Source: Haloprofundus halobius (lineage in GTDB: Archaea > Halobacteriota > Halobacteria > Halobacteriales > Haloferacaceae). From it: a stretch of DNA of 64,000 nucleotides. The number at the start of each line of letters is the position of its first letter. Positions within the stretch are counted from its first letter, which is position 1. Below, one piece after another: positions 1 through 64,000 of this stretch. The notes under the pieces are model-generated. The model was not told where the DNA came from. It did no database searches and saw only the letters and a list, made by a program, of their open reading frames with translations. A program made the position numbers and the translations under genes. The stretch is from NCBI RefSeq assembly GCF_020097835.1, contig NZ_CP083667.1, positions 1-64,000 of the forward strand, read 5' to 3'.

Positions 1-272
1 CTGAGTTGGGCACGCAGATAACATTCACCAAGTATGTTCACCAAATCCATTCATCGATGAACAAGGCAAGGAGAGGGGATATCGGGCTTCAAAGTCCCGA
101 ATCGGACGTCCAAGGGAGATCGCGAACGCGCGGGAAGGCGGCGTGAGTGGCACCGAACGGGTTGGGAACCAGGACAGATGTTCAGTACATGTGTTCACTA
201 CAATCATCAATGGTGTTCAGTCATTGGTGTGTCTGACGTACCTTCAAGAGGGATGCCACACATGTCGCGTAC
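1..272. promoter_or_regulatory. Repeat-bearing leader upstream of parA
   Basis: There is no convincing gene here. The stretch carries repeated GTTCACCA/TGTTCA words: GTTCACCA twice near 20-45, then TGTTCAGT, TGTGTTCACT and GTGTTCAGT between 178 and 225. Just before the parA start are two ACATGT palindromes (about 259-264 and 271-276), the second overlapping the start codon. Repeats directly upstream of a parA-like gene often serve as autoregulatory operator or centromere-like sites. That role is inferred from position only. Confidence 0.4.
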
Positions 273-1148
273 ATGTTAGCGTACTCGACATACAGCGAGG
301 CCGGCGGGGTGGGCAAAACCACCACCGCGGCGAACTTGGCTGTCGCGCACGCACGGGCGGGACTGAAACCGCTCGTCGTTCCACTCGACCCGCAGGACGG
401 AGACCTGTCTCGACTGTTCGGCGTCGACGACCAGCGGACCGACCCTGTCGACAATCTGGTTCGACACATGATTCGGCGCCCGAAAGGCGAGTTTCAGGAC
501 CTCGTCCGGACGGTCGAGGGCGTCGACATCGTCCCCGAACACAACATGCTCTCGGACCTCGCGGAGTACCTTCAACGCGAGAAAGATCAAGCGGAGGCGA
601 TGGGCGAAGCTTTCGGGGTGCATGCTCAACTCCTCCGCGTCCTCCGCGAGGCGAACGTCCCGGACGAGTACGACGTCCTCATCTGTGACCCCCCGGCGAC
701 GGAAGGGCCGCACCTCTACAACGCGATTCACGCCACCCGGTCGCTCGTCATCCCCGTCGAACCTAGTGCGAAAGGACGCGCAGCGGTCGAAGGACTGGAA
801 GCGCTCGTCGCCGGCTTCGAAGAGCAACTCGAAATCGACGTCGGCGTACTCGCGGCCGTCCCTATCGGGTTCAAAAACACGCGAGACCAGCGGACCGTCC
901 TCGAAGAGATCAACTACGCCATTCCGGAGATCGTCGGTGAGCGCGCGTCGCTGATGGAAGGCAGTTGGATGCAGCAGTGTTCGGCGTTCACCTACGTCCG
1001 CGAGCACCGCGACCGTCGCCGCAATTACGAACTGGAGACGCTCGCGCAGTTCGACCGACTCGCCCGACATCTGGAAGCGGAGGTCGGTATCGAGGCACCC
1101 AACCCGCCGGAACCGGGTGACGTCGAGCACGAGGTGATGGCACCATGA
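273..1148 (+). CDS. parA: ParA/Soj-type plasmid partition ATPase
   Basis: A 291-aa cytosolic P-loop ATPase of the ParA/MinD superfamily that would drive plasmid segregation. The phosphate-binding loop is at residues 9-17 (EAGGVGKTT). The 'signature' lysine of classical ParA (KGGxGKT) is Ala here, so only the second lysine is kept. The switch region DPQDGD is at about 39-44 and the Walker B-like strand VLICDPPATEG at about 134-144. The ATG at 273 leaves only eight residues before the P-loop, as usual for short ParA forms. Its stop overlaps the start of the next gene by 4 bp (ATGA), implying translational coupling with the partner protein. Confidence 0.9.
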   Translation: MLAYSTYSEAGGVGKTTTAANLAVAHARAGLKPLVVPLDPQDGDLSRLFGVDDQRTDPVDNLVRHMIRRPKGEFQDLVRTVEGVDIVPEHNMLSDLAEYLQREKDQAEAMGEAFGVHAQLLRVLREANVPDEYDVLICDPPATEGPHLYNAIHATRSLVIPVEPSAKGRAAVEGLEALVAGFEEQLEIDVGVLAAVPIGFKNTRDQRTVLEEINYAIPEIVGERASLMEGSWMQQCSAFTYVREHRDRRRNYELETLAQFDRLARHLEAEVGIEAPNPPEPGDVEHEVMAP

Positions 1149-1555
1149 CCGGGATGAAGGAAGGCGCTGGCGAAGACCCGTTCGCGGAGGACACCGAGAC
1201 AGAAGAACCGAATGATAAACCCGATGATGCGATAGAGTATTCCAGTTCGAGCGAAGAGTCGAACGAGGAGACCGAATCGACGGCGCGAGAGCAGTCGACA
1301 ACGCAACGGACGATGCAGATTCCGTACAAATTCCGCCGCGACGGCGTTCAAGACGGGCGAACCCGCGTCCCGCTGTTTCTCCAACCCGAGACGAAAAACG
1401 CCGAACGTGACGCGCTTCGCGAGATGGAAGAGCGGTTCAACGACGATGTTTCCCTGACCGATCTCCGGGAGGCCCTGATGCGAGTCGGACTCGAACATCT
1501 CGACGAGGCCGAAGACCACCTCAAAGAGTGGGGCTACGGTATGACGTTCGAGTAA
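1145..1555 (+). CDS. ParA-associated small acidic protein
   Basis: A 136-aa protein whose gene overlaps parA by 4 bp. The first 60 residues are a low-complexity acidic, Ser/Thr-rich linker. The last 80 (from about YKFRRDGVQ) look folded and end in a predicted helical segment (LREALMRVGLEHLDEAEDHL). Position suggests the DNA-binding or adaptor partner of ParA. No ParB motif or clear ribbon-helix-helix can be named by eye, so the function is inferred from context only. Confidence 0.7.
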   Translation: MTGMKEGAGEDPFAEDTETEEPNDKPDDAIEYSSSSEESNEETESTAREQSTTQRTMQIPYKFRRDGVQDGRTRVPLFLQPETKNAERDALREMEERFNDDVSLTDLREALMRVGLEHLDEAEDHLKEWGYGMTFE

Positions 1556-1625
1556 GCGTAGCCGAGAGCGGTACGTGACCGTTTTCCATCGGGACGAGAG
1601 TTCGACGAGTCCGACCCGACTGCAG

Positions 1626-1895
1626 TCATTCGAACACCGGCCTCTCTAGGTCGTCGGCTTCGAGTGCGGACGGCTCGTGAACGTACTCGCGGTAAATGTG
1701 ATGTGCGGCCGTCCCGCCGTAGGAGACGGCGAAACTACCACAGACGAGCATCAGATACGACATCTCGTGGGCGTGCGCGAACGAACACAGCAAAATCATG
1801 GTAGCCGCGATGAACGCGTGGAACGCGAGGAACGGTCGGTAGTCGTCGGTAGTCATCGGTAGATAGGTCTCTGTCTCTCGGGCAACGCCGGTCAC
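1626..1895 (-). CDS. Small predicted membrane protein
   Basis: An 89-aa ORF. The start at 1895 could instead be the internal Met at 1853 (MTTDDYRPF), giving about 75 aa. Two hydrophobic helices are visible (FLAFHAFIAATMILLCSFAHA and MSYLMLVCGSFAVSYGGTA), followed by an acidic cytoplasmic tail. The family is unknown to me. It is convergent with the parA operon. Confidence 0.55.
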   Translation of the reverse strand: MTGVARETETYLPMTTDDYRPFLAFHAFIAATMILLCSFAHAHEMSYLMLVCGSFAVSYGGTAAHHIYREYVHEPSALEADDLERPVFE

Positions 1896-2048
1896 GGGGC
1901 CCGTACGCTGACGGTGAGGGCGGGTTTCGACCCCTGTCTCGACGAAACCGTCATAGGTCGGGACTAACAGTTCTTTTGTTTTGTTTTCCGTTGTGGGTCG
2001 TCGTGGGCGTCGCCGGAAAGCACCGCCCGAATTCGCCCAGTAGACCGC

Positions 2049-3062
2049 TCAGCTGAGGATGAGCGGTCCGACGGTGAGCGTCTGTTTTGCGACCGTCGCA
2101 AGCCGGAGCACGTAGGCGGTGAACACCAAGAACGGGGTGACAGAGAGCGCGAACGCGATGCTAACGGCCCAGAGCATCGTTTCGAGGCCCAGTAACGTGC
2201 CGCCGAACGTGGTCGGGTCGACGAACACCACCATCCCACCGGCGACAATGAGCGCCGGAATCGACGCATACAGAATCGCACGCGACAGTTTCACCAGCGC
2301 CCACTGAATGTACAACACTTTGACGTACTCGCGGACGGGGCCGAACATCGTCACCGCCTCCAACATCTCCCGAAACGCCGTCCGCTGTGCGTCGGTGAGA
2401 TCGTCTCTGAACCGCTCGCCGAGTTGACGGATGTCGTACATCTTCCGGGCGTAGTTGAAATCCAGCGCCGGGGAGATGACGGCGAACGTTCCGAAGTCCG
2501 CACCTTCGAGTTCGTCGTACGCCGTATCGGCGTTTCCTTTCAGGTCTTCGACGTACGTCTCGACGGTTGTCCGTAGCTCGTCGTTGTCGCTGTCAGCAAC
2601 AGCCTCTCTGAGGGCGTTCGCTCGCTGTTCGCTCGTCTCGATGAGTTTTCGGAGGAACACCGCGGGATCTGCGGGCGTAATCTCGCCGAACAGCTCATCG
2701 GTGTTCTGATAGAAGTCCATCGTCGTGTCCATCCGGGCTCGTTGGGTTCCCAAGGAGCCGATCTCTTGTGAGAGCACGAGCTGGTTGATCGAGACGACGA
2801 GCGTCGTACTCGTGATGATAGCGCCGACGAGTCCCGAGAAGACCGTCTCGACCATGTCGCTGGTCTCCATCATCGACTGCAGCAACACCGGCTTGAGAAG
2901 CCCGAACAGCATGAACGAACCGAATACGAGGAGCGCGAGTCCCCCAACGATGATCCAGCGATTCGCGCTGAGCAACAACCAGAACAGATACCTGTTCAGG
3001 TCGGTTCGACGTCGAAGCCGATCCGCCGTCGAGAGGCTCGTCTCGGTACCGGAGTCACTCAT
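2049..3062 (-). CDS. Haloarchaeal multi-pass membrane protein, function unknown
   Basis: A 337-aa protein with a charged N-terminus and two helices at about 27-50 and 70-95. A soluble acidic helical domain of about 110 residues follows, then two C-terminal helices (about 255-275 and 290-320). The arrangement (2 TM, soluble region, 2 TM) recalls bestrophin-like or ion-channel-like membrane proteins, but no defining motif was recognised. The start overlaps the end of the DUF4177-like gene by 8 bp, so the two form an operon. Confidence 0.7.
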   Translation of the reverse strand: MSDSGTETSLSTADRLRRRTDLNRYLFWLLLSANRWIIVGGLALLVFGSFMLFGLLKPVLLQSMMETSDMVETVFSGLVGAIITSTTLVVSINQLVLSQEIGSLGTQRARMDTTMDFYQNTDELFGEITPADPAVFLRKLIETSEQRANALREAVADSDNDELRTTVETYVEDLKGNADTAYDELEGADFGTFAVISPALDFNYARKMYDIRQLGERFRDDLTDAQRTAFREMLEAVTMFGPVREYVKVLYIQWALVKLSRAILYASIPALIVAGGMVVFVDPTTFGGTLLGLETMLWAVSIAFALSVTPFLVFTAYVLRLATVAKQTLTVGPLILS

Positions 3063-3252
3063 CGTACACCGGCCGTTTCAGTATCAGCAGCTTCGTCCCG
3101 CCTTTGTCGTAGTCGATAGTCGCGGTCAGTTCCCACCCGTCCGCGCCGAGGTCGTTGAGTTCGGCGGTCGGGTCGATCGTCTCGCGTTTGGTCAGCCCTT
3201 TCGGCGGTTCGATGGTCTTGTACTCCCACGCCGGTCGCTGATTCGTCCCCAT
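3055..3252 (-). CDS. DUF4177-like small protein
   Basis: A 65-aa protein that opens WEYKTI and has the pattern LNDLGADGWELTATID near residues 33-48. The phrase 'LN..G..GWEL' is characteristic of the DUF4177 family of short beta-alpha-beta proteins. The biochemical role is unknown. It is the first gene of a two-gene operon with the membrane protein downstream (8 bp overlap). Confidence 0.7.
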   Translation of the reverse strand: MGTNQRPAWEYKTIEPPKGLTKRETIDPTAELNDLGADGWELTATIDYDKGGTKLLILKRPVYDE

Positions 3253-3470
3253 ACACCCTACACACGATACACTCAGATGAATTACTACTGGTCAGGTGAC
3301 CCGTGGCTTCCTGTTTCAACGACGCGCTTTGCAGGCACGACACGGAACGACGAATCGTCGCTCGCGTTCGCACCCGTAGGGAGCGCAGTCTCCGCAGGCG
3401 TTGATGCGGTCTCTTCGAGGAGAACCGTGGAGTTGTTCCCCATAATCTTCACGCAAATGCGAGGAGGAAG

Positions 3471-3490
3471 CCTACGGCTTTAGCCGTGGG
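3471..3490. repeat. IS200/IS605-type terminal hairpin remnant
   Basis: An inverted repeat CCtACGGCT-TT-AGCCGTgGG embedded in aGGAaGCC...GGGAGGAatCC. It resembles the hairpins at the downstream ends of haloarchaeal IS200/IS605 (IS1341-type) elements. No tnpB remains next to it. Similar hairpins occur at about 5831, 32672, 49286, 59800 and 62614. Confidence 0.45.
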
Positions 3491-3794
3491 AGGAATCCGA
3501 CTACCTGCTGCACAAACTACGAACGATAGCAGTCCGACTCCCCTACGACTTCAGTCGTTGGTTGCTGACACCCCCTCCAGTAGTTCCGGAGTTATCACCC
3601 GAATAGACGCTAGCAGCCGCGAAATACGAGAAATACCGTTGCTACGGAAGAAGTGGTCTGTACGGGGAGGATACCTCGTTGATGGAGAGAATCACTAACG
3701 GAGTATAAACGTTCTGTTTCGACACTCCGAATTCGATCCCGACACTTCGGCCACACCAGTATTTCCGGAGCTTCCGGAGAAGCGCGAGCGTCGA

Positions 3795-3824
3795 ACACCC
3801 TCACTCCACCATTTCCTAAGCTAT
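3795..3824 (-). repeat. Origin recognition box (ORB), inverted
   Basis: On the minus strand this reads ATAGCTtaGGAAAtGGTGGA followed by GTGAGGGTGT. It pairs with 4032-4063 as an inverted repeat with about 200 bp of AT-rich DNA between. The core GGAAA.GGTGGAGTG is shared with the repeats downstream of cdc6. Confidence 0.7.
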
Positions 3825-3885
3825 TGGCTCCGAAGGTAGGGGAGGCCTCGGGAAAGAGGAGGATGCTGCCGGGTTCGCGTGCGAA

Positions 3886-3990
3886 GTGATATTCAAGATA
3901 CACAAAATGCGAATATAACAAATAAATTATGTTTTGTGTTCTATCTACTACGGGTATGGTTGAATACGTTTTTTATTAAATCTTTCTCTC
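3886..3990. other. AT-rich putative duplex unwinding element
   Basis: A markedly AT-rich stretch (for example ACAAATAAATTATG and TTTTTTATTAAATC) in otherwise GC-rich DNA. It lies between the two inverted ORBs, where archaeal origins place the duplex-unwinding element. Confidence 0.6.
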
Positions 3991-4031
3991 CAGCAGTTCT
4001 CCGTCTCCACGGGTGGGGGTTCGTGAACACG

Positions 4032-4063
4032 ATAGCTTCGGAAATAGTGGAGTGAGAGGGTGT
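4032..4063 (+). repeat. Origin recognition box (ORB)
   Basis: ATAGCTTCGGAAATAGTGGA followed by GTGAGAGGGTGT. This is the plus-strand partner of 3795-3824, with near-identical sequence including the 3' GTGAG.GGGTGT tail. Such tails often extend the ORB on the side facing the unwinding element. Confidence 0.7.
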
Positions 4064-4076
4064 AATAAATGACCGA

Positions 4077-4098
4077 GGCTCCGGAACCGGTGGTGTGT
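4077..4098 (+). repeat. ORB-like repeat
   Basis: GGCTCCGGAACCGGTGGTGT is a variant of the ORB core GCTCCGGAAACGGTGGAGTG. Confidence 0.6.
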
Positions 4099-4128
4099 CC
4101 CGAGTATTAATATCTTCGAGCTTCGGAC

Positions 4129-4150
4129 GCTCCGGAAGCGGTGGTTTTAT
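4129..4150 (+). repeat. ORB-like repeat at the cdc6 promoter
   Basis: GCTCCGGAAGCGGTGGTTTT, preceded by a half-site GAGCTTCGGA at 4118. It lies 27-48 bp upstream of the cdc6 start, so Cdc6 binding here would overlap its own promoter. Autoregulation is plausible but inferred. Confidence 0.6.
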
Positions 4151-4176
4151 CTCGGTCCTCTATGTGCGTTTCTCAC

Positions 4177-5433
4177 ATGGGGATGTTCGAGCGAGACCGC
4201 CTCGTGTTCGCCGATGCCGAACCTCTGGACGACTCGTACGAACCGGAGGACATCCGCGAGCGGGACAAGGAACTCGCGAAGTACCAGCGCGCGCTGCAGC
4301 CGATAATCGACAACCGCCCGACCTCGAACATCTTCCTGTACGGGAAGACGGGGACGGGGAAGACAGTCGCGACCAAGTTCATGCTCTCACACCTCGAACA
4401 CGACGCCGAGAAGTACGACGACATCGACCTTTCGACCGTCTGGGTCGGCTGTGAGAACCTCTCCTCGTCGTATCAGGTCGCAGTATCGCTCGTGAACGAA
4501 CTCCGCCTCGAGAAGGGAAAGGACAGAATCAGCACGACTGGCTACTCTCAACAACGGGTCTTCGACATCCTCTACGAGGAGCTCGACTCCTTCGGTGACA
4601 CCGTCGTCATCGTCCTCGACGAGATCGACAACATCGGCGACTCCGACGACATCCTCTACGGACTTCCCCGCGCTCGCTCGAACGGCTACGTCGAGAACGT
4701 CCAGCCCGTCATCGTCGGAATCAGCAACGACTTCCAGTTCAGAGACAGCCTCTCCCCGAAGGTCAAAGACACACTCGCCGAAAAGGAGATCCTCTTTCCG
4801 CCGTATGACGCGAATCAACTCCGTTCGATTCTGGAGCCGCGGGCGGAGAAAGCGTTTCACGACGATGTACTCGAAGGCGACGTCGTTCCGCTGTGTGCTG
4901 CGCTCTCCGCCCAAGACACCGGCTCCGCTCGCCAGGCGATTCGGCTCCTCCGGGAAGCGGGCGAACTCGCACAGGCCGAGGACGTCGCCACCGTCACCGA
5001 CGACCACGTCCGAGGCGCACAGGACGAACTCGAAAAGAACCAACTGTACGAGGGAATGCAGGAACTCACGACGCAGGGTCACGTCGTCCTCTGCGCGCTC
5101 GCGTACCACGAAGCGCGTGACGATGTGCCGGTTCGCTCTCGCGACCTCTACGAGCAGTACGTGAATATCTGTAATCAGCTCGACGCCGATAGCGTGAGCG
5201 GTCGTCGAGTTCGCGACCACCTCTCCGATCTTAACATGCTCGGACTGATCAACGTCTACGAACGAAACGAGGGGCTCTCCGCCGGCCGGTATCACGAGTA
5301 CGAACTCAATGTACCGCTGGATGCGGTGCTCAACGTATTGCTCTCGATCTCTCGGTTCGAGGAGATTGCCGAATCGATTCAGTCGAACGCGACTCAGAAC
5401 GACGTCCTTCAGTCGGATATCTCCGATTACTGA
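4177..5433 (+). CDS. cdc6: Orc1/Cdc6 replication initiator
   Basis: A 418-aa archaeal Orc1/Cdc6-type AAA+ protein that binds ORBs and loads the replicative helicase. Walker A GKTGTGKT is at residues 56-63 and Walker B IVLDEIDNI at about 144-152. The AAA+ lid follows, with a C-terminal winged-helix domain (about 310-400) for DNA binding. I chose MGMFERD at 4177; the frame is open to 4141, but the extra 12 residues run into the ORB. The length fits the family. ORBs flank it on both sides, so it very likely serves this origin. Confidence 0.93.
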   Translation: MGMFERDRLVFADAEPLDDSYEPEDIRERDKELAKYQRALQPIIDNRPTSNIFLYGKTGTGKTVATKFMLSHLEHDAEKYDDIDLSTVWVGCENLSSSYQVAVSLVNELRLEKGKDRISTTGYSQQRVFDILYEELDSFGDTVVIVLDEIDNIGDSDDILYGLPRARSNGYVENVQPVIVGISNDFQFRDSLSPKVKDTLAEKEILFPPYDANQLRSILEPRAEKAFHDDVLEGDVVPLCAALSAQDTGSARQAIRLLREAGELAQAEDVATVTDDHVRGAQDELEKNQLYEGMQELTTQGHVVLCALAYHEARDDVPVRSRDLYEQYVNICNQLDADSVSGRRVRDHLSDLNMLGLINVYERNEGLSAGRYHEYELNVPLDAVLNVLLSISRFEEIAESIQSNATQNDVLQSDISDY

Positions 5434-5473
5434 GTCGCTGGTTTGGTACCCCGACGGCCCGCTTTCTATCAGA

Positions 5474-5496
5474 AGCTTCGGAAACGGTGGAGTGTG
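5474..5496 (+). repeat. ORB downstream of cdc6
   Basis: AGCTTCGGAAACGGTGGAGT is the best match to the window's ORB core. It lies 40 bp after the cdc6 stop. Confidence 0.7.
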
Positions 5497-5561
5497 CATA
5501 ATTTCTACGAGTGAGAATCCATCTACGAAAATACTGTGTGGTTGAGAATAACCGGTCGAAA

Positions 5562-5586
5562 TAGCTCCGGAAACGGTGGAGTGCGG
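5562..5586 (+). repeat. ORB downstream of cdc6
   Basis: TAGCTCCGGAAACGGTGGAG is a direct repeat of the ORB at 5474, in the same orientation and 88 bp apart. Confidence 0.7.
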
Positions 5587-5665
5587 GGAGTACCGTGAGT
5601 GTCTAGCTCCAAGAAAAGACCGGAATCGGACACACCTACCGAGACAGGGCAAGAACCTTGTTTTC

Positions 5666-5684
5666 CGTTGGGGTTCCCCCAACG
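5666..5684. repeat. Perfect hairpin in the origin region
   Basis: CGTTGGGG-TTC-CCCCAACG, an 8-bp perfect stem, flanked by TTTTC upstream and GAAAA downstream, which could extend the stem. It could be a terminator, or the G-rich element next to ORBs; I cannot tell which. Confidence 0.5.
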
Positions 5685-5830
5685 AAGAAAACGGTGAACC
5701 CCAGGTAAATATAATATAAGTCCAAAGGTAATCCAGTTCGTTGGACTGGCGTTCATCGCCTACTCACTACGCATCGCGGTGAATCGCTGAGTCAGTAATT
5801 TATTGTTTCAAAATCAATTCAGTAGTTGTC

Positions 5831-5863
5831 GGATTCCCTCCCGCCGTGAAGGACGGAATTCCC
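5831..5863. repeat. IS200/IS605-type end remnant
   Basis: GGATTCCCTCCCGCCGTGAA then GGACGGAATTCCC has nested short inverted repeats (GGAaTTCC arms and CCGT...ACGG). It resembles the right-end sequence of haloarchaeal IS1341-type elements. No transposase gene is adjacent. Confidence 0.4.
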
Positions 5864-5889
5864 TCCTTACAGGAAGATGGTGGCATCTT

Positions 5890-6546
5890 TTATTGCTCGA
5901 ATCTCTGATCGTCGGTTTCAGGTCCGTTCAGTCGTTCGAGGTACTTGGCTGGAACGCGCTTGACGGTGAATGTTCCTTCTCCCCGTTTGTCGATCTCATA
6001 GCCGTCTTGCTTCATCTTACTGGCGTCGATAGCAAGCACAACAGGACTGTCAGCGTGTCGTCGCCCGACAACCCGCGCCTCCTCAACCGTTTCTGAGAGA
6101 TGGACGTACTGCCGCGACATCGGCCGCAATCCCTCCTCGAAAATTTCATCAAGCGCCCCCGGGTTGGTTCCGTGATACAGTCGATTTGGTACTGTCGACT
6201 CGGTCGCTTCGAGATCGACATCGATTGAGTGACCGTAGGCAGCACGAATCCGGCCATCTTGACGCTCAAACCGTCCCTTCTCGTCAGCTTCGATGACTGC
6301 CACAACCTGTCTGAGTTCAGCCCACGCGTATTTGTCTGTGACAGTATCGATGAGGGAATCAAAGTCGGACCATCCCTGTAGATTGATGGACAAACCGACA
6401 TCATCGGGAAAGTGACGTAACGCACCACTCATAAACTTCGAGAGTTGACGTCGACGTTTTTCATTGAGCACAGGCTCGCCTTCATCGCCGCAAACGGGGC
6501 AGCTACCATCAGCGAAATAACCGTGGTCGTCGCAGACTCGAATCAC
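5890..6546 (-). CDS. kptA: RNA 2'-phosphotransferase KptA/Tpt1
   Basis: A 218-aa protein of the KptA/Tpt1 family, which transfers a 2'-phosphate from RNA to NAD. The N-terminus carries a zinc-ribbon-like set C5, H8, C16, C19, an extension common in archaeal members. The catalytic core follows: LSKFMSGALRHFP (usual 'LS..L...LRH'), IRAAYGHS (usual IRANQGHS; Asn-Gln replaced by Ala-Tyr), LYHGT and PMSRQYVHLS. The length is normal. It stands alone beside the origin. Haloarchaeal tRNA introns are ligated without a 2'-phosphate, so the physiological substrate is unclear. Confidence 0.88.
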   Translation of the reverse strand: MIRVCDDHGYFADGSCPVCGDEGEPVLNEKRRRQLSKFMSGALRHFPDDVGLSINLQGWSDFDSLIDTVTDKYAWAELRQVVAVIEADEKGRFERQDGRIRAAYGHSIDVDLEATESTVPNRLYHGTNPGALDEIFEEGLRPMSRQYVHLSETVEEARVVGRRHADSPVVLAIDASKMKQDGYEIDKRGEGTFTVKRVPAKYLERLNGPETDDQRFEQ

Positions 6547-6636
6547 GACTCGACAACTTGGATCGCGACCGACTTGTGGCTCACGTCTCTATCACACCGT
6601 CTCGACCTTTCGTGGCCAAAGGAGGTGTCTACAGAC

Positions 6637-7930
6637 TCAATCGTGAGTTGATGACAATGTGGGGAGTACGTCGGACAGATTATAGAGGTGTACATCGTTT
6701 CGCGCCTCAGCTGCGTGTTTGACATCGTCGGTGTATCCCGAGCGGCTGAACAAGACATAGAGCGGCTCGGTATTTGCAGGCTCATCTCCCCATTGCACCT
6801 CCGCCGCTGTTTGTTCGAGATTTAAGAGAACCTCCTCACTTACTGGTGGAGACGTGAACTTACCTTACCGACCACAAGCCCCTCTTCGCTCAAGCCAACG
6901 ACGTCCAGTTCGTGCTGTTTGAACCACCATTGGCCAACATTGATGAAGCGTCGGTTGATCAGCTGTGGTAGTGCGTGCTGACAAAGTCGCTCAAACAACG
7001 GGCTCACGTAATCTGTAATCTCGGGTTTGACGAATTCGTCGTATGCCTTCTCGCCGGGGATGCGAAGCCGGTCTTGGTTGTCGTATACGAACCGGAACCA
7101 AAATCGGAACAACGGCGCGGCAATCCGATACCGCCTCGTTTCGACGCTGTCGGAGATTCCGTCACGGGAATGTGGCGTCAACGAGGCGGAGCCGCCGAAG
7201 CTTTTGCAAATACACACTAAGCGATTGTGACTCTACACCAGCCATGCTGCGATTTCGTTCGGTGTCCGACGGCCATGTGTAAGCACACAAAGGATACTAA
7301 AGTACGTGTTCGGCTGTCGGAATTCCGTCCGAAGCAAGAATTCCGGTTCCGAATATAGAAGCCCACGCTCAGAAAGAATCGGCTGTTGGACGCTCGTCGC
7401 CAGCGACTGCTCAGAGTCAATTGTTTGGAGGTAGTGCAGGGTCCCACCGTAGATCGCCCACGCCGTGATAGCCGTCTCGATGTCATACTCTGGGAAGAAA
7501 TGACGCGCATCACCAGCTGAGAGCGGTTTCAGATCGATCGTTGCGGTCCGACGACCGTACAACGGCGCACTTCCAGACAAGACCTTCTCCTCTATGACGC
7601 TGATCGACGACCCGACAAGGACGAGCGTCATATCCGTTTCTTGTAACTGCATGTCCCAGACGCGTTGAATCCGCGACGGGAGGGACTCGTCTTCCTCGAT
7701 GAGAAACGGGAACTCGTCGATAACGACGATAGCGTCTTCTCCCCCAAGCACTTCGAGCAGCGCCTCCCAGTCTCGACGAACATTCCGTACCGACGGGAAC
7801 TGCGTCGCCGTCGAGTCAACGAACTGACAATTAGATTTTGCGCAGTTGATTCGACTGCCTGATAATACACCGCGTCGTCTCGATCTGCGATGGACTGTCG
7901 GACTAACCGCTCTTTCCAAGCCGCCGCCGT
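6637..7930 (-). pseudogene. Archaeal P-loop ATPase (DUF234-type), frameshifted and 5'-truncated
   Basis: At least three minus-strand frames together match one archaeal ATPase family protein. About 7870-7800 encodes YYQAVESTAQN. 7233-7800 encodes FVDSTATQFPSVRNVRRDWE, then Walker B-like IVVIDEFPFLIEEDES and VLVGSSISVIEE. 6840-7217 encodes the C-terminal half (FERLCQHALPQL, VGQWWFKQHELDVVGLSEEG), and 6637-6850 ends in VHLYNLSDVLPTLSS. The Walker A N-terminus is missing next to the IS630 remnant that starts at 8016. Such ATPases are common orphan genes on haloarchaeal plasmids. This copy cannot make a working protein. Confidence 0.8.
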
Positions 7931-8015
7931 GGTATTACAAACAGCTCGTAATCATCTATCGAAAGAAAGTCACTATGACGATAAGATGGAAACTCTCAAA
8001 CAGTATCTCAAGAAG

Positions 8016-9065
8016 TCTATAGTAATCGTTAGAACTAATTACTCAGAAAATGTATGAATGAGTCATGAAACGCCTCACCGGTATCACGGTTGACGACCTC
8101 CAAAATGTCCTCGAGTCTGTTGACGATAAAAAGCCGGCTCAACGCCTGTTCGTGGCGATTGCGTACAAAAACGGCGTTACACAATCGGAGCTCGCCAAGT
8201 GGTTCGACGTCGAACGAAAGACGATCTATAACTGGCTCACGCGACTCGAAGAACGGGATTTCGAGTGTGCCGTGCTCGACGAGGATCGGCCGGGGAGACC
8301 GCGGAAACTTACTGATGAGCAGCTCAATGAACTCGAATCAGTTCTTCAGAACCCACCGACGGGATCCAGGTTCGATGCTCCTGCCTGGACGACAGAATTG
8401 CTCCAGAGATTCATCCGAGACCAGTTCAATATCGATTACTCACGACCGAGCTGTCGACGGTTAATGAAGGAAGCTGGGTTGAACTACCAGACGCCCCGAA
8501 AAGCCGCCGCCGAGGCAGATGTCGAGGACCCCCAAGCGCTCGAAAAGAAGTTAAAAAAACTTAGTCACGTCTGGATACCTAGCTAGTCTGCATCGACCAC
8601 ACGAGGACTCTAGCCGAGCCGAGCCGACCCAGGCGTGATTTCCCCGCGGATTGGAGCTGTCGGTCGATTTATCCGGTCAGCGGGACTATATATGGATGTG
8701 CTCGGCATAGTTTTAGAGGATGGCGAGGCGTTCTACTGTAAATCGGGCGAGTGCATCACCGGGGAGTACACATGGAAATTTATGCTCGTGCTGAGTGAGG
8801 AATTTGACGAGGATTTGTTTGTCCTCAATGACGCTCCGTATTTTCGCACCTCTAAGGTTACTGAGTCGGAAAATCGAGACGACATCGATTTCGTTCAACT
8901 GCCACCATATTCACTTGATATGAAGCCAGTTGAAGGATGCTGATGACAATAAAAGAAGCGCTGAAGAACCATTCTTCGAGGTTTGGATGGATTCAAACAG
9001 GCTTTACAATAAGGGTTGAACGAGATTTCGCACCTCATACGAGTAATAACTTATGATGGATCCTA
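8016..9065 (+). mobile_element. Decayed IS630-like insertion sequence
   Basis: It starts with an AT-rich palindromic end TCTATAGTAATCGTTAGAAC then TAATTACTCAG (AGTAAT...ATTACT arms). It continues through a transposase remnant and fades near 9060 (GAGTAATAACTTATGATGG). The same 31-bp end occurs alone at 26336-26366. Termini at the right side are uncertain. Confidence 0.65.
8065..9055 (+). pseudogene. IS630-family transposase, broken
   Basis: 8065-8586 encodes 173 aa with an N-terminal helix-turn-helix (QSELAKWFDVERKTIYNWLTRLEER) and the RPGRPRKLTDEQ linker typical of IS630 transposases. It ends in an in-frame stop after KKLKKLSHVWIPS. The DDE domain survives in pieces: GEYTWKFMLVLSEEFDEDLF, then FVLNDAPYFRTSKV and FVQLPPYSLDMKPVE (usual 'LP.YSP.LNPIE') at 8641-8940, and EALKN-type remnants to about 9055. 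The usual LDNA.xH is altered to LNDAPYF. It is non-functional. Confidence 0.8.
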
Positions 9066-9876
9066 CCTCTCCTAAGGAGATCGAGCTCATACGGTGTATG
9101 TATCCGATAGTCGAATACACGACAGTTGAAATATTCCAACGCAATTCCTAATCCGTCGTATCCCGAAAAGAATCACCTCTGAAGGCCGATTCCGACATCA
9201 ATGTTCAGTTTAGCGGAATGACACCGTCCTTGTAATCATTGGTGGGACGATATTTCTCGTCGATTTAATGTTCATCACTACAGGGTGAGATGTCGACCGT
9301 GACGGATAACCTAGCAGTTCCTGAATTCCTTGAGTCAGCGAACCAACGCAGGAATCCGCTCCTTCTGATGTCGTCTATCCTACAACTTGGTGGTTGTCAC
9401 CTATCGACACCCTTGACCACTTCGACGAGGCGGCGAAAGAGGAATTTGACGCAGATCTCCCACTCTATTGTCAGTCGATGAGACGGAGGTCTTCACGGAC
9501 GGGTGGTTCACGGATATGCGGCCCGTCGACGACAGGACGTCCTTCGACGGCATGACTATCCACCGGACACTGGTCGTCACGGACACAGCCAGTTAGCTGG
9601 GGGAATGAGACCGTCCTCGGGTTCGTCTTCGACCTGAGGAGATGCTGTATATTACTGAGGACAGTGCAGACGACGAGTGTGCTACCAGAGAGGCCTCAGT
9701 TCGACCATTTTGAACCGCTCCAAAAAGTACTCCATTGCGCGATCGACTCAGCCCCTATCTTTATATAAAGAATATCACCAAAGATTGGGGATCCCTAAAG
9801 TGTAGTCATCCTCTCAGCATTGTTCGACAATTGTTGTATAACGAGTTGCGATATTGCCGATCATGGGTGAAATTGC
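9066..9876. other. Degenerate accessory DNA, no intact gene
   Basis: About 800 bp of lower-GC sequence. Between 9361 and 9720 two plus-strand frames give protein-like segments (TTWWLSPIDTLDHFDEAAKE in one, DGWFTDMRPVDDRTSFDGM in the next) separated by shifts and stops. This suggests a decayed coding region I cannot identify. Confidence 0.4.
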
Positions 9877-9972
9877 ATGCAATGCCCCAAATGCGATAAG
9901 AGTCTCGTAGCTTTAGAAGAGTATCACGACAAAGAGTTCGTTTGCGGTTCGTGTGGGTATTTTCCTTCCTAG
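9877..9972 (+). CDS. Tiny zinc-ribbon protein (31 aa)
   Basis: An ORF of 31 codons: MQCPKC near the N-terminus and FVCGSCGYFPS at the C-terminus form two CxxC knuckles (C3/C6 and C23/C26). Haloarchaea encode many small CPxCG-related zinc-finger proteins of this size, several shown to be expressed. Spacing between the knuckles (16 residues) is in the range for a treble-clef or ribbon fold. An upstream ATG at 9863 is in another frame. Function unknown; expression unproven. Confidence 0.5.
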   Translation: MQCPKCDKSLVALEEYHDKEFVCGSCGYFPS

Positions 9973-10083
9973 GTTCTGACTGACATCGGAACGAACATTT
10001 TTTCGACTAACCGGTAAATACCAGGTCCGACCGTCGATATCATTTTCAAGCTATTACTACCGTTCATTCTTTGAACCACTACC

Positions 10084-10494
10084 CTAAAGAAGCAGATCGG
10101 TAGTGCATTTTTCTCCTTCTCTCTTCTTTCTCGGCGTCGACTCAGTTAAGATGGTGTCCGTTTCGACGAGTTCGAAGCCTCGTGCTTCCATCTCATCGAA
10201 GTACTGATCATCACCGATTCTACTGGTCTCGGTCACGAAGATTCCGTCCTTCTGGACGACACCGTCTGCCATGAGTTGCAATGTCACCGAGAGTGGGACG
10301 CCGACTTTGCAGCCAGACCTTCGCATCATCGAGATATCGTTCCCGTCGCGCCACGTATCAACGAATGATTTCGTCGATTCCTCAACGTCAGTCCTCAGCC
10401 GCTTTCTGTTGGTCGACGTTTCGGGATCCTTCGTTACATCATTAGTCGTGTAATGCCATACGAAGGAAACGTGTAATGGGCAGTAATTCGCCAT
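10084..10494 (-). CDS. Hypothetical protein
   Basis: A 136-aa ORF of unrecognised family. The N-terminal part has two Cys and a Trp-rich stretch. The C-terminal part (DGIFVTETSRIGDDQYFDEM, ARGFELVETD) is acidic and reads like a real haloarchaeal protein. The true start may be an internal Met. It is isolated among decayed DNA, so it could be a fragment. Confidence 0.35.
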   Translation of the reverse strand: MANYCPLHVSFVWHYTTNDVTKDPETSTNRKRLRTDVEESTKSFVDTWRDGNDISMMRRSGCKVGVPLSVTLQLMADGVVQKDGIFVTETSRIGDDQYFDEMEARGFELVETDTILTESTPRKKREGEKCTTDLLL

Positions 10495-11111
10495 TCGGAG
10501 TCATGGTGGGGTTCCGACCGGCTGTTCCGCCCTTCGTACAGGGTTTCCTGTCGTCCTCGCCCGATGAAGACAACGGCTCATCATCGGTGATTGCTCGTTG
10601 GTGTATGCCGTCCTTCGAACCAACAAAACTTGGCTTTGAGCCGTTTGTTTCCTTCTCGAAGCCTTTTTGTCCTCTTCCTCAAGCGCAACAAGGCGATTCA
10701 GTATTCTTCTTTGGAAGCTCTGAAGAGGTCATGGGCAGGCGAGACGAGATGGTCTCTGAACAAGAGACCATCCCTCAGAAATGTATTTGCTTGCCTACTA
10801 CACCGATATACGACATCAGTTTTGCGGCACCTACGAGAGTGTCGGAATCGATCTGGGAGAAACACGTATCAATAACCTATGGATGGGGAGTTGGCCGATT
10901 GTCCGCTAGTGGCTTCTATATTTCATTATCTGCTATTATTTCCAACTATCCAATCAATGCCGATAAACAACAGTCCTGGAGATTATATATATAGAATTCC
11001 GGATGATGTACTTTAGGGCTAACTTGGCCCTATAAATGGCTCCACATTCTTTACAAGTAATGTTTTGTAATCCCTATGCAGACTGGGATGCACTCTAATT
11101 CAGAACGGATT
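10495..11111. other. Unassigned region
   Basis: No gene can be supported. Two overlapping plus-strand ORFs (10476-10994 and 10591-10875) have Ser/Phe-rich composition unlike haloarchaeal proteins, and no motif was seen. The last 130 bp are AT-rich (TATATATAGAATTCC near 10985). Confidence 0.4.
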
Positions 11112-12125
11112 TCACGTGATGGAGTGAGTAGTACATTCAATAGTAAACGTCTCTGTTGACCCGCCTGGAAGGCAATTGGCAGTTCCGTTTTCAATAGCTT
11201 CCTTAAGGCCTGCGTTGGGTATTGATGTCGACGGTTCAAGCCCGATGTTGTAGTTTCGACCGAAAAACGGGGCCTCAGTAAACCCTCCGAAAGGTTGCCA
11301 GTACCAGAGATACTCAAAAAGATCCTCTGGGAAGACCACATTCACTCCAAGATTTATCTCCGGATTTTCTACTGTATAGCACCCCTCTTTCAAGTCCGTG
11401 AGCACAACTAAGTCATGAACCCGCTCAGATTTCGGCGGGAACGAGCGTAAATCGACTTCCTGACCATCGAACTCACAAATCGGCCATTCGAATGTCTCGC
11501 CCGCTGGGAAGCGAGCCTCTGGAATGTCGTGATCGGGATCTACGAGAACTGTGTCACAGGGAACGGAGAGCGACGCTTCTGGGGAAATTAGTGGCTCTCC
11601 AAGGGCGATGTGTTGTAACCAAGAGTAATCAACAGCGACTTCACTTTGATTCCGTACAGATTCGGTTACAATGAGCGAAGATTGACCAGCTTTAAGACTC
11701 AGTTCGCGCGTTATCTGCAGGGGATATCGAGTCAATGAAGTCTCTAATCTAACACACACTCGATCAACTGTGTCTTCAACGATAATGGCATCCCATGGGA
11801 CGAGCGTTGCCTCTCCATGAAGCGCGAGCGGCGCTCCATGGATTGTGGACGGGCCTCCGGCCCCCGGTAAGACATCTTGCCATCCACCGGGATAGTGGTC
11901 CAAGAACCGGAAATGATCATCATGACCTCCGATCGGCCCCTGGGCTGGAGATCGCCACTCGTGCGGTGCCTCGAAAAGAATATTTGTATCAGTCCGTTTG
12001 TCTCGAATCTCTGTTATATCGGCGCCCTTCCCGGCCAGCACTTCGACACGAAGGTGTGCATTTTCGAGGATAACGACGTCGAGTCCCTTCTTCTGATACT
12101 GGTCCGTAATCCGGCAATTGCGCAT
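11112..12125 (-). CDS. Aldose 1-epimerase/DUF4432-like protein
   Basis: A 337-aa protein of the galactose-mutarotase-like beta-sandwich superfamily. Sequence cues are VEVLAGKGADITEIRDKRTD near the N-terminus (usual 'G..I..I..K....ILW'), HGAPLALHGEA (putative His region), and a long run of beta strands ending in FTIECTTHS. The family interconverts sugar anomers or binds modified hexoses. Next to an IclR regulator and GH38 glycosidase genes, it probably supplies the right anomer of the released sugar to a dehydrogenase. It faces away from the GH38 genes and may share regulation with the IclR gene just upstream. Confidence 0.75.
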   Translation of the reverse strand: MRNCRITDQYQKKGLDVVILENAHLRVEVLAGKGADITEIRDKRTDTNILFEAPHEWRSPAQGPIGGHDDHFRFLDHYPGGWQDVLPGAGGPSTIHGAPLALHGEATLVPWDAIIVEDTVDRVCVRLETSLTRYPLQITRELSLKAGQSSLIVTESVRNQSEVAVDYSWLQHIALGEPLISPEASLSVPCDTVLVDPDHDIPEARFPAGETFEWPICEFDGQEVDLRSFPPKSERVHDLVVLTDLKEGCYTVENPEINLGVNVVFPEDLFEYLWYWQPFGGFTEAPFFGRNYNIGLEPSTSIPNAGLKEAIENGTANCLPGGSTETFTIECTTHSIT

Positions 12126-12247
12126 ACTCTATACGTACACAGCGATATTATAAACATTCTGAATCAGTATGGTTTGCACCTGTCTAAGTCAGTTGAATGA
12201 CGTGTCGATCATTGAGTAGAGCGTGCAAATCAAGGACATAACTCTAT

Positions 12248-13012
12248 TCAGTAATGAGTCAATTTTAATTCAATTACATTAGCGTGGTTTCGCAGCGTGT
12301 CGAGTAACTCATTTTCTATTCGTTCGTCGGAGAATCGAGTTTTCGGTCCCGAGACGGATATCGCGCCAACAACCGCCTTTTCATTGAGGATGGGCACGGC
12401 GACGGCTCGGATGCTCTCCCAGTGTTCTTCATCCTCTATAGCGTATCCTTGATCACGGATCTTGGCTAAATCCTCGAACAGTACATCGGGTTCCGTTATG
12501 GTTTGTGCGGTCGATTCTGGTAAACTGTAAGTATCGATGATTTCCTGAATACGTTCTTCTGGCTGGTGAGCGAGTAACGCTTTTCCGAGAGAGGTCCAGT
12601 GCATATTGGTGAACTCACCGATTTGAGCGTTATCGTAGATTGCGTCTCTCCCTTCAGAGATATAGAGGAGAACTCGCTTTCCGTTCTCTTCGACTCCTAG
12701 ATTAGCCACCTCTCCTGTTTCCTCTGCGAGCGCATCGATTTCCGATTCGGCGACGTGGAAAATGTCGAAATTTTGTCTGACCGCTACTCCGTGATCAAGA
12801 AACTGTAAACTGAGCCTGTACTCGTTGTCTTCCTTGTAGAGATACCCCGCTTCGTACATCGTCTTGAGGTGAATGTAGGCTGTGCTCTTCGGGAGATCGA
12901 GACTCGATGCGAGTTCAGTCACGGTCTTAGGTCCCCTGTCCCTCAGATGTCTAACTATCATAAACGCAGTTTCAACGCCCTGGAGAGTTTGTCCCTTGGT
13001 CTCTTCTGGCAT
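12248..13012 (-). CDS. IclR-family transcriptional regulator
   Basis: A 254-aa protein. The winged helix is at residues about 8-65 (KTVTELASSLDLPKSTAYIH) and the IclR effector domain at about 80-250 (GEVANLGVEENGKRVLLYIS, MHWTSLGKALLAHQPEE, AVAVPILNEKAVVGAISVSG). The length is normal. It is divergent from the GH38 pair with 129 bp between. IclR proteins are usually local regulators of sugar or aromatic catabolic genes, so it probably controls the GH38 and transporter genes. The ligand is unknown. Confidence 0.9.
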   Translation of the reverse strand: MPEETKGQTLQGVETAFMIVRHLRDRGPKTVTELASSLDLPKSTAYIHLKTMYEAGYLYKEDNEYRLSLQFLDHGVAVRQNFDIFHVAESEIDALAEETGEVANLGVEENGKRVLLYISEGRDAIYDNAQIGEFTNMHWTSLGKALLAHQPEERIQEIIDTYSLPESTAQTITEPDVLFEDLAKIRDQGYAIEDEEHWESIRAVAVPILNEKAVVGAISVSGPKTRFSDERIENELLDTLRNHANVIELKLTHY

Positions 13013-13104
13013 ACATTGCGATATTACGTGTCAGAACTTAAAGCTGGGGTAGATATCTCTTCCAACCAACTTAAACGACGCTAATGGCTAGCGCGTGAAA
13101 AACA

Positions 13105-13113
13105 TTTAATAAA
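13105..13113 (+). promoter_or_regulatory. TATA box of the GH38 operon
   Basis: TTTAATAAA lies 29-37 nt upstream of the ATG at 13142, so transcription should start at or within a few nt of the start codon (leaderless mRNA, common in haloarchaea). Confidence 0.6.
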
Positions 13114-13141
13114 GAGGCCAACTCCATATTCGTGGTGTAGC

Positions 13142-14383
13142 ATGACACAAGTAGACACAATACAATTGATAAACCATTGTCACACCGACATCGGGTATAC
13201 TCATGACCAACCCGTGCTGTGGGACCTCCAGCGCCGATTTATCGACGACGGTATTGCTGCGGCTGCGGAGGATTTAGAAGTGGACAGTCCGGACGCGTTT
13301 CATTGGACGATCGAAACGACGGGACCGCTGCTTCGATGGCTTGAGACTGCGAGCGACAAGCAGATCGAACAATTACAGCGACTGGAGGAGGCCGGACGCG
13401 TCGAAGTCACCGGAATGCTGGCGAATATCACGCCGTTGTACGGTCCGGCTCAGACCGACGAGACACTCCGGCCAATCCAACGCCTTCGGGACGAGTACGG
13501 TTTCGACATCAAGTACGGGATGAATTGTGACGTGAACGGTCAGAATTGGTCGTTTCCGGATGCACTCCTCGACGCCGGTATCGAGGGATTCTCCATGGCC
13601 ATCAACGAACACTTCGGCGGGGCACCGCTCAAGCGTCCCGAGGTGTTCCGGTGGGAAGCACCGAGCGGTCGAGAGCTCCTTGCTTTCAACGGGTATCACT
13701 ATTCGACGGGACATCAGATGGGTATCGGTCGCGATCTTGAGGAGCTACGAGACAAGTGGTGGCCCCGGGTCGAACGCCAACTTGAAGCCGCAGAGTATCC
13801 ACTCTCGAAGCTCCTGATCCAGAGCTATCACCCGTTCGGCGATAATGGACCCGCGTATCGCGAATTCTCCGACTTCATCCGTGAATGGAACGATCTGGAC
13901 GCCGTTCTCGACGGTGAACTTCCGGTGATCGAGATGGCGACGCCGGCAGACTGGTGGGAGCACGTCCAGTCTAACGTTGACTGTCTGGAAGCCTACAGCG
14001 GTGACTGGACGGACTTCTGGAATTTCGGAAGCATAAGCAGCGCCCGAGAAATGTCAATAAACAGGGAAAATCGGCGTCGGCTCCTTACTGCCGATGCACT
14101 CGAAGCGGGGCTGGGCGCGCTCGGCGCTGCAGATCATCAGCGCGAACCGACGCGGCGATCGGCACCGGAAACCCGCGATGATGCCTGGTGGGCGACCCAC
14201 TTCTTCGACGAGCATACGTGGGGTTCTGATACCGCAGTAAGTGTTCCGGAGGGAGAAGATGCAGCAAGTCAGTGGAATCATAAAGCCAACTATGCCTACC
14301 ATGGTCGGAGCCTCAGCATGATGCGACAGCGGGATAGTATCGCCGAACTTGCGCGACGAGTGTCCACGGGTGATACCCAATGA
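13142..14383 (+). CDS. GH38 alpha-mannosidase-like protein, N-terminal catalytic part
   Basis: 413 aa corresponding to the catalytic domain and linker of GH38 enzymes (retaining alpha-mannosidases, Zn-dependent). The metal motif HCHTDIGYTHD is at residues 12-22 (H12, H14, D16). The predicted nucleophile region is KYGMNCDVNGQNW with Asp130. SYHPFGDNG (about 225) and DEHTWGSD (about 360) are further active-site segments. There is no signal peptide, so it acts in the cytosol on imported oligosaccharide. The protein stops exactly where the C-terminal beta-sandwich begins in one-piece homologues. That part is the next gene, overlapping by 4 bp (ATGA). Confidence 0.85.
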   Translation: MTQVDTIQLINHCHTDIGYTHDQPVLWDLQRRFIDDGIAAAAEDLEVDSPDAFHWTIETTGPLLRWLETASDKQIEQLQRLEEAGRVEVTGMLANITPLYGPAQTDETLRPIQRLRDEYGFDIKYGMNCDVNGQNWSFPDALLDAGIEGFSMAINEHFGGAPLKRPEVFRWEAPSGRELLAFNGYHYSTGHQMGIGRDLEELRDKWWPRVERQLEAAEYPLSKLLIQSYHPFGDNGPAYREFSDFIREWNDLDAVLDGELPVIEMATPADWWEHVQSNVDCLEAYSGDWTDFWNFGSISSAREMSINRENRRRLLTADALEAGLGALGAADHQREPTRRSAPETRDDAWWATHFFDEHTWGSDTAVSVPEGEDAASQWNHKANYAYHGRSLSMMRQRDSIAELARRVSTGDTQ

Positions 14384-15924
14384 GTACCGACGGAATCTTC
14401 CTCTTCAACCCCCTCCCCTGGGAGCGGGAACTGTCCGGACCGATCGCGGATCAGGTGGTCAACCCCCGCGGCGTCCCCAACGACGAAACTTCGGGACGCC
14501 ACTTTCAGGATCGTGACAACCACCGACTCGCTCCGTCGGGCTTCGTCGATGACGAAGACATCGAGTCGATGTTCAGCCCTGGTGGGTACTACCTCCCTTC
14601 GACGGCGGTGCCCGGATACGGGTGGACAGTCGTTCCGCGAGACGAACTGATCTCGATCGAAGGAAGTTCGTTCGACGAACGGTCGACCGTCGAAACCGAT
14701 CGGTACGTTCTGACCTTCGACAGAGACAGCGGTGGGATCGCGAGCTGGTACGACAAAGATCGGAACTGCGAGTGGGTCGATCACTCGTCGGAATATCCGC
14801 TCGCCGGTTTCGTTCACGAGGAAGTCGTCGATAACGAAACGGATCGTCCGCGGAAGCGGCTCTTCGATTATCGTCCCGAGGTAGAAGACCGCCACGCCGC
14901 TGTCGCCGGTATCCTCGATGCCCCACGCGGTTTCCGGCCGGATTGGCACGGAGCTCGATCCGGGCCCGATCGGGTTCTTCAACATCGCGTCTTCGATGGC
15001 CCGGAGAGATACGAGGTACGACAGATACTGGAGACGCCGCAGGTCGAGAGTAACGTTGTGCTCCAGTTCTCGATCCCGACCGACGGGGACACGATAACGG
15101 TTGATGCGCAGTGGGATATGGGTCTCCGGACCCAACCCGAAGCGACGTATCTGGCGTTCCCGTTCGACCTCGACGACCCGACTCCCCGCCTCGATGTCGG
15201 CGGACAGGCGATGGAACCGGGCGAAGATCAACTCCCCGGGTCGGTCTACGACTACTATACCGTCCAGTACTGGGCTGACCTCTCCGACACCGATCGCGGA
15301 ATGACGATCGGTTGCCCCTTGAATCCGCTCGTACAACTGGGTGACTTCAACTTCGCCGAAAATCAGTGGGAGTTCGACCTCGAACACCCGCTGTTCCTCG
15401 GGTGGGTGACGAATAATTACTGGGACACCAATTTCCGGGCTCACCAACCGGGTCGCGTGCGCGCACAGTATCATCTCACTCCGCACGACGAGTTCGACGA
15501 AGCGTTGGCACACAAATCGGGTCTAGAGGCGACGCACTACGAGCCGCTGGCACAGACACTAGGTGAGGGAACGATGGACGAACCGCCGATCGAAGGATCC
15601 GGGCGGTTCCTCAATCTGCCCGAACTGCCAGTGCTTGTGACGCAGATTCGGCCGGTTGATGCTGACACGGGAGTCTTCCATCCGGGGATCGAGACCGTCG
15701 ATGATCGTGACGATCGTATCCTCGTTTCCCTCCGGAACGCCTCGGATGACGGCCGTACGGCTCAGATCGGTCACGGTGAACTCGTGATTGATGACGCCGC
15801 GCGCACAGATCCGACCGGGAAAATCACTAAAGAGAACCTTCGAGTAACTGAGAACGGCGTCGATGTTCGAATGGAGGCCCGCGAGACGGTTACTGTCCGC
15901 CTTGACGCCGGGTTGAACGAGTAA
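14380..15924 (+). CDS. GH38-like protein, C-terminal beta-sandwich part
   Basis: A 514-aa protein starting with GIFLFNPLPWERE, the phrase that marks the start of the GH38 C-terminal region in single-chain enzymes. Mostly beta-strand sequence follows (FDRDSGGIASWYDKDRNCEW, the usual 'G.I.S..D' motif; TYLAFPFDL; YDYYTVQYWADLSD). It lacks the catalytic HxHxD segment. The 4-bp overlap with the upstream gene suggests coupled translation and assembly of a two-subunit enzyme. Alternatively a single-gene ancestor was split by a small indel. The intact length of both halves favours functional subunits. Confidence 0.8.
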   Translation: MSTDGIFLFNPLPWERELSGPIADQVVNPRGVPNDETSGRHFQDRDNHRLAPSGFVDDEDIESMFSPGGYYLPSTAVPGYGWTVVPRDELISIEGSSFDERSTVETDRYVLTFDRDSGGIASWYDKDRNCEWVDHSSEYPLAGFVHEEVVDNETDRPRKRLFDYRPEVEDRHAAVAGILDAPRGFRPDWHGARSGPDRVLQHRVFDGPERYEVRQILETPQVESNVVLQFSIPTDGDTITVDAQWDMGLRTQPEATYLAFPFDLDDPTPRLDVGGQAMEPGEDQLPGSVYDYYTVQYWADLSDTDRGMTIGCPLNPLVQLGDFNFAENQWEFDLEHPLFLGWVTNNYWDTNFRAHQPGRVRAQYHLTPHDEFDEALAHKSGLEATHYEPLAQTLGEGTMDEPPIEGSGRFLNLPELPVLVTQIRPVDADTGVFHPGIETVDDRDDRILVSLRNASDDGRTAQIGHGELVIDDAARTDPTGKITKENLRVTENGVDVRMEARETVTVRLDAGLNE

Positions 15925-15950
15925 TCTTTCGTTCGAACCCAGGAGTTCTT

Positions 15951-17048
15951 TTACGGATTCGGCTCCGTCAGTTCCGACCGGGACGAGGTGAGCGCTTCGC
16001 CGTCGGAGAACAGATGCACTCGTTCGTCTGGGATATCGAACCGGAGTTCGTCTCTGTCTTTCAGGGTCCCGTCGCGCTGTGCCTCGGCGATCAACTCTAC
16101 GTTACCAATTTCCAAGTACAGGAGAATATCGGTTCCCGTCGGCTCGACGACTCTTACGTCCGCGTGATATTGCCCCGTTTCCGTGATGTCGATGTGCTCC
16201 GGTCGAATACCCATCCGGATGTCCGTCGCGTCTGTCCCGGATACGGCATCTAACAGCTCGTCCGTAAGTTCGTAGCTGAAGCCGTCAAATTGAATCGTCC
16301 GCTGGTCTCGATCTAATCGCCCGTCGATGAAATTCATGCTGGGTGATCCGATGAATCCCGCGACGAATTCGTTTGCCGGATCATCGTGGAGCTCCTCCGG
16401 TGTTCCGACTTGTTGGACCTCTCCCTTGTCGAGAACCATGATCTTTGTTCCCATGGTCATCGCCTCGACCTGATCGTGGGTCACGTACACGAACGTCGTC
16501 CCGATCTGCTCATGTAGCTGCTTTAGTTCCGTGCGCATCTGGGTCCGCAACTTGGCGTCGAGATTCGACAGCGGCTCATCGAGCAGGAACACGCTAGGGT
16601 CGCGAACGATCGAGCGACCGAGGGCGACGCGCTGTTGTTGGCCGCCGGACAGCTCCGAGGGACTTCGATCGAGAAGCTCCTCGATGTCGAGGATGCGCGC
16701 CGCTTCCTCAACTTTGCGCTTTATTTCGGAGTCGGAAATACCCGATACTTTGAGCGAGAGACCCATGTTCTGCCGAACGGTCATGTGCGGGTAGAGAGCG
16801 TAATTCTGGAACACCATCGCGATGTCTCGCTCGGCCGGCTCCAGGTCGGTTACGTTTCGACCACCGATGAGGATCTCGCCTTCAGTCGCGTCCTCCAGAC
16901 CGGCGACACACCGTAGGGTCGTTGATTTCCCTGACCCCGACGGCCCGAGCAAAACGAGGAAATCGTTGTTATCGGCTTCGATCGATACGTCATCGGCGGC
17001 GACGACTTCGCTAAATCGCTTGGTAAGATTTTGTATTTGTAACGACAT
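15951..17048 (-). CDS. ABC transporter ATP-binding protein (MalK/UgpC type)
   Basis: 365 aa. Walker A GPSGSGKST is at about 35-43, Q-loop FQNYALYPHMTV at about 81-92, signature LSGGQQQR at about 133-140, Walker B VFLLDEPLSNLDAKLR, and H-loop YVTHDQ. A C-terminal TOBE/OB regulatory domain (about 240-365) is typical of carbohydrate importers of the MalK group. It is the last gene of the minus-strand sugar block, 44 bp after the binding-protein gene, and energises the two permeases at 21.5-23.3 kb. Confidence 0.92.
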   Translation of the reverse strand: MSLQIQNLTKRFSEVVAADDVSIEADNNDFLVLLGPSGSGKSTTLRCVAGLEDATEGEILIGGRNVTDLEPAERDIAMVFQNYALYPHMTVRQNMGLSLKVSGISDSEIKRKVEEAARILDIEELLDRSPSELSGGQQQRVALGRSIVRDPSVFLLDEPLSNLDAKLRTQMRTELKQLHEQIGTTFVYVTHDQVEAMTMGTKIMVLDKGEVQQVGTPEELHDDPANEFVAGFIGSPSMNFIDGRLDRDQRTIQFDGFSYELTDELLDAVSGTDATDIRMGIRPEHIDITETGQYHADVRVVEPTGTDILLYLEIGNVELIAEAQRDGTLKDRDELRFDIPDERVHLFSDGEALTSSRSELTEPNP

Positions 17049-17092
17049 TGTTTAATTCGTATAGGTAACGAAATATTGGCACGTTCTACGGG

Positions 17093-18433
17093 TTACTCGT
17101 ACACGCGCTGGCGTTCATTCTCGATCTTCTCAGCAACCTGTTGGACTCGATCGGGATACTGGAGGAGCTGTTCGAGCGTCTCAGTCGCTGGTTGCGCAAC
17201 CTCCGGTGAGGTGTTTTCCCAGTATCGGAGCGAGAACTGGATGTCTTCTTCGTTGATCGTATTCACCAGATTCCTCTTATTCTCGTCGAGGAACGAGGGA
17301 TCAACTTCCTGATTAGTGGGCGGGAACCCTAGCTCTTGATTCACCGTCGATTGGAACTCGGGACTTAACACAAGGTCAATGAACTCGCGCGTCATCTCTT
17401 CGTTTTCCGTCCCTGCGTGGGGGACGATTGGTCCCGGTTCGATAATCATCCGCGGATTCTCATCTCCACTTATATTTGGCAGGATGAACCATCCCATATC
17501 AGAGAACTCGAGATCGTTCTCAGAGAAAATCCCACTAAGCCAGTCTCCGCTAGCATGCATTACGTATTCTCCGTTCGCCAATTGCTGTTGGGCTGTTGGT
17601 GATTCTAGCTGAAACATCCTTTCTGCTGGCCCGAAGTATCCGTTCCGTTGATACTCAGCCATTTTCTCGAGCGCCCAAATAGCAGTATCGTCTGTGTACT
17701 TTGCTTCGCCGCGGCATAGTGCGTTGTAGAACTCTGGATCCTCGTGAATGAGGAATTCTTCGAACCAAACGAACGTCGGCCAGGAAGATTCCCCTAGTGG
17801 TATTTGGATCGGTATCTTGTCTGTCTCTGCGATGTCGGCGCAGATCTGTTCGAAGTCCGACCACGTCTCGGGTTCTGAGAGACCCATCTCGTCGAACGTA
17901 GCCTTATGATACCACACAACCCAGTAACTGAGGTAGTACGGGACAGCGTAGGCGCTTCCATCGGCTGAGAATTGCTGCATGAGACTTTCGTCATACTCAC
18001 CATTCTCAATGTGGGCTTCCCACTGCTCTGTGATGTCCAATGCGTAACCGTCCGAAGCGATGTCGCGAAGGCGCTGACCGGTCCACCACGTAAAAAGGGT
18101 GGGACCATCAGTAGTCCCGAAAACTGGCCGCAGCGCACCTTGGTACGAATCCGTACTACCGTATGACGTGACAGACACCTCGGCGGGCGCCTCTCCTTCG
18201 ATTTCCGAAAAGCTGGTTTTGAAACCGTCGTCCCAATCCGGCTTGTCGTGCCAGAACGCTGCTTGAGTGCTTCCCCCGTCTCCACCCCCGCTACTGCCAT
18301 TTTCCCCAGTATTTTCGCCGTCACCGGACCCGCTGCATCCTGCCAACCCTAGCATTCCACCTGCGGCGAGCGCCTTCAGAAGGTGACGCCGATCCTGACT
18401 AGCTGCACTCTGACCTCTGTTACCGTCGGGCAT
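17093..18433 (-). CDS. Extracellular sugar-binding lipoprotein (ABC type)
   Basis: 446 aa. The N-terminus has a twin-arginine motif (DRRHLLKAL), a hydrophobic stretch and a lipobox LAGC, so it should be exported by Tat and lipid-anchored. A Gly/Ser/Asp-rich linker of about 30 residues follows, as usual for haloarchaeal binding proteins. The mature part is a family-1 solute-binding fold (TFDEMGLSEPETWSDFEQIC is the usual hinge phrase; FTWWTGQRLRDIASDGYALD). The substrate is probably an oligosaccharide containing mannose, inferred from neighbours. A TATA-like sequence lies about 28 nt upstream. Confidence 0.88.
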   Translation of the reverse strand: MPDGNRGQSAASQDRRHLLKALAAGGMLGLAGCSGSGDGENTGENGSSGGGDGGSTQAAFWHDKPDWDDGFKTSFSEIEGEAPAEVSVTSYGSTDSYQGALRPVFGTTDGPTLFTWWTGQRLRDIASDGYALDITEQWEAHIENGEYDESLMQQFSADGSAYAVPYYLSYWVVWYHKATFDEMGLSEPETWSDFEQICADIAETDKIPIQIPLGESSWPTFVWFEEFLIHEDPEFYNALCRGEAKYTDDTAIWALEKMAEYQRNGYFGPAERMFQLESPTAQQQLANGEYVMHASGDWLSGIFSENDLEFSDMGWFILPNISGDENPRMIIEPGPIVPHAGTENEEMTREFIDLVLSPEFQSTVNQELGFPPTNQEVDPSFLDENKRNLVNTINEEDIQFSLRYWENTSPEVAQPATETLEQLLQYPDRVQQVAEKIENERQRVYE

Positions 18434-18460
18434 AACACGAGAATGATACTGATGAACTAT

Positions 18461-18467
18461 GATAAAG
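18461..18467 (-). promoter_or_regulatory. TATA box of the sugar-binding protein gene
   Basis: On the minus strand CTTTATC lies about 28-34 nt upstream of the ATG at 18433. This implies a separate leaderless transcript for the abundant binding protein within the block. Confidence 0.45.
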
Positions 18468-18598
18468 ATTAGGGATGGTTACAATAGGTTACACCAAAAA
18501 TTAGTCTCGCAAAACAAGACACGATATCCACACGAGGTGGTCGGTCAGTACGTCCGCGTCGTACAGGGCTTTCTCGAAGGATAGTCGGAGAGACAGAC

Positions 18599-19381
18599 TC
18601 AGTATCCGCCCGCGAGATATCCGCCGTCAACCAAGAGCTGGGCACCCGTAATCCATTCCGCTTCCTCGCTTACGAAGAAACTGACGGCATTAGCGATGTC
18701 TCGTGGTTCGCCGAGACGCGGTAGTGGAGTATTTCGTTCCTGTCGCTCCATCGTTTCTTGGTTGTTTAGGTCCTGCATTGGCGTCTTGATAACGCCTGGA
18801 AGAATCGTGTTGACGGTCACGCCGTCGTCTGCAACTTCCATGGCGAGGTCGCGGGTGAAATTCACGATACCAGCTTTGGTTGATGCGTATGCCGGCCCCC
18901 CTCCACCGAAATGGGCGTTAACGCTGCTAATGTTCACAATACGGCCCGCATCTGAGCCAGTAATGTGTGGTAGTGCGTACTTCGCGGTCAGAAAGTATGC
19001 GGTGAGATTGACATCCAGCTGCCGTTGCCAATCATCTCTCGAGAGTGACAGGGTCGTGCCCGGAATTAGGATTCCCGCGTTATTGATGAGGATATCGATT
19101 CGACCAAACTCGTCGACCACTTCCTCGACAGTAGTCTCAATATCGGCTTCGTCCGTGAGGTCCGTTTCTATAAAGACGGCGTCGCCGTGTTCCTCTTCTC
19201 GAATGGCTTCGTCCGTTGGCTTCGTCACGTTCGTATCGTAGTGTTTTCCCGACTTTGGGGCGTGGCGTTTATCGACAACGGCAACGCTGAACCCGTCTTC
19301 CGCGAGGCGAAGAGCGATTCCGCGGCCAATACCCGAACTCCCACCAGTAACAACGGCTACTCGACCATCATGCGCAGTCAT
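18599..19381 (-). CDS. SDR-family sugar dehydrogenase
   Basis: 260 aa, classical short-chain dehydrogenase. The nucleotide motif TGGSSGIGRG is at about 12-21, NNAG at about 98, catalytic Ser in ISSVNAH and YASTK (Tyr/Lys). I chose the start at 19381 (MTAHDGRVAVVTGG); the frame is open much further upstream but only antisense to the next gene. Members oxidise aldoses or aldonates. Beside a lactonase and mannonate dehydratase it could be a mannose 1-dehydrogenase or a mannonate/fructuronate oxidoreductase. The first fits the lactonase better, which is inference. Confidence 0.85.
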   Translation of the reverse strand: MTAHDGRVAVVTGGSSGIGRGIALRLAEDGFSVAVVDKRHAPKSGKHYDTNVTKPTDEAIREEEHGDAVFIETDLTDEADIETTVEEVVDEFGRIDILINNAGILIPGTTLSLSRDDWQRQLDVNLTAYFLTAKYALPHITGSDAGRIVNISSVNAHFGGGGPAYASTKAGIVNFTRDLAMEVADDGVTVNTILPGVIKTPMQDLNNQETMERQERNTPLPRLGEPRDIANAVSFFVSEEAEWITGAQLLVDGGYLAGGY

Positions 19382-19454
19382 ATCAACTACCAACCCACAA
19401 ATCGGTGAAAAATCTATCGGGTATACAATCCGAGTTTGGTTGGGTTTACGTTCA

Positions 19455-20486
19455 CTAATCGGCGTTTTCGGCTGCTCTGAGCATTCCACGAATGTATCCG
19501 ATCGTGAATGCGCGACCGCTCGGTCCCCAATCCGCTTCGCCCGCCATCTTCGGAACGTGATCTGGAATGACCATCCCTTCGAACCCCCCCTCGATAAGCG
19601 TCTCCAGTACCTCGTATTCGTCATAGTTGCCCTCATCGATAAACACTTCCTGAAACGAAGGAACGTGGTTCTTGACGTCCCGAAAGTGAACGTAACTGAC
19701 TTTGTTTCGTTGAACGAAAAAGTCCACCATCTCTCGCACCTCCATCTCGCTGTCCATCTCGGAGAGTACTCCAAGCGCTAGCTGAATTTTGTGGTTATCG
19801 CTGGAAACGACTTCCATTGCCCTCCGTAGATTTTCGAAATTTCGAAAGAGACGTGCAATCCCGCCAAGCGACGAGACTGGGGGATCGTCCGGATGGAGCG
19901 CAAGCGTTACTCCCTCCTCTTCCGCAACCGGCAGTACCTCTTCGAGAAAGTATCGGTAATTTTCCCAAATTTCCGACTCGGGATACTCCCGATCATGTGT
20001 CAATGGTGCTTGTTCCATATCCTCCATATCGAACGCCGTCGACGTAGCGCCGCCTCGTCCGGGTCGGTTTAAGGACGACCGCCAGACGCGGTTTGGCATC
20101 CAGTTGTATCCGAGCGTGGTAATCCCCGCACGACCCATATTCTGGATGGTGGCTTTTACGTTCTCGAGTTGCTTCTCTCTCCCGTCTTGACCAAGCATGA
20201 TGTCGTCGTAAAATGAGAGGGGTAAGTTTTCGATAGCACCGAACGTAAAGCCGCGTTCCTCGATAAAGTTCCGAAGGTGGAGAAGTTCCTCAAACGACCA
20301 CTTCGAGTCCGTGGAGAGAGGTAATTCTTCGTCGGGAAGATACGACTGGGCGTACGGATGGACGATGATGTGAGAAACGTTTAGCTGTTTTGCGAACTGA
20401 AGTCGTTCGTTCGTCGGATTGTTAAACCGAAGCGAAGGGTAGATTCGGCTCTCAAGTCTCTGGGCCTTTCCCGCCTTGCGACTCAT
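19455..20486 (-). CDS. uxuA: Mannonate dehydratase
   Basis: 343 aa, UxuA-type xylose-isomerase-like TIM barrel that dehydrates D-mannonate to 2-keto-3-deoxy-D-gluconate. Diagnostic segments are TTLGYNWMPNRVWR, LALHPDDPPVSSLGG (metal-binding His/Asp) and YVHFRDVKN. The C-terminal VIPDHVPKM is the usual 'DHVP' signature. I chose MSRKAG at 20486; a frame extension of seven residues to 20507 is unlikely because it overlaps a TATA-like AATAATAT about 28 nt upstream. It forms the core of the proposed mannose oxidation route. Confidence 0.88.
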   Translation of the reverse strand: MSRKAGKAQRLESRIYPSLRFNNPTNERLQFAKQLNVSHIIVHPYAQSYLPDEELPLSTDSKWSFEELLHLRNFIEERGFTFGAIENLPLSFYDDIMLGQDGREKQLENVKATIQNMGRAGITTLGYNWMPNRVWRSSLNRPGRGGATSTAFDMEDMEQAPLTHDREYPESEIWENYRYFLEEVLPVAEEEGVTLALHPDDPPVSSLGGIARLFRNFENLRRAMEVVSSDNHKIQLALGVLSEMDSEMEVREMVDFFVQRNKVSYVHFRDVKNHVPSFQEVFIDEGNYDEYEVLETLIEGGFEGMVIPDHVPKMAGEADWGPSGRAFTIGYIRGMLRAAENAD

Positions 20487-20543
20487 ACTATGAGGACACA
20501 AGCTCAAAGATATTATTAGTTACTTTTCCTGTGGGTGGGAGAT

Positions 20544-21440
20544 TCACTCACCGCTGAGGTCAACCGCTGTCAGGTGCCAGAGGCCGAGGTTTGCGATATA
20601 GAGGGTGTGCCCGGTCGGTCCGCCAAAGCTGATATTCGTAGGATTGCCGATAATAAGTCCGTCCGGATCCTTGATGATGCATTCGATTTCCTGATCTGCC
20701 GTCGGCACCCGGGGATCAGCGAGCCGATACACGGCGTTATCGCCGATGGATGCCGCATAGAGTCTGTCCTTCCAGTCGAATCCGAGTCCATCGACCATCC
20801 CGAACCCGTCGGTGACGTGGGTCACCGCTTCGGTAGTGCCGTCGACGAGTTCCACGGCAGAAACCTCGTGCAATCCCGTCTCCGCCACGTAGAGCCGTGA
20901 CTCGTCCGGGGAGAGCGCGAGTCCGTTCGGAAACGCCGATGGTTCTTCGGTCAAGATCCGGCCCGTACCGTCAGGTTCAACGACGTAGATGCACCCGTCG
21001 GCGTTCGCCATCTCGCTCCGTTCACCGGAGTCCGAGATGTACAACCGCCCCGCCGAATCGAAGACACAGTAGTTCGGGTGACGCGGAGCCGTGTCGCTGT
21101 CGCCGGCGACGACCACTTCCAGATCACCGGCCACACCGTCGCTGTCGATCGGAAGGCGGAAAACCGCGTGTTGTTGGAAGTCACAGGCGTAGAGCGCTCC
21201 GTCGGGTCCAATCGTAACACCGAGTACGAATCCGCCGGTGTTTCCGATTTCGTCGACGACGTTCGTTTCCGGTTGTATCCGATACAACTGCCCGTTCTCA
21301 CCACCCGCGTAGAGTGTTCCGTCGTCTGCAACGGCTACGTCTTCGGGGTGGTCCAACCGCGTTCTAAGCCACGGATCGGCGCCTATGATCGCTGCATCCG
21401 AGAGTCGACATACGTGTGATTGTGGGCCGTTAGCAACCAT
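20544..21440 (-). CDS. SMP-30/gluconolactonase-like sugar lactonase
   Basis: 298-aa six-bladed beta propeller of the SMP-30/LRE family. Repeating blade phrases are EDVAVADDGTLYAGGENGQLYRI, GVTIGPDGALYACDFQQHAV, FPNGLALSPDESRLYVAE and MVDGLGFDWKDRLYAASIGD. The conserved Asn and Asp of the metal centre (NYCVFDSAGRLYISDSG, FPNGLALS) are present. It would hydrolyse an aldonolactone such as mannono-lactone to the acid. It is cotranscribed with the permeases upstream (48 bp gap) and uxuA downstream. Confidence 0.85.
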   Translation of the reverse strand: MVANGPQSHVCRLSDAAIIGADPWLRTRLDHPEDVAVADDGTLYAGGENGQLYRIQPETNVVDEIGNTGGFVLGVTIGPDGALYACDFQQHAVFRLPIDSDGVAGDLEVVVAGDSDTAPRHPNYCVFDSAGRLYISDSGERSEMANADGCIYVVEPDGTGRILTEEPSAFPNGLALSPDESRLYVAETGLHEVSAVELVDGTTEAVTHVTDGFGMVDGLGFDWKDRLYAASIGDNAVYRLADPRVPTADQEIECIIKDPDGLIIGNPTNISFGGPTGHTLYIANLGLWHLTAVDLSGE

Positions 21441-21488
21441 ACACCCACGGACCGGCCGACAGGTGAAAAATGTTGGTGTAGGCGGTGT

Positions 21489-22379
21489 CTATCCCTTCTG
21501 TGTCCCGGCCAGCAACCCGCGGACGAAGTGCTTCTGGAAGAGGAGGAAGACGACGAGCGGCGGGCCGACGGTGAGCAGCGTTCCGGCGGCGAGCACCGTC
21601 CAGTCGGCGCTTCGACCGCCGAGGAGAGCGAGGGCAGTCGCCATGGGGCGAGCGTCCGGACTCGACGTGAGAACTAGCCCGAACAGGAACTCGTTCCAGA
21701 TCCAGATCCACTGGAAAATGAGTGCCACAGCGAGTGCCGGTTTGGCCAGCGGCAGGTAGATCTTCCAGTAGATCTGAAATTTCGAGAGCCCGTCGATTCG
21801 AGCGGCCTCGTACAGGGAGTTCGGTATAGTAATAAAGTAGTTGCGCAGGACGAAGGCGGCGAAGGGGATCGCGATCGTGATGTAAATGATCGAAACGCCG
21901 GTCTTCGTGTTGTAGAGCCCGGTCATGTTGGCCACCTTGACAAGCGGGATGAGGTACATCTGGAACGGGAAGAAGGTGAACAGCAAGATCAGGAAGAGGA
22001 TGCCATCCCGGTACGGGATGTCAAGTTGAGCGATCGTAAAGCCCGCGAGTGATGCTAAAAACACCGCGATCACGGCCCCAACGGATGCGTAAATCAGGCT
22101 GTTGATCGCGTAGTTGCCGAAGTTCCCGTCCGACCACGCCTCCCCGAGATTGCTGATTAACGCGATGCTTTCAGGGAGAGACCAGAAGGCCCCCTGGGGG
22201 AGACTGGGTTGTACCGCGATGTATAGTAACGCCAACAGGGGAATCAACCAGAGGACAGAAATTAAGACGATGAGTCCCCCCCGAAGCACGTTGAACCCGT
22301 TCAAGTTTTTGAGGTACTCGGCGACGTCGTTTTTCGCTCCGTCGACTGTTGGCTGTCCGGGTCGCTCGTCAGTCGCCAT
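21489..22379 (-). CDS. Sugar ABC transporter permease (MalG type)
   Basis: 296 aa with six predicted membrane helices and the EAA loop YEAARIDGLSKFQIYWKIYLPL (about 195-216), which contacts the ATPase. The N-terminus is cytoplasmic. It overlaps the MalF-type gene by 1 bp, so the two are translationally coupled. Confidence 0.9.
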   Translation of the reverse strand: MATDERPGQPTVDGAKNDVAEYLKNLNGFNVLRGGLIVLISVLWLIPLLALLYIAVQPSLPQGAFWSLPESIALISNLGEAWSDGNFGNYAINSLIYASVGAVIAVFLASLAGFTIAQLDIPYRDGILFLILLFTFFPFQMYLIPLVKVANMTGLYNTKTGVSIIYITIAIPFAAFVLRNYFITIPNSLYEAARIDGLSKFQIYWKIYLPLAKPALAVALIFQWIWIWNEFLFGLVLTSSPDARPMATALALLGGRSADWTVLAAGTLLTVGPPLVVFLLFQKHFVRGLLAGTQKG

Positions 22380-23332
22380 CAGACGTCCACCTCCCGCTGG
22401 ATATTGTACCGGATGTAAATCACCGTCACGCCGATAACCAAGATCGTCAGCACGTTAGCCACGGCCGCTCCGGCACCGAACCGGTACTGTCCGAAGGCCA
22501 GTCGATACATGGTGACGGCGAGCGTCTCCGACGAATTGAACGGCCCGCCGCCGGTCATGACGTAAATGATTCCGAAGATCTTGAGCACATTGAAGAGGAT
22601 CGTCGCCACGACGAGCGTAGTAAACGGCCGAAGCATCGGAAACGTAAGATAGCGGAATCGCTGCAGTCTCGACATGCCGTCGATCCGAGTCGCCTCGATC
22701 AGATGGGTCGGGATGGAGCGAAGCCCGGCCAAGTAGATCACCATTGCGAAGGCGCTGAACAACCACACCTGTGCGACCATCATGGCGAACGTGTTCACTT
22801 TCGGAATTCCCAACCACGGGCGAGCGTACTCTCCGAGGCCGATCGTGTGGAGAAATAGGTTGAGGAGACCGACGTCTCCGCTGTAGATGAGCTGCCACAT
22901 GATCGCGACGGCGACGAACGAGATCGCGTAGGGGAGGAAAAAGAGCGTCTTGAAAAAAGACTCCCCGGTGACGTCGTCGATCAGCAGTGCCAGCCCCAAT
23001 CCGGCAATCGGCGGGAAGACGACCATCGCCACGGTCCACATCAGCGTGTTGATGACGGAATTCACCAGGTCCGGACTACTGAAGAATAGTTCGTAGTTCT
23101 CGAAACCGACAAACGTCTCGGGCCATCCAGTACCGTCCCACGTGAAAAAGCTCACGTACACGTTGAAGACGATCGGGATCCCGAGGACCAATACTAACAG
23201 CAAAATCGGTGCGAACAGGAAGAGATACTCCGCTATTGGGTCGAGTTTGATCTGTAGTCGCTGCCACGCGGCTTTCCACCTGGGTGCATCACTACTCACC
23301 CTTGAATCCGTGCTACTGGCTGTCGAGCTCAT
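22379..23332 (-). CDS. Sugar ABC transporter permease (MalF type)
   Basis: 317 aa with about six membrane helices. The EAA loop is IEATRIDGMSRLQRFRYLTF (about 217-236) and the N-terminal helix VFNVYVSFFTWDGTG is typical of CUT1 permeases. It is the first gene of the minus-strand block. A TATA-like ATTAAATA at 23355-23362 lies about 26 nt upstream of its start, implying a leaderless operon promoter. Confidence 0.9.
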   Translation of the reverse strand: MSSTASSTDSRVSSDAPRWKAAWQRLQIKLDPIAEYLFLFAPILLLVLVLGIPIVFNVYVSFFTWDGTGWPETFVGFENYELFFSSPDLVNSVINTLMWTVAMVVFPPIAGLGLALLIDDVTGESFFKTLFFLPYAISFVAVAIMWQLIYSGDVGLLNLFLHTIGLGEYARPWLGIPKVNTFAMMVAQVWLFSAFAMVIYLAGLRSIPTHLIEATRIDGMSRLQRFRYLTFPMLRPFTTLVVATILFNVLKIFGIIYVMTGGGPFNSSETLAVTMYRLAFGQYRFGAGAAVANVLTILVIGVTVIYIRYNIQREVDV

Positions 23333-23354
23333 AGCAGCACAATATTCCGCCTCC

Positions 23355-23362
23355 TATTTAAT
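23355..23362 (-). promoter_or_regulatory. TATA box of the ABC/mannonate operon
   Basis: ATTAAATA on the minus strand, 23-30 nt upstream of the MalF-type start codon. Confidence 0.55.
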
Positions 23363-23547
23363 CTCTAGGTAGAACCGACTCCTATCTAGTGCTGACATGC
23401 GCTAAATGGAACATCAAGGTGATTCTCGCTCCCCCTTATGGTTTCCTCTCTACACATACTGAATTTTTCTATAGGGTACAGACGCATCCTAGCTAGTCTC
23501 CTAATTGAGCTCAACGTTTATTATATTCGTATGGTAACAATGATACC

Positions 23548-23865
23548 ATGTTAGGGGTTGACGCCCCACACCTGACCCACCACAAATACCGATATCGAGT
23601 AAACACACGATCTACCAGTCGACTGAAATGTTCAATGGCAGTTTATCGGCGGAGCGATCGATCTGGCAAGGGTAATCTCGACGACAAGGGTCCGAACGTA
23701 TTCAAGTGAACAATCGAAGCGACAGGTCCGTTACTCCATTGGCTTCGACCCGCGTCTGACGACCAGATAGAACGCTTTCAGCGGCTTAAAGACGCCGGGC
23801 ATATCGAGGTCATGGGAATGTTAGCGAACAACACTCCCCTGTTCGGCACGATAGAACTTGTGGAG
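23548..23865 (+). pseudogene. Decayed second copy of the GH38 N-terminal gene
   Basis: Protein-level remnant of the gene at 13142. From an ATG at 23548, VDAPHLTHH aligns with the intact N-terminus. After a shift, NTDIE-stop-THDLP aligns with HTDIGYTHDQP. Then TIEATGPLLHWLRPASDDQI and ERFQRLKDAGHIEVMGMLAN align with residues 61-102 of the intact protein. The Trp codon before TIE is TGA. Even the upstream TATTCGT.TGGTA matches the GH38 promoter area. It is cut off at about 23865 by the IS6-like remnant. This shows that a GH38 gene once stood divergent from the transporter operon. Confidence 0.8.
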
Positions 23866-24560
23866 AGTTTCGGTCGTTACAGTCAAGCTGACCGCTCAAC
23901 TCGTGACGAGTGAGAGCAGTCAAGTATTCCATGCCGTCTACCAGAAACTCGGTGTCTTCGACATCGTGTTTCTCAATGAAGCGATGGAGGAACGCCGTCG
24001 TGGAATCGAGTAGTCTGCATTAGTTCTGACCCGTCACTCTCGGTCTTCTCGATTGCTGCCACATCGTCGCTTTCGGACGATTCTTCGGTCGCCATCGTTT
24101 CAAAGCGGCTCGCCGCAATTGGTGTTCAGAAGCTGCGCTAACCACTCGGTCCTGCGGCGGCTGCACACACCAACCTCCAGAACCAGCTTTGACTCCATGT
24201 TGATGGCGACATAGAGTCACTTCTTCTCGCCATCTACCACAATCTGTTTCTCGTCTACCCCGACCCGCCGTCGGCGGGTCGCTTTGGGCTTCTGAGAGCG
24301 TGTCCAGTATGACGCCCAGGAGGCGACTGAGTTCCAGACCGCGCCTTGAGATTGGACGACGCCGAGCCAGCACAGTACCGCTGCGCCCTCATGCACCAAC
24401 AACCCCATTGAGTGCAGGTGTACCCCGAACATCCTGACGGATATCGGGGTGCGTTCCGTTCTCCCAAACCTCATCAGAGTCCACCGATACGGCCCTCTGA
24501 GCAGGTCTGCGAGATGCAGGGACACAACTCGCTACGACCTGTTCGTTCCTCAAACTCGTT
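23866..24560 (-). pseudogene. IS6-like DDE transposase remnant
   Basis: Minus-strand frames together read as a DDE transposase. EVADLLRGPYRW-type start, FGVHLHSMGLLVHEGAAVLC and VGVDEKQIVVDGEKK (first catalytic Asp) come from 24217-24525. After shifts, LYVAINMESKLVLEVG, AFLHRFIEKHDVEDTEFLVD (second Asp) and SGQLDCNDRN lie between 24210 and 23870. Several frameshifts and stops make it inactive. No clear terminal repeats remain. Its left edge abuts the GH38 remnant. Confidence 0.7.
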
Positions 24561-25056
24561 CAACTAGACCGTGCCTATCATACTGGTGTGACGCCACCGA
24601 GTCGCCACGGTAGAAACAGTAGGTGAACAACGTGCGCGAGGTCCCGCGAGCAAACGTCACCCACACACACACACTAGACATCAACCCGTGACAGAGGAGG
24701 TACGTGCCCCCTCCCCATCCGTCAGTTCTGTCAGGCTGCAATCGGTCCTCAAGGGATAGGGCGAACGGATCGGGGGATGCCATCGGACGGTCCGCCGTCG
24801 AGTGACCTGAAGCCGGGGTCGGTTTTATCTTGCTGGCTTTCCTCACCACGTCTATGCAGTCACGAAGCATACGGTACGGAAGACGCTGGTCCCGGCAGTC
24901 ACACGCTGCCGTCGATACTGGTTTTGCGCGGACAAGTCGACAATTCGTTACTGGGCTCTCCCGCGCTGTCGATGGTGTAGTCTCGTCGCAGCCAAGGAGA
25001 CCAGAAGTTGTCGCCCCGATTGAGTACGCCGATCCGACCCACGTGAACGAGTAACT
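24561..25056. other. Unassigned region upstream of the oxidoreductase gene
   Basis: About 500 bp with no confident gene. A 74-codon plus-strand ORF (24830-25054) ends right before the next start codon (GAGTAACTGTG) and could be a leader ORF or the remnant of a coupled upstream gene. Its Arg/Ser-rich composition is unlike haloarchaeal proteins. A short CACACACACACAC run lies at about 24661-24673. Confidence 0.4.
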
Positions 25057-26154
25057 GTGACGTACAGCGCCGGCATCATCGGAACTGGGGGCATCGCGGG
25101 AATGGGTATCCTCGGTATGCACGACGAGGACGTAATCGGACAGGAGAAGATCCGGGCCAGCCACGCGGGCGGTTACGACGCCCAGGAGGCGATTGAACTT
25201 GTGGCGGTTGCGGACATCGACAAGGATAAGCTCGCCCAATTTGGTGATGCCTGGGACATCCCGCCCGAACGTCGGTACGTCGGCCACGAGTCAATGCTCG
25301 AAGCCGAGGACTTGGATGTCGTCTCGGTGTGTACCCCGTCGTACCTGCACCACGAACACGTCGTCGACACGGCACAGTCAGCAGCTGATCCGGACGTGAT
25401 CTGGTGTGAGAAGCCGATCGCTTCACAGATCAGCGCGGCTAAGGAAATGACGGACGTCTGCGCCGAGTCAGATACGGAGCTCGTCGTCAACCATTCGTTC
25501 CGGTTTACTGACAAGCTCCGGACGCTCAAGCGACTGATCCAGGAGGAGGGTTTCCTTGGCGAGGTCCAGTCAGTAAACACGCAGTTCCGTATGGAACTGT
25601 TGCGCAACTCGACCCATCTACTCGATACGTTGGTGTACCTCCTCGACGCCCGCGCCGAGACGGTGTCTGGGTACGTTACTGGTGAGAACGAGGCCGTCGA
25701 TTCGCTCCGGGCTGGCCAGCAAGTCGACGACGCCGGCGGGGGTGGGTTCGTCGTGTTCGACGATGGGACCTTCGCCACCGTCGACTGTACGATTCCGCGG
25801 AAGTCGTCGTCGATGACCCTGAATTTCGTCGGCAGCGAGGGAAAGCTGTACATGAACAATGACGACGGCGAGTGGCGATACTGGCGGCTCGACGACGGCG
25901 ACCACGTCGAGGAACCGCTCCCGGGGATAGACGGATTCTGGACCTGGGAGGACGACTATACGCGGGCATTCCGCAACGCAGCCACCCATGTTGTCGACCT
26001 CCTTGAGGGTGAGACGACGAACTGCTCGTCCGGTGAGGAGGCCACGCGCAGTCTGGAGATTATCGTCGGGTTCTACCTCTCGCATTACACCGGCGGGCAG
26101 GTTACTGTCCCGCTCGCGGGGCCGCTCCTAGACGTCCGCATCACGTCCTGGTGA
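25057..26154 (+). CDS. Gfo/Idh/MocA-family sugar oxidoreductase
   Basis: 365 aa. The N-terminal Rossmann motif is GIIGTGGIAG (about 6-15), AVADIDKDKL gives the NAD(P) ribose-binding Asp, and CEKPIA (about 117) is the family EKP motif. HSFRFT and RNSTHLLD (catalytic His region) follow, then a C-terminal alpha/beta domain. The start is GTG at 25057. It oxidises or reduces a sugar or cyclitol and lies at the edge of the mannoside island. It may act on the released hexose or on a modified sugar; the substrate is unknown. Confidence 0.85.
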   Translation: MTYSAGIIGTGGIAGMGILGMHDEDVIGQEKIRASHAGGYDAQEAIELVAVADIDKDKLAQFGDAWDIPPERRYVGHESMLEAEDLDVVSVCTPSYLHHEHVVDTAQSAADPDVIWCEKPIASQISAAKEMTDVCAESDTELVVNHSFRFTDKLRTLKRLIQEEGFLGEVQSVNTQFRMELLRNSTHLLDTLVYLLDARAETVSGYVTGENEAVDSLRAGQQVDDAGGGGFVVFDDGTFATVDCTIPRKSSSMTLNFVGSEGKLYMNNDDGEWRYWRLDDGDHVEEPLPGIDGFWTWEDDYTRAFRNAATHVVDLLEGETTNCSSGEEATRSLEIIVGFYLSHYTGGQVTVPLAGPLLDVRITSW

Positions 26155-26335
26155 GGGGCGATCCATCGCAAGGAACCCACGTTCCGACATGACCCACGGA
26201 CGACCGTTCGCGCCGTGTGTGCGGTCGAACGGCCCGGTTCACAGCCCGATCACCACCGTCCGCTCCATAGCCAACGGCCGAGGCGATGGCGTAAACTTGG
26301 AGGTGCAGAGCCATCGGATATACACATCGGTCGAT

Positions 26336-26366
26336 TCTATAGTAATCACTAGAAGTAATTACTCAT
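26336..26366. repeat. Solitary IS630-type terminal sequence
   Basis: TCTATAGTAATCACTAGAAG then TAATTACTCAT differs at only a few positions from the IS630 remnant end at 8016-8046. It keeps the AGTAAT...ATTACT arms. No transposase lies next to it, so it is a scar or solo end. Confidence 0.6.
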
Positions 26367-26437
26367 GTTGTCCGGCCCGACTTCAGCGCCGGCCACTCAC
26401 AGATACCGTCGCTGCTGCTGTCACGTTGAATATTGTT

Positions 26438-26690
26438 TCACTCCTGCTGCCGCTTGAGGAACTCGAGGAGCGCTCGATATCCTCGGCCGAGGCTGATGAC
26501 TGGCCCAACATACTCTTGAACCGGTGATCAAACCCACCCTCTTCGATAAACGCTTGTGCGCCACTAAGCTGTTCCCGGAGGGCATCAGTATAACTACAAT
26601 GGGATGCGTCTCAACTATGTCAAGGTCGATTGCAGAGTTCTGCTGACAGGTTCGGCTTCGCGGTGATGTCGTAGGGGATGTGAACGATAT
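26438..26690 (-). pseudogene. C-terminal fragment of an AbiEii-like nucleotidyltransferase (copy A)
   Basis: The minus strand carries DHRFKSMLGQSSASAEDIE with a one-base loss before the expected terminal segment and stop (26438-26440). It parallels copy B at 46126-46466 at nucleotide level, including about 65 bp after the stop. Upstream of about 26640 similarity fades. It belongs to the same family as the truncated gene at 48913. Confidence 0.6.
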
Positions 26691-27357
26691 GTTTGAACCA
26701 CTCGATCAGTTTGTCGTGGGCCGCAGAATGTAATTACACAAAATCGCTCTCTTGAGATTCTTTCAATAAATAGTGTGATCCACTTCTACCGGTATATCCG
26801 ATAATATTTCCCTGCTTGTTCATTAGGTATATTCAAAAGATACATTCAGTAGAACACCCGGCTTGAGTCCCTGTATTTTCAAACATTATTAGAATACAAT
26901 AATCTATAAAACTAATAGTAGTCATATATTTATATTATGGTTCAGTATATTGATTTTCCAATACATCTGTCGTCATAGGTCTTGGATTGTATGGTTCAGT
27001 AGCTCCTGTATCCTTAATAGACGGATACAGAATCGATTCTCGCATTTACAGCTATGCGCTCTCTCTCTCTCTCTGAAGGCTGCATCTAACTGAACACGTA
27101 TGAATTCGCGACGCACTTTGCGACAACGCCCGACAGAACCATCTACGCGCTCTTGCTCGCGAAGGCGCGAGCGAGAGTGCGCCCGAGGCGGACACCCATC
27201 CAGCACCGCGCGCCGACCCGCCCGCATACCCGGAATGGTCGGTCACGAGCGACTTGTCGGAGTACCTCTGGGGCTTGATCATCGAGCTTTGAAACGATGT
27301 CAGCTGAGACTTCGCGAGGTGGGTCTGGTGGGGAATAGGACATTGGACACGGATCTG

Positions 27358-27399
27358 TTAACCAACGTTGTTGGCCGATATCTTAGAACTGTTGGTTAA
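27358..27399. repeat. 42-bp palindromic element, copy 1
   Basis: Arms TTAACCAAC (27358-27366) and GTTGGTTAA (27391-27399) are perfect 9-bp inverted repeats around a 24-bp core. Similar elements are at 53428-53467 and 53650-53690. It lies just after the stop of the SWIM-domain gene. Role unknown: operator, recombination site or small mobile element are all possible. Confidence 0.6.
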
Positions 27400-27408
27400 T
27401 CATCTCAT

Positions 27409-27948
27409 CTACTCAATCGAGAACTCCTCGATAACCGCCACCGTAGCTTCGAGTTCCCGTCGTCGCTCCTCGCGTTCTTCGATCTCCTGGTCCAACTGAT
27501 GAATCTCCGTTGAGAGTTGCTTAACTACGTCCGTCGTCTCAGGGAGACGGCCATCGGGACGAGGGACGTTCCCACTTCGAACATCGAGATCGGCTCGCCG
27601 TAGATGCTTACACCCACCGCTTGGATTTCGTTTCGTGAAATCTGGACACGTACACGTCTTACTCGCGACGTCGACCTCGTAGATGTTCCCTGACTCCGAC
27701 TGCACCTCGTAGATTCCTCCCTTCTGGAGTAACGAGACATCCATCTCTTCGGTTCGAGCTCGTTTAGTGCGGGGCTCGAGTTCCTCCTGAGACAGGTCCT
27801 TGCCAATGGTGTGTTGCCGGATCGCTTCAGCAGATCTCGAAGCTGCAGGAGTCGATGCTATAACTCCACCATCAGGAGAGTACACCCGCTCTTCGTGTTC
27901 TGTTTCGTCTTCGTTCTGTGTCTCGACGACGTCAGTTCGTTCGGTCAT
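27409..27948 (-). CDS. SWIM zinc-finger protein
   Basis: 179 aa starting at MTERTDVVE (27948); the frame is open upstream to 28083. The zinc motif CTCPDFTKRNPSGGCKHL (CxC...CxH) is the SWIM finger at about residues 105-122, preceded by YEVDVASKT. A coiled-coil C-terminus (LSTEIHQLDQEIEEREERRR) may dimerise. SWIM proteins bind DNA or protein partners. This short type is common on haloarchaeal plasmids, often near the ArdC/ImmA-like gene, as here. Confidence 0.82.
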   Translation of the reverse strand: MTERTDVVETQNEDETEHEERVYSPDGGVIASTPAASRSAEAIRQHTIGKDLSQEELEPRTKRARTEEMDVSLLQKGGIYEVQSESGNIYEVDVASKTCTCPDFTKRNPSGGCKHLRRADLDVRSGNVPRPDGRLPETTDVVKQLSTEIHQLDQEIEEREERRRELEATVAVIEEFSIE

Positions 27949-28079
27949 GATTTCGGCTGAATCGACGTGACAAGTTCGCGCACGCCGTCGCCCTTCGACG
28001 GCGTGAAAAACCGTTTTATAACGCACCTGGAACTCGATTAGAGCGACTGTGAGTAATGCACGCAAAGGTGTCTGAATTG

Positions 28080-29006
28080 TCACTCGATGAGTACTCGTAT
28101 AATCTCCTGAGCGGTAGAACTGATTCGACCGAGGCGCTCTTTAACCGCCTCTGAGTCATCGCCCTGCCACGCAGCGAGATAGAACGCAGACCCACTCGTG
28201 TCGAGTCCGAAGTACCGACCGACGATGTACGCGACGGCTTCTGCTTCCACCTCGTGTTTTACTCGTTCGGGTTCATCGTCGATATCGAAGTGGAGCAGCG
28301 CGTGGGCGTACTCGTGAACCAATGTGACAGCGAGATCCGCCTGGTTCGCTCGGGCTTTCGCCTCGACAACTGGCTGGAGGTCATGTATGCACCAGAACTT
28401 ACAGACTCCCTTTGCGTCGCCATGGTCCCAGTCGTCTGCATCGATGATGCGTACCGTCACACCGAGTTCATCAGCTGCCCCTTTGAGCGCTGGCACCAGG
28501 TCGTTGGCCTCGCCCATCGCTGCGGTCTCTAGTTCGGGAAGCGGTTCTCCGTCCATCTGGGATACGTCGAAGACTGGTGCTGGTTTGAACCCGACAAGGC
28601 CTTTCGACCACTCATCCGACGACGTCTCGTCGTACTCACAACCGATTTTCTCGTGGTAGCTGGGCGAATTCTCACATTCGGGACATCGCTTGGTGATGAT
28701 CGGTGCCCAGATCCAGATGGCTTGTTCGCCTTCTTGGACATGCCGATCGAAGTCGTTCCGCCACGTGTTGTAGCCAGCAACCTTCGTTGCCTCGGGATAC
28801 TGGAGCTTGATGAGGAGCGTGTTTCGGTGAGAATAGTCGTGGAAACGACTCTGGACGTCCAACCACTCCTGAAACTCCTCACTCGCTTGTGCATCGTCGA
28901 CGTGGTCGACGAGGTCATCGATTCACGCTTCGATGGTACTTTGCATCTCGTCGTGTCGAGTGTCGGTCTCCTCGAACGAGACTGACGAGTCACTAGTTGT
29001 AGCCAT
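28080..29006 (-). pseudogene. ArdC/ImmA-like zinc metallopeptidase with premature stop
   Basis: Reading from ATG 29006 gives MATTSDSSVSFEETD and then a TGA at 28923-28925 (codon 28), in a context (STIEA-stop-IDDLVDHV) where Trp fits. After it the frame stays open to 28080. The remainder has an ArdC-like N-terminal ssDNA-binding segment (SRFHDYSHRNTLLIKLQYPE), Cys pairs CPECEN, and the peptidase motif LVHEYAHALLHF (HExxH). Such plasmid proteins are thought to protect incoming ssDNA or act as ImmA-type peptidases. Internal TTG/GTG initiation (e.g. at 28862) might give a shorter product, but I favour a nonsense mutation. Confidence 0.75.
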
Positions 29007-29194
29007 TGTGTTCACCGCGACTGCATCAGTTCAGGACGCGCCGCACCTTTTCGGGGCACAAAATAGACAGAACCGTCTCGCGCTATCTCAAACCAATATC
29101 CCGCAAACTCTCCTATCTTCTTACTGTGAGGACCTGTACTAGTGCCGATGGTACACCCTTTGAGGAAGGCTGATACGGCTATCCGCCCGAAAAG

Positions 29195-29951
29195 ATGGTA
29201 ATGCGTGAATTCGTCTTTGCCCTTGAGTTCGACTCGGGAACGAATCCCGTCGCCGATATTTTAGCTGCGCATTCAGAAACCCGGCTCCGCTCGCTATCCT
29301 GCCACGTCACTACGGAGACGCTCTGGCGTGTCGATCACGTAACTGGCTCCGAGACGGCGCTTGATGCCGTCGTCGAAGCTGTCACGACCGCAGACTACTA
29401 CGCCGACTGTCTCGTCCGGCGGGACTGCGAGGGCGAGTGGGAGACGCGAACGCTCGACCGGTCGGACGAGACGCTCATCCTCTACTCGTACTGGAATCGG
29501 ACACCTGCCTGTACGTCTATCCCGCATCTCGCCGTCGAACACTTCGGGGACGGACTCATCTTCGAGACGACGTGGTCCGGCCGACGCTACGAGTGGCAGA
29601 TCATTGCCCCCGGAGATGCGACGTACCGCGCTTTCCACGAGGCTATCGAGCGTGAGATCGACGAGACGACGGGGGTCGATTTTGTCCGGGTCGGTGATAC
29701 TGCTGTGGAGCCAATGAGGAACGACGATGATCGGGGCCTCACACCGGAACAGGACGGAGGCCCTTCGTGCAGCCGTCGAACACGGCTACTACGAGACGCC
29801 CCGCGAAATCGAGACCTACGAGCTGGCTGAGGAACTGGGGATTCCGGGCTCGACGCTGTCGTATCGACTCCGCCGTGCCGAGGCGAAGCTGGCGACGGAG
29901 TACGTCGACGACCGACCGCTATCCGCCCACTTGACCGGGCCCGATAGCTGA
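29195..29951 (+). pseudogene. HTH-10 (Bat-like) regulator, one-base frameshift
   Basis: From ATG 29195 (or 29201) the protein reads through a GAF-like/BAT sensor region (FVFALEFDSGTNPVADILA) to RNDDDRGLTPEQ at about 29755. It then goes out of frame. The HTH-10 domain continues in the +1 frame: TEALRAAVEHGYYETPREIE, TYELAEELGIPGSTLSYRLR and RAEAKL, ending at 29951. Removing one G after CAG (about 29755) restores a normal 250-aa HTH-10 regulator. It precedes the metal ATPase gene in the same direction and would be its natural regulator. Confidence 0.8.
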
Positions 29952-30011
29952 CTCGCCGTTTGGTACACACCAACCGAAGTGGTTTGGCCATAGTCCCCTT
30001 CTCGATAGGTA

Positions 30012-32581
30012 ATGACTACGAGTAGGGCACAGTCGGACGGGCCGACGACGCGGTCCGTGGAGTTAGAAGTCCCTGATATGGATTGTCCGTCGTGTGCGGA
30101 GAAGATCGTCAACAGCGTTTCCACACTCGACGGCGTCGTCTCGGTCGACCCACAGGTAATGGCCGGGACAGTCCACATCGAGTACAACCCCAGACTGTCA
30201 GCGTCGACGAACTCGTCGAGCGCGTCCAGGCCGCCGGCTACGATGTCGAGGCGCGGAGCGACCTCGAGACGGAGCGGTTCGATGTCCCGCAAATGGACTG
30301 CGCGTCCTGTGCTGGCAAAATCGAGAACGCCCTCGACGACCTCACGGGTATTCATAAACGCGAGATACTGTCCACCACTAGGACCGTCATTATCACGCAC
30401 ACACCCGATCAGACGCCTCGTGCTAACCTGATTGCCGCCATCGAACGTGCTGGCTACGACGTCGAGGACCCAGGGTCCGAGATTGAAGGAGACGACGCTC
30501 CCGTCGAAAAGAGCAGGGCTCGGGACCTGTGGTTGAGTCCGCGAGCGGTCAAAACGTGGCTCGGGGGTGGCTTGCTCGTCCTCGGCCTCGTCCTGGAGTT
30601 TTTCCTGTCTAGCCTCAATATCGAGCTCTTCGCGCTTCTCGGACGGGGATTCGACGTAGCTGAACTGCTTTACTTCGCCGGCGCAGTCATTAGTGGCGAG
30701 GAAATCCTGCAGAACGGGTACTACTCGGCGCGGACGCGGTCGCTGGATATCGACCTCCTGATGACCCTCGGTATTCTCGGGGCGATCACGGCGAATCTCG
30801 TCTTCGGCGAGGCGCTTTACCTCGAAGCGGGGATGCTGGCCGTGCTGTTCAGCGTCGCCGAGTTGATGGAAGAATACGCGATGGATCGTGCACGCTCTTC
30901 GCTACGTGAGCTGGTCGATCTCTCGCCGACGACCGCGACCGTTCGCCGCGACGGTGAAGAGCAGGCGGTCCCCGTCGAGGGGCTGCGTGTGGGCGACCGC
31001 GTTATCGTCCGGCCGGGCGATCGAATTCCGGCCGACGGGACTGTCGTCAAAGGTGAAAGTTCAGTCAATCAGGCTCCGATCACCGGCGAGAGCGTACCCG
31101 TCGACAAGGCGGACGGCGACGAGGTATTCGCAGGCACCATCAACGAGGAGGGCTACCTCGAAGTCGAGGTTACGAGCGAGGCCGACAACAGCACGCTCGC
31201 CCGCATCATCGAACTCGTCGAGGACGCCCAGCGGAACAAGACCGAACACGAGCAGTTCGTCGACCGCTTCGCCGGTCACTACACGCCGGTCGTCGTCACA
31301 CTGGCGGTCCTCATCGCGGTCGTTCCCCCGACCCTAATCGACGGGACGGCGTTCCTCCATGCGGGCGGGTATTCGCTCGCGTTCGCCGGCGACTGGGCGA
31401 CGTGGTTCAAGCGCGGACTGGCGTTGCTCGTCCTCGCGTGTCCGTGTGCGCTGGTCATCAGTACGCCCGTCAGCGTCGTCTCAGGTATCACGAGTGCGGC
31501 CCGCAGCGGGGTGCTCATCAAAGGAGGCACCTATCTCGAGGCCGTTGGCACCGTCGATGCGGTCGCGTTCGACAAGACTGGCACGCTCACCCACGGCCAG
31601 CTCACCGTGACCGACGTCGTTCCCGTCGACGGCGAGTCGTCCGATGTCGTTCTCCAGACCGCTGCGAGTTTGGAGGCTCGAAGCGAACATCCGATCGCGG
31701 AGGCTATCGTCGATGCTGCTGGCGAGGCTGGCGTCGAGCCTGTGGACGTGTCCGACTTCGAGAGCCTGACCGGCAAGGGCGTCCGAGCCACCGTCGACGG
31801 TGAGACGCGGTACGTCGGCAAGCCTGGACTCTTCGAGGAGTTGGGGGTCTCCCTTGACCACATCCACGCTGCAACCGACGGAGGCGTCGCCCTTGAGGGA
31901 CAATACTGTGACCATGGCGAGTATTACCACCTCGAAAGCGACACGATTGCGGATCTCCAACGGGAGGGCAAGACGGTCATCCTCGTCGGGACGACAGAAC
32001 GGATTACGGGCGTAATCGCGGTCGCTGACGAGGTGTGTTCGGAGGCGCAACAGACGGTCGAACGGCTCCACGAACTCGGTGTCGAGCACATCGTGATGCT
32101 CACAGGCGATAATGAGACGACCGCACGGGCGGTCGGCGAGACTGCAGGCGTCGACGAGGTTCGAGCGGAGCTTCTCCCCGAAGAGAAGGCCGAGGCCGTT
32201 GCGGCGCTCGACGACGAATATGGCGGTGTGGCGATGGTCGGCGACGGTGTCAACGACGCGCCCGCGCTAGCGACGGCGACGGTCGGCGTCGCAATGGGGG
32301 CAGCGGGGACGGACACTGCGGTCGAGTCGGCAGACGTTGCGCTGATGGGCGATGACCTACTGAAGCTGCCGTACCTCTACGCGCTGTCGGGAAAAGCCAA
32401 CGGCGTGATCCGAGAGAACATCTGGGCGAGCATCGGCGTAAAGGTACTGTTGGCGCTTGGTGTCCCCTTCGGATTTGTGAACGTTGCAGTCGCGGTCGTC
32501 GTTGGAGATATGGGGATGAGCCTCGGCGTAACGACGAACGCGTTGCGGCTCGCCCGAATTAAACCCGAGCGGTTTCGCTGA
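30012..32581 (+). pseudogene. zntA: Zn/Cd/Pb P1B-type ATPase with N-terminal frameshift
   Basis: Heavy-metal exporter. The first metal-binding domain (VPDMDCPSCAEKI) is in the frame starting at 30012. At about 30190 (CAACCCCAGACTG) one base appears lost. The rest reads in the next frame: QTVSVDELVERVQAAGYD, then a second binding domain (VPQMDCASCAGKI), TGES, the CPC motif (ACPCALVIST), DKTGTLTHG, SEHPIAEA, GDGVNDAPA, and a last helix with GDMGMS. CPC plus the GDMG Asp indicates the Zn/Cd/Pb (P1B-2) type rather than Cu. An 832-codon ORF from 30083 exists, but its first 36 residues are out of frame. A truncated pump lacking domain 1 could still work. Confidence 0.85.
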
Positions 32582-33034
32582 CCCTTCTTGAATTCTACAC
32601 ATATTAGGATCGGCCCTGGCCCTAGTTGAGTAGAATCTCGAATGTTGAGTTCTACCGACTCTGTGACTTCTCCCAAGACTAAGTCGTGGGCTCCCCTCAT
32701 TGAGGGTTAGACCCACGTCGCCTGGGGAGTTCGCACGTTCCATACCCGCGACAGGCCTTCCGACGTAGACTCACCATTGTTCGGGTAGCCCGTACTGTCA
32801 AGCCGATCGTGAGATTCGCATCTCAACCCGAGATATCGATCCCGGACGTGGGTGGCTTCCCCACGAGGCTGAAAGGCCTCTCGGTCGAGTTATCAATTCG
32901 ATTTTCCTGTCACGCTGACGGGTTCCTCCGTCTTCGTACTTAAATTACTGTCCGAATCTGAAATCGGTGTCACAGTAGAACAATCTGTTATCTTCATTTG
33001 AGAGTGGAATAGCAGATCACAATATGCGCGTCGA
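32582..33034. other. IS200/IS605-end-like non-coding region
   Basis: No intact gene. A hairpin CCCAaGACT-A-AGTCgTGGG lies at 32672-32690. The minus strand upstream of it shows a short open segment (HVRDRYLGLRCESHDRLDST... to a stop at about 32709) that may be the tail of a TnpB-type gene or its guide-RNA scaffold. I could not confirm either. Confidence 0.4.
32672..32690. repeat. IS200/IS605-type terminal hairpin
   Basis: CCCAAGACTAAGTCGTGGG with flanks GACTTCTC upstream and CTCCCCTC downstream. It closely resembles 62614-62633. Confidence 0.5.
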
Positions 33035-33345
33035 TTAGTGGTGGTGATGGCACTCGTTGTCGGATGGACTGAGGAGGAGAACCTTCACGCAACCAACTGC
33101 ATCGAAATCCCGTAGTTGATAGACGAGTTCTCGGACTCTGGCTGCGTCTCCACGACAAAAAATCGTTTCCAGACACCACTTTCCATCATGCATGTGGCTC
33201 ATCGTTGTGATAATATCCTGAAAGTCATGCTGAACTTCATGGAGTTCGCTGATTACCAACTGGTGTTCGTAATCGAACGCGAGAACAGCGGTGATCTCCC
33301 CGGTCATTTCTTCGAGTTCTGTATGCGATTCGATGTACTCGTTCG
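33035..33345 (-). pseudogene. NikR-like regulator, C-terminal domain fragment
   Basis: The frame encodes SHTELEEMTGEITAVLAFDY, then EHQLVISELHEVQHDFQDII, MSHMHDGKWCLETIFCRGDA, and a His-rich tail ECHHHH. This is the ACT-like metal-binding domain of NikR nickel repressors (the His and Cys residues at H..H.H and C). The N-terminal ribbon-helix-helix DNA-binding domain is missing: stops appear just upstream and a transposase scrap begins at about 33372. It therefore cannot act as a normal repressor, although the 90-codon ORF from 33307 could make an isolated domain. Confidence 0.7.
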
Positions 33346-33371
33346 TTCAGTACTATTACCTGCTTCGGGAT

Positions 33372-33482
33372 GAGGTAGTCACCCCGAGATTTGTCAGCGT
33401 CTGGTAGACCTGCTGGGAATCAAACTCCCGATCACACAGTACTGTCTCAATAGGTGCGTGTTCTTTCACAAAACGCCATGTA
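33372..33482 (-). pseudogene. Transposase fragment
   Basis: The minus strand reads WRFVKEHAPIETVLCDREFD then SQQVYQTLTNLGVT, a DDE-transposase segment around the second Asp ('DREFDS..VY..L...GV'). It is only about 110 bp long. The family was not assigned. It lies where the NikR N-terminus would be. Confidence 0.55.
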
Positions 33483-33590
33483 GTGTGTTAAAACCCGAAA
33501 TAAAGGCCGCACAGCTAAAAATCCGTCACCAATATTGGATTTAGTATGAAGTTCAGGATGAAAGCGGTTGACGATATCACGTTGGCTTAC

Positions 33591-33608
33591 TTTTAGGCAA
33601 ACCTAAAA
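33591..33608. promoter_or_regulatory. DtxR/IdeR-type iron box before the GS-like gene
   Basis: TTTTAGGCAAACCTAAAA is a near-perfect palindrome with the TTAGG-N4-CCTAA core of DtxR-family operators. It lies 31 bp upstream of the start at 33640. It matches the two boxes before the siderophore operon, so the same iron-dependent repressor should control both. Confidence 0.75.
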
Positions 33609-33639
33609 TTCATAGGGCTCCGAGTACATCGGGAAATAG

Positions 33640-34980
33640 ATGCAAGCAAATGGCCAATCCGTCACTTATCCAGTCGAATGGGAGAACGCAGAGATCGACC
33701 TCGTTCGCCTTCTCTACGTTGGGAATGATGGTGTCGTTCGAGGACACACGATCGATGCCGAGGACGTCACAGCCGCTATCACCGACGGATCGACGCTTCC
33801 CCAGTCGGTGCAGTCGTTGACCGCCTTCGACCAGCGCATCCTCGATGGCCGATTTGATGCGGTCGGCGAAGCCCGCCTCATGCCGGACCCAGAGACGTTC
33901 CGTAAGCTTCCATATACCGAGCGCTGTGGAGCGATGCTCTGTAACATCCATGACCTCGACGGTAATTTCTGGTCGGCCGATCCGCGCTCGGCCCTCGTAT
34001 CGTTCCTTGACGAGATGGACGCCGACGTCCACACGGCTTTTGAGAGTGAGTACCACCTCTGTCAGGAGACGGAGGACGGACTTGTTCCGTTGGACGATCG
34101 TGGCGTCTACGCTACCGAGTGTATGCGGACGGCCCACCCCATTACTACTGACATCGTCGGCGCCTTGAAAGACCAGAATATCGGGTTTGAGAAATACTAT
34201 CCCGAGCACGCCCCTGGTAAACACGAGGTTGTCATCGCTCCCTCGTCGGGCGTCACGGCGGCCGACGAACACCTCTTCTTGAAGGAGACGGTGAAGGGCG
34301 TCGCCGCGAACCACGACCTCCAGGCGACATTCCTCCCGCGGCCATTTCCGGGCAGCACCAACGGGTGTCACATCCACCTCTCGTTGTGGAACCGCGACGA
34401 GAACGAGTTCTACGACGCAGGCGACGCGGACGGGCTTAGCGACCGCGCCCGGTACTTCATCGGTGGTGTCCTCGCCCACGCTGACGCACTCGTCGCACTC
34501 ACCGCGCCGACGGTCAACTCCTATGCACGGTTGCGTCCACAGACCGAGGCGTCGGCGTTTGCCTGCTGGGGTCTGGACAACCGTGAGGCCGCCGTTCGAA
34601 TTCCCTCGCCGAAGGGCGACGCCGAGAAGACAACGCGTCTCGAATTCCGCCCCGCTGACAACGCCGCAAACCCGTACCTCGCGCTGCTCGGCATCCTCGC
34701 AGCAGGGATGGACGGCGTCGAACGAGAACTCGATCCGGGCAATCCAGTCGGATTCGATCCAGGGAACCTTCCGCGGGTGGAGCGCGATGATCGAGACATC
34801 TGCCGTCTCCCCGAGACGCTTGGCGAGGCTATCCGTGCCCTCGAAGCCGATGACGTACTCGCAGACGCACTCGGACCCGATCTTCACAAGTCCTATATCG
34901 AGGTAAAGAGAACGCAATGGCAGTCGTTCACGGAGAGTGCCGGCGAGTGGAACCTCGAGCGATTCCGACAGGTGTTCTAA
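33640..34980 (+). CDS. Glutamine-synthetase-like ligase
   Basis: 446 aa of the GS family (ATP-dependent amide ligase). The N-terminal beta-grasp contains LVRLLYVGNDGVVRGHTID. The catalytic domain has ESEYHLC (metal Glu, usual E.E), GKHEVVI, PGSTNGCHIHLSLW (usual 'GSGMHIH.S'), NSYARL and RLEFRPADNAANPYLAL (usual 'R.E.R..D..ANPYL'). It resembles the GlnA2/GlnA3/PuuA branch acting on amines rather than housekeeping GlnA. With an iron box upstream and a hydroxamate-siderophore operon next door, it may act on polyamine or siderophore precursors; that is inference. Confidence 0.82.
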   Translation: MQANGQSVTYPVEWENAEIDLVRLLYVGNDGVVRGHTIDAEDVTAAITDGSTLPQSVQSLTAFDQRILDGRFDAVGEARLMPDPETFRKLPYTERCGAMLCNIHDLDGNFWSADPRSALVSFLDEMDADVHTAFESEYHLCQETEDGLVPLDDRGVYATECMRTAHPITTDIVGALKDQNIGFEKYYPEHAPGKHEVVIAPSSGVTAADEHLFLKETVKGVAANHDLQATFLPRPFPGSTNGCHIHLSLWNRDENEFYDAGDADGLSDRARYFIGGVLAHADALVALTAPTVNSYARLRPQTEASAFACWGLDNREAAVRIPSPKGDAEKTTRLEFRPADNAANPYLALLGILAAGMDGVERELDPGNPVGFDPGNLPRVERDDRDICRLPETLGEAIRALEADDVLADALGPDLHKSYIEVKRTQWQSFTESAGEWNLERFRQVF

Positions 34981-34983
34981 CCT

Positions 34984-35670
34984 ATGCCGGAGATAGTCAC
35001 CGACGTGCCCCGTCCGGACGCAGATCTGATGGACCGTCTGTCTGCTTACTCTCCGAGCGACCTCGGCCACCGTCGTCACTTCGGCTTCCCTGGCCCCGAG
35101 ATCAGCTATCAGGAAACTGCTGGCCGTACGACGGTAGTTGGGAGCGCTCTGACGGTCCGCATCCCGCCGGAGGACTCGACGATGGTTCATAAGGCGACTG
35201 AACTCGTTGAACCCGGCGACGTCATGGTCGTGGACATGAAGGGACACACCGCGCACGCGCCATGGGGCGAGATGACTACCCTGGCGGCCCAGCAGAACGG
35301 CGCCGTCGCAGCCGTCGTTGACGGGAGCGTTACCGACACGCACGCGATCGCCAACGATGGCTTCCCGGTGTACGCTCGCGACACATCCGTTAAAACAACG
35401 CGGCTCCACGGACGTGGTGGTGACATCAACGTCCCCGTACAGGTTGGTGGGGCAACGGTCGAACCCGGCGACGTTGTCTTCGGGAACGAGGACGGAGTGC
35501 TGTTCGTCCCGCGCGAGGACCTCGAGACGGCGATCCAACAGCTCGAAGCGGAAGTCGACGCGGAAGCAGGAGAGCGAGATCGATTCGAGGAAGGTGCGTC
35601 GCTGGCCACGGTCACCGGCGCGGCTGCCCTCGTCGAGGAGATGGAGCCGATGGTTCGTCATCACGACTGA
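34984..35670 (+). CDS. RraA/HMG-aldolase-family protein with altered active site
   Basis: 228 aa. The RraA fold is indicated by GRTTVVGSALTVRI, PGDVMVVDMKGHTAHAPWGE, AAVVDGSVTDTHAIANDGFP, VYARDTSVKTTRLHGRGGDI, NVPVQVGGATVEPGDVV and GNEDGVLFVPRE. In catalytic HMG/CHA aldolases the signature is G...RD, with Arg binding the keto-acid substrate. Here it is DGSVTDT, so Arg is Thr. It may be a non-aldolase member. It starts 3 bp after the GS-like gene, so the two are one operon. It converges with the MFS gene, overlapping by 10 bp. Confidence 0.8.
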   Translation: MPEIVTDVPRPDADLMDRLSAYSPSDLGHRRHFGFPGPEISYQETAGRTTVVGSALTVRIPPEDSTMVHKATELVEPGDVMVVDMKGHTAHAPWGEMTTLAAQQNGAVAAVVDGSVTDTHAIANDGFPVYARDTSVKTTRLHGRGGDINVPVQVGGATVEPGDVVFGNEDGVLFVPREDLETAIQQLEAEVDAEAGERDRFEEGASLATVTGAAALVEEMEPMVRHHD

Positions 35671-36956
35671 ACGGGTCTGTCTGCCGTCCGCTTTTCGACC
35701 GTCTCGACATGCGGTTCTTCGACGCTCCACCAGACGCCGACTCCCCCGACGGTGAGCGCGGCGCCGGCGACGAAGAATGGTACCTCGAAACCGAGCGGAG
35801 CAAGTGCGCCTGCGATTACTGGCCCAACCGCGTAACCGCCGCTAAACGCCGTGGTCACGAGGCCGAACTGGGCGCTGGCGTCCGCGTCGTCGACCACATC
35901 TGCCGCCAACGCGTAGGCGGGTGCGACGACGCCGGCAAGTGCGATTCCTAGGAGCGATCGGAGCACGAGGAACTCCCATAGTGAGTGGGCGATTCCCATT
36001 AGCGCGACAAGCGGTGCGGCGCAGAGCAACCCTGTGACGACGAACCTGCGACGGCCGTAGTGGTCGGTCGCGGCGCTCACGGGGTACTGGGCGACAAGGC
36101 GAGTGAGCGTCGTACTGGCGAAGACGATCCCGAACCCCGCGACCGTTCCGCCGTGCATCCGGTCAAGCATCGTCGCTTCGAGCGGGATCATTGCCGTAAC
36201 ACCGATCATGAGCGTGACGACGCCGCCAGCGAGGCCAAGCAGCGTCCGAGCTTGTCGTCGACTGGAGAAGAACTGCCGCGGCAGGGCGAGGGTCTTCCTA
36301 GTGTCGGCGCTCGCATGTTCGTCCGAACGAGTGTGGGTGGTGCCCGTTTCGGGGACACCAACACGGACGAGAAGGGTCGCGCCGCAGAGAAGAGCTGCCC
36401 CTATGTACAAGGCGGTATCGACACCGAATGCCGTGGCGAGGACGCCACCGACAATGGGGCCGAGTCCGAGTCCGAGCGTCTGGACTGTGGAGAAGATTCC
36501 GACGCTCCCGCCGCGCGAGTCGTGGTCGGTGACTGCCCCGAGGGTGGCCATAATCGCCGGAGTCGAACAGGCGAGCGCCACGCCCTGCAATGCCCGCGCT
36601 GCGAGGAGTCCGGCAACGCTCCCTACGATGGCGTGGGCGGCGAGAGCAGCAGCGCTGCCCAACAACCCAAGTTCGATGAACGGCTTGCGAACGCCGCAAC
36701 GGTCGGAGACACGGCCGAGCGGGATCTGCAGCACCGAGCGGACGACACCGAGAACGGCGAACAGGACGCCGATACCGAACGCTGTCACGAACACTCCCGT
36801 ACTCCCGGCGGCACGGAGAAGTGGAGCGAGTACAGGAAGCGCGACGCTCGTGCCTAATGCTGCGATGCCCTGTGCAAGCGTGAGCGCGGCAAGGTCTAGT
36901 GACAGGTCGTCTGCCGGGCTAAAGAGGAGAGTACGAACCTTTGCTCGTACTGACAT
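35661..36956 (-). CDS. MFS transporter, probable siderophore exporter
   Basis: 431 aa with about 12 membrane helices. The loop 2-3 motif GRVSDRCGVRKPF (usual G....DR.GRR) and its second-half counterpart ATDHYGRRRFV are present, with an acidic central loop (HTRSDEHASADTRKT). It lies 23 bp after the last NIS-synthetase gene on the same strand, so it is likely part of the iron-regulated operon. Drug-type MFS carriers export hydroxamate siderophores in similar bacterial clusters. Export rather than uptake is inferred. Confidence 0.82.
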   Translation of the reverse strand: MSVRAKVRTLLFSPADDLSLDLAALTLAQGIAALGTSVALPVLAPLLRAAGSTGVFVTAFGIGVLFAVLGVVRSVLQIPLGRVSDRCGVRKPFIELGLLGSAAALAAHAIVGSVAGLLAARALQGVALACSTPAIMATLGAVTDHDSRGGSVGIFSTVQTLGLGLGPIVGGVLATAFGVDTALYIGAALLCGATLLVRVGVPETGTTHTRSDEHASADTRKTLALPRQFFSSRRQARTLLGLAGGVVTLMIGVTAMIPLEATMLDRMHGGTVAGFGIVFASTTLTRLVAQYPVSAATDHYGRRRFVVTGLLCAAPLVALMGIAHSLWEFLVLRSLLGIALAGVVAPAYALAADVVDDADASAQFGLVTTAFSGGYAVGPVIAGALAPLGFEVPFFVAGAALTVGGVGVWWSVEEPHVETVEKRTADRPVQS

Positions 36957-36979
36957 AAAGGTTAGTAGTTAGTAGTTAG

Positions 36980-38791
36980 TTACTGGAGCGGGTTACGAAC
37001 GGTCCCGTGTACGGCGATGTCCGGGCGTTCGCCGTCGTCAGCGTAGCCGTAGGCGAGCAGTCGGTTCCGATTGAGGCAGAGCTTCGGGAACTCGGGTGCG
37101 AGCAGGTCGAAGCGATCGAAGCGCTCGGCGAGCTCGGGGAACCGGTCCTGGTATGCCTCGATGGCTGCACGGGCCTGCGACCAGAAGCGCTTTTCGGGAT
37201 AGTCGCGGTAGGTTGCAAGCACGTCCGCGAGGTAGCGCAAGACACAGACGACGAGGCTGGCGAAAATGACCTGCGCAAGCCCCTTGTCATCTTTTGTGTC
37301 CATTGCTTCGTGGACGTCGGAATCAAGAACCGCCGCCAGCTCGGGAACACGTTCCTCACTTACGTTTACATCGATGAGATCCTTGAGGGCGAGGCGGGTG
37401 GGGACACCATCTTCGAGCAGGAGGATGACATCTTGGCCGTGTGGTGAGAACGCCGCCCCGTAGCGATAGAGGAAGTGGAGGAGAGGCGGCCAGAGGGTAT
37501 CGAAGAGTTCCTCGACCCACGCTCCGTCGTTGAGTCCGGACTCCTCGATGAGACGGGAGACGAATGGAACGTCTTCGCCGTCGACATGGAGGAGGGCCGC
37601 GAGTGTCACGGGACGCTCGTCGTCGCTTGCCTTCCGGTAAACGCTTTCGCGCCAGACACTCCCGAAGAGTTCACGATACTGGTAGGGTGCACCGTCGATG
37701 GCCTCGAAGTCACGGTGCGGGTAGTGGAGTCCCGCCACCTCGCCGAGGAGGACGAGATCGCACTCATCGGCGAAGAACGGGTCCTCATCCCGGACCGCCT
37801 GCAGCCCTTCGGTGATGCGCGGCGTCCGCGTAATCTTCTTTCCGGGGAGTCCGCGATATACGAGTGTATTGAGGACGTGCAGGGGCACCTTCACATGATG
37901 CTTCTCAGGGTCGTCGATGTTCGTAAGGGTCCGGATAGACTGTTGCGGGAAGTACTTATCTGGCCCATTCCCCAGTGGCACGACGTCGTCGGTAGCGATG
38001 TCCCGCGGGAACAGTTGGACGATGCTATCGGTCCATTGCCATTCATGGATAGGAGCGAGATAGTAGTCAGCCGGGTTCAGGCCACGCTCGCGCAGATCGT
38101 CGCGGAAACGGTCGTAGTGCTCACCGAGTTCCCCACGCAGGAGTGACTCGGGGTCGAGGCCGTCAACCGTGGTGAACGTCGCACGCTCACGCGAGACAGC
38201 GGCCCACTCAAGCGAGACCGGTTGCTGGCTCTCGGGCGCGAACTGGCAGTAGTCGTCGTAGTCGAATCCAACGCGTCCCTTGTTATATGTGATCCACGGA
38301 TGGCCTTCCATCTCGCTCTCAAGGCGGGTATAGTCCGCGTCAGCGGGGAGACCGCCGTCGCGCTTCCGCTTGCGAGCCTCGATGTGGGCGTCCGCCAGGA
38401 GCGTATTGTTGAGTTCCTCGACGAGGTGGCCTGCGGTCACACCGTCAACGTCGCTCTCCGCTTCGAGGTCGCGGAAGAATCGTATTGCGTCGGTTGCGGA
38501 CGCCCACCCGTCATCGTCGCGGCGTTCGATGGATGCATCGTAGATATGATAACTATCTAGCATCCGCGGCGCGGCTTCGAAGCGGTAGACGGCTTCGCCG
38601 AGATCAACGCGAAACATCCCGCGCTCGCCGATTTTTAGGGGAGATCCAATCGGTTCCGGCTCAACAACCTCCTCGTAGGCGAACTCCGCAAGCATCTTCG
38701 ACAGCAACCGCCTATTGACGGTCTGCCAGACATCGGTGTCGAGGGCGTCTTCGAGCGTCACGTCGATGTTAGCTGGATAGCGTAGTGTCAT
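36980..38791 (-). CDS. iucC: NIS siderophore synthetase, IucC type
   Basis: 603 aa, IucA/IucC family: ATP-dependent condensation of an N-hydroxy-N-acetyl-diamine with a citrate carboxylate. Features are HPWITYNKGRVGFDYDDYCQ (N-terminal citrate/ATP region), APIHEWQWTDSI (usual HPWQ motif here HEWQ), KVPLHVLNTLVYRGL, and the C-terminal FhuF-like region SPHGQDVILLLEDGVPTRLA (usual 'E.H.QN'). Type-C members act on the mono-substituted intermediate, so it probably performs the second condensation. It starts 2 bp after the hydroxylase stop. Confidence 0.9.
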   Translation of the reverse strand: MTLRYPANIDVTLEDALDTDVWQTVNRRLLSKMLAEFAYEEVVEPEPIGSPLKIGERGMFRVDLGEAVYRFEAAPRMLDSYHIYDASIERRDDDGWASATDAIRFFRDLEAESDVDGVTAGHLVEELNNTLLADAHIEARKRKRDGGLPADADYTRLESEMEGHPWITYNKGRVGFDYDDYCQFAPESQQPVSLEWAAVSRERATFTTVDGLDPESLLRGELGEHYDRFRDDLRERGLNPADYYLAPIHEWQWTDSIVQLFPRDIATDDVVPLGNGPDKYFPQQSIRTLTNIDDPEKHHVKVPLHVLNTLVYRGLPGKKITRTPRITEGLQAVRDEDPFFADECDLVLLGEVAGLHYPHRDFEAIDGAPYQYRELFGSVWRESVYRKASDDERPVTLAALLHVDGEDVPFVSRLIEESGLNDGAWVEELFDTLWPPLLHFLYRYGAAFSPHGQDVILLLEDGVPTRLALKDLIDVNVSEERVPELAAVLDSDVHEAMDTKDDKGLAQVIFASLVVCVLRYLADVLATYRDYPEKRFWSQARAAIEAYQDRFPELAERFDRFDLLAPEFPKLCLNRNRLLAYGYADDGERPDIAVHGTVRNPLQ

Positions 38792-38793
38792 GG

Positions 38794-40158
38794 TCAGTCC
38801 TCCGAAGGATTGGGGGTATTCGCTTCGCGGTGCGCACCAGGCGTCCGTTCGACGAATTCCTCGACGGCGAAGTCCTGATAGATGGCATTCGTGTCCTCCG
38901 GGAGGACTTCGCCACCGACGAGTTGGTTCACGATGCGCGCATTGCGGAAGCAGCCGAGTCCGAGATCTGGTGCGCCGACGCCATGAGTGTGGAGGTCGGC
39001 GTTCTGGACGAATATCCGCCCGGGATAGTCCGTTTCAAGGCGGTAGTCTTCGGTGATTCGGAACCGGCCCTCGCAGTCGAACTCAATGTGGTCGCCGAGC
39101 GGCGAGAGGAATGATGGCACCGGCCGATGGTAGCCCGTCCCGAGGACAACTACCTCCGCGTTGTGGACGAACTGCTGATCAGTTTGCCACTGCCGACACT
39201 GGAGACAGTGCACATCACCAATGTGCTCAATGTCTTCCACCTCGGTCATTGCGAAGAGCCCCACGTCGGGGTCGCGGTCACCGATGGAGTGCCGGTAGAG
39301 CGCGTCGTAGATTTCCGCGCTCGTATCCGGATCAATCCCCTTGTAGAGGAGGTCCTGGTCCGCGCGGATCTCGTCTTTCTTCGTTTGGGGAAGGTCGTAG
39401 AAATACTGCGTGTACTCGGGAGAGAAGTGTTGGAGGCCGAGTTTCGAGTACTCCATGGGGAAGAACCCCTCTGAGCGCGTTAGCCAGTCGAGGCGGTAGT
39501 CGTTCTCTGGTTGCCGCTCCAGGAGGTCAAGAAACACCTCGGCGGCGCTCTGTCCAGAGCCCACGACGGTGATCGAGTCGGCGTTGAGGCACCGCTCCCG
39601 CCGGGAGCGATATCTGGACGTGTGGAAGACGTCGTCTGTATGCTGGCTTTGCAGGTGTTCGGGGACGTGAGGGCGACTTCCAACGCCCAGTACGACATCG
39701 TCTGCGAGGTACGCGAACTCTTCGTCTGTCTCGGGATCAACCGCCACGATGTGGAAAGCTTCCTCGGTCGCGTTCCAGCGGACGTTGGTCACTCGACGGC
39801 TAAACCGGGTCGAGTCGAGACGCTCGGCCACCCATCGGAGGTAGTCGTCGTACTCCTGTCGGGGAATCTGGAACGTCTCGTAGAAATAAAACTCGTAGAT
39901 ACGTCCCGTCTCCCGCAGATAGTTGAGATAACTGTTTGGGTTGGTCGGGTCTGCCAGCGTGACGAGATCCGCGAGAAACGGGACTTCTAGTGTCGTCCCT
40001 TCGATGAGCATCCCTTCATGCCACGACATCTCGGCGTCCTGTTCTAGGAAGCACACGTCGATGCCACCCTCGGTGTCTAGTTCATCCAAGAGAGCAGCTA
40101 ACCCGAGATTGAAGGGACCAAGGCCAATTCCTACGAGGTCGTAGATGCGTTCAGTCAT
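38794..40158 (-). CDS. iucD: Diamine N-hydroxylase (IucD/RhbE type)
   Basis: 454-aa flavin- and NADPH-dependent N-monooxygenase. The FAD motif is GIGLGPFNLGLAAL (about 11-24), MSWHEGMLIEGTTLEVPFLA follows, and the NADPH motif is VVGSGQSAAEVFLD (about 205-218). LGTGYHRPVPSFL and the C-terminal NADLHTHGVGAPDLGLGCFR complete the family pattern. It should hydroxylate the free amine of 1,3-diaminopropane (or lysine-type substrates in the aerobactin pathway). The decarboxylase/aminotransferase pair in the operon favours diaminopropane. It overlaps the acetyltransferase gene by 8 bp. Confidence 0.9.
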   Translation of the reverse strand: MTERIYDLVGIGLGPFNLGLAALLDELDTEGGIDVCFLEQDAEMSWHEGMLIEGTTLEVPFLADLVTLADPTNPNSYLNYLRETGRIYEFYFYETFQIPRQEYDDYLRWVAERLDSTRFSRRVTNVRWNATEEAFHIVAVDPETDEEFAYLADDVVLGVGSRPHVPEHLQSQHTDDVFHTSRYRSRRERCLNADSITVVGSGQSAAEVFLDLLERQPENDYRLDWLTRSEGFFPMEYSKLGLQHFSPEYTQYFYDLPQTKKDEIRADQDLLYKGIDPDTSAEIYDALYRHSIGDRDPDVGLFAMTEVEDIEHIGDVHCLQCRQWQTDQQFVHNAEVVVLGTGYHRPVPSFLSPLGDHIEFDCEGRFRITEDYRLETDYPGRIFVQNADLHTHGVGAPDLGLGCFRNARIVNQLVGGEVLPEDTNAIYQDFAVEEFVERTPGAHREANTPNPSED

Positions 40159-40789
40159 TACTAATCACCCCCTGACAAGACGTGGCCACGGAGTCACTGA
40201 GCACCTCGGTCTCGAAATGCTCGCGTTCACAGACGAGCAGGAGCGCGTTTTTCTCCGCCTCTTCGAAGTAGAATTCCGACTGTGGTTCAAACCCGCACTG
40301 CTTGAAGACGGTGATGACACGCTCGTTACGGGCGTCGGGTTCCGCAACCACTCGATCGGTGTCCTGATGGCGGAACTGCATGGCGACAATCGCTCGCATC
40401 AGCGGGAGCGCATACCCGTGGCCCAGGTACTCTTCGGGACCGATAAGCAGGTGCACGCCTTGGTCGGCGGGGTCGGCGTCGTAGTAGTTCGCTAGATCGT
40501 CCTCGGCCGCCCAGTAGCACTCCCAATAGCTCATCGGGATATGGTCAAGGTATCCGATATAGGGTGTGAGATGATCGTCCGCGAGTTTGGCTTCGAGTTC
40601 AGCACGGAACGCCGGGAGCGACAGGTCGAGTTGCCAGTACGGCTTAACGTGACTGCTCGCTAACCACTGGTAGAGTCGACCGAGATCGCGCTCCATCGAC
40701 ACCTGTCGGAACGACACGGTCTTTTCGATACTCGAGTCGTAGGTTTGGTAGTCGTACGCGGAAGCGATAATTGAATACGGCCCGGTCAT
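40151..40789 (-). CDS. iucB: GNAT N-acetyltransferase (IucB/RhbD type)
   Basis: 212 aa. GNAT fold of the siderophore group: LGRLYQWLASSHVKPYWQLD, YIGYLDHIPMSYWECYWAAE, DQGVHLLIGPEEYLGHGYAL (acetyl-CoA loop), RVVAEPDARNERVITVFKQC and GFEPQSEF. It acetylates the N-hydroxylated amine to give the hydroxamate. It overlaps both neighbours (4 bp with iucA, 8 bp with iucD). Confidence 0.88.
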   Translation of the reverse strand: MTGPYSIIASAYDYQTYDSSIEKTVSFRQVSMERDLGRLYQWLASSHVKPYWQLDLSLPAFRAELEAKLADDHLTPYIGYLDHIPMSYWECYWAAEDDLANYYDADPADQGVHLLIGPEEYLGHGYALPLMRAIVAMQFRHQDTDRVVAEPDARNERVITVFKQCGFEPQSEFYFEEAEKNALLLVCEREHFETEVLSDSVATSCQGVISND

Positions 40790-42606
40790 AGGTCGGTCTC
40801 TGTGATAATCGGGTTCTTCACGTCTGTGTAGACGGACTGGTTCTCCAGGTCGTTCTCCAATTCATCAAGACCGCGGAATCGGGTGAGCAGGTTCGCCTTG
40901 CAAGGGACAGTTTCGTCTTCCAGCAGCGGCGTCAGGAGCTCCGACGAGGAACGGTCGTACTGGTTCTGAATCCTTGTCAGCTCCTCACGGAGCAAGCCGA
41001 GCAGGCGACGTTCGCCAACGACACCGGCACACCCGAACGCGTTAACGACATCGAGCACGTTGTTGAGGATCACATAGTAGCGGAGGCGCTCGTCGGCGAT
41101 CGCGTCGGAGCAGATGGTGTCGGCGCGTTCGCCGACTCCTGGCAGGTACTCCTCGACGTCAGGGTACTGCGATTTGGGGAAATAGAACCCCTGATTATCG
41201 CGGTAGCGGAACTCACTCGGATAGCCCTCTTCGTTGAGGGTGAGTACTGAATTCTGCTGGTGGGCTTCGACGCCGACACCCTGTTCGAGGTAGAGCCAAA
41301 GCACTGGACGAATGGCGATTTCGAGGTACTGGTGGAACCAATCCTCGCTAACAGACTTGGTATCACGACCCTCGCGTTCGGCGATAGCCTCGATGAGACG
41401 TCCGAGGCGCGACTGGCCCTCGATGGCATCTTGACAGAGTGAGACGAGTGGTGTAGACCGCTGGGCCAGGTCGCCACGGAATGGGTTCGTTCGCAAGACT
41501 GACTCTAGCCCTGATTCTCGGTCTTCCCCGACGTCAAGCGCGAGGAAGGCAGGGTCGCGGACGATATCGAAGTTCGGGAACGCGTCGGCGAGTTCGTCGC
41601 CGAACTCGGTATCGAGGAGTTCCGCGACGGCTACTCCCCGGTCAAGTTCCGGGCGCTTGTTCGTCCGGACCGAGTTGGTAATCTTCACGTGCAGCGACGA
41701 CTTTACCATAAACGGTGCGCCCTCAGTGTAGAGCGTCCGAACCGAGGTAGTCGGATAGAACTCCTGACCAACCGCGCCGAGATGTTCAAGCCCATCGCCT
41801 AGGTGACGGTTCACGTGTGGTTGGTCGAGGAGGAACTCCGCCTGCCACGGGTGGACGGGCAGGAGGACGTCCTCGCTATCAACGTGTTCAGCGACGAAGG
41901 AGGCAGAAACTTCAGGGTCGTCACGCAACGCACCTTTCACCCACGCCGCTGCGTTCTGATCGAGCGCTGACCCGGCCGACACTAGTGCAGGATCCGCCCG
42001 GAAGTAGTGAAGCGGGAACGATCCACGGAGCTCCGGGGCATACGTTGAACGGTTCCGTTCGGCGATACCCTGTCGGCTCTTTGGCGTCGGGTGACGGTGG
42101 TGACCGAAGACGAGCGCCTGCTCGGCGTCACGGAACGACAGCTGCTCAGCATAGAGGTGGTCCTCGTCGTCAGCGCGCGCGGCAACGAAAGATTCGACAC
42201 TCCGTTTGCTGCGGAGGACGCGGTCAAGCAACTCGTCCGGAACTGCATCACCCTCTCGTCCGAGAGTGAGATCTTTCACCACGAGCGAAGCGAGGGTCGC
42301 CGCGTCGACCGGCCGAGCCGTGCCGTCAGGGAGCCGGTACCAAACGGGTGTTTCGAATAGATGTCGCTCCGTCGGCGAGTGGTGATCGAGTGGGGCCAGC
42401 AGGTCGACGTCCTGCGCGGGCAGCGTCGTCAGGAGCAGGCCGTCGGGTCCGGGATCAACGCCGGCTACGACCTCGTCACGGACCTCGTAGTTGCCGGTCT
42501 CGCGAAGGTAGCAGTTGAGAAATGCATGCACGGTGGCGTCGTCGGCACGGGCCGCGGGATCGACGTCGGCGCCAGTCTCGTCGCAGTCCGTCGCCTCGAG
42601 GCTCAT
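40786..42606 (-). CDS. iucA: NIS siderophore synthetase, IucA type
   Basis: 606 aa of the IucA/IucC family. GHHRHPTPKSRQGIAERNRS matches the conserved 'GHP.HP..K.R.G' segment, LLPVHPWQAEF is the canonical HPWQ motif, KSSLHVKITNSVRTNKRPEL binds nucleotide, and YLEQGVGVEAHQQNSVLTLN is the C-terminal motif. It is probably the first condensation with citrate. It overlaps the decarboxylase gene by 4 bp and the acetyltransferase gene by 4 bp. Confidence 0.92.
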   Translation of the reverse strand: MSLEATDCDETGADVDPAARADDATVHAFLNCYLRETGNYEVRDEVVAGVDPGPDGLLLTTLPAQDVDLLAPLDHHSPTERHLFETPVWYRLPDGTARPVDAATLASLVVKDLTLGREGDAVPDELLDRVLRSKRSVESFVAARADDEDHLYAEQLSFRDAEQALVFGHHRHPTPKSRQGIAERNRSTYAPELRGSFPLHYFRADPALVSAGSALDQNAAAWVKGALRDDPEVSASFVAEHVDSEDVLLPVHPWQAEFLLDQPHVNRHLGDGLEHLGAVGQEFYPTTSVRTLYTEGAPFMVKSSLHVKITNSVRTNKRPELDRGVAVAELLDTEFGDELADAFPNFDIVRDPAFLALDVGEDRESGLESVLRTNPFRGDLAQRSTPLVSLCQDAIEGQSRLGRLIEAIAEREGRDTKSVSEDWFHQYLEIAIRPVLWLYLEQGVGVEAHQQNSVLTLNEEGYPSEFRYRDNQGFYFPKSQYPDVEEYLPGVGERADTICSDAIADERLRYYVILNNVLDVVNAFGCAGVVGERRLLGLLREELTRIQNQYDRSSSELLTPLLEDETVPCKANLLTRFRGLDELENDLENQSVYTDVKNPIITETDL

Positions 42607-44096
42607 GCAATCACCTCCGGTTCTTCCAGGTCGACGGCGACCCTGATCCCGCAGTCGCGGATAGCGTCCAGCATGGCTGCGATATCCTTGAGCGTCGTAG
42701 TCGGATTCAATAACGTGAACTTTAGGCTAGTCACACCGTCGACCTCGGTACGAGCTACGATCGCGCGGCCGTCGCCGAGGAGTTCGTGTCGTATAGCGGC
42801 GTTCAGCCGGCTCACGGCGTCGGCGTCCATCCCCGCTCGCGGCCGGTAGCGGAAGACGACAGCGTTCAGCGTCGGCTTGTGGAGGAGTTCGAAATCGTCG
42901 GCCGCGTCGACGAGCGCCGCCGCCTCGTCGGCCAGTCCGAGGGTTCCGTCGACGAGCGACGCCAGTCCTGCTCGGCCGAGGGTGCGAAACGCGACGTAGG
43001 GCTTCAGGGCGTCGAAGCGACGAGTCGTCTGGACTGACTTCGCCACGAGATTGGGAACGCCGACCTCGTCGTGTGCTTCGGGGTTGAGGTACGCGGCGTT
43101 GCGGGCCATCACCTCGAAGTCGTCGCCGTCTCGGAGCAGGACGGCCCCGCAACTGATCGGCTGGTAGAACAGCTTGTGGAAGTCGACGGCGACGGAGTCG
43201 GCCCGTTCGATGCCATCGAGGAGATCGCCGTGGGCCTCGCTGACCGCCAGCGCACCGCCGTAGGCCGCGTCGACATGGTACCACAGGTCGTGTTCGGCGG
43301 CCCGATCTGCGAGCGCTGCCAGCGGGTCGACGCTCCCGAAGTCGGTGGTTCCGGCGGTGCCGACGAGCGCGAACGGCTCCGCTCCCTCGGTCTCGAGGGT
43401 AGTGAGCGTCGCGTCGAGCGCGTCCGGGTCCATTCGACGGTCGTCGTCTGTCGAAACGGAGATCACAGCATCTTCACCGAGGCCGAGGTGGTGGGCGCCT
43501 TGCTTCGCGGTGAAGTGCGCCTCTTCGGAGCAGAGAATTCGGAGGTCGGCGTCCGACGGGAGCCCGTCGGCCTGCACGTCCTGACCGTGGTATCGCTTAC
43601 AGTACCGGTCACGGGCGAGCAACAGCGCCTGGAAGTTTGATTGTGTCCCACCGCTCGTGAAGACGCCGTCCGCGCTGCCGGGCAGATCGAACAGGTCACA
43701 TAGTGCGTCGACGACCTGCTCCTCGAGAACCGTCGCGGCGGGCGCTTGATCGAAGGAGTCCAACGACTGGTTCGTCGCAGTGAGCATCGTCTCAGCGACG
43801 AGTCCCGGAACCATCGGCGGGCACTGGAGGTGCGCCGCACATCGGGGATTCGACGTGCCGACGGAATGGGCGAGCACACGCTCGGCCACTTCGTCGATCG
43901 TCTCCTCGAGTTCCTGGCCGTTGTCGGGAACGACCGGCTCGTCGAACTGCGCGGCGATGGCCTCTGGTGTGGCTCCCGAGTACGGATCGTCGCCGTCCGC
44001 AAACGACGTGAGAACGGCGTCGGTCGCCCGGTTCATCGCTTCGCGGTAGGCAGCGTCGCCCTGATCGCTGCCGAGGAAGAGGGAGTCAGCGCTCAT
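42603..44096 (-). CDS. ddc: L-2,4-diaminobutyrate decarboxylase (PLP)
   Basis: 497-aa group-II PLP decarboxylase making 1,3-diaminopropane from 2,4-diaminobutyrate. The cofactor site is SVAVDFHKLFYQPISCGAVL (Lys in 'D.HK'), with DLWYHVDAAYGGAL carrying the PLP Asp and SGGTQSNFQALLLARD near residue 130. I chose ATG 44096 (MSADSLFLG), which overlaps the upstream stop by 4 bp; the frame is open to 44267. It is the second gene of the operon, directly after the aminotransferase, as in rhizobactin and schizokinen clusters. Confidence 0.9.
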   Translation of the reverse strand: MSADSLFLGSDQGDAAYREAMNRATDAVLTSFADGDDPYSGATPEAIAAQFDEPVVPDNGQELEETIDEVAERVLAHSVGTSNPRCAAHLQCPPMVPGLVAETMLTATNQSLDSFDQAPAATVLEEQVVDALCDLFDLPGSADGVFTSGGTQSNFQALLLARDRYCKRYHGQDVQADGLPSDADLRILCSEEAHFTAKQGAHHLGLGEDAVISVSTDDDRRMDPDALDATLTTLETEGAEPFALVGTAGTTDFGSVDPLAALADRAAEHDLWYHVDAAYGGALAVSEAHGDLLDGIERADSVAVDFHKLFYQPISCGAVLLRDGDDFEVMARNAAYLNPEAHDEVGVPNLVAKSVQTTRRFDALKPYVAFRTLGRAGLASLVDGTLGLADEAAALVDAADDFELLHKPTLNAVVFRYRPRAGMDADAVSRLNAAIRHELLGDGRAIVARTEVDGVTSLKFTLLNPTTTLKDIAAMLDAIRDCGIRVAVDLEEPEVIA

Positions 44097-45466
44097 GCAG
44101 CCACCTCCTGTGTCGTGGCGTGCTCGCGTACGGCCGACATGACGGCTTCGTCGAAGATCGCCGCAATCTCGTCGATCTGGCCTTTCGAGACGGTAAGCGG
44201 TGGCAGGAAGCGTGCAGTGGCACTCTCCCGGCCCCCGAGTTCGATGATGAGTCCACGTTCGAAGCACTCCGCCTGAACGGCCTCGGCGAGATCGGCGTCC
44301 GGAGCGTGGGGTCCCGCACCATGCCAGTCGGCGTCGACGTCAACGAATTCGACGCCGAGCATCAGGCCCCGACCGCGAACGTCGCCGATCGCGTCGAACC
44401 GTTTGGCGGTGGACTCGAGATGATTGCGCAGCCGCGCACCGACGTCGGCGGCGTGGTCGTCGAGATTGTTCTCGAGGATGTAATCGATGGTCGCCGCGCC
44501 GGCGGCCATCGCGAGCTGGTTCCCGCGAAAGGTTCCGGCGTGTGCACCCGGCTCCCAAACGTCGAGCGACTCGTCGTAGACGACGACCGCAAGCGGCAGG
44601 CCGCCGCCGATCGCCTTCGAGAGCGTGACGACGTCGGGCGTGATGCCGGCATGTTCGAACGCGTAGGTCTCACCTGTGCGACCGAGTCCTGCCTGAATCT
44701 CGTCGACGATCAGGGGGATATCTCGCTCGCGGGTGATGCGCCGGATCTCTCGGAGCCACTCGTCGGGAGCGGGAACGGCACCTGCCTCGCCCTGAACCGG
44801 TTCCAGAATCATACCGGCAGGCTCCGTGATACCGCTCTCAGAGTCGTTGAGGAGGTTTTCGACGTATCGACTGGCCGTTCGGTGGCCCGCCTCCCCGCCG
44901 ATGCCGAATGGACAGCGGTAGTCGTACGGGTAGGGTAGGTGGTGAACGTCGTTCATCAGTCCGGAAAGTGGTTCCTTCGCGTCGGTATTGCCCATGAGAC
45001 TGAGCGCACCATTCGTCATTCCATGGTAGGCACCCTGGAATCCCAGCACGCTCTGGTTGCCCGTCGCCGTCTTCACGAGTTTCAGCGCCGCTTCGACGGC
45101 GTCAGTTCCCGCGGGGCTACAGAATTGGACCTTGGCGGAGTCCGCGAAATCCGCCGGGAGGCTGTCGAACAGCGAATCGATGAAGCGTTCCTTCGCGGGG
45201 GTGGTGATGTCGAGCGTGTGGAGCGGGCGGTCTGCATCTAGAACTCGTTCCATTGCCTCATCAATGCGTGGATGATTGTGGCCAAGGGCGAGTGTTCCCG
45301 CACCGGCCAAACAATCGTAGTACTCGTTTCCATCCATATCAGTTACTGTCACACCCCGAGCCTCGCGGATAGCCAACGGGAGGGAACGCGGATACGTTCG
45401 TGCATTGGATTCGCGCTCCATCTGTTGCGCGAGGATCGGCTTATTTCCTGCCTCCAGATACTTCAC
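44093..45466 (-). CDS. dat: Diaminobutyrate-2-oxoglutarate aminotransferase
   Basis: 457-aa class-III PLP aminotransferase converting aspartate semialdehyde to L-2,4-diaminobutyrate. Motifs are CLAGAGTLALGHNHP, FCSPAGTDAVEAALKLVKTA, LIVDEIQAGLGRTGETYAFE (PLP Asp/Gln) and VVTLSKAIGGGLPLAVVVYD (Schiff-base Lys). It is the first gene of the siderophore operon. The 5' leader of about 75 nt carries the distal iron box, so repression by iron-loaded DtxR-type protein is likely. Confidence 0.9.
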   Translation of the reverse strand: MKYLEAGNKPILAQQMERESNARTYPRSLPLAIREARGVTVTDMDGNEYYDCLAGAGTLALGHNHPRIDEAMERVLDADRPLHTLDITTPAKERFIDSLFDSLPADFADSAKVQFCSPAGTDAVEAALKLVKTATGNQSVLGFQGAYHGMTNGALSLMGNTDAKEPLSGLMNDVHHLPYPYDYRCPFGIGGEAGHRTASRYVENLLNDSESGITEPAGMILEPVQGEAGAVPAPDEWLREIRRITRERDIPLIVDEIQAGLGRTGETYAFEHAGITPDVVTLSKAIGGGLPLAVVVYDESLDVWEPGAHAGTFRGNQLAMAAGAATIDYILENNLDDHAADVGARLRNHLESTAKRFDAIGDVRGRGLMLGVEFVDVDADWHGAGPHAPDADLAEAVQAECFERGLIIELGGRESATARFLPPLTVSKGQIDEIAAIFDEAVMSAVREHATTQEVAA

Positions 45467-45543
45467 GGGGCGTTACCTCCTTGACCAGTCGGGATCAACG
45501 CACGTTGCCAGCGCGTCTGTTGCCTGGTTTGTCGCATACATGA

Positions 45544-45561
45544 TTTTAGGCGTGCCTAAAA
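45544..45561. promoter_or_regulatory. Iron box, downstream of the dat TATA box
   Basis: TTTTAGGCGTGCCTAAAA is a perfect 18-bp palindrome (TTTTAGGC-GT-GCCTAAAA; core TTAGG-N4-CCTAA). On the minus strand it lies between the TATA box (45563-45571) and the gene, covering the likely transcription start. Confidence 0.8.
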
Positions 45562-45562
45562 C

Positions 45563-45571
45563 ATTTTAAAA
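45563..45571 (-). promoter_or_regulatory. TATA box of the siderophore operon
   Basis: TTTTAAAAT on the minus strand, sandwiched between two iron boxes. It implies transcription from about 45540 with a leader of roughly 70 nt. Confidence 0.6.
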
Positions 45572-45581
45572 CTACCGAATC

Positions 45582-45595
45582 TTAGGCAAGCCTAA
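45582..45595. promoter_or_regulatory. Iron box, upstream of the dat TATA box
   Basis: TTAGGCAAGCCTAA is a second DtxR-type palindrome, about 36 bp centre-to-centre from the first. The repressor could bind both sides of the TATA box. Confidence 0.78.
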
Positions 45596-45652
45596 AATAT
45601 TATTGTCCAGCCCATTCTCTGTTCCAACTACTGGCAAGATGGTAATACTTGA

Positions 45653-46055
45653 GAACGATGTCCATTTGAACGCCGGCTCGTCGAGGCCGACTGGGATGAC
45701 CTCGATCCTCTCCGAACGGACAGACGGAAAGCGCTCGTATTCTGGCTCAACGTCTACAACGCGTCGACGCAGCTCCTGCTCGACAACCGGCCGGAACTGT
45801 TCGAGTCGCGGTGGCGGTTCTTCCGCGCGCACGCGGTGACGGTCGCCGGAGTCGAACTGAGTTTAGACGACGTCGAACACGGGATTCTCCGCGGCGGGAA
45901 ATCGAAGTACGGCCTCGGCTACCTCCCTCGGTTCGCCCGAGCCGGTCTCGGTGAGTCGGACCGACTTGAGAGGGATCCGCGCGTTCATTTCGCGCTCAAC
46001 TACTGGTGTCCGCCTCCGCGCTCTCAAGGCGAGGACAAACAGCACCTGCTCACTC
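45653..46055 (+). pseudogene. DUF547 domain fragment, truncated at both ends
   Basis: A plus-strand open segment without a start: FERRLVEADWDDLDPLRTDR, RKALVFWLNVYNASTQLLLD, RFFRAHAVTVAGVELSLDDV, EHGILRGGKSKYG and RDPRVHFALNYW. These match the DUF547 core ('FWINVYNA', 'SLDDIEHGILR', 'DPR.HFAL'). An in-frame stop at 45650 removes the N-terminus and the frame runs into foreign sequence near 46055. The nucleotidyltransferase fragment abuts its 3' side. Confidence 0.7.
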
Positions 46056-46125
46056 CCTTTCTAGCCCAACTTCGGCGACGGCCACCCACAGATACCGTCG
46101 CTGTTGCTGTCGCCGTGGGTGCAGT

Positions 46126-46466
46126 TTACTTCTGTTGCAGCTTGAGGAACTTGAGGAGCGTCTCGATATCCTCGGCCGAGGCTGATGATTGGCCGAACAT
46201 ACTCTTGAACGGTAATCTAACCCACCCTCTTCGATGTACGCTTGTGCCTCACTGAGCTGGTGACGAAGGGCATCAGCATCGCCGCGATGCAGATGCGTCT
46301 CGACCATGTCGAGGTCGATTGAAGGAATGGCAGCGAGGACATCAGCGAGATCCGTTTTCCGACCACTATGGAGCTTGGCCGCGACGAGTACTTCCCCGTC
46401 GGCTGCTCGTGCCGTCGTCGACCGAGTGCCGCCTGATATCGTCGTCAGAGAACTATCCGGTCGCAT
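46126..46466 (-). pseudogene. C-terminal fragment of an AbiEii-like nucleotidyltransferase (copy B)
   Basis: The minus strand reads GGTRSTTARAADGEVLVAAK, LHSGRKTDLADVLAAIPSID and LDMVETHLHRGDADALRHQL. After a one-base loss at about 46220 it continues FKSMFGQSSASAEDIETLLK then FLKLQQK and a stop (46126). These are the C-terminal helices found in the nucleotidyltransferase toxin type whose N-terminal half is at 48913. The N-terminal catalytic domain is absent. Confidence 0.65.
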
Positions 46467-46575
46467 CGAGACACGTTAGAGGAGCAGGTGGCCTGACAAT
46501 GCTCCTGTACAAGCATCGCTGGAAGGAATAGTTTTCTCAGGAAATTATTTGTTCATGGGATGCGTAGAACCCAGT

Positions 46576-47088
46576 ATGACCGAGACGTGGGATGAGATCA
46601 ACGAGCAGGTCAAAGCGGACTGGAAAGCGGATACCACGCCATTCGAGCGGGTGTACGAAATCGTTGAGCAAACCCACGACGGGCAGTCGGCAGCCGAGAT
46701 CGCCGACCGCGCCCTCGTGAGCGAACCGACGGCACGTCGACACTGCAAGACGCTCGTGAACACGGGCTTCGCCGAGACGGAGCAGGACGGCCAAACAACG
46801 CTGTACAAGCGAAACAGCGACCGGGTTTTGATGTCCCGGATCCGCGAGCTTCGTGAGGAAGTCAATCGGCCGGAGTTGCTCGACAGCATCAAGGAAATGA
46901 AGGCCGAGATCCGGCGCTATGAGGACCGCTACGACGTGGTGTCACCCGAAGAGCTCAGCCAGCAACTTGACGCCGACGAGACGGAGGGCTGGGACGACCT
47001 CACCGCGTGGCGAACGACGCGGCAGAATCTCGCCGTCGCCCAGGCAGCACTTGCCTACGACGAGGCCAGCCACCAGCTCGCTGTATGA
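46576..47088 (+). CDS. DUF7342-like winged-helix regulator
   Basis: 170 aa from MTETWDEINEQVK (46576; frame open to 46549). The winged helix is at about 25-75: TPFERVYEIVEQTHDGQSAA, EIADRALVSEPTARRHCKTL. A helical coiled C-terminus follows. It resembles a haloarchaeal regulator family that carries an ArsR/MarR-type wing. It is translationally coupled (ATGA overlap) to the next gene. Target unknown; a local antitoxin-like role is possible. Confidence 0.7.
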   Translation: MTETWDEINEQVKADWKADTTPFERVYEIVEQTHDGQSAAEIADRALVSEPTARRHCKTLVNTGFAETEQDGQTTLYKRNSDRVLMSRIRELREEVNRPELLDSIKEMKAEIRRYEDRYDVVSPEELSQQLDADETEGWDDLTAWRTTRQNLAVAQAALAYDEASHQLAV

Positions 47089-47537
47089 GCGAGGACGACC
47101 GAGCCGGCGAGTTCGGACCGATCTATCTCCCGGCGCTCCAGCGGATTCGTGACCTCTGGCTCGAGCTTGAGCCGTTAGTCGACACAACCTCGTACGATGA
47201 CGTCGTTGCACCCACGGAACTGCAGATCAGTCTCAGCGACGGCCTTGGAGACGCCGACGCTGGGCGACTCGATATCCAGTGGAGCGAACTGGGGATGTAT
47301 TCGTTTCACTACGTCGATAGCGACGACGTCAACTGGCGATTCGATCGGCACCCGAATACACACTCACCCGAAATCCATTTCCACCCTCCTCCCGAGGCCG
47401 CCACGACGGCAGCCGAACCGTCCTGTATCAATGTGACCGAGGTCTCACTCGTGACTCGCGCAGTTCACGCGATGTGGCGAGCAGCGTACGAGGACGATGA
47501 CCTGGATCGGCTGAATAGCGCATCAAACCCGCCATAA
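47085..47537 (+). CDS. Hypothetical partner of the winged-helix gene
   Basis: 150 aa from MSEDDRAGEF (47085). The frame is open to 47007, but the 4-bp overlap start is preferred. There is an acidic alpha/beta protein with RFDRHPNTHSPEIHFHPPPE, a His-rich segment (RHPNTHSPEIHFHPPP) that could bind metal or be part of an active site. No known family was recognised. The fixed coupling with the regulator suggests a two-gene module, possibly toxin/antitoxin-like. Confidence 0.6.
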   Translation: MSEDDRAGEFGPIYLPALQRIRDLWLELEPLVDTTSYDDVVAPTELQISLSDGLGDADAGRLDIQWSELGMYSFHYVDSDDVNWRFDRHPNTHSPEIHFHPPPEAATTAAEPSCINVTEVSLVTRAVHAMWRAAYEDDDLDRLNSASNPP

Positions 47538-47545
47538 CGGGGGCA

Positions 47546-47970
47546 TTAGCGCGTGGCGCGGTCAGCCACGTCGATCATCTGGTCGCGAGCGGCTTCAACA
47601 TCCGAGTAGAGTGCCAACGCGTGCTTGATGAGACGACGATCCTCTTGGTTCTCCTCCCAACGTCCGATGACGTCGCGGCGTTCGCGAAGCTCGTCACTTG
47701 AGAAATCCCTATCAGCAAGCGACTGTTCGAGCTCCTCCCACGTCTCGACGTCGTAGGTGGCCTGCCACTCCTCGATCTCCTCGGTGATCGCAGTCAATTC
47801 GTTCCGTAGCTCCTCGCGCGTGTTCTCCTCGATGAGCGTGCGGATTTCCTCGAAGAGCAGTCGCGTGTAGTCCGGCTGGTAGCGCGTCGTCTCGCCGGAC
47901 TCGACGCGGCGCAACTGGCCCTGCTCGGCGAGCGCCTGGAGTTCCTCGTTGGTCGTGCTCCAGGCGGCGT
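47546..47970 (-). pseudogene. Second winged-helix regulator, 5'-truncated
   Basis: The minus-strand open segment reads YAAWSTTNEELQALAEQGQL, RRVESGETTRYQPDYTRLLF, then helical sequence parallel to the C-terminal half of the 46576 protein (EEWQATYDVETWEELEQSLA). The N-terminal helix-turn-helix is missing; the sequence breaks at about 47970 where another gene starts. It converges with the intact homologue. Confidence 0.65.
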
Positions 47971-48207
47971 ATGAACGGAGATCAAACGGAGCGAACAGAG
48001 CACGTCGAGCGCACTGATGTTGGTGTCTCGCTGACCGTGAAACTCAAACACGGAACCGGGACGCGAGATGAAGACCAGATCAAAGTCAAGGTGAAGGCGA
48101 AAACGCTGGAAGACGCCCGCAAGAATATGGAGACGCTTCGCGAGTACATCCACGACCTTGCCGAAGACGCTCGCCAAATCCAGCCAGCAGACCCACACGA
48201 AGAGTAA
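47971..48207 (+). CDS. DUF7389-like small protein
   Basis: 78 aa: TERTEHVERTDVGVSLTVKL then KVKVKAKTLEDARKNMETLR. A short beta-rich, charged protein of a kind often found near mobile regions of haloarchaeal genomes. The role is unknown. Its start codon lies exactly at the break of the truncated regulator on the other strand. Confidence 0.6.
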   Translation: MNGDQTERTEHVERTDVGVSLTVKLKHGTGTRDEDQIKVKVKAKTLEDARKNMETLREYIHDLAEDARQIQPADPHEE

Positions 48208-48244
48208 TTCTTTTGTCTGTTGCACAGAATTGTGTAACCATTGG

Positions 48245-48910
48245 ATGTACGAAGTGTGCGGTGAGAAGGAACTCAAGGTCATTCTCGCGCTTGACCCAGG
48301 AGATTCCATCTCCGGCGTCGCGCGGAAGATTGACGAGAACCGGGAGACGATTCGGCGCGTCGTGAATCGCCTCGAAGAGGCGGGATACGTCGCATACGAT
48401 GACGGCCTCCAGCTCGTCGACCAGACAATCCGAGACGCCGGTCTCGAGTTCCTGACGGCGTCAGCAGACATCTTGCCGCCGTCGATTTCAGAAGCGTATG
48501 TCCTCCCGCAGTTCGCTGGCATGGACTACGCCTTTACCGCCATCGATGCGGTCTACGTCTGGACCCGCGGTGGCTACCAGGTCGCTCGCGACCCAGAGGA
48601 CTACCCGCTGTTCATCGCCGTCCACGAGTCCGACCTCGACGCCTGGACGTCGTTCTTCGATCGATTCGGAATCCCGACTGCGGAAGAGCGCCAGCCCGCT
48701 GACAACCTCGATGGCGCCATCCAGGTCGTTCTGGAGCCACGGTCACAGATTGAGGCCGAGATGGTCGATGGACGGCCCGTCATCCCGCTCCAGGAAACCG
48801 TGGCGTTCGCAAACGAGTACTACGCGACCTTCGAGTCGGCACTCGACATGCTCGGCCGGATGTACGACGACGTCGACACGGACGCAGCCTACCGGATGGA
48901 GCCAGCCTGA
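48245..48910 (+). CDS. AbiEi-like winged-helix antitoxin/regulator
   Basis: 221 aa from MYEVCGEKELK (48245). The N-terminal HTH is ISGVARKIDENRETIRRVVN (about 21-40). A C-terminal domain of about 150 residues includes AFTAIDAVYVWTRGGYQVAR and LFIAVHESDLDAWTSFFDRF, typical of transcriptional antitoxins paired with AbiEii-type nucleotidyltransferases. It is followed 2 bp later by the remains of such a nucleotidyltransferase, so it is now an orphan antitoxin. Confidence 0.7.
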   Translation: MYEVCGEKELKVILALDPGDSISGVARKIDENRETIRRVVNRLEEAGYVAYDDGLQLVDQTIRDAGLEFLTASADILPPSISEAYVLPQFAGMDYAFTAIDAVYVWTRGGYQVARDPEDYPLFIAVHESDLDAWTSFFDRFGIPTAEERQPADNLDGAIQVVLEPRSQIEAEMVDGRPVIPLQETVAFANEYYATFESALDMLGRMYDDVDTDAAYRMEPA

Positions 48911-48912
48911 AT

Positions 48913-49290
48913 ATGAGTCAAGAAAACCGAAGTGAGGCACCATCGAAGTGCTCGAAGAACTGGAGCAGTCAGACATCGGGTTCGTCCTCGTTGGTGGGTA
49001 CGCAATCAGTCAGTTCGAGACGCGGTTCTCGACTGACCTCGACCTCGTCATCGCCCCCGACGATTACGATGAAGTCGTTGCATTTCTCGAAGCACGTGGC
49101 TTCGAACGACAGGCCGATCTCGAAGTTCCCCCAGAAGAGACCATCTATAATCGGGAAATCGAACTCTTCGAGCGTACTGAGGGGCTTCCTCACCCGGTCG
49201 GCGTAGACATCCTCGTGAACGGCCTCGGCTGCCGGCAGACTGAAACAGAGTGGTCGTTCGACTATCTGCGCACGCGTGACATCCTCCCCG
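48913..49290 (+). pseudogene. AbiEii-like nucleotidyltransferase, frameshifted and 3'-truncated
   Basis: ATG 48913 gives MSQENRSEAP, then one base is out of phase. The protein resumes as IEVLEELEQSDIGFVLVGGY, AISQFETRFSTDLDLVIAPD (the GG...S.DLD nucleotidyltransferase signature), and ends in YLRTRDILPVV at about 49290. The C-terminal half that copies A and B preserve is replaced by an IS200/IS605-type end (hairpin 49286-49305) and a TnpB fragment. The toxin is dead unless internal GTG initiation at 48948 makes a truncated form. Confidence 0.75.
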
Positions 49291-49305
49291 TCGTAAACGA
49301 CGGGG
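49286..49305. repeat. IS200/IS605-type terminal hairpin
   Basis: CCCCGTCGTAAACGACGGGG, 8-bp perfect stem, at the junction of the nucleotidyltransferase remnant and the TnpB fragment. It lies 33 bp beyond the tnpB stop, where the element's right end and the 3' part of the guide RNA (omega RNA) are expected. Confidence 0.6.
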
Positions 49306-49337
49306 CTTCCCGTACCGCAGGTGGGATATTTGCTGGT

Positions 49338-49901
49338 TTACGACACGGCTTGTTCTCTCGTGTGAAACATCCCGCTCTCGCGGTCAAACAAGTGTACCGA
49401 TGGCTGTGCCACACAGCCGTTACTCCTATCCTCGCCGTGAGGACTTGGAGTTATCTTCTGTCGCATATTCTCCGCGCCGTTGCAATCCGCGTTCCCGACT
49501 AACCCACACGACGAGCAGACGTACAGCCCACGATGTTTGTGGTTGGACTTCGTGTCGTTACCACACTTCGAGCAGGTCTTCGATGTATCCCACTCGTTCT
49601 CTTTCAGTACACCAACACCGCGAATCTCGCCTTTGTATTCGAGGTACTGGTAGATGCGGTCGAACGCCCATGTATGCAGTTTCTTGTTCCCCGTCTTCCC
49701 CCAGTCGGACTCTCGCACGTCTTCGGGCCAACTCACCGCGAGCGTTCCAACATCGCGTTCGACACACTCTGTGATGATGGTATCTGAGAGAACGTGGTAG
49801 AAGTGCGATTCGCGGTCGTTTGCACTTGAGTATATTGAGACTGGCAGTTTCGGAGAAGTTCCAGAAACAATCCACGTGTCTACCATTTGCTTCTGGGGCA
49901 C
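49338..49901 (-). pseudogene. tnpB: TnpB (IS200/IS605 RNA-guided nuclease), C-terminal fragment
   Basis: About 170 residues of a TnpB C-terminus. The helix RESHFYHVLSDTIITECVER comes first, then WGKTGNKKLHTWAFDRIYQY, the zinc ribbon TCSKCGNDTKSN...LYVCSSCGL (CxxC, CxxC), and the RuvC-III segment NADCNGAENMRQKI with its Asp. The N-terminal two-thirds (WED/REC and RuvC-I/II) are missing at about 49870. It cannot cut DNA. Confidence 0.8.
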
Positions 49902-50132
49902 TTGTGGGCTATCTGAGAACGGCCATTTTCGTCACCGAAAACAATGGCGAAAACCGCGTTCACAATACCTATTTCTGTCCTACAGACGTCTCGCTGTGTC
50001 CACTATCTGTTGGCTCAGATCCGAGGAGAATTTTGAGGATTGATGGGAGAGCCAGAGAGACCAATACCACAGAATGTCAGATATCTTAGTTAATGGATAG
50101 TCTCAAGACTTGTATTGACATAGTATCCTCTC

Positions 50133-50789
50133 ATGAGTGTCATTGCAGATTTCAGTGTTCCCGCTGATGCGTTCTGCTTGGCGCACACACTCAAATCTGC
50201 CCAGCAGATGGCAGCCGAGTTAGACCTGTTAGTTGCTCACAGTCCTGATTACATCATGCCGTTTCTCCGTGTAGTTGGAAACGAATGGGAGCAATTCGAG
50301 ACCATACTTGATGAAGACCCAACTGTTGATGAATCAGAATTGACCGATTCGTTTTCTACTGAGCGCTTATATCAAATCAAATGGTCAGACGTCGTTAGCG
50401 AACGTCTGCGCATCATTCTCGATCACGAGGGAGTCATTCTTGATGCCCGTGGATCGGATGGCGAATGGCGGATGCGCGTCCGTTTTGAATCCCGTAACCA
50501 TTTCTCCGAATTTATAAATCACTTCGAAGAAGAGGGACAAGTGACACTGCACCAATTATTTACTCCGACCACATCTGGGGTTCACTACTATGCGCTTTCG
50601 GAAAAGCAACGTTCTGCTCTTCTCACAGCATATAACAGTGGTTACTTCGATGTCCCACGGAAGGCGACAGGAGAGGATCTCGCTGAACAGCTCTCTATCT
50701 CACATCAGGCAGTCTCAGATAGATTACGTCGCGGAATGAAGGTTCTTATTGAGCATACATTAGCACGAGACCAGAACCGCGAATTATGA
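50133..50789 (+). CDS. HTH-10 (Bat-like) transcriptional regulator
   Basis: 218 aa. The N-terminal sensor region starts MSVIADFSVPADAFCLAHTL (haloarchaeal BAT-type domain). The C-terminal HTH-10 domain has LSEKQRSALLTAYNSGYFDV, PRKATGEDLAEQLSISHQAV and SDRLRRGMKVLIEHTL. It is intact and full length, unlike the relative at 29195. It stands alone between IS debris and a gene-free stretch; the targets are unknown. Confidence 0.85.
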   Translation: MSVIADFSVPADAFCLAHTLKSAQQMAAELDLLVAHSPDYIMPFLRVVGNEWEQFETILDEDPTVDESELTDSFSTERLYQIKWSDVVSERLRIILDHEGVILDARGSDGEWRMRVRFESRNHFSEFINHFEEEGQVTLHQLFTPTTSGVHYYALSEKQRSALLTAYNSGYFDVPRKATGEDLAEQLSISHQAVSDRLRRGMKVLIEHTLARDQNREL

Positions 50790-51088
50790 CTTGAGGGAGC
50801 TAGAATCGCGTACTTGACTACACTCGCCGCGTACGGCTCTCTCACAATCTTGACAAGGAGCCTCCTCAACTCTGGCCTGCCGAACCAGAACAGCGAGCGA
50901 CCATCCTCACCACTCCTGACAAACCCATCCCGGAACTCGAAGAGGGAGAGAACGACACCCGGTGACGACGAATTCGTTCCGTCTAGAGGTTGTGGCTGCG
51001 CGCGCAGTGAAACGAGCACGGAGCGGTGGGTGGGGTGGTGGGGTTTGGGCCGGTCCGGCAAAGAAAAAGAAAGAACCGCCTTCTCAGC
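50790..51088. other. Gene-free stretch
   Basis: No gene seen. It contains a G-rich run (GGTGGGTGGGGTGGTGGGGTTTGG near 51026) that could form a G-quadruplex, close to the 3' end of the OB-fold gene on the other strand. Confidence 0.4.
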
Positions 51089-51985
51089 CTACTCCCACCA
51101 CCGACCGCGCTCGGGGAACAACACCGTGCTCCAGCCAGTCACAGCCAACGAGATACGTCCATTGTACCAATTTCGAGCTGCGCCATGAATCCGAACTCGC
51201 TCACCCTCACTCATCCATGGTTGATTCGACTTCTCCCAGACCGTTACTTTCGTCTTCCCACTTTCATCACCAATCAGTCCCACCTGCGCAATCTTCGCAG
51301 AACTCGGCTCCCACAACGTCTCGACACGCCCCTCAATGCTCACCTCTTTCGTCCTCGCCTTACTGAGCATTCCAATCGGCACAACACGCCCGGGTGCCGT
51401 CTGCAGCTCCTCAAACACTCCCACGACCGCACTCAACACATCCGTGCCGTCAACGACGCGTTCTGCCAACCTACGACTAATTGCCGCTTGCGACCACCCA
51501 TCGAGTTTTGGAGTCATCCGCGCCGCTTGTGTGTTCACCGTGGCCAACTGCTCTCGCGATAATTCTTCACGAGGGTCTCGTCGATCAGGGTCTGCCCACG
51601 GGTCCACACTCGCTGCTCGCTTCTGAAAGTCACGCCGCCACTGCCGACTCTGCTCTGCAACTTTCTCCCGTGTCATCTCCGCACGCCCATCCTGTAACCC
51701 CAATGCCGCCTGGTTACTGATGTGCTCTAACTCAGCTTCCCGTGCTCGAATGCGTTCTTCCTACGCCAACGTCGCGCCCCGAATACGCTCATCACTCGAA
51801 TCGACGATGCCATCTGGATGGTTGAAATCGACTTTCGCCTGAATCTCCATCTGTACCGTTGCCCGCAATTCCGACGTCTCATCGACAACCTCAAATCCAT
51901 CTTCATCGACCGCTTTCTCGTTCGTTTCTCGAAGTGCCTGTTCATCGACCGAAACAACCTTGCTACTCGCGTTAGTACTTGACAT
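51089..51985 (-). pseudogene. OB-fold (RPA-like) DNA-binding protein with in-frame amber codon
   Basis: One continuous frame of 298 codons with a single TAG at 51761-51763 (after RGATLA, before EERIRAREAELEHI). The N-terminal part is an acidic region with TVQMEIQAKVDFNHPDGIVD. The C-terminal part has a helical WRRDFQKRAASVDPWADPDR segment and an OB-fold: VSIEGRVETLWEPSSAKIAQ, VGLIGDESGKTKVTVWEKSN, FPERGRWWE at the C-terminus. CAG-to-TAG is the simplest change. Haloarchaeal plasmids often carry this DNA-binding protein. Confidence 0.8.
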
Positions 51986-52373
51986 TGCTGATATCCGAAG
52001 GCACTCACTCGGCGTCTTCTTCCAACACTACGACTCTCCAGCCGTGGCTCTCTACATCATCCAACTCAATCTCGTGCTCTCGCTCGCGCCTTCGTGAGCG
52101 ACCATCGGGAGCGAGCGAGAGCACAACCAACGTGAAGCAATCAAGCACGCGCGCCGGAGCGGCCGGACCGAGTGACCAGCGGAGTTAGTCTCGTCGGCAA
52201 CAAGCACGCCACGCGAGCGCAGTCTGTCGACTGACTAACCCGCTGGCGCTTCGGGAGAAGCGAACGACGTCTGGGACGACCATCGGGAGTCCCAGGTGTG
52301 GCGAGGCGAACATCGTGAGCCGAGTCCACGCGTCCGGCCGCCGGGGACAGCGAGCGGGCGTACCATACGAGCG
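51986..52373. other. Structured gene-free region
   Basis: No gene. It holds a perfect 14-bp inverted repeat (52074-52087 and 52111-52124, GTGCTCTCGCTCGC arms, 23-bp loop) and an imperfect one (52176-52190 / 52233-52246, CCAGCGGAGTTAGTC against GACTAACCCGCTGG). GC content is very high in 52140-52370. Confidence 0.5.
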
Positions 52374-52946
52374 CTACTTCAAGAAACTGAGTAGCTGTGC
52401 GACATAGGGACTGTTATCCCAGCTACGGGGTGGACTAATCGATTTGATGAGTGCGCGGGCTTCGTTGTGCGTCATATGTCCGCCTCGCGCGTAGTCACAG
52501 ATGAGCCGTGGGGTTGGCACGATGCGTGGACCTCGAAGCGCTGCATGTACGAGTGCGAAGTTGTTTCCACCGAACTCGTCTGTGAGAAAGCCATCAACGT
52601 CGAGTGCGTTCGCCAGGATGATACCGTCGGTTTCTCCATCATCGAGCCCAAGTGTGGGACGTGAGTCGGGTGCGTCCGACTCTTGGTACGGATCTATAAC
52701 CGAGTAGTGTGCGTTGGCAGCGAGGACGTTGGTGGCCGCTTCCCCATGGACATCTTGGTATTGGGCGATGTCAGTGAGTTCTGAGACCACCTCAGGAGGA
52801 ACAGAGACCTCACAGGAAGTCAGTAGATACTGCAGTGGGTCTGGCTTGTTGTCTGTATTGTAGGTTGCGTCTGCACGTGGGACCGCGAGACTGACGAGCG
52901 CGCTTGTATCAGCGACGACTGTCCGGAGTTGTGGCCCGCTACTCAT
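52374..52946 (-). CDS. PIN-domain toxin-like nuclease
   Basis: 190 aa. The PIN catalytic acids are visible: VVADTSAL (Asp about 13), PPEVVSEL (Glu about 56), GLDDGETDGIILA (Asp/Glu about 100-104) and FLTDEFGG (Asp about 118). Longer than typical VapC, with an N-terminal insertion. It overlaps the upstream RHH gene by 4 bp, the usual toxin-antitoxin coupling. Expected to be a ribonuclease that cleaves RNA when the antitoxin is lost. Confidence 0.82.
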   Translation of the reverse strand: MSSGPQLRTVVADTSALVSLAVPRADATYNTDNKPDPLQYLLTSCEVSVPPEVVSELTDIAQYQDVHGEAATNVLAANAHYSVIDPYQESDAPDSRPTLGLDDGETDGIILANALDVDGFLTDEFGGNNFALVHAALRGPRIVPTPRLICDYARGGHMTHNEARALIKSISPPRSWDNSPYVAQLLSFLK

Positions 52947-53323
52947 TGATCGTCGCTGTCGTCACTCGTATGCTCAGGCGTGACTTCTCTGACGGTGTCG
53001 TCGTAGATGTTGGTATCATCAGGTGCGGCCAAGTCGAGCGGTTCACCCACGATATCTGCTTTGAGGAGTCGGAGTCGCTGAGCAGTCTCGGCTCCGACGA
53101 GTTGTTTCACAGTCTCGAACTCGAGTTGGTCGTCGTAGTACTTCGCCGCGACTAATTCTTGGAACGTTTCGCTGTGGGCGGTGTCTTCGATGTATTCGCG
53201 GATTGCTTCGACGAGTAAGTCGGTGCGATCTTTATCGAAGAGGTCTGCAATGGCGTCGAGTCTGTCGACGAGGTATTCGGGCGATTGGAAGTGGACTCGT
53301 CGGGGATCGTCACTCGCACTCAT
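52943..53323 (-). CDS. Ribbon-helix-helix antitoxin
   Basis: 126 aa from MSASDDPRRVHF (53323). The frame is open to 53353, but the operator palindrome occupies that stretch. The RHH domain is RRVHFQSPEYLVDRLDAIAD then LFDKDRTDLLVEAIREYIED. The acidic C-terminal tail (HTSDDSDDQ) likely binds and masks the PIN protein. It is the first gene of the operon and probably autoregulatory through TGCACA sites just upstream. Confidence 0.78.
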   Translation of the reverse strand: MSASDDPRRVHFQSPEYLVDRLDAIADLFDKDRTDLLVEAIREYIEDTAHSETFQELVAAKYYDDQLEFETVKQLVGAETAQRLRLLKADIVGEPLDLAAPDDTNIYDDTVREVTPEHTSDDSDDQ

Positions 53324-53327
53324 CTTA

Positions 53328-53386
53328 TGTGCATATCTTGCACATGGACTCATAACGGTTTCGACTCACGCACATCACTTGCACAT
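53328..53386. promoter_or_regulatory. TGCACA operator cluster of the toxin-antitoxin operon
   Basis: A perfect inverted repeat TGTGCA-TATCT-TGCACA lies at 53328-53344, 4 bp upstream of the antitoxin start, and another TTGCACAT is at 53379-53386. RHH antitoxins bind short repeated half-sites of this kind next to their own start. Confidence 0.6.
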
Positions 53387-53427
53387 ACGAACATGAAGAC
53401 TAGACTCTGTACACCTACTCGATTTTG

Positions 53428-53467
53428 TTAACCAACACTAGTCCGATATTCGACAACGAGTTGTTAA
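53428..53467. repeat. Palindromic element, copy 2
   Basis: Arms TTAACCAAC...gTTGTTAA around a central part containing CCGATATTCG, resembling copy 1, which also has CCGATAT in its core. 40 bp long. Confidence 0.55.
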
Positions 53468-53649
53468 TCAAACCGGGATTGGAATGCGGCTCTCAACGTC
53501 CTCTTTTGAGGACTTGACAAGCTAGGAGTGGCCATCCCATCCTGAAGTACGTGAGTCATCTCTACGAAGCGACGGATGGCTTCGAATTACTGAGTGAAGC
53601 GTCCTCACAAGAGCTATCGAAACTGAGATGTTGAGCATCCGCCGTCCTG

Positions 53650-53690
53650 TTAACCAACAGCTTAGAGAATTCGCGATGTCTGTTGGTTAA
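53650..53690. repeat. Palindromic element, copy 3
   Basis: Arms TTAACCAACA and TGTTGGTTAA are perfect 10-bp inverted repeats around a 21-bp core. 41 bp, about 140 bp upstream of the CBS gene. Confidence 0.6.
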
Positions 53691-53832
53691 GTCAAAACAG
53701 TCTCTCGGCTATTGAGTGTCGGGTCTCTACAGATAAGCAAGGCGAGTGCCTCGGGGCTTGACTCCGAGGTACTTCACGTGCGCTGTGGAACAAGCATAAC
53801 CGTCCAGCGCCCCTCCCACTAGAAAGTCACAC

Positions 53833-55041
53833 ATGGATATATCTGAGATCCTCTCCCCAAAATTCACGGAGTTCGACATCGGCACACCGCTCTCGAAGGT
53901 CGCCGGGGCGTTCGAGAATCAGGAACTCGATGCCGTCATCGTAACAGACGGCGACGAGTATCGTGGCGTCGTTAGCCGCCGACAGCTAGCTTCCTCGTCC
54001 AACCAGCCCTCTGCGAAGGTTGGCTCACAGGTACAGCACGTCCCGACTGTCGAGCGCACCGAGGATGTCCGCGAGGTCGCGCGGCTCATGATCGGGAGCG
54101 ACGCCAAAACGCTCCCCGTACTCGATGACAACCGTGTTGTCGGTGTGGTGACCGGCGATGCCGTCCTCGAGGCAGTACGCCCGTTTCTCGAGGCCGCCAC
54201 TGTCGAGGATGCCTACACGGCGGAGTTGATTAGTGCGACCCCTGAAACCACGATTGGGAAAGCGCTCAATATGCTTCGAGAAGCCGGGATCGCCCATCTC
54301 CCGGTCGTCGACGGGGACGACCTCGTGGGAATGTTGAGCCTGTACGACGTCATCGAGTTCACGACGCGAGGCGGCAGCAAGAGCCAAGGTGGTTCGTCGA
54401 GCGACTTCGGTGGCCGCGGCGGTGGCGGGCAGAACCGTGGTGGATTCGGCGCGCGCGAGGGTGATGCCGACCGGATGCTCGATCTTCCGGTACGGAACCT
54501 GATGTCCGACGCAGTCGTGACCATCGAGCGAAGTGCACCGCTCGACGAGGTCGTCGAGACGATGTTCGAGCGGGAGATATCCTCGCTCGTCGTTACGGCC
54601 GACGACACCAGCGAGCCAATCGGTATCATCACGAAAACGGACGTCATCGAGGCGCTCACCTGGGAGCGCGATGACCGCAACGCCGTGCAGGTGTTCAGGC
54701 CCGACCTGCTGGAGGGGATGGACTACGACGACGTCTCCGCGCTGATTGAGAGCATGACCTCGAAGTACGGTGAGATGAGCGTGATCAAGGCCAGCATCGA
54801 ACTGCAGGAGCACAAGGAACAAAGTCGGGGGGTGCCGCTGGTACTGGCACGGATCCGACTGGTCACCGACCGCGGCTACTTCACGGCCGATGGGGAAGGA
54901 TACGGTGCCTCTCACGCTCTCCGACTTGCTGCGAACGCGGTCGAACGTCAGCTGCTCAAGGGGAAGACCTACGGCCACTCGAAGAAGCATCCCGACACAG
55001 ACGAGCAGGCACAGCTCTATGGCTGGTGGCTTGGCGGGTGA
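53833..55041 (+). CDS. CBS-domain protein with C-terminal HPF/RaiA-like domain
   Basis: 402 aa. Four CBS motifs form two Bateman modules: ILSPKFTEFDIGTPLSKVAG, HVPTVERTEDVREVARLMIG, ELISATPETTIGKALNMLRE and NLMSDAVVTIERSAPLDEVV. A Gly/Ser-rich linker (about 180-208) splits them. The last 110 residues (YGEMSVIKASIELQEHKEQS...GYGASHALRLAANAVERQL) resemble ribosome-hibernation S30AE proteins. This suggests a nucleotide-sensing switch that acts on ribosomes under energy stress; the HPF assignment is by pattern only. Confidence 0.82.
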   Translation: MDISEILSPKFTEFDIGTPLSKVAGAFENQELDAVIVTDGDEYRGVVSRRQLASSSNQPSAKVGSQVQHVPTVERTEDVREVARLMIGSDAKTLPVLDDNRVVGVVTGDAVLEAVRPFLEAATVEDAYTAELISATPETTIGKALNMLREAGIAHLPVVDGDDLVGMLSLYDVIEFTTRGGSKSQGGSSSDFGGRGGGGQNRGGFGAREGDADRMLDLPVRNLMSDAVVTIERSAPLDEVVETMFEREISSLVVTADDTSEPIGIITKTDVIEALTWERDDRNAVQVFRPDLLEGMDYDDVSALIESMTSKYGEMSVIKASIELQEHKEQSRGVPLVLARIRLVTDRGYFTADGEGYGASHALRLAANAVERQLLKGKTYGHSKKHPDTDEQAQLYGWWLGG

Positions 55042-55189
55042 TTGGATTGATGTCTACAAACAGACGAGTAACCGTTGCTGGCTGGCACACTCACTACCTG
55101 TCAAAGAGAGTTCGGACTTTGTGATCTGTACTGGTGAAGAACTAACGGGTGGAATACGCTGATACGTGAGCTTCCCGTACGGTTGACCA

Positions 55190-55423
55190 ATGCGGACGCA
55201 CCGTCATGGGACGCAGTCATTTATCGACTTCATGCAGACGTATCTTCAGGACCATCCAAAACGTTGCTCGGCATGTGGGAACGTCGCTCGCGCCCGCTCA
55301 GAGTGGAGAATAGAAAAGCGCGATGAGGACGGTCTCCACTTCGTGCATACTTGCCCACGGTGTGGTGCGGAGGACGACGTGTTTCTCGACCTCGCCTCAG
55401 AACACGAGCGAACTCGGCGGTAG
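55190..55423 (+). CDS. Small zinc-ribbon protein
   Basis: 77 aa (or about 67 from an internal Met). Two CxxC knuckles: RCSACGN at about 24-30 and HTCPRCGAED at about 53-62. The spacing fits a zinc ribbon. It could bind RNA or protein. It lies between the CBS-HPF and protease genes on the same strand. Confidence 0.65.
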   Translation: MRTHRHGTQSFIDFMQTYLQDHPKRCSACGNVARARSEWRIEKRDEDGLHFVHTCPRCGAEDDVFLDLASEHERTRR

Positions 55424-55492
55424 GAAGTGCTACGCCCGGCGTGTAACTCACATAATGAAAAAATCCGTAGGGCGTGAAAATATCGCCTCTTT

Positions 55493-55660
55493 ATGGCTCT
55501 GAAGGGCGATATCTTAATCATGCTACAATCGTACGTGCTCCAACCGACGCCGCACAACTCGCCCCAGGCCGACGGCGGTGAGGGGAGCAAAGCGAGGCGA
55601 GCCTCGTCGGACCTCCGGTCCGACGGTGGTGAACAGAATCCCTCCGGTGGTGGAGAGTAA
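55493..55660 (+). CDS. Possible small ORF coupled to the protease gene
   Basis: 55 codons (MALKGDILIMLQSYVLQ...) ending GGGE-TAA, where the stop shares its last base with the protease ATG (TAATG). Hydrophilic Ser/Gly-rich tail. No family. It might be a leader peptide or merely an open stretch. Confidence 0.3.
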   Translation: MALKGDILIMLQSYVLQPTPHNSPQADGGEGSKARRASSDLRSDGGEQNPSGGGE

Positions 55661-56853
55661 TGCGTAGCTATCGACTCACCAGCGTCTGGGGCATCCCCAT
55701 CCGGATCAACATTTCGCTGATCATCTTTCTCCCGATCCTCGCGTGGTTGATCGGAAGTGGGCAGCAGATCCCCCTCTACGCTGGAATCATTGATGGGTTG
55801 ACCGGGTCGACACTCGACGTTGCCGTCCTGCGCCAGGGCGCGACGCCCTGGCTGATCGGCGCTGTGGCGGCGCTCGGTCTGTTCGTGAGCGTGACCCTCC
55901 ACGAACTGGGTCACTCGTGGGTCGCGCTTCGATACGGACTGACCATCGAATCGATCACACTCTGGATCTTCGGCGGTGTCGCGAGCATGACGTCCATGCC
56001 GCGCGAGTGGAATCGCGAGTTCTGGATCGCCATCGCCGGCCCTATCACGAGCGTCCTGCTTGGAGGAGTTTGTTACATCCTGTTGCAGCTCATCCCCACG
56101 TCGCTCCCCATTGTACTGTTCGTCGTCGGCTGGCTCGCGGTCGTTAACGTAACGCTCGCGGTCTTCAACCTCGTTCCGGCGTTCCCGATGGACGGCGGGC
56201 GGGTCTTTCGAGCGCTGCTCGCTCGGACACGCCCGTACGGGCAGGCCACCCGAATCGCCGCACGTGTTGGCGTCATCTTCGCCCTGCTGTTCGCCGTTAT
56301 CGGCGTGTTCTCGTTCAACGTCATCCTCCTGTTCGTCGCCCTGTTCATCTACGGAGCGGCGACCTCCGAATCACGCACGACGGCGCTCGAAGATTTGCTC
56401 GCTGGAGTCACCGTCGCGGACATCATGACGCCCGATTCACGCACTATCTCGGCCACTTCGACGGTCGCGGAGTTCGTCGACCAGATGCTCGTCAACCGTC
56501 GAACCGAGTTCGGCGTTACCGACGAGACAGGCGCCACCGTCGGTATCGTCTCACTACGACACCTGAAAGATGTCGACCAGCGCAACCGTGCAACCACTCT
56601 GGTTACTGACGTAATGGCCGAAGCACCGCTTACCGTGCAGGCGACGGCGGACGCCTTCGACGCACTCGTCGAACTCGGCACCACAAAGACGTCGTACGCC
56701 CTCGTCGAGGAGGACGGCGCAATCGTCGGGGTTCTCTCGCAGGCCGATTACGCGAGCGCACTCGAATTACGGCGGGGTATCGGTACAGTTGGCGAGCGCG
56801 ATCAGTCTGTGCCGACGACTGCGGCCGGTGACGTATCTGCCTCCGGGCGTTAG
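55660..56853 (+). CDS. Site-2 protease (M50) with C-terminal CBS pair
   Basis: 397 aa. About six membrane helices. The zinc motif is HELGH (in VTLHELGHSW, about residue 87), and the second metal site is FNLVPAFPMDGGRVFR (Asp in 'P.DGG'). Two CBS motifs follow (VADIMTPDSRTISATSTVAE and VMAEAPLTVQATADAFDALV). CBS-linked S2P enzymes cleave within the membrane, and ligand binding to CBS probably gates activity. It is in the same direction as its neighbours. Confidence 0.9.
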   Translation: MRSYRLTSVWGIPIRINISLIIFLPILAWLIGSGQQIPLYAGIIDGLTGSTLDVAVLRQGATPWLIGAVAALGLFVSVTLHELGHSWVALRYGLTIESITLWIFGGVASMTSMPREWNREFWIAIAGPITSVLLGGVCYILLQLIPTSLPIVLFVVGWLAVVNVTLAVFNLVPAFPMDGGRVFRALLARTRPYGQATRIAARVGVIFALLFAVIGVFSFNVILLFVALFIYGAATSESRTTALEDLLAGVTVADIMTPDSRTISATSTVAEFVDQMLVNRRTEFGVTDETGATVGIVSLRHLKDVDQRNRATTLVTDVMAEAPLTVQATADAFDALVELGTTKTSYALVEEDGAIVGVLSQADYASALELRRGIGTVGERDQSVPTTAAGDVSASGR

Positions 56854-56936
56854 TGTAGATATGCGTTCGAGCCTCTCAGAACACGCCACATCATGTCTAT
56901 TCTCGGGATTCATGCGACGCGAGATGTGGTAACTGT

Positions 56937-58187
56937 ATGCAAGAATTCACGGTCGATGTCCAACAGCAGATAGCCATTTCGGAGACACCAGGCGCAGAGT
57001 TCCAGGCATTGCCGTGGGCACGGCAACGAGTGGTGTTTTTCCAGTTGCCCGAATCGATCCAGCGAGAAGTACTCAAGGACATGGATCGCCAGGAGGTACG
57101 GCGATTCGTCCGCCGACTTGATCCCGACGATGCGACCGACGTGATCGGACTGCTCGACAGAGACACTCAGGAGGCCGTGCTCAGTCAGCTCGATACCGAC
57201 AGAAGGGAGCGGATCGAGTTCCTCCTGAAGTTCAGTCCGGACAGCGCCGCCGGTATGATGGACCTCGACTACGTCACCGTCGAGAAGGACCAGGGGTTCG
57301 AGGAAGTGGCACGGATCGTCCGACGCCACGAGGCCCGAACTGGGCGGTTCCCTACCGTCTTCGTCACCCATGGCGACGAGGTGTTGGGAGAGTTACCTGG
57401 CCATACCCTGGCCCTGGCTGGCCACGGGTCGGCGGTCATCATCGAGTATCTTCGCCCCGCCCCCACGGTTCGATACGAACAGCCCGACTCGGAGGTCATC
57501 GAGGTGTTCAGGGCCAACCCTCAGGGTAAAATCGTCGTCCTTGATGAAGACGACAGCATTCTCGGAGTCATCTATGCGGACGACCTCTTGCGGGCCATCG
57601 AGGCAGAGGCCGGCCAGACGCTCTATGAGTTCACCGGTGTCGACGAGCAGGAGAGTGTTCTCGATGGCGCCCTCGAGAAGGTTCGCCGGCGGTACAAGTG
57701 GCTTATCATCAACCTCGGAACGGCCTTTCTCGCCGCGGCGACCGTCGGGCTGTTCGAGGACACAATCGCGGCGTTGACGCTGCTGGCAATCTATATGCCG
57801 GTCGTCGCCGGGATGGGTGGGAACGCCGGCACGCAGTCGATGGCCGTGACAGTCCGAGGCATCGCACTAGAGCAAATCTCGCTTCGGACAGGGAGGCGCG
57901 CCATTGGCAACGAGGTGCTTGCGGGGGGTGCAAACGGCGTAATTACCGGAATTATCGTGGCCGCCATCGCCACCCTGTTCAACCAGAGTCCGCTGTTGGG
58001 GCTAGTCATCGGCATAGCGATGGTACTGAATCTCGTCATCGCCGGGTTCTTCGGCGCGCTCGTTCCGCTCCTACTGGATCGACTCGGCTACGACCCGGCC
58101 ACGTCTGCGACCATCTTCATCACGACCGCGACTGACGTCCTCGGGTTTTTCATCTTCCTTGGTCTGGCGCAGGTCGTGCTCCTCTGA
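56937..58187 (+). CDS. mgtE: MgtE-type magnesium transporter
   Basis: 416 aa. The N-domain is a superhelix (LPESIQREVLKDMDRQEVRR, FVRRLDPDDATDVIGLLDRD). Then two CBS repeats (MMDLDYVTVEKDQGFEEVAR, VRYEQPDSEVIEVFRANPQG). The five-helix membrane domain has MPVVAGMGGNAGTQSMAVTV (the 'GN.G.Q' pore region) and TSATIFITTATDVLGFFIFL (Asp of the ion path). The length is slightly short but complete. The CBS part closes the channel when Mg is plentiful in family members. Confidence 0.93.
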   Translation: MQEFTVDVQQQIAISETPGAEFQALPWARQRVVFFQLPESIQREVLKDMDRQEVRRFVRRLDPDDATDVIGLLDRDTQEAVLSQLDTDRRERIEFLLKFSPDSAAGMMDLDYVTVEKDQGFEEVARIVRRHEARTGRFPTVFVTHGDEVLGELPGHTLALAGHGSAVIIEYLRPAPTVRYEQPDSEVIEVFRANPQGKIVVLDEDDSILGVIYADDLLRAIEAEAGQTLYEFTGVDEQESVLDGALEKVRRRYKWLIINLGTAFLAAATVGLFEDTIAALTLLAIYMPVVAGMGGNAGTQSMAVTVRGIALEQISLRTGRRAIGNEVLAGGANGVITGIIVAAIATLFNQSPLLGLVIGIAMVLNLVIAGFFGALVPLLLDRLGYDPATSATIFITTATDVLGFFIFLGLAQVVLL

Positions 58188-58565
58188 CCTGGGCTCGGAT
58201 CGTATACGTGCGTCTCCAATTCCTGTCGCTACTCGATTCGATTGGCGACAAGAATCCTATGTCACTCGAAGTCTGTGTGGACGATTCGTTCCGGGGGTTT
58301 TCCTTGGGATCAACGGGTTCACTCGACAATACCATCGCTTGAAGCTCTGAACTGGCTGTTAGGGATACAGGTTCGGAGGGAGGCCTAGTACCAATGCAAT
58401 GGGAATCGACCCATGGAGCCTGCCGTGACGTGCTGGTACCCGGTGGAGACAGCGGATAACGAAAGACGGTTCATGAGGGGAGAACAGGGTAGACGCGCGT
58501 GCCACATGAGCAGCCCCACCGAATAGCCAGCAGAATAGGATTCGCGTACGCCGCGAACTAATTCG
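58188..58565. other. Gene-free stretch
   Basis: About 380 bp without a supported gene. The plus frame between 58340 and 58540 gives a patchy segment (GGLVPMQWESTHGACRDV) with stops that could be the tail of a decayed transposase, but I could not confirm it. Confidence 0.4.
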
Positions 58566-58898
58566 TCATCGATGTATCAGTCCCAGTATCCGACTTCTAA
58601 CGTCGTCAGCGGAATCGTACGTTTGATTATCGGTTTTGGCAAGCACTTCTTCGAGGGATTCCGTCCCGCCTTGCGTTTCGATCTCGTAGTCGCCATAGGC
58701 CTCGACCAATTCATCCGTCGTGGTTGGATACTCTTGGGCTTCGAGTACCTCATCAAGGTCACCAAGCCTTCCACCAGGGTCACCGCTCATCGCTCGGTCT
58801 TCATGGGCGCGGTCGCGTACATCCTCTCGCTTCCGCTCTGGCTGTTGTCGCTGTTCGTCGTCCATGTTCTCGTCTCGGCCTCGTTTGTCGTCTGGCAT
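58566..58898 (-). CDS. DUF5789-like haloarchaeal protein
   Basis: 110 aa from MPDDKRGRDENM (58898). The frame is open to 59000 but upstream residues are less acidic. The N-terminal half is charged and likely disordered (DEQRQQPERKREDVRDRAHE). The C-terminal half LGDLDEVLEAQEYPTTTDEL, VEAYGDYEIETQGGTESLEE is a compact helical domain found widely in Halobacteria. Function unknown. Confidence 0.75.
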   Translation of the reverse strand: MPDDKRGRDENMDDEQRQQPERKREDVRDRAHEDRAMSGDPGGRLGDLDEVLEAQEYPTTTDELVEAYGDYEIETQGGTESLEEVLAKTDNQTYDSADDVRSRILGLIHR

Positions 58899-59120
58899 CC
58901 TTCGAAATAGGCACCCGATTCGGATAACTGTGTGGACGCTCGTCAGTGTGAACTCCTCGGGGATATTATTGAGAGAGACACCTTTCTCGAACCTACTCAA
59001 TATCTTTCATCTTCCGAGACGAACGACAATCCGTCACTTCGTCAGCTTTCGTCGCCTATCGTTCTTTGATAGTCTTCAACCCCTTGTCCACGATCACCCG
59101 AAAGTGTATCTGGACGGGAG

Positions 59121-59549
59121 TTAACTCTGCGTTTGACGAACGAACTCGTCGAGTTTTGCTTCGACGAGTGTCGCGACGCGCTCGCTGTATTTCCAGAGTG
59201 CTGCGTTGAGTCGCTCTTCGGTCTCGTCGTCGAGACCGTCGGCCCCACGCAGGACGGAATCCTTGGTGATCTGTGGGTGGTACACACAGACGACCCCAAG
59301 TGAGGTATCTGAGCTTGAGGTCCCCGCCGTGTGGATTCCGTACTGATCGGTCCCCCAGACACCATCGCCACCCTGTCGCTCCAGTTCCGAGTCGAGCGCA
59401 TCGAGGAGTTGTATCTCTTCAGGGAAGAGGATCGGATCGTCGCCTTCGAACAGTTCGGTGTATGCCTCTCTCCGAGCGCTCTTCGTCCACTGATCCAACT
59501 GGGAACGCGCCCGTAGTACGAGCTGTCGTTCGTCTGGAAACTCGGCCAT
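59121..59549 (-). CDS. Haloarchaeal hypothetical protein
   Basis: 142 aa from MAEFPDERQLVLRA (59549). The frame is open to 59681. Acidic alpha/beta protein with WGTDQYGIHTAGTSSSDTSL and VVCVYHPQITKDSV, then a helical C-terminus. No known catalytic motif seen. It lies apart from neighbouring operons. Confidence 0.6.
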   Translation of the reverse strand: MAEFPDERQLVLRARSQLDQWTKSARREAYTELFEGDDPILFPEEIQLLDALDSELERQGGDGVWGTDQYGIHTAGTSSSDTSLGVVCVYHPQITKDSVLRGADGLDDETEERLNAALWKYSERVATLVEAKLDEFVRQTQS

Positions 59550-59799
59550 GCTTCTAGGACGGCGGCCAGGTGAATCAACGTTCGGCCAACGGTGGCGGTC
59601 GGTGGGTGTGGTGACGTCCATCGTGAACCGTTCGGTCGCAAAGAGAACGAGGTCGAAGACGACGAACATCTCGGCCGTCACCGGCGTTGAGGCCAGAGCC
59701 TGAACTAATAATAAGTTTAAAAGTCACCTCGCAGGTTCGACCTGCCAGCAAACAAGTTCAGACGGGCGTACAACCCACCCCCGCTGGAAGCCACGCAAG

Positions 59800-59836
59800 C
59801 CCCGTCCTCACCCCGCCGTAGGCGGTTAGGACGGGG
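59800..59836. repeat. IS200/IS605-type terminal hairpin remnant
   Basis: CCCCGTCCTcacCCCGCCGT then AGGCGGTTAGGACGGGG: outer stem CCCCGTCC/GGACGGGG and inner CCGCC/GGCGG. It lies in a gene-free 218-bp gap upstream of the permease gene. Confidence 0.45.
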
Positions 59837-59899
59837 TAGCTGACAGATGGCCCGATTCTGTACACACAAGTAAATAATGAAGCGACGTTTATATCAAAT

Positions 59900-60940
59900 A
59901 TGACTGAACAAGGAAACTGTCGACATTGGTTTTCGGACCGTGTTGTACTGTCGATCTTGGCGGTAGTGAGCGGCGTTCTCGGCCTACTGTTCGTTTTCAC
60001 ACAACTTCAGTATATCTTGCTCGCCATCGTCCTCGCATACGTTCTCGCACCCGCACAACGGAAGCTCGAGCGGTACACGAGCTCAGTGACGGCTGCCCTC
60101 ACCCTCATTTTGCTTTCGGTATTTGTACTCTTCATCCCGGTCGCGTATCTTCTCACAGTCGCAATTCAGCAGGGACTGGGCCTGCTAACTGCCCTCGAAG
60201 AAGGAGGACTCAGTCTTGACATCATCCAAGATCGAATCGAAACCATTGGCTATGTAATCGATCTCGATCTATTGTATGCGACATATCAAGAGCCAATCGC
60301 GACCGGGTTGCAGCGTCTCGCAACCGGCGCAGTAACCGTCATCGGCGGGCTCCCTGGTGTGCTAATCGGACTTACCGTGACGGTCTTCGTACTATTTGCG
60401 TTACTGCGAGATGGTGAACAGTTCGTCACATGGCTGCATTCGATCGTCCCGCTCTCTGATCGTGTGGAGCGGGAACTTCTTAGAGAACTTGACGGCCTGA
60501 TGTGGGCGTCCGTTATCGGGAACGTCGCCGTCGCGGGGGTCCAAGCGGTACTGCTCGGCATCGGATTGGCGCTCGTTGGTATGCCCGGAGTTGTGTTCTT
60601 GACCGTGGCCACATTTGTCCTCACGTTGCTCCCACTCGTTGGGGCATTCGGTGTCTGGCTTCCGGTTTCAGGCTACCTGCTCGCAATCGGCCGCCCCACT
60701 ACAGCGGTACTGCTTTTCGTCTACGGGTCGGTGGTCAGCGCCTCGGACCTCTATCTTCGCCCGGCAATTATCAACCGTAGCGGAGCGATCAACGTCGCGA
60801 CCATCGTCGTGGGAATATTCGGGGGAATCGTTCTGTTTGGGGCGATTGGTCTGTTCGTCGGTCCCGTTATACTCGGTGGCTCGAAGGTCGTCCTTGACCT
60901 GTTTGCCCAGGAGCGAGCGGACTCGACCGTCGGCCGATAG
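59900..60940 (+). CDS. AI-2E-type (PerM) membrane permease
   Basis: 346 aa with about eight membrane helices. The pattern typical of the family: N-terminal pair (LLAIVLAYVLAPAQRKLER), a soluble amphipathic region (about 95-140), GLPGVLIGLTVTVFVLFALL, then LRELDGLMWASVIGNVAVAG and the conserved LPLVGAFGVWLP and FVGPVILGG. Members export small molecules or act in Na/H exchange in halophiles. The start is at 59900. Confidence 0.85.
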   Translation: MTEQGNCRHWFSDRVVLSILAVVSGVLGLLFVFTQLQYILLAIVLAYVLAPAQRKLERYTSSVTAALTLILLSVFVLFIPVAYLLTVAIQQGLGLLTALEEGGLSLDIIQDRIETIGYVIDLDLLYATYQEPIATGLQRLATGAVTVIGGLPGVLIGLTVTVFVLFALLRDGEQFVTWLHSIVPLSDRVERELLRELDGLMWASVIGNVAVAGVQAVLLGIGLALVGMPGVVFLTVATFVLTLLPLVGAFGVWLPVSGYLLAIGRPTTAVLLFVYGSVVSASDLYLRPAIINRSGAINVATIVVGIFGGIVLFGAIGLFVGPVILGGSKVVLDLFAQERADSTVGR

Positions 60941-61174
60941 AGGATCGCTTCCGCCGATAGAGAGAACGAGACGTGCTGTCACAGACTGTAGGACAGCGGA
61001 ACGACAATAGAGCTAGTCTGATTTGTAAAAAATCGGCAATTCTCGAACTGCAGGATTGGACGTACTGATACATGCCTCGAACATATCTGGCTGATAGTGT
61101 CACTCACATAATCAAAAACCCAATCGTTGTGAAACTGTTCGCTTTCTATGAGGATGCTTACTGGTACGTTTACT

Positions 61175-61327
61175 ATGGTGGGGAAAACTCTTGACGACTG
61201 TCTCCAGTTTATCGCTGATCGACGCCGACGACAGGTCATCCAACAGTTACGGCACGAGACCACTAGCAAAACGACAATCGACGACTTTGCAGATCGAATG
61301 GTTGGTAACCACGCTTCCACTCGGTAA
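61175..61327 (+). pseudogene. DUF7344-like wHTH fragment
   Basis: 50 codons: MVGKTLDDCLQFIADRRRRQ, VIQQLRHETTSKTTIDDFAD, then a foreign tail and stop. The first part matches the start of haloarchaeal DUF7344-type winged helices ('LD..F..LAD.RRR.V...L'). It is cut at about 61300, where TnpB sequence begins on the opposite strand. Confidence 0.5.
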
Positions 61328-61409
61328 TCGTCTCTTCGAGGTGGTTGCGTTGCTCGTCCGTAACGTCGAGACGAGTGATTGGCGTCCGATGCACGTAGTC
61401 ATCTGCCAC
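61300..61409 (-). pseudogene. TnpB N-terminal fragment
   Basis: From a GTG at 61409 (complement) the minus strand encodes VADDYVHRTPITRLDVTDEQ then RNHLEETITEWKRGYQ, the N-terminus of haloarchaeal IS1341-type TnpB. It breaks off at about 61300 into the DUF7344-like fragment. The rest of tnpB is absent here. Confidence 0.65.
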
Positions 61410-61473
61410 AGTTTCAATGTAGTATCGGGGTTAACTATTGGAGTTTCAATGTGGTATTTGGGTTAACTATTGG
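61410..61473. repeat. Tandem 32-bp direct repeat
   Basis: Two adjacent 32-bp units (61410-61441, 61442-61473) differing at three positions. Each begins AGTTTCAATGT and ends GGGTTAACTATTGG. They sit immediately upstream of the TnpB fragment start (minus strand), so they may be a duplicated element end or promoter. Confidence 0.6.
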
Positions 61474-61675
61474 AAGGTGTCTGTGTCCCGTCGGACGCAC
61501 TCCTCCCCTCCTACTCACTCACTTCGTTCGCTCGGTGAGGAAGGGAAGTTCGCGTTACCGCTTCAGTTGAAGACTTGATGTACACGCCTCTCGTCACTCC
61601 GGAAGCACAACACCGTACGTCGCACGTCGCACCTGACCACCAGACTGATGCCGCTGAGGTGGCTGTTTAGACTCG
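61474..61675. other. Gap upstream of the aldo/keto reductase
   Basis: No gene seen. A CACTCACTTCGTTCGCTCGGTGAG hairpin-like segment lies around 61527-61547. Confidence 0.3.
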
Positions 61676-62509
61676 ATGCCACGAGAGGACCTCCCACAGA
61701 TCGGGCTGGGGACATACTCCGACGACAATCGTGAACAGTGGCGTAACAACGTCCGGACCGCTCTCGACGTTGGCTTTCGACATATCGACACCGCACAGGT
61801 GTACGAGAACGAGGAGTACGTAGGTGAGGGAATTCGCCAATCTAGCGTGGCCCGAGACGACGTCTGGCTATCGACGAAGACAGTCCATCACGATGTGCCT
61901 TCCGACGCCGAGCAGGTGCCGGCGGCTATTGACGGCTGCCTTGACCGACTCGGAGTCGATACCGTCGACCTCTTGTACGTCCACTGGCCCTCTGGAGTCT
62001 ACGACCACGAGGCGGTCCTGCCCGCCTACGACGACGCCTACGAGGCCGGTAAGACCCGCAACGTCGGGCTCTCGAACTTCACCTCTAACCTACTTGACGA
62101 GGCAATGGACGTACTCGACGCCCCGCTATACGCCCACCAAGCCGAGATGCATCCGCTGCTCCCCCAACGTGATCTGGTCGCACACGCACAGAAACACGAC
62201 TACACCTTCGTAGCGTACTCACCACTAGCGAAGGGTGAGGTCTTCGATGTCCCCGAAATCGTGGACGTTGCGGAGAAACACGACGCCACACCAGCACAGG
62301 TGAGTTTGGCGTGGATACTCTCACATGATAACGTCGCCGCCATCCCAAAGGCCAGCAGTCGCGAGCACATGACCCAGAACCTCACCGCGCTGGACCTGAA
62401 CCTAGACGAGGAGGACATCACGCTGATTGACTCGATTGAACGCCGTCACCGTGTGATCGACGCCGACCACGGTCCGTGGAACTGGGAGGACGATACTCTT
62501 CTCGGATGA
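61676..62509 (+). CDS. Aldo/keto reductase
   Basis: 277-aa NADPH-dependent TIM-barrel oxidoreductase. Catalytic tetrad: Asp in HIDTAQVYENE, Tyr in QVYENE, Lys in WLSTKTVHHD and His in LLYVHWPSG. Cofactor region: IPKASSREHMTQN. It reduces aldehydes or ketones of unknown identity. It stands alone. Confidence 0.88.
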   Translation: MPREDLPQIGLGTYSDDNREQWRNNVRTALDVGFRHIDTAQVYENEEYVGEGIRQSSVARDDVWLSTKTVHHDVPSDAEQVPAAIDGCLDRLGVDTVDLLYVHWPSGVYDHEAVLPAYDDAYEAGKTRNVGLSNFTSNLLDEAMDVLDAPLYAHQAEMHPLLPQRDLVAHAQKHDYTFVAYSPLAKGEVFDVPEIVDVAEKHDATPAQVSLAWILSHDNVAAIPKASSREHMTQNLTALDLNLDEEDITLIDSIERRHRVIDADHGPWNWEDDTLLG

Positions 62510-62979
62510 TGATCGACTAGAGACTACCGTTGGACTATCCGAATGTTCATTGGTAGATACAAACTCAATTCTGGTAGAGATGGCCAGTACAACTCGCGAC
62601 AACGGTGACTTCTCCCACGACTCAAGTCGTGGGCTTTCTCCTCGAATCTCTGTAAACCCATCTTCACGGAATCTGCAGACTCCGACCGCGTCGGACTCTA
62701 GGTGCGGACCCAGCCCGCGATACTAAGCCGTAAGCCAGCATCTCATGCGTATATGACGAACTCTTGGATGCACATGATTTCTCCGTCGATGAAGTGCCAC
62801 CTGAGGTCAGCTGACTTCTCTCGTCTGAGGAGAATCGGGCCAATAGCACCAGTGAGACATACGCCGATACTCGATTGCTCCGCGTCGTCCACGAGGTTCA
62901 GCCAATCACCTGCAATCCACCGCCGATTCCCTCAAACTGCGATTAGGACGATGGGGAGGGCACGAAGTGGATCATAGCT
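62510..62979. other. Gene-poor gap with IS-end hairpin
   Basis: It contains the hairpin at 62614. The plus frame at about 62748-62947 gives a protein-like tail (YDELLDAHDFSVDEVPPEVS, stop, LLSSEENRANSTSETYADTR, LLRVVHEVQP) interrupted by a stop. It is probably the 3' remnant of a lost gene that I cannot name. Confidence 0.45.
62614..62633. repeat. IS200/IS605-type terminal hairpin
   Basis: CCCACGACTCAAGTCGTGGG, perfect 9-bp stem with CA loop, flanked by GACTTCT and GCTTTCTCC. It is the cleanest copy in the window. Confidence 0.55.
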
Positions 62980-64000
62980 ATGACTGATACATCCAATACT
63001 GAGGGCAAGACAATCGAGACGGAGGTGGTCATCGTCGGTGCCGGACCTGCCGGCTGTGTCCTAAGCTATCTGCTCGCGCGTAGTGGCGTCGACACAATTC
63101 TGCTTGAACGCCAACGGAGTCTGCGTCGCGAATTTCGTGGTTTCCTGTTCCAACCACTAGTACTGCGCGTGTTCGACCAAATGGACATGCTCGACCGCGT
63201 TCTCACATTGAATCATACTGAGGTACGCGATATCGAAGTGGAGGTCTATGGGCGGTCCTATCCGATTATGTCCCTCGAAGCGGCGCCTGGTCCGTACAAT
63301 TACGCTCTCTTGATGGAACAGCCATCGCTGCTCCAGGCTCTCATCGATGAAGCATCCCAATTCGAGTCGTTCAGCTACCACAGCGGGATGCCTGCAGCAG
63401 ACCTCTTCCATGATGGGAACCAGGTCGTCGGCGTCCACGCTACCGACAGGGAGCACAACGAATCCGTTACGATTCGGAGCCGTCTCGTTGTCGGGGCGGA
63501 CGGTCGATATTCGACGATTCGAAGCGCGGCCGGCATCGACCCCGGACTGTTCGAGTCAACCCTCGAACTGCTCTGGTTCAAACTCCCCGCGTCAACTATC
63601 GACAAACCAGTCCTGGCGAAAGTCGGTCCCTCCGGGGTGTTGCTTTCCTTTGGACTCGGGGGTGGTGAGGCACAGTTCGGCTGGTCGATCGAAAAGGGAT
63701 CGTACCCACAGCTCCGTGAACGCGGAATCGAATGGTTCCACGAGCAGCTCATTTCCATTGACTCAGAGTTGGCCGAGGTTCTTCCAAACCAGCTCACTGA
63801 TTTCGACCAGTGTTCGCTGTTGCATATCGAACCAGGCATCAGCGACGAATGGACACGAGACGGACTCCTGCTCGTCGGTGATGCTGCCCACGTCGCGTCT
63901 CCGGTCGGCGGCCAGGGGAACGGGATGGCGATTCAGGATGCGGTCGTCGCTCACTCGGTGATTGTGACCGCCCTGGACCAGACCGAGGGGACGCTTTCGA
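62980..64000 (+). CDS. FAD-dependent monooxygenase/oxidoreductase (runs off the window)
   Basis: At least 340 aa, no stop before the end. The FAD motif GAGPAGCVLSYLLARSG is at about 21-37, with ERQRSLRREFRG after it. The second FAD motif GADGRYSTIR is at about 170 and GDAAHVASPVGGQGNGMAIQ carries the GD motif at about 300. This is the p-hydroxybenzoate-hydroxylase/geranylgeranyl-reductase superfamily. Substrate unknown: aromatic hydroxylation or lipid reduction are both possible. Confidence 0.85.
   Translation, partial: MTDTSNTEGKTIETEVVIVGAGPAGCVLSYLLARSGVDTILLERQRSLRREFRGFLFQPLVLRVFDQMDMLDRVLTLNHTEVRDIEVEVYGRSYPIMSLEAAPGPYNYALLMEQPSLLQALIDEASQFESFSYHSGMPAADLFHDGNQVVGVHATDREHNESVTIRSRLVVGADGRYSTIRSAAGIDPGLFESTLELLWFKLPASTIDKPVLAKVGPSGVLLSFGLGGGEAQFGWSIEKGSYPQLRERGIEWFHEQLISIDSELAEVLPNQLTDFDQCSLLHIEPGISDEWTRDGLLLVGDAAHVASPVGGQGNGMAIQDAVVAHSVIVTALDQTEGTLS

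Follow-up and report, generated by a model that had tools for sequence, protein, structure and literature searches.

A haloarchaeal gene island as a candidate unit for α-mannoside uptake and oxidative mannose catabolism

Introduction

Can a haloarchaeon take up α-mannosides and oxidize the released mannose non-phosphorylatively, and are the genes for this held together? The question is raised by a gene island at positions 11112–26154 of the window (the whole 64,000-nucleotide stretch of Haloprofundus halobius DNA analysed here). The general oxidative route has been proposed before for haloarchaea. Mannose oxidation via mannonate was suggested for H. lacusprofundi in PMC3102087 (2011), and a mannose route with mannonate dehydratase was predicted for Natronoglomus mannanivorans in PMC10963439 (2024). 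The original prediction, that no such cluster had been described for haloarchaea, is therefore only partly true: the route is not new, but the gene set of the island was not found in the literature searched. The terms GH38, α-mannosidase and lactonase are absent from the main text of PMC10963439, and PMC12343721 lists growth on mannose and lacks the terms GH38 and mannonate. Literature searches for 'mannose dehydrogenase' in haloarchaea found nothing, and the papers listed for haloarchaea with α-mannosidase and GH38 led no further.

Gene content of the island

All of the predicted gene families were found in intact frames, with corrections to several (Table 1). Profiles recovered a complete CUT1 sugar importer (binding protein, two permeases and MalK-type ATPase together), the IclR regulator, the SDR dehydrogenase and the SMP-30 protein. 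Probable ATG starts were placed at 19381 for the SDR, in place of a mechanically called TTG, and at 20486 for the UxuA-family protein. A 1.7 kb gap with no assigned gene (23333–25056) separates the importer operon from the Gfo/Idh gene and had zero DNA matches in the plasmid collection. No single record of that collection contains the greater part of the island, DNA-level matches being confined to the Gfo/Idh and ATPase genes. Intergenic DNA was inspected by eye for an IclR operator; nothing convincing was seen.

Table 1. Features of the island (positions in the window)
Feature	Position	Strand	Profile evidence
DUF4432 protein, candidate aldose mutarotase	11112..12125	-	Pfam PF14486, 85 bits
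IclR-family regulator	12248..13012	-	Pfam PF01614 and PF09339
GH38 catalytic half	13142..14383	+	PF01074, 61 bits (cut-off 25)
GH38 C-terminal half, separate gene	14380..15924	+	Pfam GH38C PF07748, 21.4 bits (slightly below cut-off 25)
MalK/UgpC-type importer ATPase	15951..17048	-	ABC_tran, OB_MalK, TOBE_2
Extracellular sugar-binding lipoprotein	17093..18433	-	SBP_bac_1, 87 bits; Tat/lipobox-like N-terminus from sequence reading
SDR dehydrogenase, candidate aldose (mannose) 1-dehydrogenase	18599..19381	-	NCBIfam PRK07231 (glucose 1-dehydrogenase subfamily), 217 bits (cut-off 215)
UxuA-family protein, candidate aldonate dehydratase, active site altered	19455..20507	-	PF03786, 201 bits (cut-off 24)
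SMP-30/gluconolactonase-like, candidate aldonolactonase	20544..21440	-	PF08450, 87 bits (cut-off 26)
Importer permease, MalG type	21489..22379	-	BPD_transp_1, 76 bits
Importer permease, MalF type	22379..23332	-	BPD_transp_1, 42 bits
Gfo/Idh oxidoreductase, probably separate transcription unit	25057..26154	+	PF01408, 61 bits

The GH38 gene pair and its relatives

The predicted GH38 mannosidase-like enzyme was confirmed as to family but not as a single gene, being encoded by two open reading frames that share a 4-nt ATGA overlap. The second aligns with the C-terminal half of four single-chain bacterial GH38 proteins. The bacterial proteins compared are one chain, except that the match to the Deinococcus AJ005 copy falls into two pieces, as if that copy were interrupted. 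A programmed frameshift fusing the two genes was considered and rejected because the junctions compared vary in the length of the overlap and in its frame (4 nt in five of eight, 8 nt in three). His14, Asp16, Asp130 and His358, which we take to be the zinc and nucleophile residues, are invariant in all nine aligned sequences, the window's included. The closest folds to the predicted model of the catalytic half, which is of modest confidence, are GH38 α-mannosidases; sequence searches of the PDB with phmmer or a nine-row profile gave no match. No signal sequence was evident by eye in the catalytic half, so the enzyme, a candidate α-mannosidase, is probably cytoplasmic.

The catalytic half was matched with at least 80% cover in 11 plasmid records (five haloarchaeal, six bacterial), and the regions of all five haloarchaeal and five of the bacterial matches were examined; the sixth (Nonomuraea, a match without an annotated feature) was left out. 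Each of the five annotated bacterial loci (Arthrobacter citreus, two Deinococcus, Parabacteroides and Streptomyces) has a class I mannose-6-phosphate isomerase and a ROK protein nearby, and four of them also a sugar-binding protein and two sugar permeases, with no ATPase gene in the stretch. The GH38 proteins of Arthrobacter, Deinococcus and Streptomyces share 28–37% identity with that of the window and their loci have the same kind of importer genes, but where these have a kinase-family protein and an isomerase the island has a dehydrogenase, a lactonase candidate and a UxuA-family protein. This comparison supports mannoside import and mannose release, as predicted, well. Martelella, the one weak DUF5054-type match examined (46% cover), has no isomerase or ROK gene within 8.8 kb. 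Two unannotated faecal phage-collection records also match the catalytic half.

Among haloarchaea, two strains of Halomontanus rarus hold GH38, a GH99-like gene, a UxuA-family gene, an NAD(P) oxidoreductase, IclR and an ABC importer of a different kind in one region; in one of the strains the GH38 is split and DUF4432 is present too. Against the unit as read here, the other haloarchaeal GH38 loci carry different sugar genes (a ketohexokinase-like PfkB, a DeoC aldolase and sulfatases; fucosidases and a sulfatase), and GH38 and the window type of SDR occur together in only one of 292 genomes, the window's own.

The same chemistry could be directed at a small mannoside, mannosylglycerate or a related compatible solute, in place of mannan fragments. 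Mannosylglycerate hydrolase MngB of E. coli belongs to GH38, and the GH38 loci of two genomes (G133 and G174) have importer genes and a glycoside hydrolase of ~690 aa, which is MGH1-like in G133 and was judged in G174 by length and place only. The closest relative of the window SDR (59% identity, G178) lies near an MGH1-like glycoside hydrolase and two MalK genes and adjoins a DUF4147/MOFRL glycerate-kinase-type gene. The island itself showed no glycerate kinase, however, and the pairing of GH38 with a GH99-like gene in H. rarus points to α-mannan. We consider a small mannoside a possible, though somewhat unlikely, substrate.

The UxuA-family protein

The protein predicted to be a mannonate dehydratase has the UxuA family and ManD fold but lacks two residues of the characterized enzymes. 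Its model (pLDDT 88.6) superimposes on the nearest fold, 3ban, with a TM score of 0.82, and ManD structures rank first among the fold matches (best E 8e-26; first other protein 3e-12). The 2-hydroxy-3-keto-glucal hydratase 8ro4 is among the lower matches. Both NCBIfam mannonate dehydratase cut-offs are missed (157 versus 191 and 108 versus 200 bits), as they are by another Trp-type relative (L051). Residues were numbered as in S. suis ManD, of which His199, Cys237, His266 and Asp310 are presumably Mn-binding and His311 and Tyr325 presumably catalytic. In the window protein the metal-site positions are His, Ala, His and Asp, and in the catalytic pair His311 is kept and Tyr325 is replaced by Trp. 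A set of 134 UxuA-family sequences was compared, all of them chosen for their resemblance to the window protein or to one of its relatives, so that the set is biased and not independent; within it position 237 is Cys in 133, the window protein being the sole exception, and position 325 is Trp in 116 and Tyr in 16. The last motif is also divergent (WGPSGR, against mostly WxHRGR or WxHRAR in relatives), and the end branch is 0.65, against a median of 0.11.

Mannose may accordingly be released and oxidized as predicted while this protein, decayed or acting on another sugar acid or in an epimerase-like manner, is not a mannonate dehydratase, dehydration then falling to an enzyme elsewhere such as gluconate dehydratase. 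The replaced residues, divergent motif, long branch and missed cut-offs favour such a reading. Against it stand the intact frame, the retention of His199, His266, Asp310 and His311, the clearly ManD-like predicted fold and the location of Trp-type relatives within ~10 kb of the glucuronate isomerase UxaC in 11 haloarchaeal loci, where mannonate dehydratase activity is to be expected. We rate it as tentative, and rather unlikely overall. A broader departure, which we hold to be unlikely, is that the Trp-type subfamily, above all the Cys-less window copy, performs a different reaction on an oxidized sugar, the SDR, lactonase and TIM-barrel genes that lie together in haloarchaea, Microvirga and Embleya then representing an undescribed aldose-oxidation pathway.

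Dehydrogenase, lactonase candidate and DUF4432 protein

AldT of Thermoplasma acidophilum is an SDR, the family of the dehydrogenase candidate here. The window SDR shares 46–51% identity with the SDRs of four loci with no UxaC found close by and 31–34% with those beside UxaC, and is thus a separate type. The PDB matches of the SMP-30 protein include gluconolactonase 8djf and β-propeller lactonase 7ris, ranked under designed propellers. The 'aldose-epimerase-like' protein falls in family DUF4432 (E 4e-24); the one relative among solved structures at E 0.01 is 3ty1, a 'hypothetical aldose 1-epimerase' (E 1e-4). Of the paper titles listed for DUF4432, none concerned sugar catabolism.

The window-type SDR and DUF4432 occur in 14 and 24 of 292 genomes, respectively, and together in seven (hypergeometric P 2e-5, shared ancestry ignored); in six of the seven the two genes lie at most 16 kb apart. 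The same pair also turns up next to GH88 and CoA-ligase genes without any hint of mannose, and neither need therefore be a mannose enzyme. A first scan of genome contigs with a single UxuA-family protein as the query led nowhere. Related modules were found: UxuA-family, SDR and DUF4432 genes (53, 51 and 63% identity) inside 5 kb in one genome (G227); DUF4432 (33%), SMP-30, SDR (34%) and UxuA (41%) inside 9 kb in Embleya; and one run of IclR, CUT1 importer, two UxuA-family genes, SMP-30, SDR (33%; UxuA 41%) and an aldose 1-epimerase gene in Microvirga ossetica, whose epimerase is not matched by the window DUF4432. The bacterial modules are distant from the window (~30–41% identity).

Genome context

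A KDG (2-keto-3-deoxygluconate) kinase is encoded in the genome (493 bits, cut-off 440), so that candidates by family for dehydrogenase, lactonase, dehydratase and KDG kinase are all present. A search for KDPG aldolase gave four DHDPS-family genes, none above an aldolase cut-off (best, DapA). A search for mannose-6-phosphate isomerase, which covered type I only, came up empty in this genome, against matches in 8 of 14 genomes in the control. The claim that sugar kinase and isomerase are missing holds for the bacterial isomerase/ROK pair in the island and for the type I isomerase in the genome, but two ROK proteins are encoded elsewhere, so the genome may also have a phosphorylative mannose route.

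UxaC had no match in the genome, whereas the control gave positives in 7 of 14 genomes. This bears on a glucuronide pathway, in which the SDR would be a fructuronate reductase and the UxuA-family protein would take mannonate formed from fructuronate. The UxuA family classically serves hexuronates, and UxaC lies near a UxuA-family gene in 12 of 46 loci examined. The UxaC–UxuB–UxuA pathway shares with the island the UxuA family and entry at KDG, but the genome gave no UxaC match, the window SDR is not of the UxaC-linked type, and an importer with GH38 stands in place of a glucuronidase; GH38 and lactonase would have no role in it. The fructuronate-reductase case, named in the original prediction as its refutation, is disfavoured because of the SDR type, and we regard the glucuronide pathway as very improbable.

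The Gfo/Idh gene, named beside the SDR in the original prediction, lies 1.7 kb from the importer operon and is probably a separate neighbour. It was rejected from the unit because copies with 73–77% identity have no window-type SDR or DUF4432 within 20 kb in four of five other genomes (ten searched) and because the Halomicrobium copy adjoins other genes. Against this exclusion, one copy (G104) is near SDR and DUF4432, and copies in H. rarus, Halocatena and G236 are near UxuA-family genes. Gfo/Idh might instead oxidize the glycoside first, at C3, with the TIM-barrel protein serving as eliminase or hydratase. In favour of such a route are the weak NCBIfam similarity of Gfo/Idh to levoglucosan and glycoside 3-dehydrogenases and the 8ro4 match. 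Against it, Gfo/Idh is not in the operon and in other genomes mostly lies elsewhere, ManD structures top the fold matches, and SDR and lactonase would be left idle; we regard it as very improbable.

Discussion

On balance, we favour somewhat the reading of the island as a catabolic unit for α-mannosides in which mannose is oxidized non-phosphorylatively. The substrates and reactions that we infer are as follows. The CUT1 importer would take up a mannoside or manno-oligosaccharide, which the two-gene GH38 enzyme would cut in the cytoplasm, freeing mannose. The DUF4432 protein may speed anomer exchange of mannose; the SDR would oxidize it at C1 to the lactone, which the SMP-30 protein would open. 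The UxuA-family protein, or another dehydratase if that copy is altered, would remove water to give KDG, which the KDG kinase would send into the semi-phosphorylative Entner–Doudoroff route. IclR would control the island. The predicted oxidation order of SDR, lactonase and UxuA is supported by other loci in which these genes, or analogous ones, again lie together, by the KDG kinase and by the searches that found neither UxaC nor a type I isomerase. The step from D-mannonate to KDG is the weak link, since the candidate UxuA-family protein has both Cys237 and Tyr325 replaced.

The T. acidophilum route, as outlined in part of PMC6901390, runs from mannose via mannonolactone and mannonate to KDG with AldT, ManD and KDG aldolase, and likewise has an NAD-dependent mannose dehydrogenase and no phosphorylated hexose up to KDG. 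That account differs in having the lactone open spontaneously, and importer, GH38, mutarotase and lactonase genes are not described in it. Its ManD may belong to either the UxuA or enolase family. The haloarchaeal proposals, in the sections available, share mannonate dehydratase, IclR and the semi-phosphorylative Entner–Doudoroff route with the island, but that for N. mannanivorans concerns β-mannan degraded by extracellular mannanases and GH2, with the dehydrogenase only guessed.

The island would thus supply the proposed haloarchaeal route with compactly grouped candidate genes for its open steps: importer, glycosidase, mannose dehydrogenase and lactonase. In bacteria a related mannosidase goes with a kinase-family protein and an isomerase; the island seems to have swapped this downstream part for oxidation. 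The altered UxuA-family enzyme would in turn provide a test of the need for the conserved Cys and Tyr in mannonate dehydration.

Organization of the island and genomic context

The genome was assembled at 3.95 Mb in five contigs (99.7% complete), and the window takes up the first 64000 bases of contig C2, which is 422.8 kb long. The original prediction observed the genes correctly and was well reasoned (see the table for the layout); the present analysis shows the genes, their residues and their co-location. In the minus-strand importer set, the coordinates (with the SDR start at 19381) show neighbouring genes overlapping by 1 base at the closest and lying at most 165 bases apart, an operon-like arrangement. 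The 1.7 kb between this operon and the Gfo/Idh gene (23333-25056) was assigned no gene and had no DNA match among the plasmids searched; it may be a promoter region or the remains of decayed genes.

Gene layout of the island
Feature	Position	Strand
DUF4432 and IclR genes	within 11112-26154	minus
Two GH38 genes	13142-15924	plus
Permease F, permease G, SMP-30, UxuA-family, SDR, binding protein, ATPase	from 23332 downwards, in that order	minus
Gfo/Idh	after the 1.7-kb gap	plus

The split GH38 enzyme

The GH38 N-terminal protein scored above the Pfam cut-off, and all nine aligned haloarchaeal sequences (window included) share His14, Asp16, Asp130 and His358, the positions that serve as zinc ligands and nucleophile in GH38 enzymes. 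The nearest folds to the GH38 model, which is of modest quality (pLDDT 64), are GH38 α-mannosidases; sequence and profile searches of the PDB with the N-terminal protein returned no match. This type is rare, with five copies in four of the 292 genomes sampled from the class (E 1e-20). The subfamily is encoded by two genes at all ten haloarchaeal loci examined (the window, L054, L061, L062, L063, L069, L070, L071, L078 and L206), and the eight junctions compared overlap by 4 or 8 nt. In Halomontanus rarus, split GH38s coexist with single-chain ones of a different type, and each of the homologues from Arthrobacter, Deinococcus AB2017081, Parabacteroides and Streptomyces unites both parts in one chain.

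Identity of the released sugar

By analogy, the sugar released by the window GH38 would be mannose, mainly because a class I mannose-6-phosphate isomerase and a ROK protein lie within ~8 kb of its bacterial relatives at all five annotated plasmid loci compared (GH38 coverage of at least 80%). A sugar-binding protein and two permeases accompany GH38 at four of these loci, with no ATPase gene in those stretches; the Parabacteroides locus has GH92 and an MFS gene in their place. The isomerase/ROK pair was found in none of the five annotated haloarchaeal GH38 stretches. The neighbourhood evidence for mannose is not uniform. A second GH38 pair in the same genome (L054, C2:365000-384900) belongs to a separate island with two sulfatases, Gfo/Idh genes, a ketohexokinase-like PfkB and a DeoC aldolase, and its substrate is perhaps a sulfated sugar. 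One GH38 of H. rarus TS33 is grouped with fucosidases and a sulfatase, and that of genome G133 lies beside an importer and an MGH1-like hydrolase.

The UxuA-family protein

The UxuA-family model (pLDDT 88.6) superimposed on Streptococcus suis ManD with a TM score of 0.82, followed by the Enterococcus faecalis and Escherichia coli enzymes, with sugar epimerases far behind. In the alignment (S. suis ManD numbering) His199, His266, Asp310 and His311 are retained, Cys237 is replaced by Ala and Tyr325 by Trp. Counts over 134 family sequences separate the two substitutions: position 325 is Trp in 116 and Tyr in 16, so that Trp325 marks a large subfamily, and Cys237 is present in 133, so that Ala237 belongs to the window alone. 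UxaC is present at 12 of the 46 loci examined, and because the UxuA-family gene is of the Trp type in 11 of these 12 (the Tyr type in L053; GH67 at five of the 11), Trp325 alone seems compatible with mannonate dehydration. Ala237 has no comparable support from the UxaC-bearing loci, and the branch leading to the window protein is long (0.65; median 0.11). The protein is a candidate for the dehydratase of the proposed route.

Gly replaces Asp310 in five of the 134 proteins (L084, L088, L089, L093 and L074:7980-8996), and a GH88 gene lies near that of L088.

An LLM-class (F420-type) oxidoreductase accompanies UxaC and the UxuA-family gene at eight of the 12 UxaC-bearing haloarchaeal loci, query counted (L039, L042, L043, L044, L045, L046, L073:11012-12091 and L085; copies at least 73% identical), and may stand in for fructuronate reductase without being related to it. 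At three of the other loci the UxuA-family gene has an SDR nearby instead, and one locus has neither.

In the window's own genome a KDG kinase was identified (score 493, cut-off 440) and two ROK proteins lie outside the island; searches there found no UxaC, no type I mannose-6-phosphate isomerase and, at E 1e-20, no second UxuA-family gene.

Candidate oxidation genes

The window SDR narrowly passed the NCBIfam 'glucose 1-dehydrogenase' subfamily cut-off (217 against 215), a match that says little about its substrate. The SDRs in the vicinity of UxuA-family genes fall into two types. The type near UxaC (L037, L038 and L053) shares 31-34% identity with the window SDR; relatives of the window type, at 46-51%, occur in genome G227, Haloarcula amylovorans, Salinigranum and Natrarchaeobius, and UxaC was not found in the ~20-kb stretches around these four. 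Window-type SDRs are present in 14 of 292 genomes (E 1e-60) and DUF4432 in 24 (E 1e-40). Seven have both (P 2e-5, ancestry ignored), at most 16 kb apart in six. In genomes G104 and G062 the pair lies with Gfo/Idh, and in G104 also with GH88 and CoA-ligase genes (Pfam), so it does not point to mannose specifically. SMP-30 relatives (E 1e-40) were confined to one other genome, G040, which has two copies, one of them with DUF4432 at a distance of 4 kb and the SDR at 12 kb.

At locus L191 (genome G178) a window-type SDR adjoins a DUF4147/MOFRL glycerate-kinase-type gene, and an MGH1-like hydrolase is nearby, as are two MalK genes; this looks like a compatible-solute glycoside pathway.

Comparable modules and novelty

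Microvirga ossetica carries, in a single run, IclR, a CUT1 importer, two UxuA-family genes, SMP-30, an SDR and an aldose-epimerase gene; its enzymes share 30-41% identity with those of the window, and the epimerase is unmatched by the window DUF4432. Natrarchaeobius combines an SDR, a Gly-type UxuA-family gene and an importer with a lactonase from a different family, and Salinigranum has the same set, its lactonase judged from a 27% match only.

We infer the individual reactions and a mannoside as the substrate. A mannonate dehydratase was suggested for mannose use in H. lacusprofundi (PMC3102087), mannose conversion through mannonate to KDG was predicted in Natronoglomus alongside β-mannan clusters (PMC10963439) and the Thermoplasma acidophilum route was built in vitro (PMC6901390). 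No haloarchaeal cluster combining GH38, importer, dehydrogenase, lactonase and UxuA-family genes was found in the literature searched, mostly outside subscription journals. The proposal that such a cluster is undescribed in haloarchaea stands in part: the pathway idea is not new, being already present in the first two of these sources, but the assembled module appears to be new.

Follow-up and report, generated by a model that had tools for sequence, protein, structure and literature searches.

Overlapping genes for a probable two-subunit GH38 alpha-mannosidase-type enzyme in haloarchaea

The heterodimeric beta-galactosidase LacL/LacM of lactic acid bacteria, a member of family GH2, arose when a single-chain glycosidase gene was disrupted into two overlapping genes (PMC4358714), one for a barrel subunit and one for a C-terminal beta subunit (PMC4358714; PMC5145203). 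Two ORFs can also yield a single product, as in Saccharolobus solfataricus, where the fucA alpha-L-fucosidase (GH29) is made as one full-length chain via -1 programmed frameshifting (PMC8037382). Studies of overlapping gene pairs in Haloferax volcanii and E. coli found strict coupling in 13 of the 14 pairs tested (PMC6728339), and in H. volcanii 45.2% of the pairs spaced by -8 to +10 nt encode the subunits of heteromers, as against 5.6% of distant pairs (PMC10666635). The literature that we searched, which had few subscription papers, gave no report of a two-gene, split or heterodimeric GH38 enzyme. Here, we describe a gene pair that is a strong candidate for one.

The window analysed here is a stretch of 64,000 nucleotides at the start of contig NZ_CP083667.1 of Haloprofundus halobius. 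As an earlier note on this DNA had claimed, it contains two ORFs with an ATGA common to both:

13142..14383, + strand: gene for the putative GH38 N subunit (413 aa, ATG start; alpha/beta catalytic domain and helical bundle)
14380..15924, + strand: gene for the putative GH38 C subunit (514 aa, ATG start; all-beta C-terminal half)
14380..14383, + strand: ATGA stop/start overlap of the N and C genes (overlap of 4 or 8 nt across 11/11 loci)
14368..14374, + strand: GGGTGAT, a weak Shine-Dalgarno-like motif upstream of the C start (-9.4 kcal/mol with the anti-Shine-Dalgarno sequence)

Both halves carry the annotation 'hypothetical protein', and annotation thus misses such enzymes. We consider it very probable that the two genes together specify one intracellular enzyme of the GH38 exo-alpha-mannosidase type, each gene supplying a subunit. 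The earlier note had called a two-subunit GH38 plausible, a view strengthened by the conserved split, the overlap and the Shine-Dalgarno motifs described below; the complex and its mannosidase activity are inferred. It had also begun the second ORF at the motif FNPLPWERE; the motif is indeed present, starting at residue 9 (MSTDGIFLFNPLPWERE) and not at residue 1.

The N half matches the Pfam GH38 N-terminal domain PF01074 with an E value of 1.2e-16 (61.3 bits, against a cut-off of 25). It contains H14, D16, D130, H358 and D234, all invariant in every split and fused relative tested; by analogy with GH38 enzymes, we take the first four to be the zinc and catalytic-nucleophile set and D234 to be the candidate acid/base. 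The C half scores 21.4 bits against Glyco_hydro_38C (PF07748), below the cut-off of 25 (E 3.4e-4). Neither half matched an NCBIfam model, and no GH2 model matched the pair, which, with an N half that is GH38, is not a GH2 member. A sequence search of both halves against the PDB also gave no match, and structure models were therefore used instead.

The closest fused relative (locus L008, 55% identical in the N part) gave a model with a mean pLDDT of 89 and a pTM of 0.92, which matches GH38 alpha-mannosidases from end to end (5kbp: Z 26.3, 735 residues aligned). In this model the junction falls in a loop (404-413) that follows the last bundle helix (371-403) and leads into the first strand (414-418) of the beta-sandwich region, in agreement with the earlier statement that the gene is cut at a domain boundary. 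The complete GH38 fold of alpha/beta domain, helical bundle and beta-sandwiches is found end to end in the L008 model, and residues 1-511 of the window C half, modelled alone with AlphaFold2 (pLDDT 80.8, pTM 0.83), align with the C-terminal halves of solved GH38 enzymes at Z scores up to 20.8. That highest score is to Bl_Man38C; residues 395-901 of the Streptococcus pyogenes enzyme 2wyi align at Z 19.5 over 373 residues (3.2 A), and the next-best likeness is to the C-terminal part of LacZ (residues ~726-1023, Z ~15.9). Thus, although the C half lies below the Pfam cut-off, its fold is settled by the structural alignment of the model, according to which it is by itself a complete GH38 C-terminal half.

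Comparison of homologues in other Halobacteria, the check that the earlier note had proposed, found the split in every haloarchaeal homologue recovered, which is more than chance would give. All 11 loci found are split (the window, L003, L054, L055, L056, L059, L060, L061, L062, L063 and L070); they come from seven species, and 10 are distinct, since L070 and L060 are near-identical copies in two strains. The Haloprofundus halobius genome has a second pair, also split, which is 55.9% identical to the window pair in N and 44.5-48.9% in C. Plasmid records of Halomontanus rarus hold three pairs in strain TS33 and one in strain KZCA124 (a literature search on Halomontanus gave no direct paper), and the pairs of Halomontanus and Haladaptatus sit on megaplasmids. 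Pairs were also met in plasmid records of Haladaptatus salinisoli and Haloprofundus halobius which, judged by their coordinates, are apparently the same as our entries G419 and G430. The pair is rare in haloarchaea, being present in 3 of the 86 genera in the class sample: the N half was found in 4/391 sampled genomes of the class and the C half in the same four, neither half occurring without the other, while the N half was found in 6/392 sampled genomes of the order. The overlap is maintained throughout, at 4 nt (ATGA) in six loci and 8 nt in five, which gives two frame relations. Within the clade of L054, L061, the paralogue, L062 and L063, the longer overlap is seen in L061; it is also seen beyond that clade, in L056, L059, L060 and L070, so the overlap was kept while the frame switched more than once.

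Outside the haloarchaea, 84,980 species genomes were scanned and yielded 39 relatives; these belong to Chloroflexota, Deinococcota, Bacillota, Planctomycetota, Verrucomicrobiota, Alphaproteobacteria and other groups. All 37 bacterial relatives that could be read through the junction (including one plasmid record) are one ORF in one frame. L009 and L015, on contigs that end early, keep a single frame as far as the contig end. Left out of the 37 are the broken L046 and two copies, L065 and the second one in L021, that are damaged in the N part yet continuous at the junction. These last two, at 5004-7534 of L065 (Deinococcus sp. AJ005) and 4293-6972 of L021 (an Anaerolineales MAG), are fused genes with frame breaks inside the N part, which we read as decay or sequencing errors, away from the haloarchaeal split point. 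Haloarchaea also have a different GH38 subfamily whose members are single chains (open frames 1096 and 1140, and GH38-annotated neighbours in L059, L060 and L070), so a GH38 in a salty cytoplasm need not be split.

The history of the split was traced in trees of the two halves. In an IQ-TREE analysis of N and C together (36 rows), the 10 split loci form one clade with support of 100/100, joined by a fused sister group at 98/95. Fused groups lie on either side of the deepest (midpoint) branch, and the fused state is therefore most simply ancestral. The N-only tree of all rows supports the split clade weakly (54), and with a smaller set the N-only and C-only trees each recover it at 100/100. On these phylogenies, the split is one old fission inside a single-chain family. 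Both halves are, by their substitution rates, under purifying selection: between L062 and L063, dN and dS are 0.031 and 0.35 for N and 0.030 and 0.24 for C, and between L059 and L060 they are 0.059 and 1.61 for N and 0.115 and 1.38 for C. The ratio of C to N divergence is 1.46 in the split clade and 1.41 (near) to 1.46 (all) in fused relatives, which indicates that the fission did not relax the C half, and the distances of N and C are correlated (r=0.93). Among the columns that are invariant in fused relatives, 34/40 in N and 14/17 in C are still invariant in the split loci.

How might the second chain be started? Upstream of the C start, the energy of pairing with the anti-Shine-Dalgarno sequence ranges from -9.3 to -16.8 kcal/mol in ten loci, against -4.4 to -10.5 kcal/mol at the same place in fused genes, and in 6/10 loci it is stronger than in every segment tested within either gene. 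Among such segments, 4.4% of those in N and 1.1% of those in C equal or beat the GGGTGAT of the window pair (-9.4), which lies inside the range of the fused controls; relatives reach -14.8 to -16.8. The N starts show no strong Shine-Dalgarno sequence in the energy check, as expected given that haloarchaeal leading genes do not use one for de novo initiation (PMC6728339). All 11 split loci fall within the -8 to +10 nt range of spacing cited above.

The genes around the window pair are as follows:

11112..12125, - strand: DUF4432 protein (PF14486, E 4.4e-24)
12248..13012, - strand: divergent IclR-family regulator, likely the local regulator (PF01614, E 1.9e-40)
15951..18433, - strand: ABC sugar-transporter ATPase (15951-17048) and solute-binding protein (17093-18433) (PF00005, PF17912 (MalK OB), PF01547)
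18599..21440, - strand: SDR dehydrogenase, UxuA-like mannonate dehydratase (19455-20507) and SMP-30-type lactonase (20544-21440) (Pfam/NCBIfam)
21489..23332, - strand: two ABC sugar-transporter permeases (PF00528)

A Gfo/Idh oxidoreductase is also among the neighbours. In L060 and L070, too, a DUF4432 gene accompanies the split pair, there immediately downstream of it. The run at 18599-21440 is a candidate oxidative pathway for mannose or another hexose; a literature search on mannose oxidation in archaea found no direct paper. The fold and these neighbours suggest an alpha-mannoside as the substrate of the window pair. The neighbours of other split loci are fucosidases, GH20, a sulfatase, GH97 or further sugar genes, and substrates may accordingly vary. 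In L059 (3495-7901) the pair is beside alpha-L-fucosidases and a sulfatase, and in L003 (7360-9012) it is beside a sulfatase, which suggests that some strains employ the enzyme on glycans that are sulfated or fucosylated.

Further along the window, at 23674-23871 (+ strand), lies a decayed fragment of a GH38 N half, ~55% identical to residues 44-109 and interrupted by an in-frame TGA, which we read as a dead duplicate of the N gene; transposase-like debris is suspected just downstream, at 24100-24500. ParA-like (273-1148) and Orc1/Cdc6-like (4141-5433) ORFs were noticed by eye near the start of the 422.8-kb contig, which is probably a megaplasmid. A megaplasmid would fit the patchy occurrence of the pair and the fact that those of Halomontanus and Haladaptatus lie on plasmids.

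If the bacterial relatives are all single chains, and if copies do die in this region (as the fragment at 23674-23871 attests), perhaps the pair is simply a single-chain GH38 gene broken by a recent frameshift mutation, an assembly error or pseudogene decay. Against this, the same split recurs across seven species (11 loci), and the Haloprofundus halobius genome has it in two divergent paralogues; the split loci form one fully supported clade, selection acts on both halves, and the junction has a start codon and a Shine-Dalgarno motif. The recent indel that the earlier note had kept as its alternative is refuted by 11/11 split haloarchaeal loci facing 37/37 junction-spanning bacterial relatives that are single ORFs. 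The conserved split and the selection rule out a recent indel or pseudogene, and we leave this explanation a vanishingly small chance. The fucA gene provides a precedent for an archaeal glycosidase whose ORFs are joined into one chain by programmed ribosomal frameshifting (PMC8037382), and the ORFs studied here do overlap. Their offset, however, is 2 in six loci and 1 in the five with the 8-nt overlap, and the two frame relations would demand opposite shifts. No slippery X XXY YYZ heptamer or 5-nt homopolymer occurs in the 90 nt before any N stop, and upstream of its start the C frame of the window pair is open for only 6 nt, and that of the paralogue for 3 nt, which leaves almost no room for a frameshift. 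Moreover, most junctions have a strong Shine-Dalgarno sequence and a start codon. The missing slippery sites, the changing frame and the short shared open stretch leave no route for a programmed frameshift, which we reject as extremely improbable.

Granted two chains, must they still work together? The halves could have become separate proteins, for example a stand-alone hydrolase (N) and a carbohydrate-binding or mutarotase-like protein (C), considering that the putative zinc and catalytic residues are in the N half and that the C half is structurally like galactose mutarotase and the C-terminal domains of LacZ. We judge this unlikely, since N and C are always adjacent, overlapping and co-inherited, the C/N rate ratio is the same as in fused enzymes, and 14/17 of the C columns invariant in fused enzymes have stayed so. 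Subunits might also be swapped among paralogous pairs to give mixed N/C enzymes. Several genomes have divergent pairs, among them two in that of H. halobius and three in Halomontanus TS33, and yet translational coupling would favour cognate assembly. We hold such exchange to be very improbable.

The best explanation for the gene pair, that it encodes two subunits of one enzyme, would run as follows. A bacterial-type single-chain ancestor gene would have entered the haloarchaea and been cut once, in the loop that separates the helical bundle from the first beta strand. The N subunit would keep the zinc site and the catalytic acids, while the C subunit, the beta-sandwich half, would pack on N and help to shape the active site, by analogy with GH38 structures. 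Ribosomes that had finished N would re-initiate at the C start that overlaps it, making N and C side by side in near-equal amounts, so that the halves could assemble while being made. The enzyme would cleave alpha-mannosides brought in by the adjoining ABC importer, and oxidation of the freed sugar to a keto-deoxy acid would fall to the adjoining dehydrogenase, lactonase and mannonate dehydratase: imported alpha-mannoside to mannose, mannonolactone, mannonate and 2-keto-3-deoxygluconate. A bolder version, which we regard as a long shot, is that assembly of this fission-made heteromer needs translational coupling and that genomes with several pairs could mix N and C and so widen their substrate range.

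Among other GH38 enzymes, those of Enterococcus faecalis (5kbp) and S. pyogenes (2wyi) resemble in fold both the fused relative, at Z 26, and the C half, at Z ~19. Unlike the split pair, each is one gene and one chain, and enzymes of this type are ~14% identical to the split-pair subfamily in structural alignment. Bovine lysosomal alpha-mannosidase (1o7d, of which chains A and D were matched) is, like the split pair, a GH38 enzyme in several chains, and its deposition as separate chains indicates that GH38 can exist in this form. The bovine chains are cut after translation from one precursor, whereas those of the split pair come from separate genes.

The closest analogue of the split pair is LacL/LacM, as an analogy and not as membership. 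In both, a single-chain gene has undergone fission into two overlapping genes, and the window C half structurally matches the corresponding C-terminal region of LacZ (~726-1023). The two differ in family (GH38 versus GH2), barrel type, chemistry and domain of the host, and the LacLM heteromer is biochemically proven, whereas the GH38 pair is known here from sequence and models. If the proposed subunits are real, GH38 would be a second glycosidase family, after GH2 with LacLM, in which the C-terminal beta half is a subunit of its own, and nature would have provided in the pair a clean way to ask whether gene overlap drives co-translational assembly in archaea. Like fucA, the split GH38 is an archaeal glycosidase in two ORFs; unlike fucA, it lacks a slippery site, varies in its frame relation and has a proper start site. 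Conserved split genes in archaea, then, need not imply frameshifting.
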